From the IMG/VR virus record IMGVR_UViG_3300046507_000906, positions 1 through 50,722 of that record: a DNA stretch of 50,722 nt. The stretch is one strand, 5' to 3'. The position numbers and the translations under genes are program-made. This document shows positions 1 through 50,722 of this stretch, in pieces; within the stretch, counting starts at the first letter, position 1, and the number at the start of each line of letters is the position of its first letter. This DNA comes from a virus. The notes beneath the pieces are model-generated. The model was not told the DNA's origin. It was given only the letters and a program-made list of their open reading frames with translations, and did no database searches.

Positions 1-1230
1 ATGCCTCTCACTGATACCGCTGTACGTCAGGCCAAACCGGCCGAAAAAGAATTCACCCTCGCTGACACTGGCGGCTTATCGTTGTTTGTTGCGCCCAACG
101 GAACAAAGTCGTGGCACTTCAGGTTTTCCTGGCACGGTAAACAGCCGCGCATGTCGCTGGGCACCTACCCCGAAATTACCCTTAGAGAGGCTCGCGAGTT
201 TCGCGATCAAGCTCGCGCGCTCGTAGCCAAAGGTACTGATCCACGCGCCGCCCGAAAAGAGGAAAAACGGGCCGCCGTATCCAGCGCGGTCAAAACATTC
301 GAAGTCGTAGCCAATGAGTGGTACGCCTTCAAGCTGCCACGGTGGGCAACGGCAAAAAAGGGCGCTGCTGTGCAGGCCAAGTTGTATCTGGATAAAGATT
401 TGGTCCCATCACTGGGGAAAATTCCTGTTGCTGACGTCAAACGCGCGGATGTACTAGCGACTTTGCGGATTATTGAAAAGCGGGGGGCGCTCAATGTGGC
501 CCGCAAATGTCGAACCTGGTTGAACGAGATCTTCCGTTTTGGCATCGCGTCTGACTATTTGGAAGTCAACCCAGCAGCCGACTTGGATATCGTCGCGGCC
601 AAAGAGCCACCCGAAAAGCATAACCCGATGCTCAGGCAGCATGAACTGAAGGAGTTCCTTAAGGCTCTGAGGGGGGCCGATATTACGGAGTACACGAAGA
701 GCGCAATCCGTCTTCTATTGCTGACTGCCGTGCGTACGGGTGAATTACGTAATGCAACATGGTCACAGTTCGACCTGGATGGAGCGCTCTGGACGATCCC
801 AGCATCAGTTGTGAAGCAACTTCAAAAGGTAATTAGGGCAAAGGGAGGAGACAACGTGCCGCCGTATTTGGTACCGCTTTCGCGGCAGGCGATTGAAGAA
901 GTACGCAAAGTGCACCAGTTGACTGGCCGCTACAAGCTGCTAATTGCAGGCCGGAGTGATCCGAGCAAGCCAATCAGCGACGGCACAGTCAATGTTGCAT
1001 TAAGGCGTATGGGATATGAAGGCAGACTGACCGGGCACGGAATCCGTGCCACGATTTCAACGGCCTTGAATGAGATGGGTTACAACGAAGATTGGATCGA
1101 GGCGCAGTTGTCGCACGCGGGCTCAAGCAAGATCAGAAAGACGTACAACCATGCAGAGTATGTGGAGCAACGGCGGGGGATGATGCAGGACTGGGCTGAT
1201 TACTTAGATTCGCTCGAAGCGCATTCCTAA
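1..1230 (+). CDS. int: Prophage integrase, P4-type tyrosine recombinase
   Basis: A 409-residue tyrosine recombinase that should catalyse integration and excision of the prophage. The N-terminus (about residues 1-90) reads as the DUF4102 arm-binding domain of P4/CP4-57-type integrases, followed by a SAM-like core-binding domain at about 100-190. The catalytic set is visible: R245 in TAVRTGELR, H346 and R349 in GHGIRA, H372 in LSHAG and nucleophile Y382. Length is normal for the family, so it should be active. It starts at the first base of the window, so its ribosome binding site and the attachment site, often a tRNA gene upstream of such integrases, lie outside. It converges tail to tail with the AlpA-like gene, overlapping it by about 4 bases. 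Confidence 0.95.
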   Translation: MPLTDTAVRQAKPAEKEFTLADTGGLSLFVAPNGTKSWHFRFSWHGKQPRMSLGTYPEITLREAREFRDQARALVAKGTDPRAARKEEKRAAVSSAVKTFEVVANEWYAFKLPRWATAKKGAAVQAKLYLDKDLVPSLGKIPVADVKRADVLATLRIIEKRGALNVARKCRTWLNEIFRFGIASDYLEVNPAADLDIVAAKEPPEKHNPMLRQHELKEFLKALRGADITEYTKSAIRLLLLTAVRTGELRNATWSQFDLDGALWTIPASVVKQLQKVIRAKGGDNVPPYLVPLSRQAIEEVRKVHQLTGRYKLLIAGRSDPSKPISDGTVNVALRRMGYEGRLTGHGIRATISTALNEMGYNEDWIEAQLSHAGSSKIRKTYNHAEYVEQRRGMMQDWADYLDSLEAHS

Positions 1231-1445
1231 TCGCGCTGGCCACGAGCCGCGGCGATCTGCTCATTGCTCCATTGCAGAACTTCCGATTTGATCCAAGCGA
1301 CCGCCCGGCCACCCAGCCGCACCTGTTTCGGGAACAGGCCTTGGCTAGCCATGGTGTAAATCTTTGTGGTGCCAAGGCCAACCAGCTTCTTCACCTCTGG
1401 CAGACGGATGAACTCGATCTGATCGTTGTTGAGTGCGGCATTCAT
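1227..1445 (-). CDS. AlpA-family transcriptional regulator / excisionase-like
   Basis: A 72-residue protein with the AlpA layout: a short N-terminus, then a winged-helix reading IRLPEVKKLVGLGTTKIYTM, and the wing GLFPKQVRLGGRAVAWIKSEV. AlpA proteins regulate integrase genes of P4-like elements, and some act as excision factors. Lying immediately next to the integrase, tail to tail, fits a role in controlling integration or excision. It is the last gene of the leftward early block. Whether it acts as activator or excisionase cannot be told from sequence. Confidence 0.88.
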   Translation of the reverse strand: MNAALNNDQIEFIRLPEVKKLVGLGTTKIYTMASQGLFPKQVRLGGRAVAWIKSEVLQWSNEQIAAARGQRD

Positions 1446-1481
1446 TTGATACTCCTTGCCGCTCGTCGCGGCCTAACGTAG

Positions 1482-1790
1482 TTAAATTTGCTCGCGTTTT
1501 AAACGGACGCAGTGAAGTGGGGGATACGCCGCGAGGCGCTGGTAAAGTTCGATGATGTCGGCGGCATTAGCGCTAACCAGTGCTTCGGCCTCGTCCGGAC
1601 AAACACTGTTGCCGATCAAGCGGACCTGATCCGTCCTGTTAATGTCACACCATTCTTCGGCGCTGGTGACCGGGTCGACGAACAACCCGCGATCGATGAT
1701 GTAGTTCTTGTCGAAGCCTTGAGCAGCCTTCAGCTCAGGCGGTTGCAGCATGCGTAGGGTGATACGCACCAGCAGGTAGTCGCCTACCAT
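1482..1790 (-). pseudogene. C-terminal fragment of a C5-cytosine DNA methyltransferase
   Basis: The 102 residues match only the end of a C5-cytosine methyltransferase: RMLQPPELKAAQGF resembles conserved motif IX and QVRLIGNSVCPDEAEALV resembles motif X. Motifs I to VIII (SAM site, PC catalytic loop, ENV) are missing. Homology-like residues (DADLG) continue upstream of the ATG until an in-frame TAG a few codons further, which suggests a truncated gene rather than a small functional one. A different intact methyltransferase with its own motif X lies about 400 bases upstream on the same strand, so this is a second, broken copy. A separately translated target-recognition fragment is possible but unlikely. 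Confidence 0.7.
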
Positions 1791-1899
1791 GCCCAGGTCC
1801 GCGTCCTATGCCGAGTCATGCCCGGGCTGTGGAATGGCGAGATTTTGATTTTTGGGCTATTGGTTGATGGCGCAGCTGGACAGGGATCAAGGAGAAGCT

Positions 1900-2151
1900 A
1901 TGAAAGTTCGTCGTCCGTGGACCAAGATACTCACTATCGAAAGTGGCAAGGGAGCAGGCAAGAAAGTTATGGCGCAACCCGTATGGGGTGAAGACCATGA
2001 CCCTATTCCAGCGGTAGTTCACGTAGCGGTTTATTCCGATGCAGGCGAAAAGGTAATCGGCAAAATCGATGGTCCCTTCGAAAGCATCGAACAGACTCAA
2101 GAGCTAGCGATGAAGTACGCTGTGGAATGGTACGACCGAGGTAATGGCTAA
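1900..2151 (+). CDS. Hypothetical small protein
   Basis: An 83-residue protein starting MKVRRPWTKILTIESGKGAG. The ATG at 1900 is preceded by AAGGAG at about 1889-1894, a good ribosome binding site, so I prefer it to an in-frame start 16 codons upstream. The sequence is mixed alpha/beta without signal peptide or membrane segment, and I do not recognise the family. It runs against the surrounding leftward genes and occupies the place where the missing N-terminal part of the broken methyltransferase would be. That suggests it arrived in the same rearrangement. Confidence 0.65.
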   Translation: MKVRRPWTKILTIESGKGAGKKVMAQPVWGEDHDPIPAVVHVAVYSDAGEKVIGKIDGPFESIEQTQELAMKYAVEWYDRGNG

Positions 2152-2177
2152 GTTTTCGACGTGTAGGTGCGTGTGAG

Positions 2178-3131
2178 TCAAGCTGCAGCTTTGAGCGCCT
2201 CTATGATTCTTTGCCCAGCCAGCGGTGGTACCGCATTGCCGGCCATATGCATGGTCAGCCGGTGATTGTCTGGTCTCAGGGTGCCAGCGGGGAATGACAT
2301 GGCAGCAAGGGCCTCGTTCGCCGAAAGCATTCGCATCTCATGACCGCGGACCAGAGCCCAGCGGTCAAGCGTGGTGATGGTTCCGATCGGTCGGTTGATG
2401 TCGCGCCCGGTCAGGCCGGAGCCCCTCCCGTAATAGGGCATTATGAATCGTTCGCCGAACCGTTGGCGGCCGTTGCGGACTCGGTCGAGCGTTGCTTGGG
2501 CCCGGCCAGGCTTATCGATTGGCGACCATTTCCCTGAGTCGAAGTCGAGGAAGATGCTGGCGGGGACGTGTTCGCACTGCTGGAGTTGCAGTTGAATAGG
2601 TGCCTTACTCTTCGTGCAGATCAGGAATAAACGCACTCGGTGCTGGGGGACGCCAAGGTCAGCGCAGTCCACGATGTGCGGCGCCACTTGATATCCGAGC
2701 CGTTGCATGGCATCCACCCAGCTAGGGTAGAGCACCCAGTCAACGAACTCCGGCACGTTCTCCACTATCCAGGCATCTTGCTCCAGCACCTCGGCAGCAG
2801 ACGGTACAGCCCACGCGGTGGACCTCGATGCATCATGTTCGGGGTTCCCGTTTTTTTTGCCGCGGGCCTTTGCGTGGCCTTGACAGCATGGAGACGCTAT
2901 GCCGATATCAGTTCGTGGTACCGCCGCCCAGTTTGCCTGGTGCAAGTCTTGGCAGACGTGAATGGCTCCCGGATGATTGACGCTGTGCCACTCGACTGCG
3001 ACCGGCCAGTGGTTAGCGGCCCACAGAACATCGACGCCGGCATCTCGCGCACCGGTACTCCATCCGCCGAGCCCGGCGAACAAATCAATTGCTGAAGTCA
3101 TTGTGGATCCCGGGCCGGTAGATCCAGCCAT
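2178..3131 (-). CDS. DNA C5-cytosine methyltransferase
   Basis: A full-length C5-cytosine methyltransferase of up to 317 residues. Visible motifs are motif I (AIDLFAGLGGWSTGARDAGV), the PC catalytic motif (GIASPCCQGHAKARGKK, first Cys of CC as nucleophile), ENV (WIVENVPEF), the QHRVRLF box (motif VIII) and a C-terminal motif X (HMAGNAVPP). It methylates cytosine in DNA, and in a prophage would protect phage DNA from restriction. The true start may be the second methionine, about 10 residues in (MTSAIDLFAGLGG), because the first residues look non-family. It lies in the leftward early block behind pL, so it is probably expressed on induction. Confidence 0.92.
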   Translation of the reverse strand: MAGSTGPGSTMTSAIDLFAGLGGWSTGARDAGVDVLWAANHWPVAVEWHSVNHPGAIHVCQDLHQANWAAVPRTDIGIASPCCQGHAKARGKKNGNPEHDASRSTAWAVPSAAEVLEQDAWIVENVPEFVDWVLYPSWVDAMQRLGYQVAPHIVDCADLGVPQHRVRLFLICTKSKAPIQLQLQQCEHVPASIFLDFDSGKWSPIDKPGRAQATLDRVRNGRQRFGERFIMPYYGRGSGLTGRDINRPIGTITTLDRWALVRGHEMRMLSANEALAAMSFPAGTLRPDNHRLTMHMAGNAVPPLAGQRIIEALKAAA

Positions 3132-3171
3132 GTCTGTCGTCGGCGCTGGCGCACCAGCTTATTTATCGGTC

Positions 3172-3501
3172 TCAATGTCCTGCGCCGAAATAGGCAAACA
3201 AGACCAGCAGGAGCGTCGAACCAATGGTCCAGCGCAAAAGTGTGCGAGCGAATGCTTTCGCTGGCTTGTGCCTGGCAGCAAACTGGCCGGCATTATCACG
3301 ACCAAATAGCTCGCCCTTTGCTGCCGCAGTGGAGCGCTCAATTACTTCAACTGTGATACCGCCGCTTGGCACAACGGTGTACTGCAGTATGCGAACGGGG
3401 TCATCCCTGCCTATGCGTTGGTACATTTCGCTTGTGGCCTGGGACGTCTGGAGACGCAACCCTTGGAGGATTGCTTGGCTCTGTCTGATCGTTTGGTTCA
3501 T
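3172..3501 (-). CDS. Hypothetical phage protein with C-terminal membrane anchor
   Basis: A 109-residue protein. The first 80 residues are soluble and helical; the C-terminus is a single hydrophobic segment (about residues 90-107, WTIGSTLLLVLFAYFGAGH) preceded by arginines, which suggests a tail-anchored inner-membrane protein facing the cytoplasm. The start at 3501 follows a TGAGGAA ribosome binding site. I recognise no named family. Its place in the early leftward block fits a host-takeover or superinfection-exclusion function, but this is only inferred from position. Confidence 0.7.
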   Translation of the reverse strand: MNQTIRQSQAILQGLRLQTSQATSEMYQRIGRDDPVRILQYTVVPSGGITVEVIERSTAAAKGELFGRDNAGQFAARHKPAKAFARTLLRWTIGSTLLLVLFAYFGAGH

Positions 3502-3605
3502 GGCTATTCCTCAGTGTGGGTTGCATGTATTCGTCAGCACTCGGAGTACCTGCTGGTTGCCGTTAGTCGCAGGGGAGAGTGCTGACGGATAAAGGCGTGA
3601 AAAAG

Positions 3606-3632
3606 AAAGGCCCGTTGGACGTTCGGGCCTTT
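3606..3632. terminator. Bidirectional-looking intrinsic terminator
   Basis: A hairpin with arms AAAGGCCCG and CGGGCCTTT around a 9-base loop lies between two leftward early genes. Its A-rich and T-rich sides allow it to act on either strand. It may attenuate the leftward early transcript, as terminators inside lambda-type early operons do. Confidence 0.55.
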
Positions 3633-3661
3633 CGCAGATGCAGTGATCTTTAGGCTATGGT

Positions 3662-3979
3662 CTATTTCATGATGGTTATCCTTGAATGCGCGCCCTGGGT
3701 ATCTTGGCGGGCGCTCGCGGTACTCTGATTTATTGCATGCAGGTGGCCGGTATAAGCCGGGATTTCGTCCGCATCGGTGAGCTCTGAAGCGATGGCACAG
3801 AGACCATCCAACAATCGTTGTGCTTCAGAACTCACCGATGCGGCCTGGTGCTGGGGAGTACCAAGTGCTCGGGCAGTTATCGTCAGGCTGACGTGCAATG
3901 ATGCAGTTCGTCCTATCGCCGCCGGAGGGGCGGGGCACATTGCTTGCCGGTCATTCACACGGTTCTGGTGTTTCACCAT
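3662..3979 (-). CDS. Hypothetical early phage protein
   Basis: A predicted protein of about 105 residues, first behind the leftward promoter pL. Its C-terminal half (SVSSEAQRLLDGLCAIASELTDADEI) looks like a helical bundle similar in style to small DUF proteins of Pseudomonas prophages, but I cannot assign a family. The N-terminal 40 residues are less convincing, the ribosome binding site at 3979 is weak, and the start could be further downstream. It is the position where lambda carries N, but no arginine-rich RNA-binding motif is seen, so I do not call it an antiterminator. Confidence 0.5.
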   Translation of the reverse strand: MVKHQNRVNDRQAMCPAPPAAIGRTASLHVSLTITARALGTPQHQAASVSSEAQRLLDGLCAIASELTDADEIPAYTGHLHAINQSTASARQDTQGAHSRITIMK

Positions 3980-4137
3980 CGATCAGCCGTCCAGGTTGTT
4001 CCTGTCGTTGGCAGGCCTTTGGGCCTGTCTGCTCGCCGGTCGCCGGTAGAGGCAATGCGATTTGCTGTTTGTTGCGCTGATTGTTAAGGAGCGGCGGGAG
4101 ATCCCGCATCGCCGGGTTGCTTCGTGGCGACGGATTA

Positions 4138-4166
4138 AATATCTCCCTAGGAGGTAATTAAGTCAA
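4138..4166 (-). promoter_or_regulatory. Leftward early promoter pL (predicted)
   Basis: Read on the minus strand there is a -35-like TTGACT (complement of 4161-4166), a 17-base spacer and a -10-like GATATT (complement of 4138-4143). The rightward promoter in front of cro has the same design: TTGATT, 17 bases, GATATT. Both operators of this region overlap it. It should drive the leftward early block from 3979 downwards. Confidence 0.6.
4141..4155. promoter_or_regulatory. Operator oL, site 1
   Basis: ATCTCCCTAGGAGGT is a near-perfect palindrome of the form ATCTCC-N3-GGAGAT, also found at 4165 and in the cI-cro interval. It covers the -10 side of the predicted leftward promoter. Likely bound by the CI-like repressor and Cro. 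Confidence 0.65.
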
Positions 4167-4179
4167 CTCCCATGGAGAT
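4165..4179. promoter_or_regulatory. Operator oL, site 2
   Basis: AACTCCCATGGAGAT is the second copy of the ATCTCC-N3-GGAGAT palindrome. Its centre is 24 bases from that of site 1, the same spacing as between the two best sites at oR. It covers the -35 side of the predicted leftward promoter. Confidence 0.65.
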
Positions 4180-4196
4180 AAATATTCCGGCAGACA

Positions 4197-4225
4197 TTAA
4201 AAAACCCGCATTGCGCGAGTTTTTT
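4197..4225. terminator. Probable intrinsic terminator behind the DUF1654 gene
   Basis: A-tract, an imperfect CCGC/GCG hairpin and a T-tract (AAAAAACCCGC, ATT, GCGCGAGTTTTTT). It lies just downstream of the DUF1654 stop on the minus strand and just upstream of the oL operators, so it would insulate pL from transcription arriving from cI. Confidence 0.5.
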
Positions 4226-4230
4226 GGCGA

Positions 4231-4479
4231 TCAGATATTGGCCGGGAGGCTCCAGGAGACGCGGGCGGCGCCGTCTTCTTCTCGACTCACTATTACGTGC
4301 TCGGTATCGGCTATGTCGTCAAGAAGCCGTTTCCAGTCTTCCTGGCACTCATCCGCGCCTCTTCGAATGACTGCCATCTTTCGTTTTTGGGCAGCGGGGG
4401 AACTGATGATTTTTTGGATGCGGAGTCCGAGAAGGTCAAACGAGTTTGGCGGGGTTGGTTTGTTTTTCGGTGTTGCCAT
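4231..4479 (-). CDS. DUF1654 family protein
   Basis: An 82-residue protein that matches the Pseudomonas-specific DUF1654 pattern: SFDLLGLRIQKIISSPAAQK, then a long helix with EDWKRLLDDIADT and a final beta part containing REEDGAARVSWSLP. The function of the family is unknown, but it recurs in Pseudomonas prophages and chromosomes. The start is supported by AGGAG a few bases before the ATG at 4479. It lies between cI and the leftward promoter and may be expressed in the lysogen. Confidence 0.85.
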   Translation of the reverse strand: MATPKNKPTPPNSFDLLGLRIQKIISSPAAQKRKMAVIRRGADECQEDWKRLLDDIADTEHVIVSREEDGAARVSWSLPANI

Positions 4480-4571
4480 CGCACTGCTCCTTTTGCATAT
4501 GGATATACAGTGAATGGCTTGCTGCTTAAGCGCTAAAGATTAAGGATTAAAAACAATTATTTAGGAGAGAA

Positions 4572-4592
4572 AAGCCCGCAACTAGCGGGCTT
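4572..4592 (-). terminator. Intrinsic terminator of the repressor gene
   Basis: Arms AAGCCCGC and GCGGGCTT around a 5-base loop. On the minus strand the hairpin is followed by TTTTCTC. It lies about 50 bases beyond the repressor stop codon and fits termination of the leftward cI transcript. Confidence 0.7.
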
Positions 4593-4641
4593 CAGGAGGG
4601 AGGTACTTAGGGGGATTTATGACAAGTCGAAGGGCTCAAAT

Positions 4642-5394
4642 TTAAATTCTACCCAGCACCTTGCTAGGGGCAAGGATTGCGCCTACGTAATGGATTTTAT
4701 CGATATCAATCCGAGCTACGGTCAGCCTCTCACCGTAAGCCGAGTTGATCGACATGAGGCTGACGTCTTCTTCATTTTCGAAGAGCAGTTCTTTAACCAT
4801 GCTCTGCCCATCAGTGGTGGTGACCATCACATACTCACCTGGCACTAGGCGGTGATTGGGCTCGCAGACGGCGATCCAACCACTACGAATTGCCGGAGCC
4901 ATTGAGTCACCTTTGAGTCGGAGCGCATAGGCGTCTTCATCCCTAGAGTAGGTCTCAACCCATCCAGCAGCCTGGTCAAGACTAGTCCAATAGCCTTCGT
5001 GACCGAGTTGCGCCGTTCCGACAACATCGATTCGACGAGGAGCGCTGGTAATTGGCGGGCCAGGCTCGACGTTTGACTGCAATGATTCGACTTGTGGCGC
5101 AGCATTGGCGGCAATCGCCAATTCGGAGATTTCTTTCGCGATCCGTGGGCTGAATCTCTCTACGGGTATGCCGAGCATTTTCGCTATCTCAGCTGCCATT
5201 TCCTTGTTGAGCGCACGGCTACCGTTCAAGTGACTGCTTAGCGTGCCTTGGCTCATGCCTACGGAAAGTGCGATCTCTTCTTGAGTCAGCTTCTCGCCTC
5301 TTGGCGCACGCGAATTGTAGGCAGCCAGCTCCGCTTTTAATGCGGCGCACTCCGTCTTTTCCCACTCAAGTAATGGTCGTCTGTCGTTTTTCAT
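4642..5394 (-). CDS. cI: CI-like prophage repressor (XRE HTH plus S24 peptidase)
   Basis: A 250-residue repressor that should keep the prophage silent. An XRE helix-turn-helix occupies about residues 34-76 (LTQEEIALSVGMSQGTLSSH), followed by a linker and a LexA/CI-type S24 domain at about 120-250. The autoproteolysis pair is visible as Ser164 in KGDSMAP and Lys201 in SMVKELL, so cleavage on RecA activation (SOS induction) is expected. I chose the ATG at 5394; a start 14 codons upstream at 5436 would run through the operators and looks non-family. It is divergent from cro and ends before a clear terminator. Its likely targets are the palindromes at 5406-5467 and 4141-4179. Confidence 0.93.
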   Translation of the reverse strand: MKNDRRPLLEWEKTECAALKAELAAYNSRAPRGEKLTQEEIALSVGMSQGTLSSHLNGSRALNKEMAAEIAKMLGIPVERFSPRIAKEISELAIAANAAPQVESLQSNVEPGPPITSAPRRIDVVGTAQLGHEGYWTSLDQAAGWVETYSRDEDAYALRLKGDSMAPAIRSGWIAVCEPNHRLVPGEYVMVTTTDGQSMVKELLFENEEDVSLMSINSAYGERLTVARIDIDKIHYVGAILAPSKVLGRI

Positions 5395-5405
5395 TTCCGA
5401 AGAGT

Positions 5406-5420
5406 ATTCCCGGTGGAGAT
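5406..5420. promoter_or_regulatory. Operator oR, weaker third site
   Basis: ATTCCCGGTGGAGAT keeps one exact half-site, GGAGAT, and a degenerate second half. Its centre lies 23 bases from the next site, so it continues the regular spacing and gives a three-site oR next to the repressor start. Confidence 0.45.
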
Positions 5421-5428
5421 ACATATCC

Positions 5429-5443
5429 ATCTCCAATGGAGTT
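5429..5443. promoter_or_regulatory. Operator oR, middle site
   Basis: ATCTCCAATGGAGTT matches the ATCTCC-N3-GGAGAT palindrome at 11 of 12 half-site positions and touches the -35 element of the cro promoter. Confidence 0.65.
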
Positions 5444-5470
5444 GATTAAAAAAGCTCCATGGGAGATATT
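5442..5470 (+). promoter_or_regulatory. Rightward early promoter pR (predicted)
   Basis: TTGATT at 5442-5447, a 17-base spacer and GATATT at 5465-5470, followed about 20 bases later by the cro ribosome binding site. The layout is the same as at pL on the other strand. Both main oR operators overlap it, so repressor or Cro binding would block it. Confidence 0.6.
5453..5467. promoter_or_regulatory. Operator oR, promoter-proximal site
   Basis: AGCTCCATGGGAGAT matches the operator palindrome with one half exact (GGAGAT). Its centre is 24 bases from the middle site and it overlaps the -10 element of the cro promoter. Confidence 0.65.
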
Positions 5471-5502
5471 GTCGGTTCAGATACACCACCGGAGACCGGA
5501 CA

Positions 5503-5721
5503 GTGCGTCAACTCACCCTCAGCCAATTTGCTACCGAGAAGGGGCAGACCAAGGCCGGAAATTTGTTAGGCATGACCCAAAGTTCAATAAATAAAGCTCT
5601 GCAGGCAGGGCGTGAGGTTTTTGTTACGGAGCACGCAGATGGCTCTTACACAGCGGAAGAGCTTAGACCGTTCCCAGTTCAAAGCGCGAAAAGGACGCGT
5701 CGCCGGATGCTGCCCATCTAA
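5503..5721 (+). CDS. cro: Cro-like repressor
   Basis: A 72-residue homologue of lambda Cro. Recognisable stretches are LTLSQFATEKGQTKAGNLLG (helices 1-2), MTQSSINKALQAGR (recognition helix) and VFVTEHADGSYTAEELRPFP (the C-terminal beta strands), in the same order as in lambda Cro. The start is GTG at 5503, supported by GGAG at 5491-5494. It is the first gene from pR and should bind the same operators as the repressor, favouring lytic growth. A basic C-terminal tail (KRTRRR) is slightly longer than in lambda. Confidence 0.9.
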   Translation: MRQLTLSQFATEKGQTKAGNLLGMTQSSINKALQAGREVFVTEHADGSYTAEELRPFPVQSAKRTRRRMLPI

Positions 5722-5764
5722 TGAGCCAACTTTGAGCGCAATGGCGCCGAGAGAAAACTAGACA

Positions 5765-6259
5765 ATGAAATCGCCAGTACTAGAAACCCGTCGCGCAGTG
5801 GTGATCGAGGTCGCGAAGAAATACCCAGGCGGCCAGGTATGCGCTTCAGCTCGCCTCAGTCTCGAACTGAAGCGTTTTAAGAATCAGGTTTATGAGAGTG
5901 GCGGCGTTGTTCCTCTTAGTGATGAGGAGGTTTACGTCCTCGAAAGCGAGCAGGGCACCACGCGCTTACCGGACTACATCTGCGCGATGTACGGCGGTGT
6001 ATTTGTCCGCCTGCCTGAAGTCGGCGATCTCGACAACGTAGACATGCACCAGCGCTCTTTGCGTACTTCTGTGAAGCGCGGCCGGGTTGACCAGTTTCTT
6101 GCCCTCGCGCTGGAGGACGGCGAAATCACTGCCGTGGAAGCATCGGAGATTTTGGCCTTGCATGCCAAGCACCTAGCTGCGAGGCACGAGGAGGTGACCG
6201 CGCTGATCGAGTTGCACAAGTCGAAGCGTCCAGCCCGACCGCTAGGCGGAAAGGATTGA
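5765..6259 (+). CDS. CII / YmfL-like phage regulatory protein
   Basis: A 164-residue protein in the CII position, between cro and the replication initiator. The N-terminal half (ETRRAVVIEVAKKYPGGQVC, then LPDYICAMYGGVFVRLPEV) resembles YmfL/CII-type phage regulators found in this position in many Pseudomonas prophages. The C-terminal half is helical (LEDGEITAVEASEILALHAKHLA). It likely activates or tunes lysogeny promoters, but this is inferred from position and weak family resemblance. It ends one base before the next start, indicating one early operon. Confidence 0.75.
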   Translation: MKSPVLETRRAVVIEVAKKYPGGQVCASARLSLELKRFKNQVYESGGVVPLSDEEVYVLESEQGTTRLPDYICAMYGGVFVRLPEVGDLDNVDMHQRSLRTSVKRGRVDQFLALALEDGEITAVEASEILALHAKHLAARHEEVTALIELHKSKRPARPLGGKD

Positions 6260-6260
6260 T

Positions 6261-7115
6261 ATGCAGTTCACGATCACGATCAACCAGGTCAAAGCGCTGG
6301 AGTGGGGGTTGAACTCGCAGCAGGCGTTGTTGTTTTCGTTTGTCTACGAGTGCCCTAGCTGGGCAAGGCCAATCAAGACCGATCACGGGATTTTCTTTGC
6401 CTTGAGCAAGGCAAAGATCGTGGAGGAATTGCCCTTGCTCACCGACAAACCGGATACCGCGTACAGACTTCTCAAAGGGCTCGAGACCGCAGGGTTGATC
6501 GAGCTATCCCACACTTCAAACATCAGTTTGTTTCGTTTGACCGAGAAGGCCAAAGAGTGGAATCGCAAGCTGGACGGGTCGGAAAAATATCCGACCTCTG
6601 ATGTGAGCCAAGGTCGGAAAAAAATCCGATCTACCTCGGAAAAATCTCCGAGCAAGGTCGGAAAAATTTCCGAACAGGGTCGGAAAAAAATCCGAGAAGG
6701 GTCGGAAAAATCTCCGACAAATCAGGGTACCAGTAATCAGGGTACCAATCAGGTAACCAGTAATCAGGAGAAGCAGGGCGCTGACGCTCCAAGCAAATCG
6801 CCAAAGTTTGATCCGCTGATGGTCAAACCGGAAAATGTCAGCGTCGAGGTGTGGGCCGACTGGTGCCAGCACCGCAAGGAAATCCACAAACCCCTTACCG
6901 CCAAAAGCTGCGAACAACAAGCCAAGGCCTTGGCGGCACACCCAGCCCCCGATTCCGTGCTGGTCCTTTCGATCAGCAATGGATGGACAGGGATCTTCCC
7001 TGACAAGCCGGTCGGCCTCGCACATTCACTTCCAGTCAGTCGCCACTCCGGCTTCGACACTCGCGATTACAAGGCTGGCACCAAGGAGAACGCCAATGGC
7101 ACCTTCCGTCTCTAA
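6261..7115 (+). CDS. O: Replication initiator, O-like protein
   Basis: A 284-residue replication protein. Residues 1-100 form a winged-helix DNA-binding region (INQVKALEWGLNSQQALLFS ... TAYRLLKGLETAGLIELSH). Residues 105-170 are a low-complexity linker (GRKKIRS, SEKSPS, GRKKIRE repeats, then NQGT repeats) that translates the iterons within the gene. Residues 180-284 form a C-terminal domain (VSVEVWADWCQHRKEIHKPL) like those in Pseudomonas phage replication proteins, probably contacting the helicase loader. As with lambda O, it should bind the iterons in its own gene and recruit DnaB with the next gene product. Its stop overlaps the next start by 20 bases. Confidence 0.85.
   Translation: MQFTITINQVKALEWGLNSQQALLFSFVYECPSWARPIKTDHGIFFALSKAKIVEELPLLTDKPDTAYRLLKGLETAGLIELSHTSNISLFRLTEKAKEWNRKLDGSEKYPTSDVSQGRKKIRSTSEKSPSKVGKISEQGRKKIREGSEKSPTNQGTSNQGTNQVTSNQEKQGADAPSKSPKFDPLMVKPENVSVEVWADWCQHRKEIHKPLTAKSCEQQAKALAAHPAPDSVLVLSISNGWTGIFPDKPVGLAHSLPVSRHSGFDTRDYKAGTKENANGTFRL
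6577..6719 (+). repeat. Six iterons inside the O gene, probable phage replication origin
   Basis: Six 20-base, mostly palindromic units of consensus GGTCGGAAAAATNTCCGACC start at 6577, 6612, 6634, 6656, 6678 and 6700. The last five are spaced exactly 22 bases apart, about two helical turns. Lambda carries its origin in the same way, as palindromic iterons inside gene O. The initiator encoded by the gene is the likely binding protein. Confidence 0.8.
6719..6768 (+). repeat. Short direct repeats next to the iterons
   Basis: Repeats of AATCAGGGTACC(AGT) follow directly after the iterons and encode NQGTSNQGTNQVTSNQ. They may belong to the origin as spacer or unwinding region, though they are not especially AT-rich. 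They may equally be a simple protein linker. Confidence 0.5.
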
Positions 7116-7878
7116 TCTCAGTGCTCACATAGACCGCAAATTCCGCGTCATCGGCCGTAAACCAGCGAGCTGCTTCGATCATGGCGATTACTCGGCGGTC
7201 ATCCTCAAGGGCGGCAGCCTGTCAGGCTGTCCGATCTGCGCGAGTAACCAACGCGATATGCAAGAGCTTGAGCGCAAGCGCTCCCAGTTTCGGATTGTTC
7301 AACAGTCGAGCGCCCGGATTCCAAAACGTTTCGCGGAAAAGACATTCACCGACTTCGTCGTGTCGAAGCCGGCACAGCAGATTGCGTTGGATGCTTGCTC
7401 CGACTACGTCAAGAACTTTTCGAAACACCGCCGGGAAGGTCGCTGCATGTTGCTGCTGGGGAAGGTTGGCACTGGCAAAACCCACCTGGCCATTGCCTCG
7501 GCTAGTCACCTGATCAATGAATGCATGGTTAAGGCGATCTACCGCACGGTGGGCACGCTCATCAGCGAGATCCGGGCGACGTTCAATGATCGCTCTGGCG
7601 AGTCTGAGGCGCACATCTTGCGTGAGGTGATCGGCGCGGACTTGCTGGTGCTCGATGAAGTCGGCGCTACCAAGCAGAGCGAGTTCGAGCTGGCCACCCT
7701 GTTCAGCATCATCAACGGTCGGTACGAGCAATGCCGTCCGACGATCATCGTCAGCAATCTGTCTCCCGCCGAATTGAACGACGCTATAGGCGCGCGCTGT
7801 GTCGACCGCATCCGCGAAAACGGGTGCATTGGCGTGGCATTCGAGTGGGAATCTCAACGCGGTAAGGAGGGCTTCTGA
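7096..7878 (+). CDS. DnaC-like helicase loader ATPase
   Basis: A 260-residue AAA+ protein of the DnaC/IstB group. The Walker A motif GKVGTGKT is at about residues 122-129 and Walker B LLVLDE at about 183-188, followed by SNLSPAEL (sensor I region) and an arginine-rich C-terminus. The N-terminus has Cys26, His29, Cys45 and Cys48, a possible zinc site. It should load the host DnaB helicase at the phage origin together with the O-like initiator. I start it at ATG 7096, which has AAGGAG upstream and overlaps the O gene by 20 bases; a longer upstream frame is a shadow of O. Confidence 0.9.
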   Translation: MAPSVSNLSAHIDRKFRVIGRKPASCFDHGDYSAVILKGGSLSGCPICASNQRDMQELERKRSQFRIVQQSSARIPKRFAEKTFTDFVVSKPAQQIALDACSDYVKNFSKHRREGRCMLLLGKVGTGKTHLAIASASHLINECMVKAIYRTVGTLISEIRATFNDRSGESEAHILREVIGADLLVLDEVGATKQSEFELATLFSIINGRYEQCRPTIIVSNLSPAELNDAIGARCVDRIRENGCIGVAFEWESQRGKEGF

Positions 7879-8105
7879 TGGGTATCAGCTTGGAAGTACC
7901 CGATCGCCGCTTGGCTATTCCGGATCCGGCAAACTATCGGTTTGCCGTGTTCTGCTGCTCTTTCAAGTTGGACCTGAGTGATACACCGGACCACGCGTTG
8001 GCACTGTTCGCGAATCAGGCGATGGCCGAGCGCTATGGCGTCTGGATGTGGCCAACCACCTTCCAGGTCGTTGACCTCGACGATACCCCCGGTGCACGAA
8101 CATGA
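7878..8105 (+). CDS. Hypothetical phage protein
   Basis: A 75-residue protein whose ATG overlaps the stop of the helicase loader (TGATG), so it is translationally coupled to it. It ends inside the start of the recombinase gene with a 4-base overlap. No family is recognised. The sequence is compact and aromatic-rich (YRFAVFCCSFKLD, YGVWMWPTTFQVVDLD). Tight coupling on both sides supports a real gene, probably in replication or recombination. Confidence 0.75.
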   Translation: MGISLEVPDRRLAIPDPANYRFAVFCCSFKLDLSDTPDHALALFANQAMAERYGVWMWPTTFQVVDLDDTPGART

Positions 8106-9397
8106 ACGCTCTGGTGAAAACCCTGACCGTCAAACTGTCAGATGCCGAAATCGAACGCAATGCCAAAAAGCTGCATGTACGCGACTTGCGCGATGCCAGT
8201 CACCCCGCGTTGCACTTTCGCTTTGCGAAGAATCGCGCTCGCGGCTCCTGGTACCTGTTGAACAAACGCCAGTGGCACCGCATCGGCGCCTTTCCCGACC
8301 TGTCCACCAAGCAGGTGGTCGCGGCGTTGCCGGCGGTGCGCTTGCGCGTGGCAGCCGATGGCGCTGCCAGTGTTTCGGGTTGGGTCACTGTCGGCGAGCT
8401 GCTCGACTGGTTTGCTGATCGCATGTCGCGCTCCCGTTCGCTGTCGGCCAAACGCCGGTCAGCCATCAAGTCAGCCATCAACTGCCAGCTCAAGCCACGC
8501 CTGGATGATCTGCTCATTGGTGACGTCAACGCCCAGACATTGGACAAACTGCTGATGTGGCCGGCTCAGGCAGAGCTGTCGCTGTCATACGTCCAGCAGC
8601 TCTACCGCCTGCTGGCCATGGCCTTCCGGCAGGCCCGCAAGCTGGACCTGATCCCGATCAACCCGATGGCCGAGCTCAAGTTCGGCAACTTCACGACAGC
8701 GCGCATCCTGCCCAAAGCCGCGCGCCTGCGCGACGTCCAATTGCCCGAGCTGGTGACGCAGCTGATCGAACGTTTCGACAGTACGCCAGGTGACGCCATG
8801 CTGGCCCTGATGATGCTGTGCCACGGCACTCGCATCGGCGAAACCCGCCAGTCCCGTTGGGCCGACATTGCGCTGATGGAGCGTGAGTGGTTCCTGCCGG
8901 CCGAGCACACCAAGAGCAAGACCGAGCTGCGCGTGCCGCTGACCGATCAAGTCTGCGCATTGCTGCGCCGCTACCGTGATCGACAGACCGTCCAAGGCTA
9001 CGAGGGGCCGTTCCTGTTCCCGTCTCGCCGAGGCAAGGCGCTGAGCGATAACCAGGCCAGTGCCGTGTTTACCCGACTGGGGCAAGGCGCGTGGACCAGT
9101 CATGACCTGCGCAAGGTGGCCCGTACCGCATGGACAGACCTCGGTGTAGACGGCCACATCGGCGAGATGTTGTTGAACCATTCGCTGGGCAAGATCGCTT
9201 CGACCTACATCAACACCCAGGCTAAGGAGCAGCGTCGACTGGCTCTGGTGAAGTGGCACAACTGGTTAGATGAGCGCGGCTTCAAGGCGATCCACCAGCA
9301 GACAGACGTTAGATATGAAGAATCGCAAAACCTCGTAGACGCCTTGAATAGCGCGGCCTGCGAGTCCATTCCGCAATTTGTTAAGGGCGAGGTTTGA
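8102..9397 (+). CDS. Second tyrosine recombinase in the replication module
   Basis: A 431-residue tyrosine recombinase distinct from the integrase at the left end. Catalytic residues are visible: R244 in CHGTRIGE, H334 and R337 in SHDLRKVAR, H360 in LLNHSLG and Y369 in ASTYI. The N-terminal 95 residues are an unusual arm domain (GSWYLLNKRQWHRIGAFPDL). It is part of the rightward early operon, so it would be made on induction together with the replication proteins. Multimer resolution, excision or regulated inversion are possible roles; none is proven by the sequence. Confidence 0.88.
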   Translation: MNALVKTLTVKLSDAEIERNAKKLHVRDLRDASHPALHFRFAKNRARGSWYLLNKRQWHRIGAFPDLSTKQVVAALPAVRLRVAADGAASVSGWVTVGELLDWFADRMSRSRSLSAKRRSAIKSAINCQLKPRLDDLLIGDVNAQTLDKLLMWPAQAELSLSYVQQLYRLLAMAFRQARKLDLIPINPMAELKFGNFTTARILPKAARLRDVQLPELVTQLIERFDSTPGDAMLALMMLCHGTRIGETRQSRWADIALMEREWFLPAEHTKSKTELRVPLTDQVCALLRRYRDRQTVQGYEGPFLFPSRRGKALSDNQASAVFTRLGQGAWTSHDLRKVARTAWTDLGVDGHIGEMLLNHSLGKIASTYINTQAKEQRRLALVKWHNWLDERGFKAIHQQTDVRYEESQNLVDALNSAACESIPQFVKGEV

Positions 9398-9401
9398 AAA
9401 C

Positions 9402-9722
9402 ATGAAAAATGCCCAGGCCCATGGCTTTCGTAAGGCGTGGATTGAGCTGGAGCACTGCTTGACCTGCGAGGGCAAAGCGGTGGTGCAGGGTGTTTTCTAT
9501 GAGCTGGTTTGCAGCGATTGCAACGGATCAGGTTGGGTCATGGCGGGGAGTCGGTTGATGCTTCCTACAGACGAATTGGTGACACAGCTCAGCCTCCGAT
9601 TGCAGCAGGCTCAGTGCGAAATTGAGGTGCTGAAGCGAGGGCCATCGTTTTCTGGCCCGGCTGCGTACTACCAACAGAACAACCGTCGCGGTGCCGGCGG
9701 TTCAAATTACACTGGGGATTGA
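9402..9722 (+). CDS. Small zinc-ribbon protein
   Basis: A 106-residue protein with two cysteine pairs, CLTCEGKA and CSDCNGSGW, spaced like a DnaJ-type zinc ribbon, followed by a helical segment (ELVTQLSLRLQQAQCEIEVLK). I place the start at ATG 9402, just after the recombinase stop; a longer frame would overlap that gene. Small zinc proteins of this kind commonly precede Q in Pseudomonas prophages. Function unknown, but nucleic-acid or protein binding is likely. Confidence 0.75.
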   Translation: MKNAQAHGFRKAWIELEHCLTCEGKAVVQGVFYELVCSDCNGSGWVMAGSRLMLPTDELVTQLSLRLQQAQCEIEVLKRGPSFSGPAAYYQQNNRRGAGGSNYTGD

Positions 9723-9726
9723 AAGC

Positions 9727-10116
9727 ATGATGATTCGTAAGCCGGCAGGCCGACCTTTGGGTGATACCGAATACCTGGTGGAGCAGTGGGGTTGGTGGCG
9801 GATGGATGGGGCCGGGGTCCCAACCTATATTTCACCGACTTTTGCGCTAATGCGTCAGGCGGTGCCGCAAGTGTCGGCTAGTAAAAGCTATTGCATCACA
9901 GATGAATGGGCCGGAGCCATTGATAGTGCGATTGCGCGGCTCTCACATCGTGACCGACAAATGGGCGATATTATTTGGCTTTACTACGGTGCTAAATGGC
10001 CCATGCTTCGGGTTGGCAAGCACTACGGTATGAGTGAAGGGAAGACCCGGGAATTAGCGAGGGCAGGTATCGCGTGGATCGATTGTGCTGTCGATGAAAT
10101 GCGGAAAGCTGCTTAA
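9727..10116 (+). CDS. Q: Q-like late antitermination protein
   Basis: A 129-residue protein resembling the phage antiterminator Q family of Pseudomonas and lambdoid phages. Typical stretches are DTEYLVEQWGWWRMDGAGVP at the N-terminus and a C-terminal helix-turn-helix-like part (WPMLRVGKHYGMSEGKTREL). It should let RNA polymerase read through terminators into the lysis and structural genes. Start at ATG 9727 just after the zinc-ribbon stop. It is the last early gene; cargo genes and the terminators before the holin follow. Confidence 0.82.
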   Translation: MMIRKPAGRPLGDTEYLVEQWGWWRMDGAGVPTYISPTFALMRQAVPQVSASKSYCITDEWAGAIDSAIARLSHRDRQMGDIIWLYYGAKWPMLRVGKHYGMSEGKTRELARAGIAWIDCAVDEMRKAA

Positions 10117-10422
10117 GGTACTGGCTGATTGCTGCCTGCCGCGAAGGCAGCAATCGGCCCAGAGTGTGTAAAAACGCTTCGCCAAAATTGAAGTGTGCGC
10201 GTCTACTTTAAATCTTAAATTTATCGGCACGTCAGCAGATGTGGATTTCGTGTAGAAGCGCGATTTTCAGTCCGGTTTTTAGTACCTGTCGCGCTCTAAA
10301 CGTTTTTTACACAGCCTCGGCCATAAGCGGCCATTCGATGCGAACCGCATTTGGCTCTCGTAGGCTATTGTTTTTTTTGGATGCATGCTGACCTAATGGC
10401 GAATTGACATAGGGGACATGGA
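10117..10422. other. Intergenic region after Q
   Basis: About 300 bases without a convincing gene. It holds the hairpin repeat at 10123-10159. The remainder is AT-rich near 10200-10230 and could contain the late promoter or the promoter of the cargo gene that follows, but I see no clear -35/-10 pair. Confidence 0.6.
10123..10159. repeat. GGCCG...CTGCC hairpin repeat
   Basis: Arms GGCTGATTGCTGCC and GGCAGCAATCGGCC around a 9-base loop form a 14-base stem with one wobble. The same layout recurs at 44914-44951 and, degenerate, next to the first MITE. There is no T-tract, so it is not a classic terminator. It looks like a dispersed Pseudomonas hairpin element. Confidence 0.6.
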
Positions 10423-11721
10423 ATGCACGAATCGTTGACGACTATTCAAACCCAGCTAGAAGCTGTGATTGCACAGATAAAGACCACAGTGCCTAACGAC
10501 GAGCCGTTCGGGATCGCACATGGCAACTGGTCGTTCCCTGGACTTACGAGATCGGAATTAATCGAAGAAGCACAATCAATCATTGAGTTGATTGATGACA
10601 ACGATATTGATGAACTGGGGAATTCGGAAAGCCGGATTAAGGATTACGCTCGGCGCATAGCGTACTTGCATGGGGCTACCGTTCCGAATATTTGGGGCAG
10701 CGCAGCCACTGCCATTCCCACATATATGCTAACGCTTGAGGGACTGCGCAAAGCTCTTGAGCCCGTCTTGAAGGCAGACGAACGCGCAGAGGCGCAAGCA
10801 AAAATCCGTAGGCTGACTGTGCAGCTACGGGCTATGGAGGCGCGATTTAAGGGGTTAGAACCGCGCACTACTGACCTAAGTTCAATGGTTGAGAGGATTG
10901 AACAGGCCTATACCGCGGCTGATCAGCTTCCAGCCGACTTGGAGCAGTTGTCAGAGGCGAAAAAGACGATAGACGACCTTGCTCAAGCAGCAACAAAAGA
11001 CCAAGCCCGTATCCTGACGCTTCGAGAGCACGCCGACGAACTTGATGCTCTGCTGAAAATAAGTGCGGAGGAAGCGGAAGCGGTGCTAAAACGCTGCGAG
11101 ACAGCTTACTCGGCAGCGACAAGCGTTGGGTTGGCGGCCGCATTCAGCGAGCGCTCTATCGCTCTATCCAAGTCGATGTGGTTCTGGGTTGCTGGACTTG
11201 CCGTGGCCCTTGTGGGGGGGAGCTATTTCGGCTCCAATCAGCTCCACACGCTTTCAGAGCTTTTCCAAATTCCAAATATATCGACATCGGTAGTGACACT
11301 GAATTTGCTATTGTCGCTGTTATCGGTTGGCGCTCCTGTTTGGTTTTCATGGTTGGCTACAAAGCAGATAGGACAACGATTCAGGCTTGCTGAAGATTAT
11401 GCCTTCAAGGCATCCATTTCACGCGCGTATGAGGGTTTCCGGCGAGAAGCTGCTGGGTTTGATAAAGAAATGGAAGCGAAGCTACTTTCATCTGCGCTTG
11501 CTCGGTTCGATGAGCTTCCTCTCCGGCTCGTAGAACCTGATAGCCATGGAAGTCCTTGGCATGAACTTGCTTCGTCGGACGTTGTTAAACAAGCATTCAA
11601 AGCCGTGCCAGGTTTTGCTGAGCAAATAAAGGACCTCGCGGGCAAAGCTGTTGATGCTATGACCCCTTCAAAAGCGAAACCAACACCAACACCAACACCA
11701 ACATCAGCACCGCCCGAGTAA
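10423..11721 (+). CDS. Coiled-coil protein with two membrane segments (cargo gene)
   Basis: A 432-residue protein of lower GC than its neighbours. Residues 100-245 are heptad-rich helices (RRLTVQLRAMEARFKGLEPR, TIDDLAQAATKDQARILTLR). Two hydrophobic segments follow at about 248-270 (WFWVAGLAVALVGGSYFG) and 290-312 (LNLLLSLLSVGAPVWFSWLA). A conserved-looking cytoplasmic part (RLAEDYAFKASISRAYEGFRREA) and a tail of PTPT repeats complete it. This architecture, a cytoplasmic sensor-like coiled coil plus a TM pair, is seen in membrane effectors of phage-defence systems, but I cannot name a family. It has its own position between Q and the lysis genes, a usual site for lysogenic-conversion cargo. 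Confidence 0.8.
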   Translation: MHESLTTIQTQLEAVIAQIKTTVPNDEPFGIAHGNWSFPGLTRSELIEEAQSIIELIDDNDIDELGNSESRIKDYARRIAYLHGATVPNIWGSAATAIPTYMLTLEGLRKALEPVLKADERAEAQAKIRRLTVQLRAMEARFKGLEPRTTDLSSMVERIEQAYTAADQLPADLEQLSEAKKTIDDLAQAATKDQARILTLREHADELDALLKISAEEAEAVLKRCETAYSAATSVGLAAAFSERSIALSKSMWFWVAGLAVALVGGSYFGSNQLHTLSELFQIPNISTSVVTLNLLLSLLSVGAPVWFSWLATKQIGQRFRLAEDYAFKASISRAYEGFRREAAGFDKEMEAKLLSSALARFDELPLRLVEPDSHGSPWHELASSDVVKQAFKAVPGFAEQIKDLAGKAVDAMTPSKAKPTPTPTPTSAPPE

Positions 11722-11887
11722 TCGCAACTAGCTTATGCAGCGCTTACACACCGCGTGGAAGGCATAATCCTACTAGGCTGGGTATGCTGCCACGTGGTTG
11801 TAGGCAACCAACTCAAGTTTATTTGTTCGTTGGATCGATGGTGTGGACATGCCTACACTTTTGGCTCACCTCGTGCGGTAGTGCCTA

Positions 11888-12865
11888 GTGATTACTGATG
11901 TGGGTAAACTGAATAGCGCCCTAGGGAACATTGACGATAATATCGGTGCCGTGCGACACAGAGTTGCAGAGCTGGCCGCCGCAAGCGTCGAGCTGCAGCC
12001 AGTTCCATCCCGTTGTTTGAACGATGATCTGTATAGATTAGGGGACAAGATGGTATCTGGTGAAATGCAGATGCAAGCGGTACCTGATCGCATGCCGAAC
12101 AAGCAATGTTGGATGCTGTTCAAGGTGGCTAATCTAGATCGACTACAGGCGCTGCAGCGTGGCCTGCTTTACATGAATAGCGTCGACTATTTCGCGAAGC
12201 TTGAAGGTGAAGCCGGCGCTGCACTTCGAAGGGACGAGCTTGAAAATGTGTACCTTAAGCTCAGCTCTGGTATGAGGGATGGGGTAGTCAGCGAGCTCGC
12301 ACTTCAGGTTGAAGGTCACGACGAAATCGTATTGAACCCTGAGACAATCATGACCCTGAATTTACCTCGACCTGAAACCGTCATGGTCTACTGCCTGGGT
12401 TCTGTGTCAGCCGGACATGACGGTCAGATCTGGGGGCTCGACAACGGAATGCTGCAATTCAGTGAGCGTTTCCGAGAGTTTGGTACTCATGTCCTTCGTA
12501 TTACGAACCATGCAGAGTTTTCTAAAAGGCTTTCACAAGCCATCGCGACCCACCCTCTCCTTTATAATTCTCCCTTCTTTGAAGGTGGCTACGGCCAGGT
12601 CGATTACGTAGATTTCAGCGACTACAGCGGCCCGATAGGATTGTTTCGCAAACCCATTGAGTATGCTTGGCAACGAGAGTACAGACTATGCTTTGGCGCT
12701 GAACCTGAGGCTCTAAATGATCGAGGGGCGTTAGAGCTAAATATTGGAGACCTATCGGACATCACTCAGATCACAACAGTAGAGAGTTTCACGTCGAACC
12801 CGATAAAAATCATTGAAAGGAACTACAGGATAGTCGACGGCAATCCTGTGCAAGTTCCTAGCTAA
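11888..12865 (+). CDS. Uncharacterised cargo protein
   Basis: A 325-residue protein starting at GTG 11888; an ATG at 12050 behind AGGGGA is an alternative start. The core reads CWMLFKVANLDRLQALQRGL, LYMNSVDYFAKLEG and RRDELENVY. I recall this pattern (a residue block ending in LYMNS-x-DYF, then RxDxxE) from uncharacterised proteins scattered in defence islands, but have no family name. The rest is mixed alpha/beta with conserved aromatic residues (YAWQREYRLCF). No membrane segment. It lies between the coiled-coil membrane protein and a convergent nuclease gene, separated from the latter by a bidirectional terminator. Confidence 0.78.
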   Translation: MITDVGKLNSALGNIDDNIGAVRHRVAELAAASVELQPVPSRCLNDDLYRLGDKMVSGEMQMQAVPDRMPNKQCWMLFKVANLDRLQALQRGLLYMNSVDYFAKLEGEAGAALRRDELENVYLKLSSGMRDGVVSELALQVEGHDEIVLNPETIMTLNLPRPETVMVYCLGSVSAGHDGQIWGLDNGMLQFSERFREFGTHVLRITNHAEFSKRLSQAIATHPLLYNSPFFEGGYGQVDYVDFSDYSGPIGLFRKPIEYAWQREYRLCFGAEPEALNDRGALELNIGDLSDITQITTVESFTSNPIKIIERNYRIVDGNPVQVPS

Positions 12866-12917
12866 ACTTACGTTTCAGACCGGCTCCGTGCAAATAAAAA
12901 GTGTAAATAGGCCACGT

Positions 12918-12957
12918 AAAAAAAGCGAAGCCAAACTAATGGCTTCGCTTTTTTTTG
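12918..12957. terminator. Strong bidirectional intrinsic terminator
   Basis: Arms GCGAAGCCA and TGGCTTCGC are flanked by A7 on one side and T8 on the other. It separates the rightward cargo gene ending at 12865 from the leftward nuclease gene ending at 12983, so it serves both. Confidence 0.88.
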
Positions 12958-12982
12958 TTCACGGTTCTGAAAAAGCTGTACT

Positions 12983-13969
12983 TCAGAACGGTATGTCATC
13001 GTCGAAGGTGGCTGTAACTTTCGGGAGAGGCAAAGCGCTCTTTGGTAATGGCAGATTCGTAACAATGAAAAGATTGAGTATGTCGTCTCTGTCCATAAAC
13101 ATGATCTGAGAGCGCTTCGTGGCATCCAGCTTGTTGCCTATCCAGTTTCTTGCCTGTTTTGTTATCTCGCCGCCCGCGACGATGAATGCGTGGTCAACCA
13201 AGACTCGTCGATTCAGTTCCGAATCGAAAATCTCGTGGCCAAGCATCATGTTCACCTGATTGTGAATCTCGGCGACATTCGATGAACCCGGTTTTCCTAC
13301 GCCCGCTGAATCTAGCTTGCCCTTTTTTGCCTGGATACCGAAGTAGAGGACATGGAGAGTCGGCAGGGTGTATTTCATCCACACGTCCTTGCCGTATTCC
13401 AACGCCTTATCTTTGTGACCCGTTACGGTTACGCGATGAAACCCGAGCTGACGGAATAACGGCAGCAGCACCTCCTCGATCAGCTCATCTTCAGAGCACT
13501 TGTCGAGGTATGTGGTGAGTAGCTCTCGGCGTTCCATCTCCGCTGGTGTCAACGGGCGATGCGGGTTCGCCATCTGCGCAATGGTGTTAGTGGCATTGTG
13601 GCGCAACTGGCCGAGGCCGTGCTCGTCGAAGAACGCTTCCCAACCTTCGCGCACCAGCACAGCGTTAAGCGCGGCAAGCGCTTTGCTCCTGTCCGGATCG
13701 CCCTCCTGCGCGTCGCCCTTGTCGAGAGTTGCACGGATGATCCGAATGAAAGCATCAGGTGGAACCGAAGGACTGGCATGCGGGAGAGCCAACACCTCCT
13801 CCAGTCTGCTTGCAACCCATGCCCAGCGGGTTGAACCGTCGTGGGTGTAATCTAAGTCACAATCTTGAAAGAACTCAGTGATGTAGCTGCTTGAACGATA
13901 CCGAAAGTGCTCAGAGTCGCCACAAACAATGTGGGCGAGTTCTCTTAGATTCCTGCTCTTCCATTTCAT
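12983..13969 (-). CDS. AbiJ-NTD3-like domain fused to Mrr-like PD-(D/E)xK nuclease
   Basis: A 328-residue protein on the strand opposite to the surrounding phage genes. Residues 1-130 (LRELAHIVCGDSEHFRYRSS, then DGSTRWAWV and RSKALAALNAVLVREGWEAF) resemble the N-terminal domain found on AbiJ-type abortive infection proteins. Residues 155-300 look like an Mrr-type restriction endonuclease core: a helix SEDELIEEVLLPLFRQLGF, then E191/D195 in EYGKD and the QAK box with Q213 and K215 in YFGIQAKKGK, then EIHNQVNMMLGHEI. A function in abortive infection by nucleic-acid cleavage is inferred. I start it at ATG 13969 behind AGGA; upstream residues do not look coding. Confidence 0.8.
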   Translation of the reverse strand: MKWKSRNLRELAHIVCGDSEHFRYRSSSYITEFFQDCDLDYTHDGSTRWAWVASRLEEVLALPHASPSVPPDAFIRIIRATLDKGDAQEGDPDRSKALAALNAVLVREGWEAFFDEHGLGQLRHNATNTIAQMANPHRPLTPAEMERRELLTTYLDKCSEDELIEEVLLPLFRQLGFHRVTVTGHKDKALEYGKDVWMKYTLPTLHVLYFGIQAKKGKLDSAGVGKPGSSNVAEIHNQVNMMLGHEIFDSELNRRVLVDHAFIVAGGEITKQARNWIGNKLDATKRSQIMFMDRDDILNLFIVTNLPLPKSALPLPKVTATFDDDIPF

Positions 13970-14312
13970 TTGCGTTCCTAGATTAGGCGGAGTGAGGCTG
14001 AAGCACAGCCGACATAAGACAGTCAGCAGATAATGATCGCCAGATGTGGTAGATAGCTGCCGCTGACAATATAGGGTCGTCAGCATTTTCAGTGATCGAT
14101 TGAGCATAGCTTCCCATCGGCCCCTCGCTTTGCTGGCACGAAAGGCTCCCAAGCCTGGCCGTTATCGCAATTTCTAAGGCGCCACACCGTTTAGTGTAGT
14201 GCTTCTACCAACCTTCTCCGTGCGGACTCAGACGCGACCCCGTTCAGGATTCAGGACCACGCGCAAATCGGGTACCCGATGCGATTCAGCCGTTTTGTGA
14301 CTGACCGCTTCT
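13970..14312. other. Upstream region of the nuclease gene
   Basis: About 340 bases without a convincing gene. It should contain the promoter of the leftward nuclease gene. Its right edge (ACCGCTTCT before GGCC) is half of the hairpin repeat into which the MITE appears to have inserted. Confidence 0.5.
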
Positions 14313-14496
14313 GGCCGATTCTGTTGAAAAAGTCGTTCTGCCCAAACTGGCTGGTCATTGACTGATGAACAGCCTCTTTTGCACGCTGCTATGTGAAATC
14401 CGAGTCCGGAGGCCACTGCCAAAAGTAAGATTTCACTCTGGGACGCGTACTTTTCTGCTGGGGAGACCATGGCCGAGTTTTTCAACAGAATCGGCC
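14313..14496. mobile_element. MITE with IS1182-type terminal repeats, copy 1
   Basis: A non-coding element of about 176 bases (14317-14492) flanked by GGCC on both sides. The termini are inverted repeats: GATTCTGTTGAAAAAGTCG on the left and its complement with one mismatch on the right. The same terminus is found at the end of the IS1182-type element at 49300 and at a second MITE at 44732. No transposase is encoded, so it must be moved by an element such as the one at the window's right end. It lies between the nuclease gene and the holin. Confidence 0.82.
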
Positions 14497-14718
14497 GAAT
14501 ACTGCCTCTCACGCAGGACTGAATTGCGTAGTTTTCTTCCCATCGTGGTTGAAGAGTGAGGGGCATATTTCTATGTGAGATGGTCAACCCGATAGTGAAC
14601 GTATGTTCGAATTGGGTGCAATTTTTCATTTTCTGCGGAAAAGCCTTTTCCACGCGGAATAGACCTGCTTTTATAGCAGCGTGTATTGCTGTGACGCAGC
14701 GAGACGCCTTTCAAGAAC

Positions 14719-14741
14719 CCGACCATTGAGTCGGTTTTTTT
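14719..14741 (+). terminator. Intrinsic terminator upstream of the lysis genes (tR'-like), first
   Basis: CCGAC, 6-base loop, GTCGG, then T7. It is followed only 13 bases later by a second terminator. In lambdoid phages such terminators before the lysis genes are the targets of Q antitermination. Confidence 0.65.
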
Positions 14742-14754
14742 GTACCCATTTAGA

Positions 14755-14781
14755 AGCCTTGCCATCGAGCAGGGCTTTTTC
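14755..14781 (+). terminator. Intrinsic terminator upstream of the lysis genes, second
   Basis: AGCCTTGC, 6-base loop, GCAGGGCT, then T4-CG-TTT. Together with the preceding one it makes a double terminator before the holin. Confidence 0.62.
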
Positions 14782-14867
14782 GTTTCCGGCTCCGCCACAC
14801 CCATCGCTCCAAGCTGGGAGTGCTGCTGGAGCCGAATCTATTGCGCTCCCGAAAGGGAGAAATTCGG

Positions 14868-15203
14868 ATGACAAACATGCCCGACAAACCAGACACCTGG
14901 CTGCTTGTTCTCGCATGGCTGGGGCAGCATGCACCGACGATCTACGCCGGAGCACTGTCGTTTGTGGTGGGTGCCTTGCGCATCATTTACGGCGGCGGCA
15001 CGCGACGACAGGCGCTGCTTGAAGCCTCGCTTTGCACGCTGATCACCATTGGCTTGATTCCGCTTCTGGAGTTCTTCGGCTTACCGCAGAACTTCGCAAC
15101 GGCTGCGGGGGTGTTCATCGGTTTCCTTGGCGTGAGGAAGATTGCCGATCTGGCTGATCGGTTCGCCGACTTCAAGTTTCCTAAATCGGATTCGGCGCCA
15201 TGA
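14868..15203 (+). CDS. Phage holin, lambda/HP1-type family
   Basis: A 111-residue inner-membrane protein with about three hydrophobic segments (LLVLAWLGQHAPTIYAGALS, ASLCTLITIGLIPLLEFFGL, FATAAGVFIGFLGV) and a charged C-terminus (DLADRFADFKFPK). This is the class I holin pattern of the phage_holin_3 group. It should form membrane lesions at the end of the lytic cycle to release or activate an endolysin. The start at 14868 has AAGGGAGA upstream. Its stop overlaps the next small gene (ATGA). No endolysin gene follows, which is unusual. Confidence 0.88.
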   Translation: MTNMPDKPDTWLLVLAWLGQHAPTIYAGALSFVVGALRIIYGGGTRRQALLEASLCTLITIGLIPLLEFFGLPQNFATAAGVFIGFLGVRKIADLADRFADFKFPKSDSAP

Positions 15204-15328
15204 AGCGCTGTTCTTGGGTGCTGCCTCTTGTGCTCCTGCTGGCCTATGCCGCCACGGGCTACATCCATTGTGGTGAGTCGCCGGCATGTCAGCCGCTCGC
15301 CGCTCAAACATTCAATCGTGAGGTTTAG
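15200..15328 (+). CDS. Small membrane or exported protein, translationally coupled to holin
   Basis: A 42-residue protein starting MKRCSWVLPLVLLLAYAATG, so a basic N-terminus followed by one hydrophobic segment, then a short hydrophilic tail with two cysteines (HCGESPAC). The ATG overlaps the holin stop codon, giving tight coupling. It could be a small lysis accessory (Rz1-like lipoprotein or holin modulator), but there is no clear lipobox. I do not recognise a family. Confidence 0.65.
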   Translation: MKRCSWVLPLVLLLAYAATGYIHCGESPACQPLAAQTFNREV

Positions 15329-15331
15329 ATC

Positions 15332-15778
15332 ATGGCCTACACCCAATATGACACTGTCGTTGCCAACACTCCGGAAGAGCTGGTAGCCAAATTGGCACAG
15401 GCCATTGCGGATGGCTGGCAGCCGTACGGTAGCCCTGTCTCCATCACTGAAGGCTTTCAAGTGCTACAGGCTGTGGTGAAGGGATCGAGCAATGTCGGTG
15501 GTGCACCAGGCGACATCAGCTCGGAGAACATCACGGACGCGTCGGATGTCGGTAAGGCGGTACTGGTGAGTGTCGATGCCGCCGCTGCTCGTACGGCGAT
15601 CGGCAGTGGGACTTCGGACTTCTCCGGTAGTTACAACGATCTGAGCGACAAACCGGCCATTCCTGCTGAGGGTGATGCCGCACTGCTTCAAGCTGGCACC
15701 GACCTCGAGGCACATACCTGGTCAGCCAAAATGATCCATGACGAAATTGCCCGCCAGATTGCAGCGATACCTGCTTAA
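15332..15778 (+). CDS. DUF1737-type / fibre-like phage protein
   Basis: A 148-residue protein. Residues 1-35 (YDTVVANTPEELVAKLAQAI, ADGWQPYG) match the short DUF1737 domain. The middle (ARTAIGSGTSDFSGSYNDLS, DKPAIP) is the type of repeat seen in head fibre and tail fibre proteins, and the C-terminus (HTWSAKMIHDEIARQI) is a short helix. It may be a decoration or fibre protein of the virion. It starts 3 bases after the stop of the preceding gene. Confidence 0.72.
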   Translation: MAYTQYDTVVANTPEELVAKLAQAIADGWQPYGSPVSITEGFQVLQAVVKGSSNVGGAPGDISSENITDASDVGKAVLVSVDAAAARTAIGSGTSDFSGSYNDLSDKPAIPAEGDAALLQAGTDLEAHTWSAKMIHDEIARQIAAIPA

Positions 15779-15789
15779 GATTTGGTTGA

Positions 15790-15821
15790 GGCATCTCCCG
15801 ATCTTCCCATCGGGAAATGCC
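15790..15821. terminator. Hairpin after the fibre-like gene
   Basis: Arms GGCATcTCCCGAT and ATCGGGAaATGCC form a long imperfect stem between two convergent genes. A T-tract is missing, so the terminator call is tentative. Confidence 0.45.
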
Positions 15822-15830
15822 TGTTGCGAG

Positions 15831-16085
15831 TTAGTCAGAAATCTCGATTTCGTAGACGGTCACCTTGCGTCTGACTGCGTAATAACCACGAGCTTCCATT
15901 GCTATGAGCACCTCGTATGTGTGGAGGCCTGTAGGTAAGTTTTCGAGGTCGGTATCAATGCGACGCCAATGATTCAGATCATTCAGAAACTCAGCATCTG
16001 CGGCCGTGATCTTCGTAATGTCTTTATCGTGTTTAACGATCAGATATTTTTCATGCGATTGATCACGGTAGATGTCTACTAGCAT
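15831..16085 (-). CDS. Hypothetical protein, opposite strand in the late region
   Basis: An 84-residue protein with mixed alpha/beta pattern (YLIVKHDKDITKITAADAEF, YYAVRRKVTVYEIEISD). The ATG at 16085 is preceded by AGGGAA. It runs against the late genes and has lower GC, which points to a cargo gene expressed from its own promoter. No family recognised and no membrane segment. Confidence 0.6.
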   Translation of the reverse strand: MLVDIYRDQSHEKYLIVKHDKDITKITAADAEFLNDLNHWRRIDTDLENLPTGLHTYEVLIAMEARGYYAVRRKVTVYEIEISD

Positions 16086-16335
16086 TTCCCTGCCCTCGTC
16101 GTGAAGGTATCTGGGCGAAACCTTCTAATAGGTCTTGGTATCACGGGGGATTCGATTTTTATATCCGGTTTATGCGTCTAGGACGGGCATTTTATGCATG
16201 CCGGTAGACGGGGGACGCTGGTTCAATACGCCAAAACTCCAGTCAATGAGGTGCCAAACCTCAGCCGCTGCCTTTGCCAATATTCTCTAGGGTCACCATT
16301 ACGGTGGGCCTTTTTTGTCTCAATGAGGTGAGTCA

Positions 16336-16674
16336 ATGAGCAAATCCACGTTCGCTGTATACCTTCCTGATCGTTATGCCCCAGTTTGCGTTGAAGCTGA
16401 CAGCTTCGTGTACTACGGGGGGGAGTTGGTCTTGCACAAAGACGAGCAAATGGTCGGCCGTAGTTCTGACCGTGGCTTTTTGGTTCGTTCTGATCTGGTG
16501 CGAGAACACACCCTGAGTGATGGCCAGATGCCGGGTCAGCCAGCAGAGTTGTTCGCTCCCGCTGAAGCTGCAAACCTCAAACTCAGTTCAGCTGTCTGGC
16601 CCTTTACAGCCGGACTGGTGTTCGGGCTTCTTGTTGGCATCGGCGCTGCGGTCGCTTCGCTGGCGCGCCTGTGA
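16336..16674 (+). CDS. Hypothetical protein with C-terminal membrane segment
   Basis: A 112-residue protein. The first 80 residues are soluble (FAVYLPDRYAPVCVEADSFV). The C-terminus is a hydrophobic segment (about residues 88-108, FTAGLVFGLLVGIGAAVASL). The ATG at 16336 follows an AGGTGAG ribosome binding site. Function unknown; the position before the terminase genes and the tail anchor might fit a moron or exclusion protein. Confidence 0.6.
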   Translation: MSKSTFAVYLPDRYAPVCVEADSFVYYGGELVLHKDEQMVGRSSDRGFLVRSDLVREHTLSDGQMPGQPAELFAPAEAANLKLSSAVWPFTAGLVFGLLVGIGAAVASLARL

Positions 16675-16994
16675 CGCGACGAAATTTGGCAGTGGCAGGG
16701 ACCCTGGCAACTTCCAAGGAACACGGGGCATAAGACTCGCGCAAACGCGTTAGCGGTAGGGTCTGAAAGTTAGTTGACACAGGTTGACAAGTTGACAGCA
16801 AATCCCTGATTTCGAGCCGTCACAGTTTGTACTTATCCCCCATCATTTCTCCGCCCAGGTCCGCTACGACTCGTCGTAACGCCTATCTGCTCTATTCAGG
16901 TGTTCACAATGAAACTCGCGGATAAACGCTTGGGAAGGCTGTCAAGTAAGTTGACAAGGTTACGCGTTACCCGGAAATCAGCAGGTGAGGGTAT
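16675..16994. other. Region upstream of the terminase genes, possible cos/pac region
   Basis: A 320-base gap with no convincing gene. It contains four GTTGACA copies (16773, 16783, 16791, 16950), the last being part of the inverted repeat GTCAA-GTAAG-TTGAC at 16941-16955. In lambda-type phages the DNA packaging site with terminase-binding repeats lies just before the small terminase gene, so this is the best candidate for it here. Confidence 0.45.
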
Positions 16995-17552
16995 ATGGCT
17001 TTTTTAACACGGAAGGAATACGGCGAACTGAAGGGCTGGTCGAGGCAGCACATCAGTAAATTGGTCCAAAATGAAAGGCTGGTTGTGAACGGCGCCGGGT
17101 TGATTGACGTGAATGCAAGCGATCAGCTCCTGGCGATGACCAGCGATCCGAGTAAAGCCGGCGTCGCTGCTCGACACGAACAGCAGCGACTTCAGCGCGA
17201 CGCTCACGGCGCGGGCGAAGAGATCGAAGCTGATCAGCTGGGACAGGCGCCGGATTTTCAGAAGGCCCGCGCTATGCGGGAACATTATTTGGCCTTGCAA
17301 GAGCAGGCCAACTTTCATACCCAGCAGGGCACACTCGTTGAGCGAAAGGCAGTGGAAAATGCAGCCTATAACGCTGGCCGCCAAGTGCGTGATCAGTTGC
17401 TGGGATTGCCTCCGCGCCTGGCCCCGGAAATGGCAGGGATGACCGACCCCTGGCAAATCGAGAGGCTTTTGACTGCGGCCATTCGACAAGCGCTGGAAGA
17501 CGCCGAACGAGTGTCAAAGGCGGATCTAGAGCACGCCGTCACCCCGAGTTAA
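16995..17552 (+). CDS. Terminase small subunit
   Basis: A 185-residue protein. The N-terminus is a Nu1-like winged helix (MAFLTRKEYGELKGWSRQHI, SKLVQNERLVVNG); the middle and C-terminus are helical (QVRDQLLGLPPRLAPEMAGM). It should recognise the packaging site of the phage DNA and hand it to the large subunit. Located directly upstream of the large subunit gene, 4 bases apart, and preceded by GTTGACA repeats. Confidence 0.85.
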   Translation: MAFLTRKEYGELKGWSRQHISKLVQNERLVVNGAGLIDVNASDQLLAMTSDPSKAGVAARHEQQRLQRDAHGAGEEIEADQLGQAPDFQKARAMREHYLALQEQANFHTQQGTLVERKAVENAAYNAGRQVRDQLLGLPPRLAPEMAGMTDPWQIERLLTAAIRQALEDAERVSKADLEHAVTPS

Positions 17553-17556
17553 ATCT

Positions 17557-19587
17557 ATGCCCTCAGAGATCCCAAATGGTGCAGCGGTGTACCGTGAGGC
17601 GCATTTCCGTGGGCTACAACCGGACCCAGATCTCTGGATCGATCAGTGGGCCGACGAATACATGCGTATCCCACGCGATGCCGGCGCCGCCGAACCCGGC
17701 CAGTACCGTACGGCGCGGACCCCGTATGCCCGAGAACCGATGCGCTGCCTGTCACCGGCGCACCCCTGCAAGCGCGTGGTGACCATGGTCGCCTCGCAGT
17801 TGATGAAAACCCAGATCGCCTTGAACTGGATTGGCGGTCTGATCCATATGGCACCGTCGAACATTCTCACGCTATTGCCCAGCCTGGGATTGGCCAAACG
17901 AGTCTCGTCGCGCATCGGCAAGACCATCAAGGCCACCCCGGTGCTGCGCGAACGGGTGGCGGCGAACCGATCGCGTGATGCACGCAACACCATGGACACC
18001 AAAGAGTTCGAAGGTGGTTCGTTGTATGTCACCACCGCCGGTTCTGCAGCGAACCTCTCGGAGTTGTCGGCCCGTTACATCTACGGCGATGAGGTGGATC
18101 GCTGGGTGGTGGACGTGGGCGAGGAGGGCGATCCGATTGAGCTGGCTGAAACCCGGGGCAGTACGTTTGGCCGTAATGCCAAATTTTACTTTTCCAGTTC
18201 GCCGACGATCAGAGGGGCTTCGCGTATTGCCGATCTGTTCGAGACCAGCGACCAGCGTTTTTACTACGTGCCGTGCCCGACTTGCGGGCACATGCAAGTC
18301 CTGGAATGGGAGCGCCTGCATTACTCGGCGGATTACCAACTGGCGCACTACGAGTGCGCCGGGCCCGACTGTGACGTGCTGATAGAAGAACATCACAAGG
18401 GCGAGATGTTGACCAAGGGCGAGTGGCGCGCGCATGCCACAGGTGATGGCGAAACCGTCGGCTTCAACCTCAATGCGTTGTACTCGCCTCCCGGCTGGAC
18501 CGGTTGGGCATCACTGGCCAAGCAGTTCGAGAAGGCCAAAACCGCCATGTCCCGCGGTGATCTTGAGCCGATGCAGGTGTTCTATAACACCCGTTTGGCC
18601 AAGGTCTGGGACAGTGCCCAGGAGCAAACCAAAGCGGATGTCCTGATGGCGCGGGCACGCCTGGAAACCTATGGGCTGGGTTCGATGCCGTTTGCCGTGT
18701 TGATGCTTACGGCTTCGGTGGATGTCCAAGCCAACCGGCTGGAGTTCATGGTGGTCGGTTGGGGCGCTGGCATGGAGCGTTGGATCATCGACTACCAGGT
18801 GATCTGGGGCGATCCGTCCGACGACCGCACCTGGTCGGTGCTCGATGACAAACTCAAGGCGCGTTACCCCCACCCGTGTGGTGTGGAGCTGACGATCCGG
18901 GCGGCCGGCATCGACTCCGGTGGTAACCATACCGACGAGGTTTACCAGTTCTGCCGGCTGCGGCGTTGGCGCAACATCTTCGCCGTCAAGGGCGCGAGCA
19001 AGCCGGGTCGACCGGTCATTGCGCAGCGGCCCTCGATGATGGATGTCACTTGGAAAGGTCAGACCGAACGTAAGGGCGTGGAGCTGTGGTTCATCGGTAC
19101 CGACACGGCCAAGGACTGGATTTATAACCGCTACCCGGTAGAAGACGGTCCGGGCGCGCTGCACTTTGCCAACGATCTGCCGGATGACTTTTTTGCCCAG
19201 TGCGTCGCCGAGCGCAAGGTGACCCGATACGTCAAAGGCTATAAAAAAATCGAGTGGGTCAAGGGCAAGGCGGAGCGCAACGAGGCCCTCGATTTGATGG
19301 TGTACAGCCTGGCGATGGCGCATTACCTGGGGCTGAACCGCTACAAGGAACACGACTGGGAGCGGGTGAGAAATGCGCTGTTTCAAGCGACGTCACCGGG
19401 CGAGAAACCCATCGCGGTTGAACGTGTCCGCGCTCCGGCGACCTCACGACAGCAACCGGCAGATCAGGTACCGACACCGGCTGATCCCGTACCGCTACCG
19501 ACCAAGCCGGCCGCGGCACCGGTGCTGATTGCGCGCCCCCCACAGCGTCGAAGCTCCAGCAGCGGCTACCTGAAAAAACGACGCTGA
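17557..19587 (+). CDS. Terminase large subunit, GpA type
   Basis: A 676-residue packaging motor of the lambda gpA family. The N-terminal part has the ATPase domain (region KRVVTMVASQLMKTQIALNW takes the Walker A place with a divergent loop; ARYIYGDEVDRW is the Walker B-like region). A zinc-ribbon insert (CPTCGH ... CAGPDC) follows at about 245-275, then the nuclease domain (VDVQANRLEFMVVGWG, AAGIDSGGNHTDEVY). The proline-rich C-terminus (about 620-676) probably contacts the portal. It cleaves concatemers at cos and translocates DNA into the prohead. Confidence 0.95.
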   Translation: MPSEIPNGAAVYREAHFRGLQPDPDLWIDQWADEYMRIPRDAGAAEPGQYRTARTPYAREPMRCLSPAHPCKRVVTMVASQLMKTQIALNWIGGLIHMAPSNILTLLPSLGLAKRVSSRIGKTIKATPVLRERVAANRSRDARNTMDTKEFEGGSLYVTTAGSAANLSELSARYIYGDEVDRWVVDVGEEGDPIELAETRGSTFGRNAKFYFSSSPTIRGASRIADLFETSDQRFYYVPCPTCGHMQVLEWERLHYSADYQLAHYECAGPDCDVLIEEHHKGEMLTKGEWRAHATGDGETVGFNLNALYSPPGWTGWASLAKQFEKAKTAMSRGDLEPMQVFYNTRLAKVWDSAQEQTKADVLMARARLETYGLGSMPFAVLMLTASVDVQANRLEFMVVGWGAGMERWIIDYQVIWGDPSDDRTWSVLDDKLKARYPHPCGVELTIRAAGIDSGGNHTDEVYQFCRLRRWRNIFAVKGASKPGRPVIAQRPSMMDVTWKGQTERKGVELWFIGTDTAKDWIYNRYPVEDGPGALHFANDLPDDFFAQCVAERKVTRYVKGYKKIEWVKGKAERNEALDLMVYSLAMAHYLGLNRYKEHDWERVRNALFQATSPGEKPIAVERVRAPATSRQQPADQVPTPADPVPLPTKPAAAPVLIARPPQRRSSSSGYLKKRR

Positions 19588-19637
19588 GTGAAATCGCGTT
19601 GCACCCCCCGTTGCCTTTTTACTTTAGAGCGATCCCC

Positions 19638-19844
19638 ATGGCCTTTACCCAACAGCAACTCGATGCGGTCGAGAAGGCAATCGCGCGCGGCGAAAAAATC
19701 GTGCGCTATGCGGATCGAAACATCGAGTACCGCGACATCGACGAACTGCTCAGGGCACGCGACGAAATTCGCAGTTCGCTGATCGCGACGGCCGGTCCTC
19801 GGTCGCGCATCGTACGGCTTTATCATGGAGGCAAGGGACTGTAA
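19638..19844 (+). CDS. Head-tail joining protein gpW
   Basis: A 68-residue protein, the same length as lambda gpW, and with its pattern: two helices around a hairpin (TQQQLDAVEKAIARGEKIV, DIDELLRARDEIR). It stabilises packaged DNA and joins the portal vertex to the tail connector. I start it at ATG 19638; the upstream extension is not family-like. Its stop overlaps the portal start (TAATG). Confidence 0.9.
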   Translation: MAFTQQQLDAVEKAIARGEKIVRYADRNIEYRDIDELLRARDEIRSSLIATAGPRSRIVRLYHGGKGL

Positions 19845-21328
19845 TGGCTCGTCACTTTCCCACCTTGGGCCGCAGTGGTTTCCTGATTCCGTCGAACATC
19901 AAGGCTAGTTATGAAGGGGCCGCCGAAGGGCGTCGTTCCGCCAGTTGGGATGCACCCGACGCCGGCTTCAACAGCATTGCGATTCCGGCGTTGCGCAACC
20001 TGCGCTCACGTTCCCGCGCAGCGGTGCGTAATGACCCGTACGCCTTCAACGTCATCGATAAACGGGTCAGCAATCTGATCGGCACCGGCATCACGCCGCG
20101 GCCGAAAACCCAGGACGATGAACTTCGGCACCTGCTGCAGGAACTCTGGGCCGATTGGGCCGAAGAGTCAGATGCCGATGGTCTGACTGACTTCTACGGA
20201 CAACAGGCACTGATCGCGCGGACCGTGGAAACGGCCGGTGAATGTTTTATCCGCTTGCGTCCGCGCAGCCTCGACGAAGGCTTGGTTGTGCCGTTGCAGC
20301 TTCAGGTGCTGGCCCCGGAATTTGTACCGCACGACAAGTTCGAGGCCGCGCGCAACGGCAATGTTATCCGCGCCGGGATCGAGTTCACTCCGGACAGCCG
20401 TCGGGTCGCGTACTGGATGTACCGTTCGCACCCCGGTGATGCCTCGTCCTTGAACAGTGGCTACAACCAGCTGGTGCGGGTTCCGGCCAGCCAGGTGCTG
20501 CACATTTTTGAACCGGTCGAGCCGGGACAGTTGCGCGGCTTGCCGCGGCTGTCGCCGGTTCTCAAACGCCTGCGCAGCCTGGACAACTACGACGATGCAG
20601 TGCTGTTCCGTCAGGAGGTGGCGAATCTGTTCGCCGGTTTCATCAAAAAGCCATCGCCGGATGACATCCAGACTCCAGTGGACCCGGTGACCGGTGCGCC
20701 GTTGAACCTTGCCTCGGATGGATTCACGCCCATGGTCGCCCTGGAACCCGGGACCATGCAGGAGCTGTTACCGGGCGAGGAGGTTGAGTTTTCCACGCCA
20801 CCGGACGCGGGTAACAACTACGCGGACTTCATGCGTCAGCAACTGATGGCCGCGGCCGCCGGTGCCGGGATGCCCTACGAAATTCTCACGGGCGACATGC
20901 GCGGGGTGAATGACCGCGCACTGCGCGTAGTGCTCACTGAGTTCCGGCGTCGTCTGGAGCAGCTGCAGTTTGGTGTGTATGTGCACCAGTTGTGTCGCCC
21001 GGTACGGGCCGCGTGGATGGACATGGCGGTGCTCAGCGGCGCCGTGTTGTTGCCGGACTACGCGCAGCGCCGTCGTGAGTACCTGCGTACGCGTTGGGTG
21101 CCACAGGGTTGGGCCTATATCCATCCGGTTCAGGATGTTCAGTCACGCACGATGGAAGTTAACGCCGGCTTTGCTTCGCGCAGCGAGATGGTCTTGCGCA
21201 CCGGCTATGACGCCGAAACGGTGGACGAAGAAAACGCCGCCGATGCCGAACGGGCTCGGGGCAAAGGTCTTAATTACAGCACGCTCGTTGAACTGCTCCA
21301 GGCGTTCGACGACAAGGAGCAAGCATGA
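19844..21328 (+). CDS. Portal protein, lambda family
   Basis: A 494-residue portal of the lambda gpB family. Recognisable blocks are RAAVRNDPYAFNVIDKRVSN at the N-terminus, the middle ETAGECFIRLRPRS and RVPASQVLHIFEPVEPGQLR, and MAAAAGAGMPYEILTGDMRG near residue 350. It forms the dodecameric ring through which DNA enters the capsid. Overlaps gpW upstream and the protease gene downstream, which places it in one morphogenetic operon. Confidence 0.95.
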   Translation: MARHFPTLGRSGFLIPSNIKASYEGAAEGRRSASWDAPDAGFNSIAIPALRNLRSRSRAAVRNDPYAFNVIDKRVSNLIGTGITPRPKTQDDELRHLLQELWADWAEESDADGLTDFYGQQALIARTVETAGECFIRLRPRSLDEGLVVPLQLQVLAPEFVPHDKFEAARNGNVIRAGIEFTPDSRRVAYWMYRSHPGDASSLNSGYNQLVRVPASQVLHIFEPVEPGQLRGLPRLSPVLKRLRSLDNYDDAVLFRQEVANLFAGFIKKPSPDDIQTPVDPVTGAPLNLASDGFTPMVALEPGTMQELLPGEEVEFSTPPDAGNNYADFMRQQLMAAAAGAGMPYEILTGDMRGVNDRALRVVLTEFRRRLEQLQFGVYVHQLCRPVRAAWMDMAVLSGAVLLPDYAQRRREYLRTRWVPQGWAYIHPVQDVQSRTMEVNAGFASRSEMVLRTGYDAETVDEENAADAERARGKGLNYSTLVELLQAFDDKEQA

Positions 21329-22482
21329 GCAAGAAAACGCCGCCGCGCATTTACAACAAGGCTGGCCAGCAAGTGCCGATACAGGACAAAAGCTGGTACG
21401 CCGTGCACGCCAGTGGTGAAGCCACCGAGCGCGTAATCGAAGTCTTTGTGTACGGCGAGATCGGTACGTGGGGCATTACCGCCAGTCAGTTCATGCAGGA
21501 TCTGCGCGCCGTCGATGACGGCGTGTCACCGGTCATCGCGGCGTTTAACAGTATCGGCGGCGACCTGTTCGACGGGTTGGCCATGCACAACACCTTGTCG
21601 CGGTTGGGCAAACGGTGCACCGCGCGGATCGATGCGTTGGCAGCGAGTGCGGCCAGTGTCGCGGTGTGCGGTGCCCACAAGGTGGTGATCGCGTCGAACG
21701 CGATGTTGATGATTCACAACCCTTGGACCTATGCGGCGGGCGATGCCGACAGCTTTCGCAAGGTGGCCGATGTCCTCGATCAAACCATGGAAGCGATCAT
21801 CGCGGCCTACAAGGCCAAGGCACCGAACATCGATGAGGCGGAATTACGAGGTTTGGTGGCTGCCGAAACCTGGTTGACCGCCAATGAGGCGGTGGCACTG
21901 GGGCTGGCCGATGAGGTGGGCGACGGGGTACAGGTCAAGGCGTGTCTGGGGCAGGGCGGAGTGATGCAGCGATACCAGCACACCCCAGCTGCATTGCTGG
22001 CTCAGCTCGATGAACCTGCAGAAACCGATCCAAAGCCCGACCCCGAACCCATCGAACCGCCCGCACCCCCGCTGCCGGACGCCGCGAAGCTGGCGTTGTT
22101 GATCACTCAGCGTTGTGCTGAATCAGGGATCAGCAACCTGGTCGCGCCGCTGCTCAGTTCGACCCAGCTTGAAAGCGAAGAGATCGTCTTGGCAGGGCTA
22201 ACTCGAGCCAAGGCGGTGCATGACCTGTGTGTCGCGGCTCGTCTGCCAGAGCTCAGCGTCGATTACGTGGCAGCGGGGTTGGATGAGCCCGCGGTGCGGG
22301 CGCGGCTGTTCGACAAGATCGTCAGCAGCGGCAACGGTTTCGAAATTGACAATAGCGTGCCCCTCGACGATGACCCTGCACCGAAGGTGCAGGCGAAACA
22401 ACCCAATCCTTCTTCGATCTGGGCCGCCCGTTCGGCGGCCCATGCCGGGCAATCCAACAGTGCAAAAGGAGCACGAGCATGA
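21325..22482 (+). CDS. ClpP/S49-like prohead protease (gpC type)
   Basis: A 385-residue head maturation protease. Residues 35-200 form a ClpP-like serine protease domain: FNSIGGDLFDG, the nucleophile serine in ALAASAASVAV, and the histidine in MLMIHNPWTYA. Residues 215-385 are charged and helix/proline rich and probably act as scaffold, as Nu3 does inside lambda C. It cuts scaffold and portal during capsid assembly. It overlaps the decoration gene start (ATGACC at 22479). Confidence 0.93.
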   Translation: MSKKTPPRIYNKAGQQVPIQDKSWYAVHASGEATERVIEVFVYGEIGTWGITASQFMQDLRAVDDGVSPVIAAFNSIGGDLFDGLAMHNTLSRLGKRCTARIDALAASAASVAVCGAHKVVIASNAMLMIHNPWTYAAGDADSFRKVADVLDQTMEAIIAAYKAKAPNIDEAELRGLVAAETWLTANEAVALGLADEVGDGVQVKACLGQGGVMQRYQHTPAALLAQLDEPAETDPKPDPEPIEPPAPPLPDAAKLALLITQRCAESGISNLVAPLLSSTQLESEEIVLAGLTRAKAVHDLCVAARLPELSVDYVAAGLDEPAVRARLFDKIVSSGNGFEIDNSVPLDDDPAPKVQAKQPNPSSIWAARSAAHAGQSNSAKGARA

Positions 22483-22823
22483 CCGTAAAGTACGAAACGC
22501 TACACGCTGGCGAGTTTCTGCTCTCCGAAGGGGCCGGGAAAATCTCTCGTGAATCCATTCTGGTGGCCGCTGGCCCCGCATTGAATGCCGGCCAGGTGCT
22601 GGGACTGGTCACCGCGACCAATGAGTTTGCGCCTTACGATCCCGTCGCCACCGACGGCACTGAAGTGGCGACGTGCATCCTCTACGGGCCACTGGGCGAA
22701 TCGACCGAGGAGCGTCGGGCCAGTGCGGTGGTGCGACTGGCCGAGATCAGCGAGGTGCATTTGACCGGTTTTGATGCTGACGCTGAGGTCGCCCTGGCGG
22801 CTCAGTTTGTGATTGCCCGCTAA
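22479..22823 (+). CDS. Head decoration protein, gpD type
   Basis: A 114-residue homologue of lambda gpD, which trims the capsid surface after expansion. Typical stretches are EFLLSEGAGKISRESILVAA, AGQVLGLVTATNEFAPYDP and ATCILYGPLGES. Length matches the family. Its ATG overlaps the protease stop and it is followed by a hairpin and the major capsid gene. Confidence 0.93.
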   Translation: MTVKYETLHAGEFLLSEGAGKISRESILVAAGPALNAGQVLGLVTATNEFAPYDPVATDGTEVATCILYGPLGESTEERRASAVVRLAEISEVHLTGFDADAEVALAAQFVIAR

Positions 22824-22841
22824 GTCAGTCCCCTTTATCCC

Positions 22842-22870
22842 AACCCCGCTTAGTGCGGGGTTTTGTTTTT
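22842..22870 (+). terminator. Terminator-like hairpin before the capsid gene
   Basis: AACCCCGC, TTAGT, GCGGGGTT, then TTTTGTTTTT. It stands just before the capsid ribosome binding site (CTGGAGAG). Similar modules precede three other late genes. Confidence 0.72.
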
Positions 22871-22885
22871 CTGGAGAGCCCCTTT

Positions 22886-23881
22886 ATGGCCGACATTGGC
22901 ATTTTTAACGACGATGTTTTTTCCGTGTCCTCGCTGACGGCAGCGATCAACGAACAGGAATATTTGCCGGGGCGCATCAGCAGCCTGGGCCTGTTTCGCG
23001 AAGAAGGCATCAGCACCTTGACCGTCCAGATCGAAAAGGACGGTAACACCCTGGCACTGGTGCCAGCGGGTGAGCGCGGTACCTCGGGTCTGGTCGTCGG
23101 TGCCAGCAAACGGCAGATGATCCCGTTCAACACCGTTCACCTGCCGCAGCGTTTCACCATCAAGGCCGACGAAATTCAAGGCATTCGCGCCTTTGGTACG
23201 ACCACCGAACTGCAGGCGGTGCAGGGCGTAGTAAACACGCGCCTGAGCAAAGCCAAGCGTCAACTCGATGCCACCCATGAATTTCAGCGCATGGGCGCGC
23301 TCAATGGTCTGGTGCTGGACGCGGATGGCTCGACGGTCCTGCTGAACATCTATCAGGCGTTTGGTGTGGAGCAACAACGCCTGTCCATGGGCCTGAACGA
23401 CTCGGCGACGAAGATCCGGGTCAAGTGCGCCGAAGCGTTGGACATGCAAGACGATGAACTGGGTAGCGTGACCAGCTCGGGCGCGCGGGCCTTCTGTGGC
23501 AAGAATTTCTGGAACAAGCTGATCACGCACAAATCAGTTGAGGAAACCTACCTCAATACGATCCAGGCCGCGGAGCTGCGTGGCGATGCGCGAGACAGTT
23601 TCGAGCTGGGCGGCATTGTCTGGGAACGCTACCGCGGGCGCATCGCTGGCGTGTCGTTTATCCACGACGATCAGGCGTTGTTGATTCCCGAAGGTGTGCC
23701 AGAACTGTACATCTCCTGCTTTGCCCCAGCGGATTACATGGAGACCGCCAATACCCAAGGCCTGCCATATTACAGCAAGCTGGAACCACTGCCGTTCAAC
23801 AAGGGTATGGCCGGCGAAGCCCAGTCCAACCCGTTGCACCTGTGTACGCGTCCCCGGGCGCAGATCCTGCTGACACTCTGA
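22886..23881 (+). CDS. Major capsid protein, gpE family
   Basis: A 331-residue HK97-fold capsid protein of the lambda gpE family: the start MADIGIFNDDVFSVSSLTAA, middle KRQMIPFNTVHLPQRFTIKA and C-terminal AFCGKNFWNKLITHKSVEE. It builds the icosahedral shell. Start at ATG 22886 behind CTGGAGAG; an upstream in-frame start would overlap the hairpin. The gene lies behind a terminator-like hairpin, which may tune expression. Confidence 0.95.
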   Translation: MADIGIFNDDVFSVSSLTAAINEQEYLPGRISSLGLFREEGISTLTVQIEKDGNTLALVPAGERGTSGLVVGASKRQMIPFNTVHLPQRFTIKADEIQGIRAFGTTTELQAVQGVVNTRLSKAKRQLDATHEFQRMGALNGLVLDADGSTVLLNIYQAFGVEQQRLSMGLNDSATKIRVKCAEALDMQDDELGSVTSSGARAFCGKNFWNKLITHKSVEETYLNTIQAAELRGDARDSFELGGIVWERYRGRIAGVSFIHDDQALLIPEGVPELYISCFAPADYMETANTQGLPYYSKLEPLPFNKGMAGEAQSNPLHLCTRPRAQILLTL

Positions 23882-23883
23882 CC

Positions 23884-24198
23884 ATGGCCTTTCGAGAGCT
23901 GGTCGCGGAAATCGACAGCGTGGTGTTCGACACCCTGGCAGACGTTGGCTACATCGAAGGTCGGCGGGTGCTGGGCATGTTTTCGGCACCCTGGTTGCAA
24001 CCCAAGATCGGGCGCTTGAACACCGGTCTGCGCGAGCCGTGTTTTCACATTCGGGTCGCCGATGCCGCGGGCGTGGAAAAAACGCAAAAGGTGCTCATCG
24101 AGTTGCCCGCCCTGGACGGCGGTGGCGAGTACACCCTGACGCACCTGGAACCAGCGGGTGATGGGCTGGTGGCCTTGTCGCTGAGGTTAAAAGCATGA
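23884..24198 (+). CDS. Head-tail joining protein, FII/Phage_attach type
   Basis: A 104-residue protein resembling lambda gpFII and Gifsy-2-type head-tail connectors: FRELVAEIDSVVFDTLADVG at the start and QKVLIELPALDGGGEYTL in the beta part. It should form the ring at the head-tail junction. It starts right after the capsid stop and overlaps the next gene by 4 bases. Confidence 0.8.
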   Translation: MAFRELVAEIDSVVFDTLADVGYIEGRRVLGMFSAPWLQPKIGRLNTGLREPCFHIRVADAAGVEKTQKVLIELPALDGGGEYTLTHLEPAGDGLVALSLRLKA

Positions 24199-24827
24199 GT
24201 GCTGTGCCGGTGTCGCTGCAGCTTTCGGCTGACGATGTGCAGGCTTTTGAACAACTGGTCAAGGTGATGCCCAAGGCCGTGGCCGCGGCGCAACGACGGG
24301 CGATTAACAAGACGTTGGGGTGGCTGGCCACCCACATGGCGCGCGATGTCAGCAAGCAGGAGCGGATTGCCGTGCGGGCAGTGCGGCAGCGTCTGCGTTG
24401 TTATCCCATCAAAGGCCAGGGGCAACCGGGCAAACTTTGGTTCGGCACCAACCCAATGGACGCCAGCCGGGTAGGGAATCCCCGTCAGGGCAAGGCCGGT
24501 GTCTCGGTGGCGGGACGACGGTATCAGGGCGCTTTTTACAAGCGTGTGTATGGCAACAAGGCGGATATCTGGATTCGTACCTCCAGCAAACATTTCAACC
24601 CGGACGACTATCCCGGCGGCGCATCCGCGACAGGGGGTAAGAGCTCGGGTTGGATCGCGGAAAACGACAATCGTTTTCCGCTCGCCAAGGCCAAGGTTTC
24701 GCTCGAAGACGCCGAAGAGCCTTTTTACACTTGGGCCAACAAAGCCGATGAGCGCCTGCTGATCGTGTTCAAGCAGGAAATGAACTTTGAACTGCATAAG
24801 TACCTGAAGGGGAGCGCCCGTGTCTGA
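24195..24827 (+). CDS. Minor tail protein Z-like (head-tail completion)
   Basis: A 210-residue protein similar to the lambda minor tail protein Z family: AAAQRRAINKTLGWLATHMA, MDASRVGNPRQGKAGVSVAG, YKRVYGNKADIWIRTSSKH. It probably completes the tail before head joining. It overlaps both neighbours by a few bases. Confidence 0.8.
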   Translation: MSAVPVSLQLSADDVQAFEQLVKVMPKAVAAAQRRAINKTLGWLATHMARDVSKQERIAVRAVRQRLRCYPIKGQGQPGKLWFGTNPMDASRVGNPRQGKAGVSVAGRRYQGAFYKRVYGNKADIWIRTSSKHFNPDDYPGGASATGGKSSGWIAENDNRFPLAKAKVSLEDAEEPFYTWANKADERLLIVFKQEMNFELHKYLKGSARV

Positions 24828-25383
24828 TCCTGCTTTTTCGCTGGACGCGCTGTACGCCGCCATCGAGGAACACCTCCGTCAAGCGCTGCCCTCTGTGCGA
24901 TTTGTCGCGACCTGTCCAGACATTCAGGACCGGGTAGCGCTGCCGGCGGTGTTCCTGGAACCGGTGGAGTTTGAACCCGGGCAAGACATCGGTACCGGTG
25001 AAACGGTGCTGGTCCAACGTTTTGAAGCGCGAATTATTGTCGCGCCCGAGTTGGGCCGGCATCAGCAACTCGGTGCCCAATTGGCGGCGCAAATAGCAAT
25101 CCTCCTTCGGGGGCAGACCTGGGGTCTGGACAATGTCGAGCAGGCGCAATTCGTGGCCTCGCGCCAAGACTGGACCAAGCCCGAACTAGATGGCTATACC
25201 GTGTGGATGGTGGAGTGGACCCAGCAGATCTATCTCGGCGAGGTTGAATGGTTATGGCCCAACGAGCCACCCGGGACGCTGTACTTGAATGTCGACGGCT
25301 GCACCGGTACCGGCAATGAAGATCACTACTTTCAGCCGGAGGATCTGGCATGGGATACGCCAGCGCCGAACACGACCGGATAA
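24820..25383 (+). CDS. Putative tail terminator / Gp37-like protein
   Basis: A 187-residue protein with the size and place of a tail terminator: a helix-rich N-terminus (LDALYAAIEEHLRQALPSVR), a beta region (ETVLVQRFEARIIVAPELGR) and an acidic C-terminus (WLWPNEPPGTLYLN). It resembles Mu Gp37-like and tail-completion proteins; family certainty is moderate. It overlaps the spike gene by 34 bases, pointing to coupled translation. Confidence 0.62.
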   Translation: MSDPAFSLDALYAAIEEHLRQALPSVRFVATCPDIQDRVALPAVFLEPVEFEPGQDIGTGETVLVQRFEARIIVAPELGRHQQLGAQLAAQIAILLRGQTWGLDNVEQAQFVASRQDWTKPELDGYTVWMVEWTQQIYLGEVEWLWPNEPPGTLYLNVDGCTGTGNEDHYFQPEDLAWDTPAPNTTG

Positions 25384-25910
25384 TCGCCGCCATGCTGATG
25401 CCCTGCGTGGTGGTCGGTGTCGATCTAATGGCCGGGAGAGTGCGGGTCAAGGCCGGTACTTGGGTCAGTGCCTGGGTGCGTTGGCACAGTCTGGCGGCGG
25501 GCAAGGCCCGTCATTGGCGCGCGCCGAGCCTGAATGAGCAGGGCGCGCTGTTCAGCCCGAGCGGTGATCCGGCCATGGGCACCTTTATCCCGGGGCTGTA
25601 CGGCAACGCTGGGGTACCGCCGGACAACCGCGATCATGTCGAGGCTTGGTATTTCGACGATGGCGGGTCACTGGTCTACGACTGGCAAGCCGGCAGCTAC
25701 AGCATCGCGTTACCCGCCGGCAGCAGCGCGACCATCACTGTCGGTGGTTCGCAATTTGAAGTGACGCCGGCACATGTCCGGGTGACGGCAGGCCAGATTT
25801 CCTTGGCGGGTGAGGTGAGCATCGACGGTTCGCTGAGCGTGTCCGGCGACATCACCGGTGCCGGCACGATCATGGATGCCGGCGGTAACAGCAACCACCA
25901 CTCACATTAA
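25350..25910 (+). CDS. Baseplate spike protein gpV
   Basis: A 186-residue central spike of the P2 gpV type. An OB-fold covers about residues 15-90 (LMPCVVVGVDLMAGRVRVKA). A beta-helical stem follows at 100-165 (SIALPAGSSATITVGGSQFE), and the C-terminus has an apex motif NHHSH that in P2-like spikes binds iron at the membrane-piercing tip. It punctures the outer membrane of the target cell. The first baseplate gene of the contractile tail module. Confidence 0.92.
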   Translation: MGYASAEHDRIIAAMLMPCVVVGVDLMAGRVRVKAGTWVSAWVRWHSLAAGKARHWRAPSLNEQGALFSPSGDPAMGTFIPGLYGNAGVPPDNRDHVEAWYFDDGGSLVYDWQAGSYSIALPAGSSATITVGGSQFEVTPAHVRVTAGQISLAGEVSIDGSLSVSGDITGAGTIMDAGGNSNHHSH

Positions 25911-25932
25911 TTTGATGGCCTAAACATTCAGT

Positions 25933-25953
25933 CCGCCGTGTGCGGGTTTTTTT
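25933..25953 (+). terminator. Terminator-like hairpin before the small baseplate-region gene
   Basis: CCGC, CGTGT, GCGG, then a run of seven to eight T. Directly upstream of CTGGAG and the ATG of the next gene, as at three other late genes. Confidence 0.62.
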
Positions 25954-25971
25954 ATACCTGGAGTAATGCCC

Positions 25972-26193
25972 ATGACAAGCAAAACCAAGGACGTATCAGC
26001 GGCCAGTGAGGCACCCGCGCCGGCCACGCTGAGCTTCTTTCGTGACACGCTGTTCACCTCGCGGGTGCTGATCCTGCTGGACGCCGAGCGCACCTTGAAA
26101 GTGGAAAAGGGTCAGGTTGCGGTGGCCTCGGATGACACGGTGGCGATCGAGTATTTGCACGGTCGCAAGGATTTTGTTCCGGTCGAGGGCTGA
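25972..26193 (+). CDS. Hypothetical protein between gpV and gpW
   Basis: A 73-residue protein (MTSKTKDVSAASEAPAPATL, then VLILLDAERTLKVEKGQVAV). Two methionines are possible; I take ATG 25972, since GGAG at 25960 then has an 8-base spacing. Not recognised, but similar small proteins stand between spike and gp25-like genes of Pseudomonas myovirus-type prophages. Probably virion assembly. Confidence 0.6.
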   Translation: MTSKTKDVSAASEAPAPATLSFFRDTLFTSRVLILLDAERTLKVEKGQVAVASDDTVAIEYLHGRKDFVPVEG

Positions 26194-26197
26194 TCGA

Positions 26198-26533
26198 ATG
26201 ATCGGGATGATCGGACTGGACCGCCACACCGGCCAACTCATTTCCGGCCTCGATCACCTGCGCCAGTCCATCGAGGACATCTTGTCCACGCCCTTGGGCA
26301 GCCGCCGCATGCGCCCGGAGTACGGCAGCAAGCTGCGGCGCTTTGTCGACTTGCCGGTGAATGACGGCTGGAAAAGTGCCGTGCAGGCGGAGGTGGCCAG
26401 CACGCTCGGGCGTTGGGAGCCGCGCTTGAAACTGGGGCGGGTGCGCGCGGTCGCCATTCTCGACGGGCGAATCACCTTTGAGCTGACCGGGCAGTACCTC
26501 GGCAGCGACGTGACTTTGGAGGTGTCCGCATGA
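26198..26533 (+). CDS. Baseplate protein gpW / gp25-like
   Basis: A 111-residue baseplate wedge protein of the T4 gp25/P2 gpW family, with the hallmark block HLRQSIEDILSTPLGSRRMR followed by PEYGSKLRRFVDLPVNDGWK and a beta C-terminus (DGRITFELTGQYLGSDVTL). It starts sheath assembly at the baseplate. It overlaps the gpJ start by 4 bases. Confidence 0.93.
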   Translation: MIGMIGLDRHTGQLISGLDHLRQSIEDILSTPLGSRRMRPEYGSKLRRFVDLPVNDGWKSAVQAEVASTLGRWEPRLKLGRVRAVAILDGRITFELTGQYLGSDVTLEVSA

Positions 26534-27408
26534 CCATGGAACTGGCGGCCTTGCCGCCGCCGCAAGTGCTGGAGGACCTCGACTTTGAGGCGGTCTACCA
26601 GGAGAAACTCGAAGCCTTCCGCCTGAGCATGGGCGACAACTGGAGCGCCGAGCTGGAAAGCGATCCGGTGCTCAAGCTGATCGAGCAGGCCGCGTATGGC
26701 GCCTTGCAGAACCGGGCGCGAGTCAACGACGCGGGCAAGGCTTTGCTGTTGGCCCATGCCGAGCGGGCCGACCTCGATCACCTGGCGGCCAACGTCAACC
26801 TGCAGCGTCTGGTGATACAGGCGGGAGATCCGGGTATGGTGCCGCCGACGCCGCAGGTGCTCGAAGAGGACGATGCCCTGCGCGAGCGGGTGCAGTTGTC
26901 GTATGAAGGGCTGACCACGGCCGGGCCGCGTAATAGCTACATTCTGCATGCGCGCAACGCTTCCGGGCTGGTCGCCGATGCCACGGCGGAAAGCCCATCG
27001 CCGGCCGTGGTGGTGGTCACCGTGCTCAGCCTCGAAGGCAGCGGCGCCGCTTCGCCGGAGTTGCTCGAGCAGGTTCGATTGCACCTGAATGACGAAGAGG
27101 TGCGGCCAGTGGCCGATCGGCTCACGGTGCAGAGCGCGGCGGTGATCGACTACCGCATCGAGGCGGTGTTGTATCCGCAGGCCCCAGGGCCGGAAAACGA
27201 AGCCTACCTGGCCGAAAGCCAGAAACGCCTGAGTGAGTGGATCAACCCGCGTCGCCGCCTGGGTCTGGAAGTGGCGCGCTCGGGGATCGATGCGCAGTTA
27301 CACATCCCCGGCATCGCCCGGGTCGAGCTGCTGGGCTGGACCGATCTCAAACCCAGCAAGGCTGAGGCGGCGTATTGCACCGGCTACAGCGTGACGCTGG
27401 GGGCCTGA
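26530..27408 (+). CDS. Baseplate assembly protein gpJ
   Basis: A 292-residue baseplate J protein: ESDPVLKLIEQAAYGALQNR, AERADLDHLAANVNLQRLVI, PRNSYILHARNASGLVADAT and the C-terminal IPGIARVELLGWTDLKP. Length is normal for P2 gpJ. It forms the wedge dimers of the baseplate with gpI and gpW. Confidence 0.93.
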   Translation: MTMELAALPPPQVLEDLDFEAVYQEKLEAFRLSMGDNWSAELESDPVLKLIEQAAYGALQNRARVNDAGKALLLAHAERADLDHLAANVNLQRLVIQAGDPGMVPPTPQVLEEDDALRERVQLSYEGLTTAGPRNSYILHARNASGLVADATAESPSPAVVVVTVLSLEGSGAASPELLEQVRLHLNDEEVRPVADRLTVQSAAVIDYRIEAVLYPQAPGPENEAYLAESQKRLSEWINPRRRLGLEVARSGIDAQLHIPGIARVELLGWTDLKPSKAEAAYCTGYSVTLGA

Positions 27409-27409
27409 C

Positions 27410-28021
27410 ATGAGCAGTCAGTTACCGCTCAACAGCACGCCGCTGGAACTGGCCGTGGAAGCGGCCAACTACGAAAACACACTGATTCCGCTGCGCAGTT
27501 TGTACGACGCCGACACCTGTCCTGAGCACTTGCTGCCTTATCTGGGCTGGTCCTGGTCGGTGGACCGTTGGAACAACAACTGGACCCAGGAGGCCAAGCG
27601 CACGGCGATCCGTTCGGCGTATGACGTGCATGCGCGCAAAGGCACCATCGGTGCGCTGCGCCGGGTGGTCGAGCCTTTGGGCTACCTGATCGACGTGGTC
27701 GAGTGGTTCGACACCGTGCCGGAAGGCGTGCCCGGCACCTTCGCCCTGGAGGTCGGGCTGAATGACTCGGGCATCACCGAGGAACTGTACGAGGAACTGG
27801 CGTGGTTGATCGACGACGCCCGCCCGGTTAGCCGGCACATGACCAACCTGGCGCTCAGTCTTCAGACCGAGGGGGTGCTGGGCATCGCCGTGTGCGTGCA
27901 AGAGGGCGAAGAGATCGACGTGTACCCGCCGGCCCCGAAAGACATCGACGTGACCGGCACTTTTGGCCCGGCGCTCTGCGTCGATGAAACCGATACCTTG
28001 GACGTTTATCCCTATGATTGA
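27410..28021 (+). CDS. Tail protein gpI
   Basis: A 203-residue gpI homologue: PLRSLYDADTCPEHLLPYLG, SWSVDRWNNNWTQEAKRTAI and the block KGTIGALRRVVEPLGYLIDV. It connects the wedge to the tail fibres. It starts one base after gpJ and overlaps the tail fibre start by 8 bases. Confidence 0.92.
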   Translation: MSSQLPLNSTPLELAVEAANYENTLIPLRSLYDADTCPEHLLPYLGWSWSVDRWNNNWTQEAKRTAIRSAYDVHARKGTIGALRRVVEPLGYLIDVVEWFDTVPEGVPGTFALEVGLNDSGITEELYEELAWLIDDARPVSRHMTNLALSLQTEGVLGIAVCVQEGEEIDVYPPAPKDIDVTGTFGPALCVDETDTLDVYPYD

Positions 28022-30065
28022 TAAGACCAGTCAGTTTTTTGCCATCCTCACCGCCGTGGGCGAAGCCAAGCACGCCAATGCCATCGCCATGGGCCAGGAC
28101 TGGATGTTTACCGAGATGGGTCTGGGCGATGCCAACGGCACCGACCCGATTCCCGACCGCCTGCAAACCCAGTTGATCAACGAATGGCGCCGGGCGCCGA
28201 TCAATCAGATCCGCGTCGATCCGGCCAACCCCAACACCGTGATCACCGAGCAAATCATTCCACCGGAAGTCGGCGGTGAGTGGATTCGCGAGATCGGCCT
28301 GTACGACGTCGACGGCGATCTGGTGGCGGTGGCCAACTGTGCGCCGAGCTATAAACAGTTGCTCGACCAGGGCAGCGGCAAGACTCAGGTCGTGCGGATG
28401 AATTTCATCGTCAGCAGCTCGGCGAACATCGTGCTGAAGATTGACCCCGCCGTCGTGCTGGCCACGCGTGAATACGTGGACCTCAAGATTCAGGAGGAAC
28501 TGGCCAAGCTGGATCACAAACAATCCGCGCGGGTGGCGGCGACCGCCGCCATTACCCTCAGCAATCTGCAGACGGTCGATAACGTGGCTGTGGCCACCGG
28601 TGACCGAGTGCTGGTCACCGCTCAGGCGCTGGCACAGGACAACGGGATCTATGTCGCCAGCGCCGACAGCTGGACGCGGGCCGCTGATGCTGACAACAGT
28701 CCGGAAGTGACCCCGGGGTTGTTCATCCATGTGGAGCAGGGCACGGTCAATGGCGACAGCCTCTGGCAGTTGGTCACCGACGCGCCGATCAACCTCGGTA
28801 CCACCAGTTTGCAGTTCGACATGATCGCGGGTGGCAGTGGGGCAGGCGTAGGCACCTTTCGCAGTGTCACCGTCGATGCCCTTGGGCGGGTGGTCGCCGG
28901 TACCAACCCGACCACTCTGGCTGGCTACGGCATCACCGACGCTTTGCCCGTCGACGGAACCGCGGTGGCGGCCACCCAACTGGAAACAGCGCGCACGCTG
29001 AGCGTATCCGGGGCGGCTAGCGGCAGCGTGTCGTTTGATGGTACCGCCAACGCTGACATAGCGATCACTTTGGCCGACAGCGGCGTTGCCGCGGGCACCT
29101 ATTCCACCGTCAGCGTGAATGCCCAAGGTTTGGTGACAGGCGGTGATCAGCTGACAGGTGATGACCTGGGGCTAGGAACCGCGGCGTACCTGGATGCTCA
29201 ATCCGATCTACACGATGAAACGCCCGATGCGCTGATGAAGGTCGGAGCGTTCGGCTGGGGCGGGATTGCCTATATCGTCAGTGATGCTGATATCGGTGGC
29301 CTGAACACCGCAACGGCCCTGTATTACGTCACTGATTGCACGGGTGGACCAGATGGTGAGCTCTATGAGGGTTGGGTTCGCGTCTCGGTTATTACACCGG
29401 GGCAATACGCCTTTCAGGAGCTATATGGGTTTAACGACCAGACCCTATACCGCCGGGCCTTAATTGCCGGTGTTTGGGACGAATGGGAAACCGTCTGGGA
29501 TACATCAAATTTTGACCCGGCCTTGTACGCAGCACTGAGTGCCCCAGCTTTCGTCGATGGCATACAGGTTTCTGGTCACGCCAATCTCTTGAACACGGCA
29601 AACGTTGGCACTGACATATCTATCGGAGGTACGGCTTACGCGGCGGGCATGTTGTCCTACGGCAACATTACAGCGAACGCAGGACTTTACGCAGGTGGCG
29701 GTTGTTATTCCGGCTCCGGTGTTGCCATGTTTGGCACTGATGGCAACAGTTACGGGCCAATTTGGGGCGGCTATTTAAGTAGCTGGATCGCCGCCAACTA
29801 TATCGCCTATTGGAATTTGATGTCCCAAATAGCTGCGCAACCGATCGGCGGCGTGGGCACCTATGGGATGTTTATTGTTGTTAAGAATATAAACACGGGC
29901 GCAATACCACCGGGAACATTAGTGGAAGGGGGTTATCTGGGTTGGTCAAACGCGGGTGGCGAGAACTATGGGGCTCCCGGCGGCACTTGGATGGTATGCG
30001 GGGGCGTTTCAAATAGTTCTGCGGGGAATGTCTTTTCAACAACTATTTGTAAGAGGGTCGCCTAA
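28014..30065 (+). CDS. Tail fibre protein (gpH-like)
   Basis: A 683-residue receptor-binding fibre. The N-terminus (MIDKTSQFFAILTAVGEAKH, ANAIAMGQDWMFTEMGLGD) matches the P2 gpH/DUF3751 baseplate-attachment domain. The middle contains fibre repeats (VDALGRVVAGTNPTTLAGYG, DGTAVAATQLETARTLSVSG). From about residue 385 the composition changes: base pairs are AT-richer and the sequence becomes aromatic and glycine-rich (ANYIAYWNLMSQ, GVGTYGMFIVV), so the tip domain was probably exchanged. It determines which cells are bound. Its stop overlaps the chaperone start. Confidence 0.9.
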   Translation: MIDKTSQFFAILTAVGEAKHANAIAMGQDWMFTEMGLGDANGTDPIPDRLQTQLINEWRRAPINQIRVDPANPNTVITEQIIPPEVGGEWIREIGLYDVDGDLVAVANCAPSYKQLLDQGSGKTQVVRMNFIVSSSANIVLKIDPAVVLATREYVDLKIQEELAKLDHKQSARVAATAAITLSNLQTVDNVAVATGDRVLVTAQALAQDNGIYVASADSWTRAADADNSPEVTPGLFIHVEQGTVNGDSLWQLVTDAPINLGTTSLQFDMIAGGSGAGVGTFRSVTVDALGRVVAGTNPTTLAGYGITDALPVDGTAVAATQLETARTLSVSGAASGSVSFDGTANADIAITLADSGVAAGTYSTVSVNAQGLVTGGDQLTGDDLGLGTAAYLDAQSDLHDETPDALMKVGAFGWGGIAYIVSDADIGGLNTATALYYVTDCTGGPDGELYEGWVRVSVITPGQYAFQELYGFNDQTLYRRALIAGVWDEWETVWDTSNFDPALYAALSAPAFVDGIQVSGHANLLNTANVGTDISIGGTAYAAGMLSYGNITANAGLYAGGGCYSGSGVAMFGTDGNSYGPIWGGYLSSWIAANYIAYWNLMSQIAAQPIGGVGTYGMFIVVKNINTGAIPPGTLVEGGYLGWSNAGGENYGAPGGTWMVCGGVSNSSAGNVFSTTICKRVA

Positions 30066-30547
30066 TGCTTGGCGAAGTTATTGAACCACACGTTATTCCT
30101 GAGTTTGTTCCACCGGAAATACCACCGCCCCCTGAGCCACCTGCACCGTGGGTTTACGAAGTTAAAAACCTGAAGCAGTTAAAGGATGGGGCTGTTGACT
30201 GTGAAGTTCTTCACGAAGTGTACGGTTGGATTCCATTTACGGCAGTTCCAGGTGATGACGCCCCGGCCACTGTAGCGGTATTCAATTATATTGAGGAATA
30301 CAGCGTCGATGTTGGTGCCCTGCCAGTAAGCCCTGCAATCGCTGTCCATGCTGAACATGCTGAGCGTTCGTGGCGTGATCATGAGCTGACAGTTGCGGAC
30401 GTGGAACTGCTGAAAGCTGAGGACGGTGACCCTGCTTTTGTGAGCACGCCTGTGCAGTGGCGGCAGTACCGCGTGGACCTTCGCAACTGGCCCCAGTCGC
30501 CAGACTTCCCGGATTCCACCCTGCGTCCAGTGAGGCCGACCGCTTAA
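30065..30547 (+). CDS. Tail fibre assembly chaperone
   Basis: A 160-residue protein behind the fibre gene. The N-terminus is proline-rich (VPPEIPPPPEPPAPWVYEVK), and the C-terminus (VQWRQYRVDLRNWPQSPDFP) carries the WRQYRxxLR pattern of phage tail assembly chaperones. It likely folds or trims the fibre and pairs with its particular tip domain. The first 350 bases share the AT-richer base composition of the fibre tip, as expected if the two moved together. Confidence 0.8.
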   Translation: MLGEVIEPHVIPEFVPPEIPPPPEPPAPWVYEVKNLKQLKDGAVDCEVLHEVYGWIPFTAVPGDDAPATVAVFNYIEEYSVDVGALPVSPAIAVHAEHAERSWRDHELTVADVELLKAEDGDPAFVSTPVQWRQYRVDLRNWPQSPDFPDSTLRPVRPTA

Positions 30548-30587
30548 CGATTACATGGCCGAATAAACCGGATCAGCAGCCCCCCTG

Positions 30588-30616
30588 ACGCCCCGCCTTG
30601 CCGGGCGTTTTCTTTT
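30588..30616 (+). terminator. Terminator after the fibre chaperone
   Basis: ACGCCC, 9-base loop, GGGCGT, then TTTCTTTT. The next hairpin is at 30647, so this interval has two. Confidence 0.6.
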
Positions 30617-30646
30617 CCGTTACGCGTTACAAGAACTAGCCCGAAC

Positions 30647-30669
30647 GCCTCGCTTATGCGGGGCTTTTT
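30647..30669 (+). terminator. Terminator-like hairpin before the sheath gene
   Basis: GCCTCGC, TTAT, GCGGGGC (one T-G wobble), then TTTTT. It stands directly before the ribosome binding site (CTGGAG) of the sheath gene. Confidence 0.65.
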
Positions 30670-30689
30670 CGTTTCTGGAGCATCACTTT

Positions 30690-31853
30690 ATGAGTTTTTT
30701 TCACGGCGTCACCGTGACTCTAGTGGACACCGGGGCACGCCACATCGCCACCCCGTCCGCGTCGATCATCGGCCTGTGCAACACCTTTACCGTGGGCCCG
30801 CCGGCCACGGCCGCCGCCAACGAACTGCTGCTGATCACCCGCGAAAGCGAAGCGGTCGCGGCGTGGGGGCCGGATGCGGCGATCACCCAGGACTGCAAGG
30901 CTATTTTCAAGCGGTCGAAGGCGGTGATTGTCGCCGTCGGTGTGCCGTTGCTGGACGACGCGGCCGAGCAACTGTCCGCGATCATCGGCGGCGTTTGGGC
31001 CGACGGCACCCGTACCGGCATGCAGGCGTTGCTCAACGGCAAAAGCAAGTTCAACGCCCAGCCGCGATTGTTGGTGACGCCGGGGTACTCGTCGACACTG
31101 GCGGTGGCCACCGAGCTGGTGGCGTTGGGCGACAAGATGCGCGCCATGGCTATCATCGACGGGCCGAACACCACCGACGAAGCGGCGATTGCCTATGCCG
31201 CCAATTTCGGCAGCAAACACGCTTATATGGTCGATCCGGGCGTGCAGTTCTGGGACACCACGACCAGTGCCACGATCAACGCACCGGCTTCGGCCTGGAC
31301 CGCTGGTCTGTTTGCCTGGACCGATGCCACCTACGGTTTCTGGGCCTCGCCGTCGAACAAGGAGTTTGTCGGCATCACCGGCACTACGCGCCCGATCGAG
31401 TTTCTCGACGGCGATCCTTCCTGCCGGGCCAACGTGCTGAACAACGCGAACATCACCACGATCATTCGTGATGACGGCTATCGCTTGTGGGGCAACCGTA
31501 CGCTGTCCAGCGATCCGAAATGGAAGTTCGTCACCCGCGTGCGCACGCTGGACATCGTCATGGACGCCATCCTCTACGCACACAAGTGGGCGGTGGACCG
31601 CTCGATCACCGCGACCTACGTCAAGGACGTGACCGAAGGCCTGCAAGCCTTCATGCGCGACCTGAAGAACCAAGGCGCGATCGTCAACTTCGAGGTGTAT
31701 GCCGACGAAGAGCTGAACACGTCCAGCGAACTGAGCGACGGCAAGGTGTACTGGAACATCCGTTTCACCGACGTGCCGCCGGCCGAAAACCCGAACTTCC
31801 GCGTGGAGGTGACCGATCAGTGGATCACTGAAGTGCTGGACACCGCCGCCTGA
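30690..31853 (+). CDS. Contractile tail sheath protein gpFI
   Basis: A 387-residue P2-type sheath: MSFFHGVTVTLVDTGARHIA at the start, NGKSKFNAQPRLLVTPGYSS in the middle and the typical end NVLNNANITTIIRDDGYRLW, WKFVTRVRTLDIVMDAILYA. The C-terminal domain (residues ~284-387) faces the tube and links neighbouring subunits. A second, separate gene with nearly this whole C-terminal domain follows directly, which is unusual. Confidence 0.95.
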   Translation: MSFFHGVTVTLVDTGARHIATPSASIIGLCNTFTVGPPATAAANELLLITRESEAVAAWGPDAAITQDCKAIFKRSKAVIVAVGVPLLDDAAEQLSAIIGGVWADGTRTGMQALLNGKSKFNAQPRLLVTPGYSSTLAVATELVALGDKMRAMAIIDGPNTTDEAAIAYAANFGSKHAYMVDPGVQFWDTTTSATINAPASAWTAGLFAWTDATYGFWASPSNKEFVGITGTTRPIEFLDGDPSCRANVLNNANITTIIRDDGYRLWGNRTLSSDPKWKFVTRVRTLDIVMDAILYAHKWAVDRSITATYVKDVTEGLQAFMRDLKNQGAIVNFEVYADEELNTSSELSDGKVYWNIRFTDVPPAENPNFRVEVTDQWITEVLDTAA

Positions 31854-31854
31854 G

Positions 31855-32236
31855 GAGGCCGCTTTATGATTTTGCCCAAAGTGACCCTTAAGACCGACGT
31901 GTGCACCCAGGTGCGCCTGCTGGAGATCGTCAAGGACGCCATCCTCTATGCGCACAAATGGGCGGTCGATCACTCGATCACCAACACCTACGTCAAGGAA
32001 GTGACCGCCGGCCTGCAGGCATTCACTCGCGACCTGAACAGCCAGGGAGCGAGCATCAATGTCGAGGTGTACGCCCCCGAAGAGTTGAACACCGGCAGCA
32101 CACTCAGCGAGGGCAAGGCGTACTGGAACGTCTGGCTCACCAAGCTGCTGTCGGGCGAAGAGTCCATCCACCGCATGGAGGTGACCGATCAGTGGGTCCC
32201 GGAAGTGCTGTTGCCTAAAGAGGCCGCTTTATGATT
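31855..32236 (+). repeat. Tandem partial duplication with flanking direct repeats
   Basis: The 17-base sequence GAGGCCGCTTTATGATT occurs at 31855-31871 and again at 32220-32236, each time as the ribosome-binding and start region of the following gene. The 365 bases between the copies hold the duplicated sheath end. The repeats are the likely footprint of the duplication event. Confidence 0.8.
31866..32234 (+). CDS. Separate copy of the sheath C-terminal domain (chimeric)
   Basis: A 122-residue protein. Residues about 14-118 align without gaps to the last ~100 residues of the sheath encoded just upstream; about two thirds are identical by hand count, with DAILYAHKWAVD and EVTDQW kept exactly. 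The first ten residues (MILPKVTLKTD) are unlike the sheath but resemble LTLPKLTLKTD of the tube protein downstream. So it looks like a fusion of a bit of tube with the sheath tail. It has its own strong ribosome binding site (GAGGAGG) and uninterrupted frame, and is probably translated. Confidence 0.85.
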   Translation: MILPKVTLKTDVCTQVRLLEIVKDAILYAHKWAVDHSITNTYVKEVTAGLQAFTRDLNSQGASINVEVYAPEELNTGSTLSEGKAYWNVWLTKLLSGEESIHRMEVTDQWVPEVLLPKEAAL

Positions 32237-32734
32237 CCGCAAGTGCTCTACAACACCAATCTGTTTGTCGACGGTGTCAGCCTGCAAGGTGACGTGCCGA
32301 GCCTGACCCTGCCCAAGCTGACGCTCAAGACCGACGAGTACCGCGCGGGTGGCATGGACGCGGCAGTGGAGCTCGACATGGGTATGGAAAAGCTGGAAGC
32401 CAGCTTCCTCACCAACGGCGTGCGCCGCGAGGTGCTGAAATTCTTCGGCCAGGCCGACCTGACCGGGTTCAACGCTTCGTTCCGCGGTGCCTTCAAGGGG
32501 CAGGGAGGTGCGACCACAGGTGTGATCGCCACTCTGCGTGGCGGACTCAAGGAAGTCGATCCGGGGGACTGGAAGGCGGGCGAAAAAGGCGAGTTCAAGT
32601 ACGCCGTCGCGGTGACCTATTACAAGCTGGAAATCGACGGCAGCGTGATGTTTGAAATTGATCCCCTCAACTCGATCCGCGTTATCGACGGCATCGACCA
32701 ACTGGCCGCCGTGCGGTCTGCCTTGGGCATGTAA
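32231..32734 (+). CDS. Tail tube protein gpFII
   Basis: A 167-residue P2-like tube protein: MIPQVLYNTNLFVDGVSLQG, LTLPKLTLKTDEYRAGGMDA, VDPGDWKAGEKGEFKYAVAV and a beta-rich end (YKLEIDGSVMFEIDPLNSIR). It polymerises inside the sheath. Its start region repeats that of the preceding partial sheath gene, and it overlaps that gene by 4 bases. Confidence 0.95.
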   Translation: MIPQVLYNTNLFVDGVSLQGDVPSLTLPKLTLKTDEYRAGGMDAAVELDMGMEKLEASFLTNGVRREVLKFFGQADLTGFNASFRGAFKGQGGATTGVIATLRGGLKEVDPGDWKAGEKGEFKYAVAVTYYKLEIDGSVMFEIDPLNSIRVIDGIDQLAAVRSALGM

Positions 32735-32745
32735 GGAGCCACACC

Positions 32746-33054
32746 ATGAGCAATGCAAAAGACAACGCCCTGCCCAAGTGGCTGCAACTGGGTGATGGCA
32801 TCGCCACCGTCGTCCTGTCTCGACCGAGCGAGGCCAACGGTATCAAGGTCGACAAGCTGACTCTGCGCGAGCCGACGGTGCGCGAAATGCGTGCCGCCAC
32901 CTTGCAAGGCGGGAGCAACGAAGAAGAGCAGGAAATGGTCCTGTTCTGCAGTCTGGCAACCATCGGTCGGGGCGATCTGGAGGGGCTGCTGATGCGTGAT
33001 TACCGTCGTCTGCAGACCGCCTATTTTCGTCTGGGAGCAGACGACGGGGTTTAA
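32746..33054 (+). CDS. Tail assembly chaperone gpE
   Basis: A 102-residue tail assembly chaperone: IKVDKLTLREPTVREMRAAT, EEEQEMVLFCSLATIGRGDL, LEGLLMRDYRRLQTAYFRLG. It wraps the tape measure protein during tail assembly. It precedes the tape measure gene, and its end overlaps a second frame (32996-33166) resembling gpE'. In most tailed phages these two are joined by a programmed ribosomal frameshift. Confidence 0.85.
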   Translation: MSNAKDNALPKWLQLGDGIATVVLSRPSEANGIKVDKLTLREPTVREMRAATLQGGSNEEEQEMVLFCSLATIGRGDLEGLLMRDYRRLQTAYFRLGADDGV

Positions 33055-33166
33055 CCCCAAGCTGCAAAAAGCCCTGGCCAAACGTTTGGCCGCTGAACTG
33101 AATTTTTCAGCGGCCGAGATTCAGGGCTTGTCGTTTTCCGAGATGGTCTGGTGGCTCACGGACTGA
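32996..33166 (+). CDS. gpE'-like small frame (possible frameshift extension)
   Basis: A second frame (VWEQTTGFNPKLQKALAKRL, FSAAEIQGLSFSEMVWWLTD) ends just before the tape measure gene, with the SEMVWW ending typical of gpE family proteins. It may be started at GTG 32996 behind GGAGGGG, or be joined to gpE by a +1 or -2 shift around GACGGGGTTTAA at 33043-33054. The reading frame differs from gpE by +1 (equivalently -2), unlike the -1 of P2. Confidence 0.65.
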   Translation: MITVVCRPPIFVWEQTTGFNPKLQKALAKRLAAELNFSAAEIQGLSFSEMVWWLTD

Positions 33167-33196
33167 GCCTAATCCTCGCTCCCATAGGTAACCTCC

Positions 33197-35542
33197 ATGG
33201 CGAACAAACTCTCGCTCGGGCTGGTGATTGGCGGCGCCGTCGATTCTTCACTCGGTGCCGCCTTCAAGAACGTCAGCGGCGAAATGAAAAAGCTCGAGGC
33301 GCAAACCATGCGCGCCAAAGGTTTGCAGAAAGTCATCGGCGAGACCATGCGCCTGCGCGATGAATGGAAAAAAGCCTATGACAGCGGCGCGGCGAATGCC
33401 GGTGCGCTGCTAAAAAAGCTGGAGGCCAATAACGCCAGCCTGAAAAAGCAGGGGATTGAGGTCGGGCGCCTGAGTAAAGAATACATGGCCCTGGGCAAGG
33501 TGGTGCGCAGTGCCGAGTTCAAGGCCAAAGGCATGGGTCAGGTGCAGGACGGGCAGGAAAGCCTGCGCAGTGGATTTGGCACGGCGGTGGCCGGTACCAC
33601 GCTGGCGGCCGTACCGACCAAGGTCAGCGCGGACTTTCAGGCGATCATTCGCGACATCGCGATCAAGTCCGGTACCGCCAACACGCAGCAGGAAGTAAAC
33701 ACCGCCCGCGACATTGTCCAGACCTCAAAAGACACCGGCATGGCCAACACCCAAGTGGCCGAACTGGTGAACCAGTTGGTCGGTGGCGGCATGGATCTGA
33801 CCGAAGCGCTGAAATATGCACCGGTGGCCGCCAAGTTTGCGGTCGGGCAGGGGGCGTCGGGCGCCGATACGGCGAAGATGATTCTGGCGATGCAGAACAA
33901 CGCCAAGATCACCGACCCGCAGAAAATGGAACAGGCCTTGGCGTCGGTGGCGCTGCTGGGCCAGCAAGGCAGCTTCGAGGCGGCCTACATGGCCAAGTGG
34001 TTTCCGGAGCTGTTGGCGCAGATGGCCGGCACCGGCATCACCGGCCAGGAAGCGGTCACGCAACTGGGGGCAATGCTGCAGGTGCAGATCAAGAGCGCCG
34101 GCAGTGCGGATGAAGCGGCGAACAACCTGAAAAACTGGGTCGCGAAAATTGGCTCGGAGGACACGGTCAAAGGGTACGCCGATGCCGGAATTGACTATCA
34201 GGGCTCGATGAACGCGGCCATTGGCAAGGGCTTGTCGACTTTCGAGGCCAGCTTCGAACTGGCGCGCCGGTATGTGGAAAAGACCGACCCGAAAAAATCA
34301 AAGCAGTTCGATCAGGGGCTGACCCAGATCAGCCAGGAGACGGACCCGGCCAAGGCGCAAGCGATGGCCGATGCCTTGGCCGCCACCCTGCGGACCGGCG
34401 ATCTGTTTGCCGACATGCAGGTCAAGACCGCACTGATGGCGTACACCCAGAACAAAAAATTCTACGCGGACCTGAAGAAAGGCGCCTCGGACCCCAGCGG
34501 TCCGCGCAAGGACATTCTCGACAAGAACCTGAGTGAGCGTCGCGAAAGCTCGTCGCAACGCTGGGCCGAAACCGGTCAAGCGTTCAACGATTCGCTGCGG
34601 GCCATTGGTGATGCCCTGCGCCCGGCGACGGATGCGCTGGCCACCGGTATCGCCGGCGCGGCGCGGGGCTTGACCGCGTTGTCCGAGCAAGCGCCCCAAG
34701 TGGTGCTGGGCCTGGCGGCAGTGAGTGCCGGCGCATTGGTGCTGGGCAAAGCCTGGGCCACGCTGAAGATCGGTCGGGGCCTGGCCAACATCGCGCGCGG
34801 TTCGGCCGGCGACCGGTCCAACATCGTCCAGCGGGTGTTCGTGACCAACGCGAATGACGGCGATAACGACGGGCTGGATCACGGCAAAGAAGGGAAGGGC
34901 GGAAAGGGCAAAAGCCCTGCCAGTCGAATGTCCCGTGGCATGAAAGTGGGCGGGGCGCTGGCGGTGGTCGGTGCCGGCGTTCAGGCATTGGACACGTACC
35001 AGAATGCGACCACCCTTGATGAAAAGGCCGAGGGCTACGGCGAGGCCGCGGGTGGGCTGGCCGGCGGTTTGGCGGGTGCAGCAGCCGGTGCGGCCATTGG
35101 TTCGGTCATTCCGCTGCTCGGCACCGCGATTGGCGGAGTGATCGGTGGCATCGTCGGCGCGTGGGGCGGCGGTGAGCTGGGCGCGACGCTGGGCAAGGCG
35201 TTGTTTGGCGGGCCGGACACGCCGGCCAAAGCGCCGATCGGCATCTTGCCCATGGCTACCGGCCAGGAAGTGGGCGCGGTCGTACGCTCGATGGAGAACG
35301 CTCCCGCCGCGCCGGTGACGGCGGCGGCATTGATGTCGAGCACGGCGGTAAAAACACCGGAATGGCCGAAGGTCGATCAACAATTCACTTTCGCCCCGGC
35401 CCCGGTCATTACCGTGCAGGGCGATGTGAAAGACCCGGCGCAGTTGGCCCAAGCGCTGATGCCGCACCTGCAGCGACAGTTTGAAGACTTCGCCCGGGAG
35501 GCGCGGGCCCGCCAGTTGTTTGATGCGCCCCATGTGGGCTAA
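33197..35542 (+). CDS. Tail tape measure protein gpT
   Basis: A 781-residue tape measure protein that sets tail length and is ejected during infection. Coiled-coil N-terminus (FKNVSGEMKKLEAQTMRAKG), a central helical part with repeated alanine/glycine (VAELVNQLVGGGMDLTEALK), and a glycine-rich membrane-active stretch at about residues 600-680 (GLAGGLAGAAAGAAIGSVIP, GTAIGGVIGGIVGAWGGGEL). It ends in a hydrophilic tail. Length is consistent with a P2-sized contractile tail. Confidence 0.93.
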   Translation: MANKLSLGLVIGGAVDSSLGAAFKNVSGEMKKLEAQTMRAKGLQKVIGETMRLRDEWKKAYDSGAANAGALLKKLEANNASLKKQGIEVGRLSKEYMALGKVVRSAEFKAKGMGQVQDGQESLRSGFGTAVAGTTLAAVPTKVSADFQAIIRDIAIKSGTANTQQEVNTARDIVQTSKDTGMANTQVAELVNQLVGGGMDLTEALKYAPVAAKFAVGQGASGADTAKMILAMQNNAKITDPQKMEQALASVALLGQQGSFEAAYMAKWFPELLAQMAGTGITGQEAVTQLGAMLQVQIKSAGSADEAANNLKNWVAKIGSEDTVKGYADAGIDYQGSMNAAIGKGLSTFEASFELARRYVEKTDPKKSKQFDQGLTQISQETDPAKAQAMADALAATLRTGDLFADMQVKTALMAYTQNKKFYADLKKGASDPSGPRKDILDKNLSERRESSSQRWAETGQAFNDSLRAIGDALRPATDALATGIAGAARGLTALSEQAPQVVLGLAAVSAGALVLGKAWATLKIGRGLANIARGSAGDRSNIVQRVFVTNANDGDNDGLDHGKEGKGGKGKSPASRMSRGMKVGGALAVVGAGVQALDTYQNATTLDEKAEGYGEAAGGLAGGLAGAAAGAAIGSVIPLLGTAIGGVIGGIVGAWGGGELGATLGKALFGGPDTPAKAPIGILPMATGQEVGAVVRSMENAPAAPVTAAALMSSTAVKTPEWPKVDQQFTFAPAPVITVQGDVKDPAQLAQALMPHLQRQFEDFAREARARQLFDAPHVG

Positions 35543-35551
35543 GGAAGTGTT

Positions 35552-36409
35552 ATGTCGGATGAAAAAACCTACCTGCAACACTTGCAGGGCGGGCTGAAGT
35601 ACATGGTCGACGCCGGTGAAGCCGGCCGCACTGACCTCGAGTCGATGACCGGGCCAATGAATGGCGCGCTCAATGAAATCAGCGGGGCGGCCGATGCGCT
35701 GGAAGGTTTGCCCTTTATCAGCGAAGACCTGAGTGACAAGACCCGGCGTCTGCAAAGTGCAATCAACTCGGCCCAGGCCAAGATCGGCAAGGTGGCCAGC
35801 TACTACAACCAGACCCAGCGCGCACTGGCCGGGTTCGAGGAGCACTTTTCCGCACTGACTAAGCAGATTGGCCGCGTTGGCGCGGCGTTCAGCAAGGTCG
35901 CCGGTAAGGCCAATGCCGCGCTGGGGAACATCTTCCCCACGGAATGGTTTGCTGGCGACATGACGCCGATCCCGGACGCGGTGAAGCCGTTTCCGCACCT
36001 GCTGATCATCTATCCGCTCAAGGCCAGCGAGCGGCCGTATTACTTCAACCTGGACACCGCGGCCTTTGACGAGCTGCGCCGGCAAACGTCGTTTCGCTGG
36101 GCCGCGCAGGAGCGCCTGACCCGGCGCCCGGCGCAGCAGGCGGTGGGGCTGGGCGAGGAAAAAATCACGATCAAAGGCGCGATCTACCCCAACTACAAAG
36201 GCGGCTTGAAGCAGCTGGATACGCTGCGCAGCATCGGCGCCAAGTTGTTGCCGTTGAACCTGACCACCGGTTATGGCGAGGTGCTGGGCAACTGGTGCCT
36301 GACCGCTATCGACGAGGAACAAAGCGCCTTGCTGCCAGGCGCCATTCCGCGCAAGCAGGGTTTTTCATTGGAGTTTGTCCGTTATGGCGATGACTTGCAG
36401 AACAGCTGA
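35552..36409 (+). CDS. Tail protein gpU with N-terminal extension
   Basis: A 285-residue protein. The C-terminal half (about 140-285; HLLIIYPLKASERPYYFNLD, AAFDELRRQTSFRWAAQERL, TGYGEVLGNWCLTAIDEEQS) is the P2 gpU domain that terminates tail and joins it to the head. The N-terminal 140 residues are a long helical region (SDKTRRLQSAINSAQAKIGK) absent from P2 gpU. It could carry an additional tape-measure-like or assembly role. The tail-X gene overlaps its end. Confidence 0.85.
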   Translation: MSDEKTYLQHLQGGLKYMVDAGEAGRTDLESMTGPMNGALNEISGAADALEGLPFISEDLSDKTRRLQSAINSAQAKIGKVASYYNQTQRALAGFEEHFSALTKQIGRVGAAFSKVAGKANAALGNIFPTEWFAGDMTPIPDAVKPFPHLLIIYPLKASERPYYFNLDTAAFDELRRQTSFRWAAQERLTRRPAQQAVGLGEEKITIKGAIYPNYKGGLKQLDTLRSIGAKLLPLNLTTGYGEVLGNWCLTAIDEEQSALLPGAIPRKQGFSLEFVRYGDDLQNS

Positions 36410-36590
36410 CGGGGATCTACTCGACACCCTGTGCCACCACTATTACGGCCACCTGAACCGCAGCGTCGAGGCGGTGCTGGCGGCCAATCAGAGTTTGGCC
36501 GATGAGCCACAACCGTTCCGGGCGGGCTTGCTGATCACGCTGCCGGAGCTGGTGATCGAGCCCGACAACGTGATTTCACTGTGGGATTGA
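36384..36590 (+). CDS. Tail protein gpX (LysM-like)
   Basis: A 68-residue P2 gpX homologue with a LysM-like fold: DGDLLDTLCHHYYGHLNRSV, EAVLAANQSLADEPQPF and LITLPELV. Baseplate-hub component that probably binds peptidoglycan. Start chosen at ATG 36384 overlapping gpU by 26 bases; a second methionine two codons later is also possible. Confidence 0.88.
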   Translation: MAMTCRTADGDLLDTLCHHYYGHLNRSVEAVLAANQSLADEPQPFRAGLLITLPELVIEPDNVISLWD

Positions 36591-36602
36591 TCCCGTGACT
36601 CA

Positions 36603-36630
36603 GCCCGCGAAATGCGGGCGTTTGCTTTTT
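36603..36630 (+). terminator. Terminator-like hairpin before gpD
   Basis: GCCCGC, GAAAT, GCGGGC, then GTTTGCTTTTTT, directly followed by TGGAGGG and the ATG of gpD. Confidence 0.65.
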
Positions 36631-36642
36631 TGGAGGGCGAGC

Positions 36643-37677
36643 ATGCAACCGTTGTTCCGTATCGTCGCCGACGGCGCCGACATCACCAGCTTGATCAATG
36701 ATCGACTGGTCTCGCTGCAACTGTCCGATCGGCCCGGCATGGCCTCGGATACGTTCGAATTGCGCATTGATGACCGCGACGGCGCGGTATCGCTGCCCGT
36801 GCGTGGCGCGAGTATCGAGGTCTACCTCGGTTATGCCGGCGCCGATCTGACCCGCATGGGTCGCTACACCGTGGATGAAGTCGCGGTTTCTGGCCCGCCG
36901 GACACATTGGTGATCAGCGGCAAGGCCAGCGACATGCGCGGCAGCGGCAAGACCACCCGTAGCGGCAGCTGGGAGGATGTCAGCCTGGCGCAGATCGTCG
37001 GTGACGTGGCGGCGCGCAATGGCTGGCAGCCGTCGTGCCCGGTCGACACTCGTGTATCGCGCATGGACCAACTGAACGAATCGGATTTCAACTTCATCAC
37101 CCGTCTGGCCAAGAAACACGACTGCACCGCCAAGGTGGCCGACGGCAAGCTATTGGTCCTGCCGCGTCAGGGCGGGCAGAGCGCCAGTGGCAAGGCCTTG
37201 GGTGTGATCACCTTGCAACGCAATGACGTGACCCGCTGGCAGTTTCGCTTGAGCGATCGCAGTGCCCATCAGGGCGTCAGCACCCAGTACCAGGACCCGG
37301 CCAGCGGTGAATTGATGGTATCGCACCTGGACAACCCCAACGTGCCCGAGGGCCTGCCGCCGGTGCACACTGATCGCCATATCTACCCGGACCGCACGGC
37401 GGCCGATGAGGCGGCGAAGGCACGCCTGGCGGCGTTCAATCGTTCAACGGCCTCGGTGCGCCTCGATCTGCCGGGCCGGACCGACCTGTTTGCCGAATGC
37501 ATGATCGAGGCGCAAGGCTTCAAACGCGGGCTGGATGGCGAGTATCTGGTGGAGTCAGTGGATCACACCTTCACCCCGTCCGGCTGGACGGTGTCGGTCG
37601 AGTGTAATGGCGGCAAGGAGGGTAAGGCCAAGGCGTCAGGGAAGCCGCAGAAAGTCGTGCTTGAAGTGCCTGGTTGA
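36643..37677 (+). CDS. Late control / baseplate hub protein gpD
   Basis: A 344-residue gpD homologue of P2 (gp27-like hub): FRIVADGADITSLINDRLVS, LQLSDRPGMASDTFELRIDD, QLNESDFNFITRLAKKHDCT and the C-terminal QGFKRGLDGEYLVESVDHTF. It forms the hub onto which the spike gpV attaches. In related prophages the endolysin genes follow; here the next gene is a broken dam. Confidence 0.93.
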   Translation: MQPLFRIVADGADITSLINDRLVSLQLSDRPGMASDTFELRIDDRDGAVSLPVRGASIEVYLGYAGADLTRMGRYTVDEVAVSGPPDTLVISGKASDMRGSGKTTRSGSWEDVSLAQIVGDVAARNGWQPSCPVDTRVSRMDQLNESDFNFITRLAKKHDCTAKVADGKLLVLPRQGGQSASGKALGVITLQRNDVTRWQFRLSDRSAHQGVSTQYQDPASGELMVSHLDNPNVPEGLPPVHTDRHIYPDRTAADEAAKARLAAFNRSTASVRLDLPGRTDLFAECMIEAQGFKRGLDGEYLVESVDHTFTPSGWTVSVECNGGKEGKAKASGKPQKVVLEVPG

Positions 37678-37737
37678 TGGTCCAGGAGGGCGATCAGCCG
37701 TAAGTCGAAGAGGTTTCAACCCCGAAGTAAAAGGAGC

Positions 37738-37771
37738 GGCCAGGCTGGATGCGTCAACATCCAGCCTGGCC
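37738..37771. repeat. Perfect 14-base inverted repeat
   Basis: GGCCAGGCTGGATG and CATCCAGCCTGGCC around CGTCAA. It stands between gpD and the dam pseudogene, where no gene is visible. There is no T-tract on the plus strand, so its role as terminator is uncertain; a regulatory RNA hairpin or a dispersed repeat is possible. Confidence 0.6.
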
Positions 37772-37846
37772 ACCGTCCCCGCAGATTGTCCCTGCAAGTC
37801 CCGCCAAGGCTCCTGCTCTGTGCACAAAGCAGAGCGAGCCTAGCAC

Positions 37847-37862
37847 CTGTTTATTTATACAG
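37847..37862. promoter_or_regulatory. LexA-type SOS box upstream of the dam pseudogene
   Basis: CTGTTTATTTATACAG has the canonical CTG-N10-CAG form with a central AT run, very like the Gram-negative LexA consensus. It ends 17 bases before the ATG of the dam gene. This suggests that the dam transcript would be repressed by LexA and induced together with the prophage. Confidence 0.6.
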
Positions 37863-37879
37863 TAAAGGTCTTGCTATCC

Positions 37880-38674
37880 ATGTCTACCCCTATCATCCCT
37901 TGGATGGGCGGCAAACGCCGTCTGGCCGATCGCCTGATTCCGCTGTTTCCCCCTCACGAATGCTACGTCGAGGTCTTTGCCGGCGGTGCCGCGTTGTACT
38001 TCATGCGACCGCAGGCGGCGCCGGTGGAAGTGCTCAACGACATCAACGGCGACCTCGTGACGCTGTACCGCGTGGTGCAGAACCACCTCGAAGAGTTTGT
38101 GCGCCAGTTCAAGTGGGCGCTTAGTTCGCGCCAGGTGTTTGAGTGGCAGAAAATGACCCGCGTCGAAACCCTCACCGACATCCAGCGTGCCGCTCGATTC
38201 TTCTAGCTGCAGCACCATGCCTTCGCCGGCAAGGTCTCCGGGCAGACCTTCGGTACCGCGACCACCGCCCCGTCGATCAACCTGCTGCGCATCGAAGAAA
38301 ACCTCTCGGCCGCCTGGCAACGTCTGTCGGGCACCTATGTCGAGAACCTGCCGTGGCTGGAATGTGCCGAACGCTACGACCGGGCTCACACCTTCCACTA
38401 CATGGACCCGCCGTACTGGCAGACCGCAGGTTATGGGGTGGATTTTCCGTTTGAGAACTACGAGCGCATGGCCGACTTCATGCGTCGCTGCAAGGGCAGG
38501 GTGATGGTCAGCATCAACGATCACCCCGACATCCGCCGTGTGTTCGAAGGCTTTCACTTCGAAACGCTGGACATCCGCTACACCACAACCAACCAGCGAC
38601 AGGGCAAGGCCGAGGTCAGTGGCGAACTGGTGATCATGAACTGGGAGCCGGCAGCATTAGGGGGACTGTTTTAG
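37880..38674 (+). pseudogene. dam: Dam-like adenine-N6 methyltransferase interrupted by amber codon
   Basis: A 264-codon adenine methyltransferase reading frame: the SAM-binding part IPWMGGKRRLADRLIPLFPP, HECYVEVFAGGAAL, and the catalytic DPPY in FHYMDPPYWQ near residue 175. A single in-frame TAG at 38204-38206 (codon 109) interrupts it; the sequence on both sides stays homologous, with RFF-[stop]-LQHHAFAGKV. A tyrosine codon is expected there, so one base change (TAC or TAT to TAG) is enough. As it stands the gene is dead unless amber is suppressed. It should have methylated adenine to protect phage DNA. Confidence 0.88.
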
Positions 38675-38780
38675 ACTGAGCCTATTTATAGCTGATCGAT
38701 GTAACGCCGTGTTGGCCTCCGACTATCATTGTTAGAGATGGGTTCTAACTCATATTCAAACTTTTTGAAGCTGACCTCTC

Positions 38781-38870
38781 ATGGACAAACAACTGATTGG
38801 ACTTTCAATTCTGATGACGCTCGTGTGGACATCAGCGGTCCTATGGGTGATGTATTGGATGTGGAACTAG
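38781..38870 (+). CDS. Possible 29-residue membrane peptide
   Basis: ATG to TAG frame encoding MDKQLIGLSILMTLVWTSAV and further hydrophobic residues to 29. One transmembrane span. The ribosome binding site is weak. It overlaps another possible frame (38744-38956, starting MGSNSYSNFLKL) on the same strand, so only one is likely used. Low certainty. Confidence 0.3.
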   Translation: MDKQLIGLSILMTLVWTSAVLWVMYWMWN

Positions 38871-38882
38871 AGGTGCGCTGTC

Positions 38883-39113
38883 GTGCAAAACGTGGTGTTA
38901 AACGACAAGATGAAGCGGGAAGCGGACCGCCTTCTGGCGCAGATAGCTCGCGCTGACACACTGATTATTGCAGTGAAGGCTGGAGCTCGGGCGGAAGGGT
39001 TCGTTCTTCGGATGGAAACAGTGGGTGCCTTGCGGACTGGAGATGCAGAAAATCTTTACGTTGTTTTCGAATCTGCGCTGGAAGAACGCCTCAAATCTTT
39101 GGCATCGATTTAA
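38883..39113 (+). CDS. Hypothetical protein
   Basis: A 76-residue protein beginning at GTG 38883 (VQNVVLNDKMKREADRLLAQ) and including RADTLIIAVKAGARAEGFVL and YVVFESALEERLKSL. AGGTG lies about 10 bases upstream. It looks like a genuine small alpha/beta protein, but I do not recognise the family. It is the first gene after the dam pseudogene and may belong to the host flank rather than to the phage. Confidence 0.55.
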   Translation: MQNVVLNDKMKREADRLLAQIARADTLIIAVKAGARAEGFVLRMETVGALRTGDAENLYVVFESALEERLKSLASI

Positions 39114-39337
39114 GGCCTAGTTCGGAGTAGTAGGTTGCTTAGCTCCATGGGGTTTATCAGCTCGAACTGTATTGGCGAACATTACCGATGGCACCGGCCA
39201 CCTGAATCATTCGAACGATTAGGTTTGCTCTCTCCTTGTAGCAGCACCTTTGTTTCACGCGCTCGTAATGTGGCCGGGTTCAGCCATTCGCGCGCCAGAG
39301 CTGGCGAAAACGTCAACGGCGTCGGTCGTGGATATCA

Positions 39338-39366
39338 ACCAAGCCCCGAACCATCCGGGGCTTGGT
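39338..39366. terminator. Hairpin after the KGG stress gene
   Basis: ACCAAGCCCCG, 7-base loop, CGGGGCTTGGT, an 11-base perfect stem just beyond the stop of the leftward KGG-repeat gene. No clear T-tract. It probably protects or terminates that transcript. Confidence 0.5.
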
Positions 39367-39380
39367 GAGATTAAACGGCA

Positions 39381-39683
39381 TCACTGTTTACGATTTCCAC
39401 CACCGCTCTGTTCACCTCCTTTACGCCCCGCTTCAGAGGCTTTCTCCCGATCATTGGCAAAGTTTCCGCCGCGACCACTTCCCTGGCCACCGTCAGATTG
39501 ACTAGATTCGCTTGATTGGCGTCCTCCCGACGCCTGGCCACCTTTTTGGCCTGCCTCTGAGGCTCGCTGCGGATCATTGGCAAAATTGCCGCCAGACACT
39601 GATCCGCCTTTCTTACCCGCTTCAGAAGCCTTTTCTGGGTCATTAGCGAAATTGCCTGGATTGTCGTTTCCTGAATTAGCCAT
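39381..39683 (-). CDS. KGG-repeat (con-10 / YciG type) general stress protein
   Basis: A 100-residue hydrophilic protein with three copies of the unit NFANDPEKASEAGKKGG (residues ~11-27, 33-49, and 73-89, with small changes). This is the KGG/con-10 family repeat, known from general-stress proteins such as YciG. The spacer between repeats 2 and 3 is rich in Q, S and G. It is expected to be RpoS-dependent and protective in stationary phase. GAGGTG precedes the ATG at 39683. Confidence 0.9.
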   Translation of the reverse strand: MANSGNDNPGNFANDPEKASEAGKKGGSVSGGNFANDPQRASEAGQKGGQASGGRQSSESSQSDGGQGSGRGGNFANDREKASEAGRKGGEQSGGGNRKQ

Positions 39684-40065
39684 TTCTATTCACCTCATCT
39701 GGTTATCAACACGAGCATTGCTCGTCTAATTCCGACGATGGGAAAAAACAGAAAGTTTAGGGCAACACAGCAGATTCACGACGGGTGGAAATACACTATT
39801 GGTTCCATCGAAAAAGGAAAGACACGACTGGCGGTGTCGGGAGTCAAAACGTGCCGCTAGAAATTATATTTGCCGTTCATCAGTTGGTTGTAGGAACGCC
39901 AGACAGAAAACGAACCATTGAGATTTGCACGAGATCTATAAATATGCCTGTATTGGCCATGCCAGGCAGCTCGTGTTTCTCCCAATTGCCCGCACTGACG
40001 TGCGGGCTTTTTTTGGCATCGCCGGTCCATAGCAGGGGAAAAGGACCATCCTGTTCATCCCGCCT
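39684..40065. other. Region with a strong terminator but no clear gene
   Basis: No convincing gene. A plus-strand intrinsic terminator at 39988-40014 closes about 250 bases with no supported reading frame, so an untranslated small RNA ending there is possible. Confidence 0.4.
39988..40014 (+). terminator. Strong intrinsic terminator without an assigned gene
   Basis: GCCCGCAC, TGAC, GTGCGGGC followed by T7. It points rightward but no plus-strand gene ends just before it. Confidence 0.78.
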
Positions 40066-40311
40066 TTAAGTAACCTTCTCACCTGCCAAGAGGCGTTTTA
40101 AACGTTGCCAATCATCGAATGCAGCGGCACGCGTTGCGTCGGCTTTTGCTTTTGCTGCGGTAAACCTGGCCCACGCTTGCGGACTCCGGTCGTCCTTTAT
40201 CAGTTCGTAGGCTTCACCCTCGAGTCGATCGGCTTCGTGGAATAGTTTGGTATTGGAAGCGACTTTATCGTCCCAATACCGCTCATCGGTGAAGCATTTA
40301 CGTTCATTCAT
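40066..40311 (-). CDS. Small helical protein of a Pseudomonas paralogue group
   Basis: An 81-residue charged helical protein (FHEADRLEGEAYELIKDDRS, AWARFTAAKAKADATRAAAF, DDWQRLKRLL). GGAGG lies 8 bases before the ATG at 40311. The order of features (helix, a G/P-x-x-W turn, a second helix ending in W-x-x-L) resembles proteins encoded at 40670, 41395 and 41655. Function unknown. Confidence 0.7.
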   Translation of the reverse strand: MNERKCFTDERYWDDKVASNTKLFHEADRLEGEAYELIKDDRSPQAWARFTAAKAKADATRAAAFDDWQRLKRLLAGEKVT

Positions 40312-40669
40312 TTTCTACATCCTCCCAGGCCGCGCACCGCGCACTGGTGAGACCAAAACGCTCAGCCCGCTCAGCCGCTCAGCCATTGGACTGAAACGCG
40401 TTTGATCGGCGCTCGTCCAGAACTCGGGGGCTAACACAAGGCCCGCATCGTCGCCCAAGGCCAGGCTTTTACAGTGTTCGTCCGCTTTCAAGCCAATGAA
40501 GTATTAATTGGGCTGACATAAAGCCTGTAATCAATACGAACAGCCCTGTGATCATCAGTTTCTCCTGACGCTCATGAATTGATGATATTGGGCTGTATTA
40601 AAAATTCCTTCGAAAAGACGACAGGAACGAGCGCCTATACTGATTAAACGACCGCACCTAGGACGAATC
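40312..40669. other. Divergent intergenic region
   Basis: A 358-base gap between the starts of two divergent small genes. It should hold both promoters. GCTCAGCC repeats at about 40360-40384 are the only visible structure; I see no gene. Confidence 0.5.
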
Positions 40670-40921
40670 ATGTCTGCCCATCAATTCATCGAAGATTTAC
40701 GCCGCGCTCGACAAGAGCTGGATGCCGCGACGGCTGAGGTTATGGCTTTGGTTAACACCAGCAAGGCCTTTGGCGAACGTTGGCACGCCGCTGTGGATCG
40801 AGAACGTCGAGCTCACCAGACCCTTCGCGGGCTAATGGATACCTCGTTGGTATTTTCGCAAAACAGACCCACAGAACGTGAGAATCCAACTATCCATTCT
40901 TTCGTGCATAAGCCTGATTAA
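40670..40921 (+). CDS. Small helical protein of a Pseudomonas paralogue group
   Basis: An 83-residue protein: FIEDLRRARQELDAATAEVM, ALVNTSKAFGERWHAAVDRE, RRAHQTLRGLM. Its ELDAAT-x4-LV-xn-G-RW-xA-xR-xn-A pattern is clearly shared with the gene at 41655 and more weakly with 41395. AGGA precedes the ATG. Two antiparallel helices are likely. The last 25 residues are variable. Confidence 0.68.
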   Translation: MSAHQFIEDLRRARQELDAATAEVMALVNTSKAFGERWHAAVDRERRAHQTLRGLMDTSLVFSQNRPTERENPTIHSFVHKPD

Positions 40922-41078
40922 AGCGTCCCCCCAATAGTTCGGTTGGCCTACATTTGGGCGGAGCCCTCGTTGCGAACGCAGATGAAAAGCAGCGATGACG
41001 GCGTGAACCTGACTATCCAACACATAAAAATCTTCTACAATCAGGCTAGTGCTGTACAACTTTTTGCAGGCTAGGCGT

Positions 41079-41294
41079 ATGACTCCGCTCGATAGGCTTC
41101 TCGAATGGCATGGGTGCTGGACGCTGTCAGATAGCGTCATAACTTGCAGAAAATGCGGAGCTGGACAACCGGAATCGGACCGAGAAAATGCGTTCCTTCA
41201 TGCTTCCGGATGCAAGGCACTGATTTTTGAATGCCACCCATGGCGGGCATTAGGCGAAATCCAGAACGAATTCGCAAAAAATTCTAAGCGCTAG
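41079..41294 (+). CDS. Small protein with CxxC...HxxxC zinc-like motif
   Basis: A 71-residue protein from ATG 41079 (MTPLDRLLEWHGCWTLSDSV). CRKC and HASGC give a possible zinc site; the end reads PWRALGEIQNEFA. Similar short proteins seem familiar from Pseudomonas, but I cannot name the family. A longer start at 41049 is less likely because of its poor N-terminus. Confidence 0.65.
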   Translation: MTPLDRLLEWHGCWTLSDSVITCRKCGAGQPESDRENAFLHASGCKALIFECHPWRALGEIQNEFAKNSKR

Positions 41295-41394
41295 ATTGTT
41301 GGCATGAGACACCATCAGTGGCTCGCGTTCACCAACGTATACCCGCATTGGCAGATTCCGCTGGTTGCTAAGGCCCCTTACAAATAGGCGCCGA

Positions 41395-41622
41395 TCAGTC
41401 GCTTTCTGTTTTTTTCGGCTGTTGATGATCTAGCGGAGCGCCGTAAAACTTTCTTGGCAATTTCCCCCATTCGTCCAGCGCACCTGCAAGACGGTGCTGC
41501 TGGAGCTCCCATGACTGACCATATGCCCGACCTTCGCGAATGGCTTTTATAACGTCCTCGTGAGCTTCCCGATATTCCTGCAAAGCGACCGCCATCGCTT
41601 TTGAAAACGGCGAACGGTTCAT
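41395..41622 (-). CDS. Small helical protein of a Pseudomonas paralogue group
   Basis: A 75-residue protein from ATG 41622: SPFSKAMAVALQEYREAHED, VIKAIREGRAYGQSWELQQH, LAGALDEWGKLP. It shows the same helix, G-x-x-W, helix, W-x-x-L order as its neighbours. The ribosome binding site is weak. Located 32 bases downstream of the related gene at 41655, probably in one transcript. Confidence 0.62.
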   Translation of the reverse strand: MNRSPFSKAMAVALQEYREAHEDVIKAIREGRAYGQSWELQQHRLAGALDEWGKLPRKFYGAPLDHQQPKKTESD

Positions 41623-41654
41623 CAATTTAATCCCAAAAGAATGTGAGCAAGCTG

Positions 41655-41912
41655 TCAGCGCTGCGGATCATTCCGAGGTGGGGAAAAGCTGCCAGGCGGT
41701 CGACCATCAAGGCAGGGCATCGGATCGGTTTCAATGCCACGAAGTAGCGTTGCCCATGCGTCATAGGCGTGTTTCTGGCGCATCGTAGCTTCAGTCCAGC
41801 GCGTGCCCGAGATGTCATTGGCGACGACGAGCATCATCAGTTGGTTCGTTGCCGCATCCAGTTCCAGTAAAACCTTATGGGATTTGAAACGGAAATCATC
41901 GACGCTAATCAT
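41655..41912 (-). CDS. Small helical protein of a Pseudomonas paralogue group
   Basis: An 85-residue protein from ATG 41912: SVDDFRFKSHKVLLELDAAT, NQLMMLVVANDISGTRWTEA, RQKHAYDAWATLLRGIE. It is the closest relative, by eye, of the gene at 40670, with ELDAAT, LV, G-x-RW and the second helix in register. Function unknown. Confidence 0.68.
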   Translation of the reverse strand: MISVDDFRFKSHKVLLELDAATNQLMMLVVANDISGTRWTEATMRQKHAYDAWATLLRGIETDPMPCLDGRPPGSFSPPRNDPQR

Positions 41913-42111
41913 GATCAAAGGGTCCAACAGGACTGGTTCGGCACTACGAACCGTTATTCCTATGAATTCAGTGTGGAGTCTTTCGAGTTAGAAGCAAAAA
42001 AATAAAAAATTTCTGCGCACGATTGTCGATGACGAATTTAGGGAGGCGCAACATTACTATCTCACCTCGGTGAACTACCCGGCGCACCGGTGAGACGTAA
42101 AAGGCCACGCC

Positions 42112-42321
42112 CTACACTCGGGCTATTGAACGCGCGTAGGCAGCCGTTGCCATCTCGATCATGACGTTTCTTTCATACGCATCAATGATTCCCTGGCTTC
42201 GATACTCATCGGCCAGTCTCAATAACTCGTCATATTTCTGATTCGTGCTCATCGAGTTTTCAGTACTGGTCAATAATTCGTGCCATCTGGCGTACGCCAA
42301 AATTTTCGCTCCGTTGTACAT
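42112..42321 (-). CDS. Hypothetical small helical protein
   Basis: A 69-residue protein from ATG 42321 (YNGAKILAYARWHELLTSTE, KYDELLRLADEYRSQGIIDA). GGAG lies 10 bases upstream. A GTG three codons earlier is an alternative start. No family recognised. It ends with a helical segment MIEMATAAYARSIARV. Confidence 0.55.
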   Translation of the reverse strand: MYNGAKILAYARWHELLTSTENSMSTNQKYDELLRLADEYRSQGIIDAYERNVMIEMATAAYARSIARV

Positions 42322-42489
42322 GCCGGCCACTCCGCAAACTTTTTCGGTAGAGCCCAGCGGCTACTGCGTGTTCACTGATGGCGACGTACGGTGGTGCTGC
42401 GATGGAGTGAAGTGCTAACCGTCATTTCCTCTGAATTTTTTTCCACGCATTCAGCTCTCTAGCTCATAGCAAGACGGTTGAGAGGCGAT

Positions 42490-42732
42490 ATGAAGTTTTA
42501 CCGCATTAGCTACCTGCTCCATGGTCAGGCCAAGACATTCATCATTCGAGCTGCGTTGATGAATAATGCGGAGGCGTGGCAATGGGCGAGTTGCGACGCA
42601 GGATTGGTTCCTATACCCAAGCCTGGTCGTCCGCCGTTAAAACGCTATTCCAAGCCGATGGCTGAGCGATTCGGGGTAACCGAAGTTCAATGGCAGGAAC
42701 CTGCCTCCGTGGTTTGGGAGGAGAATAAATGA
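42490..42732 (+). CDS. DUF6555-like protein
   Basis: An 80-residue protein, MKFYRISYLLHGQAKTFIIR, LMNNAEAWQWASCDAGLVPI and SKPMAERFGVTEVQW. This order (FYRI-x-YLLxGxAxxFIIR, EAWxWASCDAG, KPxAERFG) matches the Pseudomonas DUF6555 family as I recall it. GAGAGG precedes the ATG. Function unknown; usually a single small conserved gene. Confidence 0.75.
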   Translation: MKFYRISYLLHGQAKTFIIRAALMNNAEAWQWASCDAGLVPIPKPGRPPLKRYSKPMAERFGVTEVQWQEPASVVWEENK

Positions 42733-42923
42733 GTGGCGTAGGTCGAGTCGCCCATCGCCTATTTTATTTAGGCAGAGCAATACCCAATTGTGGGCAATTT
42801 TCCTCAGAAAAAGAGGATCTATCCGACCCGAAGAATGGCCACTTCGTCGGTGGCATGCGCCCTTGATCCAATTTTTTAATTGGCTTGGATTTTGCTCCAA
42901 CGTCTCTACCAAGAAATTTACGC

Positions 42924-43049
42924 ATGACAGCAATAGGAGCTAGACCCTTGTGGAAATATCCTCTGTTTATTGCGATTACATTTGGAATGGGTATTTTTGC
43001 GTTTGGATGTGCATTGAGCGTTGCACTTTTACGGGGAGGAGGGGGGTAA
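42924..43049 (+). CDS. Small single-span membrane protein
   Basis: A 41-residue protein: TAIGARPLWKYPLFIAITFG, then MGIFAFGCALSVALLRGGGG. One transmembrane segment from about residue 12 to 34. Too short to assign a family. AATAGGAGC appears inside the gene rather than before it, so translation is uncertain. Confidence 0.45.
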   Translation: MTAIGARPLWKYPLFIAITFGMGIFAFGCALSVALLRGGGG

Positions 43050-43224
43050 AAGGCTAGCGGGTAGTGAACCAGAGAAGACGGGTTCGCGAAGACGGGAAAA
43101 TGGCGCAACGTGCGCCCATCCATGCCATTCAATGCCAAACATGCGTCAGTACATGCAGTGACCAAACCAGAGGCCAATTGTGCTGGGGCGTATCGATCAC
43201 TAAGCCCCACCCTCATGTGTCTAT

Positions 43225-43443
43225 TAAAGGTTAGCTTGCCCAGCCCGAGGACACCTCCATTCTCACCACGCAGTTGCCTGGCTTGTCTGGTGTTGGCGTC
43301 AACCTTATTTCGAGCCCCTCAGCGTGGGCGTAGAAGTGCCCGTAGGTACCATCGTCACTGCGTCGGGTGCCTCACTAAACGGTGCTGTGCTAAGAGAGAC
43401 AGGTGCCTCATCGAGCGTATCCTTGATCAACGATACGCTATGA
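43225..43443 (+). pseudogene. Frameshifted coding remnant
   Basis: One frame reads DTSILTTQLPGLSGVGVNLI, and after a one-base shift near 43315 the next frame reads EPLSVGVEVPVGTIVTASGA, LNGAVLRETGASSSVSLIND and ends at TGA at 43441-43443. Both look like parts of one beta-rich surface or secreted protein. Family not recognised. Confidence 0.4.
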
Positions 43444-43497
43444 AATCTCACGGGGAACTCGAAGGCTTTTTAATCTCAGGACGGCGGAGTCTATTTG

Positions 43498-43526
43498 CTG
43501 AAAGCCCCGATACAGAGGGCTTTCAG
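43498..43526 (+). terminator. Perfect 10-base hairpin
   Basis: CTGAAAGCCC, 9-base loop, GGGCTTTCAG followed by ATTCTTT. Probably the terminator of the decayed gene upstream. Confidence 0.55.
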
Positions 43527-43580
43527 ATTCTTTAGCGAGTTTCACAGGTGATCAACAGTGTATGGCTATTCGGACGACTG

Positions 43581-43913
43581 TTATCGACCCACATCACGGG
43601 CCGCTATTGTTGGGCTCCCTTGGGTGGACAGCGCCTCAAAGTGCAGCTTGAAGCCCAGAGCGCGGGTGATTTTGAGAATGTCCGAAAAGCTCGGGTCCGC
43701 CTCAAGGGAAAGCAATCGATAAAGCGATGTTCGGCGAATACCCGTATCACGCGAAAGCGCGGTAAAGCCTTTCAATAGTGCAATGTGTCTCAGTGCTTCA
43801 GGTAGAAGACCTGGGGCATTTTCACGCAAGCAACTGTCTAGAAAAAGTGCGAGTTCCTTCTCCGCAAGGGGTTCCATAAAGAGACCCCAATCATCGATTT
43901 TATTGTGCCGCAT
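43581..43913 (-). CDS. HigA / addiction-module antidote-like DNA-binding protein
   Basis: A 110-residue protein with the pattern of the probable addiction-module antidote family: ELALFLDSCLRENAPGLLPE, ALRHIALLKGFTALSRDTGI and the HTH-ending RRTSLYRLLSLEADPSFSDI, LKITRALGFKLHFEAL. The HTH is intact. Its toxin partner (RelE-like) would normally lie just upstream on the same strand (above 43913), but nothing like it is there. It may be an orphan regulator. A perfect 17-base palindrome upstream could be its own operator. Confidence 0.82.
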   Translation of the reverse strand: MRHNKIDDWGLFMEPLAEKELALFLDSCLRENAPGLLPEALRHIALLKGFTALSRDTGIRRTSLYRLLSLEADPSFSDILKITRALGFKLHFEALSTQGSPTIAARDVGR

Positions 43914-44484
43914 AGCGACCTCCGCAGGGATGCATCTGCCATGTGTTCGGCCAAATTGGCCGACTTGAGCTGTAGCCCGGACGGCGGCGCATAGACAAAC
44001 CCTAGACCGCTGGTCAGGTAATTTCCAATTAAACGGAACTATTTCGATAAGTGGTTGCAGCGACGAAATCGTAGTATGTCAGCATACGTGCGCCGCCCGT
44101 CGATGCTGAACGAAGGCATGTCCTGTCCTGTTGTTTTAATCCTTCCTTCGGTTCGCTATGTCTAAGGCAAACAGCTGCAACGCATCATGCCCAACGTCAC
44201 GAGTGAAACTGCATTTGGCCGAAAGCAGCGTTCCCTTTATTTTCGCCGGGATGCATCGAGGTCTCCGTCGTCTGCGTAAATCCATCACCCTCATTCTCAG
44301 GATGGAAGAATTAAGGAGATGCCATACAAACCAGTGGAGTCATACCGTCATCGATACGGTTCTGATGCCGAAGTAGATACGTGGACTCGTAGACTGTTGA
44401 GAGCGGATTTCGTTTCTATTGGACTACACTGGACTATTTACGCAACCCTAGAGAAATCAACGCCATCACTTTGCGAGGGAAGAT
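43914..44484. other. Region without a supported gene
   Basis: A 570-base gap. Apart from the palindrome at 43947, several short frames are seen on the plus strand between 44150 and 44500, none with a good start, ribosome binding site or recognisable content. Possibly debris of a lost toxin or other gene. Confidence 0.5.
43947..43963. promoter_or_regulatory. Perfect palindrome upstream of the antitoxin gene
   Basis: TCGGCCAAATTGGCCGA, 17 bases with full symmetry around the central base, 34 bases before the antitoxin start. HigA-type antitoxins bind such palindromes to repress their own promoter, so this is a likely operator. Confidence 0.6.
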
Positions 44485-44679
44485 ATGCGGGCTATTTCAA
44501 CTGCTGATGTCGCCTACGGCACCCAAATACTCTGCATATTCTGTGCGTTGGGTTTGGTGTTCTCTTGGGGGCTTGGCTTAGAAGGAAGTTACGTACTCTA
44601 CGCACTGGTTCTGGGAGGCATTTCCATAGCAGTAACTTTGTGCGGGAACTATCTACCATTTGGTAAAAAGCTAAGGTAG
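44485..44679 (+). CDS. Small two-span membrane protein
   Basis: A 64-residue protein: AYGTQILCIFCALGLVFSWG and GSYVLYALVLGGISIAVTLC form two transmembrane segments, ending with FGKKLR. GAGGGA stands before the ATG. Not recognised as a family. The second MITE lies 50 bases downstream. Confidence 0.6.
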   Translation: MRAISTADVAYGTQILCIFCALGLVFSWGLGLEGSYVLYALVLGGISIAVTLCGNYLPFGKKLR

Positions 44680-44731
44680 CCCCCTCCGTCTAGCTCCCCA
44701 GCCTTTTGGCGGGTTCCCGATGTCAGCTTTT

Positions 44732-44917
44732 GGCCGATAGTGTTGAAAAAGTCGGTCCTTCCAGACTGCCCGCGTATTGACTGCTGAAAACGCCTTTTTT
44801 GCGCGCAGCTACGCGAAATCTGAGCCCGGAATCCTCTGCTCTAAGAAAAGATTTCGATCTCAAGCGCGTACTTTTTTGCCGTGGAAACCATGGCCGACTT
44901 TTTCAACAGAATCGGCC
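44732..44917. mobile_element. MITE with IS1182-type terminal repeats, copy 2
   Basis: About 178 bases (44736-44913) between GGCC copies. Left terminus GATAGTGTTGAAAAAGTCG (two mismatches to the right), right terminus the complement of GATTCTGTTGAAAAAGTCG. The interior shares stretches with copy 1 (TACTTTT, TGC, GGAAACCATGG-like). Non-coding, so non-autonomous. It interrupts a hairpin repeat whose right part survives at 44914-44951. Confidence 0.82.
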
Positions 44918-44951
44918 GTTTTCTGCCTCTCACTACGGGCAGAAAACGGCC
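44914..44951. repeat. GGCCG...CTGCC hairpin repeat
   Basis: GGCCGTTTTCTGCC and GGCAGAAAACGGCC around a 10-base loop, a perfect 14-base stem. Same layout as 10123-10159. The MITE lies at its left edge and shares the GGCC. Confidence 0.65.
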
Positions 44952-44956
44952 AGTCG

Positions 44957-45421
44957 ATGACTTACGCGATGGTCGTGAAGGTTTCCATATTTGCAGCGAA
45001 TCAGGCGCGTCTGATGGCTTCCGGCGCCCAGATCCTCGCACCAGGTGCGAACGGCTTCTACGAAAGTATCTCGGCCGCCAGTCGACTGGAAAACGGTGAT
45101 AAATCGACAGAGTGGACAGTTATCCTAGCCGTGTTCGACGAGCCCACGTCCAAAATAAAAGTCGGGACCAGCCCCATCGTCGAAGACGTGACCGGGGTGT
45201 GCCTCAGCGGACGGAATGTTCTGGGCGGGCAAGGATCGGCGTTGGCTACAACAGGGTTGGTGGGTGGTTACGCTTTGATCAGGGCATACGATCGAGCGCT
45301 GAACAACTCGGATATTGAGGCGATTTCTATCGAACTCATCGAACGTAGGCGATTTCTTAACTACATCTTATGCCCCGCATTAGCGGTGCCTTTTCTACCC
45401 CAGAGGAAAGCATCCACTTGA
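44957..45421 (+). pseudogene. C-terminal fragment of a LamG-type (fibre or lectin) protein
   Basis: A 154-residue frame reads MASGAQILAPGANGFYESIS, EWTVILAVFDEPTSKIKVGT and ends with YALIRAYDRALNNSDIEAIS. The last part resembles the LamG/concanavalin-like ending (RxYxRALxxxEI) found in phage fibre and surface proteins. It lacks the N-terminal part and begins just behind the MITE and hairpin repeat, so I treat it as a truncated gene. Confidence 0.5.
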
Positions 45422-45448
45422 ATGATCACTTTTCGGATGTACTGTCTC

Positions 45449-45745
45449 TCAAGAAGCGTTGAGCTTTTGATCGGCTGTCTCATCAATGAAATATAAATTT
45501 TTCGGGTGCAAGGACCTCAATTGGAGGCGGCTATCAAGCCATGCGTTCAATTCATAAAGGGAAACTCGTCCCGCGCTTGGGAATTCCTCTAAAGCTTCTA
45601 GCAAACTCCACCGAACCTGACTGGCAGGTGGAATATCTCTGCTGTCAATATATTGGTCGATGAAGCATTCGATGCTGCAATTTTCTGACGATGATAAATG
45701 TATCTTCTTCAGATTCGTTGAGCGGATGGTGGCGAGAAAAGGCAC
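45449..45745 (-). CDS. Hypothetical protein
   Basis: A possible 98-residue protein (MPFLATIRSTNLKKIHLSSS, ASQVRWSLLEALEEFPSAGR, SLYELNAWLDSRLQLRSLHP). Predicted alpha-helical C-terminal half. No clear ribosome binding site and no family recognised; the frame is uninterrupted. Confidence 0.4.
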   Translation of the reverse strand: MPFLATIRSTNLKKIHLSSSENCSIECFIDQYIDSRDIPPASQVRWSLLEALEEFPSAGRVSLYELNAWLDSRLQLRSLHPKNLYFIDETADQKLNAS

Positions 45746-46214
45746 AGAAAAATCCTTGCAACTGTATTTAGCTGCAGCTAGGTCAGAACGGTTTCAGCGG
45801 GAGGGGTAAGCTGAAGAAGCAAGGCACATTGTACTAATACCCACTATTAAATTGTGTGAATTCGTGTGCGAATCGACAAGTGGTATATGACTTGGTTCCA
45901 GGTTGTCAGTCGTTCTGCCGGCGGGTAGCCACAACTCAGGGAGCCGGCCCGCTGCGATGATCTGGGATCAACTGATTTAAAACCGACGCACCATTTAGGA
46001 ACCGCAGGTTTTTTCGTATCTGCCACCCATGCGACTTTGCTCCGAGAACAGCGCTCTCGGTGGTGGTGTATACAACCAAAAAATTAGCATCTAGGAATCG
46101 CTACGAACTGCAGCTTTGATGTCATGAAATGTTAAAATTTTGTCGCCAAAAGAAAAGCATATACGCGGCATAACTATAATCTCCCGCTCGTGATCAAAAA
46201 TCGGCGGAATTAAC
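45746..46214. other. Region without a supported gene
   Basis: About 470 bases with lower GC, several stop codons in all frames and no recognisable feature. It contains the promoter of the DUF1652 gene, not identifiable by eye. Confidence 0.5.
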
Positions 46215-46454
46215 ATGCTTTCCATTTGGGAGATTCGCCGCATCATTGAGTGTGGGTTTCAACCTCTCTCTTGTACCTGCACCTACAATCACAATGGCTC
46301 CCTAGTTATCGAGGTTTTTGAGGATGAAACTGGCCGCGTAGAATTGGTAGCCACAGCGGTTTCAACAGCGAACTTAACCTCAGCTCAATCCATCGAGAAT
46401 CTGATTGGCGAGCTCCGTAGTGAGATAGCATTTAGAACTACGTCATTCCTTTAG
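46215..46454 (+). CDS. DUF1652 family protein
   Basis: A 79-residue protein that follows the Pseudomonas DUF1652 pattern: MLSIWEIRRIIECGFQPLSC, TYNHNGSLVIEVFEDETGRV, and AVSTANLTSAQSIENLIGEL. Function of the family unknown. GGCGGAA lies before the ATG. Length is standard. Confidence 0.85.
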   Translation: MLSIWEIRRIIECGFQPLSCTCTYNHNGSLVIEVFEDETGRVELVATAVSTANLTSAQSIENLIGELRSEIAFRTTSFL

Positions 46455-46862
46455 CAGAGCACCCGATCAGTAAAGTACTAGCCCAAGGTCTGCAGCTCCC
46501 TGGTTTGCCATATCAGCGCGTCAGTACAGTGATATCCGCAAAGCCTCTGATCGTATATTAGCGAATGAGTGCTTTTTGCTGTTTACTGCCTGTCATGAAG
46601 GCTGAACATGACCCTATGCAGATATTCATAACGCTCGAGGACAAAGGGGGTAAGCACCTCTGGTCGACTTCTGCCTTTGACGAGGAGCACTGGCGAACCA
46701 GGCTATGAAAACGTATGCGCCGTTGGCTAATGGTGAGTCTTGGAAAACCCAACTAACCTGTTCTCTGCCTTCTTCGCGAAGGGTGACAACTCGGACTGAC
46801 AGGCGACTTGCTGCACTGCGTATGACGCGATCAGGTGCCCTGTTCTAACGGAGGAGAGCAAC
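46455..46862. other. Region upstream of the autotransporter
   Basis: About 400 bases with one short possible frame (46595-46708, 37 codons, MKAEHDPMQIFITLEDKGGK) that I cannot support further. The promoter of the autotransporter should lie here. Confidence 0.4.
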
Positions 46863-49157
46863 GTGGCGCGTTATCTACCTATCCTGGTGTTCACGATCGG
46901 ATTAGCGCAGGTATCACCGGTACTCGCCGAGACGTTCACCTGGACGGGATTTGGTTGCTATACGTGCCCGGGTTCGTGGACGCCGCAAGGGGTCCCCGAC
47001 AGACTGGGAGAGGACGCTTTATTCGCCAGTAGCGGCGCTAACAGGGTCGAAATGGCCTTCCCGCCCGGGGTAGGCCCATCATCCTGGGTATTCGCAGCCA
47101 ATGGTCAAGATTACGTAATAGTAGGCTTTCCAATTGCCTTCACCGGCTCCGGCCTGATCAGCAACTCCTCCGAATTGATCGTCATCGGCAATAACCTCAT
47201 CGGGGCCGGTGGTGTGACCCAGAACGGCGGTGGAACGCTGGTACTGAACGGAGACAATACGTACACCGGCGGCACCACCATTAACGCCGGCACTGTTTCA
47301 GTCAACGCGGATAATAACCTCGGGGCCTCAACTGGGACGTTGGCCATCGGCGACGGCAGACTCAACACCAAGCAGACTTTTGCGACAAACCGCTCGGTCA
47401 CCCTGACCGGCAACGCCTCACTTACGCAAGATGTTGGTACCGGCTTAACCCTGAACGGCGTGATCAGTGGCTCGGGCTCTCTGGCCCTGGACGGTGATGG
47501 CGGTCCCGGCGGGCTGGTGACTCTCAATGGCGACAACACCTACACAGGTTCGACCAACCTGAACAGCGGGTTGCTGTTCGTCAATGGTTCAATTGCAAGT
47601 TCCAGCCAGCTGACCACCAACCCGGAAACATTCCTAGGTGGCACCGGCACACTACCGAGCAGCACGATCAGCGGAGCCGTTTCACCAGGGCCGGCCCGCG
47701 ATACAACTGGCACCCTCAGCATCGCCGGAAACCTGACCACCGCCCCCACGGCCAATTACATCGTGGACTTCAATCCAAGCGGCGCGCACGACCTGATTCA
47801 TGCCACCAACGTCGCTACGCTGAACAATGCCGATGCCACCACCTTACTCAACGGCTTTATCCCGGTGGTGAACCAGCGGTACGCGATCCTCACCGCCGAC
47901 GGCGGCGTCAACGGCACCTTCAATTACCCGACCCGACAGCTGCCGCTGTCGACCGTCAGCCTCACCTACGACCAGAACAATGCCTACTTCCTTGTCGCCC
48001 GCAATCAGGTACCTATCGGCGGAACACCATTGCCCCCAATAGTCGTGGTCCCTCCCGGTGGCAATACACCCCAACCACCTATCGCGATCACCCCGCCACA
48101 AACCTCGACCGGGGGCGCCGTGGATTTGTTACCGCCAGAAAATCCGATCCTCGGCGGGATCATCCTGTTGCCCTCCGTGGGTGAAATCCGGGTTGCTCTC
48201 GATCAATTGTCGGGGCAGGTTAACCCATCACTCATGACCATTATGCTGGAGGATAGCCACTTCGTGCGGGACGCGGTCTTTGACCGTCTCGACACACCAT
48301 TGGGTGCGCCGATCACGCCCCACCGGGAGTCGGACAACACGGTGCAACTGGCTCCGAACCTTACCGCATGGTTGCAAGGTGTGGGTGCCCACCGTGAACA
48401 AAATGACCTATCGGCTGACACCGGCGGGACGTTCCTGGGGCTTGACTCGCGCATCACCGACTCCACCACACTGGGCGTTTTGCTTGGCTACACGCGGTCC
48501 AATGCTGACGCGCGCTACGGCTCGGCCGATGGCGAAAATTACACCGTTGGCGCGTACGTCGGTACGCTGCTCGGGCCGTTGTCGCTAAAGGCCGGCACCA
48601 GCTACACAGTCAATGAGATCGATACTCGCAGAACGGTAAACTTCAACAGTTTTAGTGACTCTCCTCACGCGGATTACTCAGCCAATACCACTCAGGTTTT
48701 CAGCGATGTCGGGTACAGATTACATGCGGGATCCGTGGTGCTAGAACCGTATGCCGGCCTCGCATGGGTAAAGGTGAGCGCCGATGGGTTTACCGAACAA
48801 GGTGGGCCTGCCGCTCTCACCGTGGATAGCAGCAACAACGACGTGACGTACAGCACCTTGGGAGTGCGACCCAGCTACACATTTCTCGCCAACGAGATGC
48901 CCATGAGAGTGAAGGGCGGGTTGGGATGGCGCCACACGTTCGGTGACCTCGAACCCTCCGACAAAAACGCATTCGCCCGGACCGCCAATACCTTCGCGAT
49001 CCCCGGGGTACCGCTGGCCGAGGACGTGACGGTCGTCAATTTGGGGGTGGAAGCAGCCCTGACCCCGAGTACCAACCTGAGCCTGACCTACAACGGCCAG
49101 TTAGCCAGCGACGCGCATGAGAACGGTCTCGTGGGGTTGTTGAGGGTAACATTCTAA
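46863..49157 (+). CDS. Autotransporter with short PATR-repeat passenger
   Basis: A 764-residue type V secretion protein, start GTG 46863 behind GGAGGAGAG. Signal peptide about residues 1-22 (LPILVFTIGLAQVSPVLA). The passenger (23-400) has autotransporter-associated repeats, GGGTLVLNGDNTYTGGTTIN and GLVTLNGDNTYTGSTNLNSG. A proline-rich linker (about 385-415, PLPPIVVVPPGG) and the C-terminal beta-barrel (about 490-764, ending in GLLRVTF with terminal F) follow. Host surface protein, likely in adhesion or aggregation. No protease triad seen. Confidence 0.92.
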   Translation: MARYLPILVFTIGLAQVSPVLAETFTWTGFGCYTCPGSWTPQGVPDRLGEDALFASSGANRVEMAFPPGVGPSSWVFAANGQDYVIVGFPIAFTGSGLISNSSELIVIGNNLIGAGGVTQNGGGTLVLNGDNTYTGGTTINAGTVSVNADNNLGASTGTLAIGDGRLNTKQTFATNRSVTLTGNASLTQDVGTGLTLNGVISGSGSLALDGDGGPGGLVTLNGDNTYTGSTNLNSGLLFVNGSIASSSQLTTNPETFLGGTGTLPSSTISGAVSPGPARDTTGTLSIAGNLTTAPTANYIVDFNPSGAHDLIHATNVATLNNADATTLLNGFIPVVNQRYAILTADGGVNGTFNYPTRQLPLSTVSLTYDQNNAYFLVARNQVPIGGTPLPPIVVVPPGGNTPQPPIAITPPQTSTGGAVDLLPPENPILGGIILLPSVGEIRVALDQLSGQVNPSLMTIMLEDSHFVRDAVFDRLDTPLGAPITPHRESDNTVQLAPNLTAWLQGVGAHREQNDLSADTGGTFLGLDSRITDSTTLGVLLGYTRSNADARYGSADGENYTVGAYVGTLLGPLSLKAGTSYTVNEIDTRRTVNFNSFSDSPHADYSANTTQVFSDVGYRLHAGSVVLEPYAGLAWVKVSADGFTEQGGPAALTVDSSNNDVTYSTLGVRPSYTFLANEMPMRVKGGLGWRHTFGDLEPSDKNAFARTANTFAIPGVPLAEDVTVVNLGVEAALTPSTNLSLTYNGQLASDAHENGLVGLLRVTF

Positions 49158-49299
49158 TAGCCTCCAAAGTGTGCAGGTTGGTCGGCAGGTGGAGCGAGTG
49201 ATTGGCAACGGCTGATGAGTGCAAACGTCTGGCCTGTCACGTAGCGTTCATTGCGAGGTTCAATTAACCCCTCATGAAAATCTTCGACGGGCTGGTATT

Positions 49300-50722
49300 G
49301 GCCGATTCTGTTGAAAAAGTCGGATTTTCAGATCACCTGAACTCAGGCACGGCCACCACCAGAGAACCTACTCACCACATTGAGTGGTTTCTCGGCCCTT
49401 CGTTGACCATTGTTGCTTTGTTATTGGGTTAATTTGAGGTTTTTGGCTTAGTGCAGGCGCACCTATCCCGGGGCAGGCGGCCCTTGGGATGTAAGTTTGG
49501 CCAGTCGACGCAGGTTCTGTACCGCAGCCGCCAGTGTGAACTCATCGGTCGCGCCGCTCATGCCACGTAGTCGCAAGCGATCCAATTTCAGGATGCGCTT
49601 GAGGTGGGCAAACAACATTTCGACCTTTTTACGTTCGTGGCGAGAGCGCTGATATGCCGGTGTTGCTGCAATGCGCCGAGCCACATCGCGAGCGGCTTCA
49701 TGGACGCTGCGAGCGATCTTGCGGAACGCAGTGTTCGGGCAGCACTTGGCTTTCATCGGACACGTCGCGCAGTCGGTCTGTCTGGATCGGAAGATGATGG
49801 TGTTGGCTTTGGTGACGTGTGAACGCTCATTCTTGAAGGCTCGCCATTCGCTGCGCAATGGGTTGCCGGCCGGGCAGCGGTATTCCTCAGCCTCTTCATT
49901 CCAGTGGAAATCGTTACTCGAAAAGCTGTCGTTCTTGCGCTCGGTTTTGTCCCACACCGGCACATGCGGCTCGATGTCTTTTTCCTCCACCATCCAGGCC
50001 AGCACCGGCGCGGTACCGTAAGCGGTGTCGCCAATGAGGCGTTCCGGCTTGATGTCGAACTGCGCCTCAACGCGATCGATCATCGTCTTGGTGCTCTCGA
50101 CTTCTGCGGTTCGATGAGCCGGTGTGGGTTCCACATCCATGATCACGCCGTGCTCGGTATCGATCAGATAATTCGTGGAGTAAGCGTAGAACGCTGGGCC
50201 ACCTGGAGCTGCGGTCCAGCGGGCTTGAGGATCAGTCAGCGATAGACGCTTCGGTAGCGTTTCGGCCAGAGCCTCTTCATTGAGTGCCTCAAGATACTCA
50301 CGCACGGCGCGGGTGCTCAGGGCCGGATCGCCCCGGTTGACCGGTTCATCTCCCGGTACGCCGCGCTGCCGACTCGCATCCGCTTTGATGATGCTGGCGT
50401 CCACGGCAAAGCCTTCGCCCTTGACCAGACCGGCGTCCATGCAACGACGCAGCACTTCATTGAACAGCCAGCGAAACAAATCGCTGTCCCGAAAACGGCC
50501 GTGTCGGTTTTTGGAAAAGGTCGAGTGATTGGGGACTTCATCTTCAAGGCTCAATCGGCAGAACCAGCGATACGCCAAGTTCAAATGGGCCTCTTCGCAC
50601 AACCGCCGCTCTGAGCGTATGCCGTAGCAATAGCCCACGATCAACATGCGGATCATCAATTCAGGATCAATCGACGGGCGCCCAATCGGGCTGTAGAAGT
50701 CGGCGAGGTGATGGCGCAAATC
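49300..50722 (-). mobile_element. IS1182-type insertion sequence, right end to window edge
   Basis: The terminal repeat GATTCTGTTGAAAAAGTCG, preceded by GGCC at 49300-49303, is identical to termini of both MITEs. The transposase gene runs leftward towards this end. The other end lies beyond base 50722. Confidence 0.82.
49463..50722 (-). CDS. IS1182-family transposase (5' end outside the window)
   Basis: At least 419 residues of an IS1182-type transposase. The N-terminal DUF772 block (IGRPSIDPELMIRMLIVGYC, YGIRSERRLCEEAHLNLAYR) and VDASIIKADAS (first catalytic D) are followed by LIGDTAYGTAPVL (second D) and RSRHERKKVEMLFAHLKRIL (the E region). A CxxC...CCP motif (TDCATCPMKAKCCP) is typical. 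The first residues before MRHHLADFYSPIG are cut off by the window. It probably mobilises the two MITEs. Confidence 0.92.
   Translation of the reverse strand, partial: DLRHHLADFYSPIGRPSIDPELMIRMLIVGYCYGIRSERRLCEEAHLNLAYRWFCRLSLEDEVPNHSTFSKNRHGRFRDSDLFRWLFNEVLRRCMDAGLVKGEGFAVDASIIKADASRQRGVPGDEPVNRGDPALSTRAVREYLEALNEEALAETLPKRLSLTDPQARWTAAPGGPAFYAYSTNYLIDTEHGVIMDVEPTPAHRTAEVESTKTMIDRVEAQFDIKPERLIGDTAYGTAPVLAWMVEEKDIEPHVPVWDKTERKNDSFSSNDFHWNEEAEEYRCPAGNPLRSEWRAFKNERSHVTKANTIIFRSRQTDCATCPMKAKCCPNTAFRKIARSVHEAARDVARRIAATPAYQRSRHERKKVEMLFAHLKRILKLDRLRLRGMSGATDEFTLAAAVQNLRRLAKLTSQGPPAPG

Follow-up and report, generated by a model that had tools for sequence, protein, structure and literature searches.

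Why should a contractile tail operon carry, between its sheath and tube genes, a separate gene for a single domain of the sheath? This arrangement is found in the window analysed here, which is the whole of the 50.7-kb (50,722-nt) IMG/VR virus record IMGVR_UViG_3300046507_000906. The window encodes a temperate Pseudomonas-type phage: there are genes for an integrase, a terminase, a portal, a head protease and a major head protein, and for a contractile tail of the P2/R-pyocin type. Its tail genes follow the order gpW/gp25, J, I, fibre, fibre assembly, sheath FI, extra gene, tube FII, E (the tail assembly chaperone), tape measure, U, X and D. The sheath FI is closely related to that of the R2 pyocin (PA0622, 3j9q; E = 4.7e-186). 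GpU (35552–36409, + strand) is 285 aa long, with the P2 GpU domain confined to residues 163–280 and preceded by a long N-terminal extension. A single in-frame stop (38204–38206) breaks a D12-class adenine DNA methyltransferase gene (37871–38674, + strand; PF02086 matches the first part), and to either side of this stop the frame is continuous. A KGG-repeat stress protein (39381–39683, − strand) and an autotransporter (46863–49157, + strand) are encoded after the phage genes, which suggests that the record runs on, at its right, past the prophage end into host chromosome. The right end of the record is occupied by a gene for a transposase-like protein (phrog_8928, phrog_3598; 49463–50719, − strand).

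What does the extra gene encode? The earlier note described a free-standing, 122-residue copy of the sheath C-terminal domain (CTD), and this description holds. PF17482 (Phage_sheath_1C) is matched at 34.0 bits, above the curated Pfam cut-off of 26.9, and BLASTP aligns the product to residues 271–383 of the adjacent sheath with 63% identity and 73% positives over 113 columns (E = 1e-45), so that the hand estimate of two thirds identity was accurate. The DNA identity between the two genes is 78% over 335 bp. PF17482 is the only domain matched: PF04984 (subtilisin-like) and the N-terminal arm are absent, and sheath residues 1–270 are without a counterpart, which rules out a complete tail sheath protein. 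Membership in the gp25/GpW family of sheath initiators is likewise ruled out, since the protein has no match to PF04965 and its hhalign comparison with the phage's own gpW (Prob 0.2) detected no sequence relation. The gene also matches phrog_16736, a one-domain-sized PHROG family (101 aa) with no assigned function that aligns with the sheath CTD and the extra protein; further sheath CTDs, free-standing or truncated, may be found in this family.

The beginning of the protein comes from elsewhere. The leader MILPKVTLKTD matches tube residues 25–35 (LTLPKLTLKTD) at 8 of 11 positions, and at 25 of 30 bases in the DNA. The earlier note thus had the length of the tube-like leader right, but its source is this internal segment rather than the tube N-terminus. 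The identical 17-base repeats that the note saw over ribosome binding site and start codon (GAGGCCGCTTTATGATT) are indeed exact at both positions (Table 1).

Table 1. Features of the tail operon that bear on the extra gene
Feature	Position	Strand	Evidence or remark
Regular sheath initiator gene gpW/gp25, intact	26198..26533	+	PF04965, 1.8e-17
Tail sheath gene FI, 387 aa, parent of the extra copy	30690..31853	+	PF04984 + PF17482
Sheath residues 282–383, duplicated handshake domain region	31533..31838	+	Gapless alignment to extra residues 14–115
17-base direct repeat, copy 1 (ribosome binding site and extra gene start)	31855..31871	+	Exact match
Extra gene, free-standing sheath C-terminal domain, 122 aa, ATG start	31866..32234	+	PF17482; kept in L002, L003, L021, L022, L023, L053; omega 0.26–0.32
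Tube-derived leader, residues 1–13 (MILPKVTLKTD...), nearly invariant across all copies	31866..31904	+	omega 0.17, p = 0.024
Platform core, residues 14–92 (sheath 282–360): two long helices and two strands accepting neighbouring arms	31905..32141	+	omega 0.26, p = 5e-7 vs 1; AF2
C-terminal arm equivalent, residues 93–115 (sheath 361–383), weakly constrained	32142..32210	+	omega 0.56 vs core 0.28, p = 0.014
Read-on tail: frame shifted vs sheath end, old stop passed, former spacer translated; stop overlaps tube start (ATGA)	32211..32234	+	
17-base direct repeat, copy 2 (tube ribosome binding site and start, within the extra gene 3' end)	32220..32236	+	Exact match
Tail tube gene FII, 167 aa	32231..32734	+	PF04985, 1.6e-58
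Tube codons 25–35, leader source	32303..32335	+	
Tape-measure gene, 781 aa	33197..35542	+	phrog_794

The copied domain is the one that knits the sheath rings together, in keeping with the earlier note. Residues 2–24 and 361–386 of the R2 pyocin sheath are the arms that a subunit donates to its neighbours, and the handshake domain contributes to the mesh around the tube (PMC8195476). Measured against these boundaries, the extra gene keeps the acceptor without the N-arm: residues 2–24 have no counterpart, the platform (282–360) is kept, and the arm (361–383) has drifted, with Ser-Ile at 100–101 and Pro112 in four of the five distinct alleles. The AF2 model (mean pLDDT 77.7; helices 12–35 and 42–59, strands 66–69 and 85–91) has the fold of the sheath handshake domain, and its best PDB match is the pyocin R2 sheath (Foldseek prob 1.00), with a modest TM of ~0.48 on query length and mostly the core covered. 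The leader is disordered in the model (pLDDT < 50). A Foldseek search of BFVD returned nothing at E ≤ 0.001; above that threshold it gave a 148-aa protein, A0A7S5RC61 (prob 1.00, TM 0.56/0.48). The product is thus predicted to fold as a free handshake platform. It resembles the R2 pyocin/P2-type sheath in sequence, predicted fold, genomic neighbour and parent gene, but differs from it in the loss of the N-arm, the subtilisin-like/protrusion domain and the conserved C-arm, and in the tube-derived leader.

How did the gene arise? The simplest history is a tandem duplication of the sheath 3' end, the spacer and the tube 5' end. This left the sheath gene, a tube start fused to a sheath CTD, and the tube gene in that order, and about 24 tube codons between the initial "MI" and "LPK" were then lost. 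The 17-base repeats are the duplicated sheath–tube spacer with its ribosome binding site and start codon, and they occur twice because the spacer was duplicated; terminal repeats of a mobile element were rejected as their origin. In four of the five distinct alleles the 3' end is shifted relative to that of the sheath: translation passes the old stop, runs through what was once the spacer, tube ribosome binding site included, and terminates at a stop overlapping the tube ATG. The allele of the Pseudomonas genome L003, on the other hand, has a sheath-like 3' third, a sheath-like stop and a 12-nt spacer before the tube. This allele (positions 1318–1677 of its locus) is a mosaic: its 5' part belongs to the extra-gene type, while its 3' third hardly differs from sheath genes and shows no preference for its own. 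The 3' third was probably acquired by recombination or conversion with a non-resident sheath gene; alternatively, it represents the ancestral end, retained.

The earlier note had proposed that the gene be sought in other Pseudomonas phages, and it is not unique to the phage of the window. Scans confirmed by tblastn found it, again between sheath and tube, in three Pseudomonas genomes (L002, L003 and L021) and three IMG/VR contigs (L022, L023 and L053). Two of these (L022 and L023) are near-identical to the window copy, while the other four are diverged relatives at 69–75% identity (70% for L053). This independent recovery from Pseudomonas genomes and IMG/VR contigs, together with the 37% amino-acid divergence, rejects a fresh duplication or an assembly artefact. 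The extra copies form one clade (support 0.96–1.0) and therefore go back to one birth. The resident sheath and tube genes of the carriers, by contrast, are scattered among those of non-carriers, a pattern that would fit a single birth followed by recombination and/or loss.

The gene is rare. Among 78 evaluable IMG/VR loci, sampled with the tube protein rather than the extra gene as query, three have a second CTD; the others have one CTD and an 11–18-nt spacer, except for one overlapping case. About 50 close sheath loci are without the extra gene, none of the 171 INPHARED phage records with a match has the domain in two places, and a search of 399 Pseudomonas genomes for the leader pattern recovered the known carrier only. 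(Three further matches with two mismatches are without the ATG-ATH start and resemble the internal tube segment.) All four diverged carriers have a terminase, located ~12 kb upstream (L002, L021), in the same virus record (L053) or on a different contig (L003), and therefore appear to be head-bearing phages or prophages, not tailocins.

Is the gene maintained? The frame is open in all seven loci, with neither stops nor frameshifts, and zero stops in four lineages would be expected with P = 0.0066 if the observed number of substitutions were placed at random, which argues against a pseudogene. Pairwise dS is similar for the extra gene, sheath and tube, while dN between diverged alleles is ~0.13–0.22 for the extra gene and 0.01–0.034 for the full sheath. 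A codon likelihood model written for the present analysis put omega at 0.012 for the sheath branches, 0.41 for the stem leading to the extra clade and 0.32 for the branches inside that clade. The selection tests use the five distinct alleles of this rare gene, few as they are, and a tree that is blurred by recombination. Forcing omega = 1 within the extra clade made the fit 11.9 log units worse (p ~1e-6), and with the extra copies alone omega was 0.26–0.27 on three topologies, with omega = 1 rejected at p = 3e-12 to 6e-12. The gene is therefore maintained, as the earlier note supposed from its open frame and its divergence: it is a functional protein-coding gene under purifying selection, and the dN/dS comparison which that note called for bears this out (omega 0.26–0.32).

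Constraint is concentrated on the leader and the platform, while the arm is looser. For four alleles, regional omega was 0.17 for the leader (p = 0.024), 0.26 for the core (p = 5e-7) and 0.75 for the C-arm alone, the last not different from 1. In a joint fit the core (0.28) differed from the arm (0.56) with p = 0.014, and leader plus core from the arm with p = 0.005. None of these regional p values is corrected for the choice of regions. Repeated conversion by resident sheaths that are identical in amino acids but differ synonymously could mimic a low omega. However, the resident sheath is never the closest to its extra copy (ranks 3–13 of 14) and its private alleles are not preferentially shared, so that conversion by the own sheath is not supported as the cause.

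What does the protein do? Whereas the evolution of the gene can be demonstrated, its function we infer: selection still preserves it, and it therefore probably does something in tail building. The best explanation, a tentative one, is that of a selected duplicate, born once, whose free platform would serve as an accessory arm-acceptor at a sheath end. The model for such a role is the gp25/GpW family (PF04965; XM1 gp15, A-1(L) gp30), whose members are free proteins of ~115–120 aa that accept two sheath arms and have a structure resembling the sheath CTD, as shown for XM1 and A-1(L) (PMC10966104 for the latter). By analogy, the extra protein would sit at an end of the sheath and work like gp25/gpW, and its most plausible placement would be beside the regular gp25/gpW, where it might stabilise or nucleate the baseplate-proximal ring. 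It differs from these initiators in that it has no sequence relation to them and in that its phage already has a real gpW. The latter is intact in every carrier checked and 99–100% identical in three of them, so that replacement of gpW is rejected and any initiator role would be additional. Several points tell against an accessory acceptor: a second initiator is not obviously needed with the regular gpW in place, the nearly sheath-identical C-arm of L003 is a poor fit to a purely acceptor role, and the AF2 leader is unstructured, with a Foldseek match mostly to the core.

The main rival, somewhat on the unlikely side, is a tolerated duplication remnant with little or no role in the particle, its frame kept mainly by the ATGA stop/start overlap and the embedded tube ribosome binding site, through which translation would couple sheath and tube expression. 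The overlap and embedded site in four of the five distinct alleles, the patchy distribution and an omega about 25 times that of the sheath (~0.3 against 0.012) are all consistent with this, and the absence of stops is explicable by coupling alone. However, coupling requires an open frame, not conserved amino acids, and yet for both the leader and the core an omega of 1 is rejected; moreover, L003, with its spacer in place of the overlap, still keeps the gene.

The earlier note thought of a cap or an initiator, and either role may still apply. It is quite improbable that the protein acts at the head-proximal end of the sheath, whether as a cap or terminator or by regulating length. The C-arm would dock in the last ring, and the missing N-arm and protrusion would halt growth. 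A C-arm-like segment is retained, and the closure of sheath ends by beta-hairpins has a known example in Mu gp37 (PMC11915804). On the other hand, the C-arm is the least constrained part of the protein, with Pro112 in four of five copies, and GpU is present. The tape-measure protein, an indirect proxy for tail length, has the same size in carriers (781–787 aa) and non-carriers (778–785 aa), with no sign of a changed tail length, which disfavours the length regulator that the earlier note had suggested. More improbable still is dominant-negative interference, in which the free domain would poison the sheath assembly of a rival phage or tailocin sharing the cell. Fast evolution and rarity would suit such a role, and the sheath is close to those of R-type pyocins, so that related machines may share hosts. 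However, the platform derives from the phage's own sheath and should therefore poison that first, the gene lies inside the tail operon, and no finding here links it to interference. Finally, stop-codon readthrough to a sheath with two C-terminal domains can be dismissed: sheath and extra gene share a frame here with no stop between them beyond the sheath TGA, but the stop is TAA in L002, L003, L021 and L053, the frame differs in L003 (11-nt gap), and what is conserved instead is a strong ribosome binding site and ATG.

Systems with multiple sheath genes are known: several jumbo phages, where these genes are reported as duplication products (PMC9230969), and Afp2/3 and Pvc2/3. Those are full-length subunits, however, whereas here a single domain was copied and joined to a tube leader. 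A brief literature search found no paper describing a free sheath CTD and no account of the origin of a separate initiator from a sheath. To return to the accessory arm-acceptor, a more specific form of it, which we consider unlikely, is that handshake platform and tube-strand leader together would make a second sheath-derived acceptor, built into the sheath end next to the gp25 initiator, and would illustrate, in a recent instance, how a free, sheath-CTD-like initiator of the gp25 kind could have arisen from a sheath gene.

What does this mean for contractile tails? Cryo-EM papers note a resemblance of the sheath initiators gp25/GpW to the sheath C-terminal domain, and the extra gene is a free sheath C-terminal domain that has arisen recently, through a traceable duplication, and is under selection. 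Related phages exist with and without the gene, which makes its function directly testable. Even if it were only a tolerated remnant, it would still show clearly that an in-frame duplicate the size of one domain can survive in a compact tail operon.
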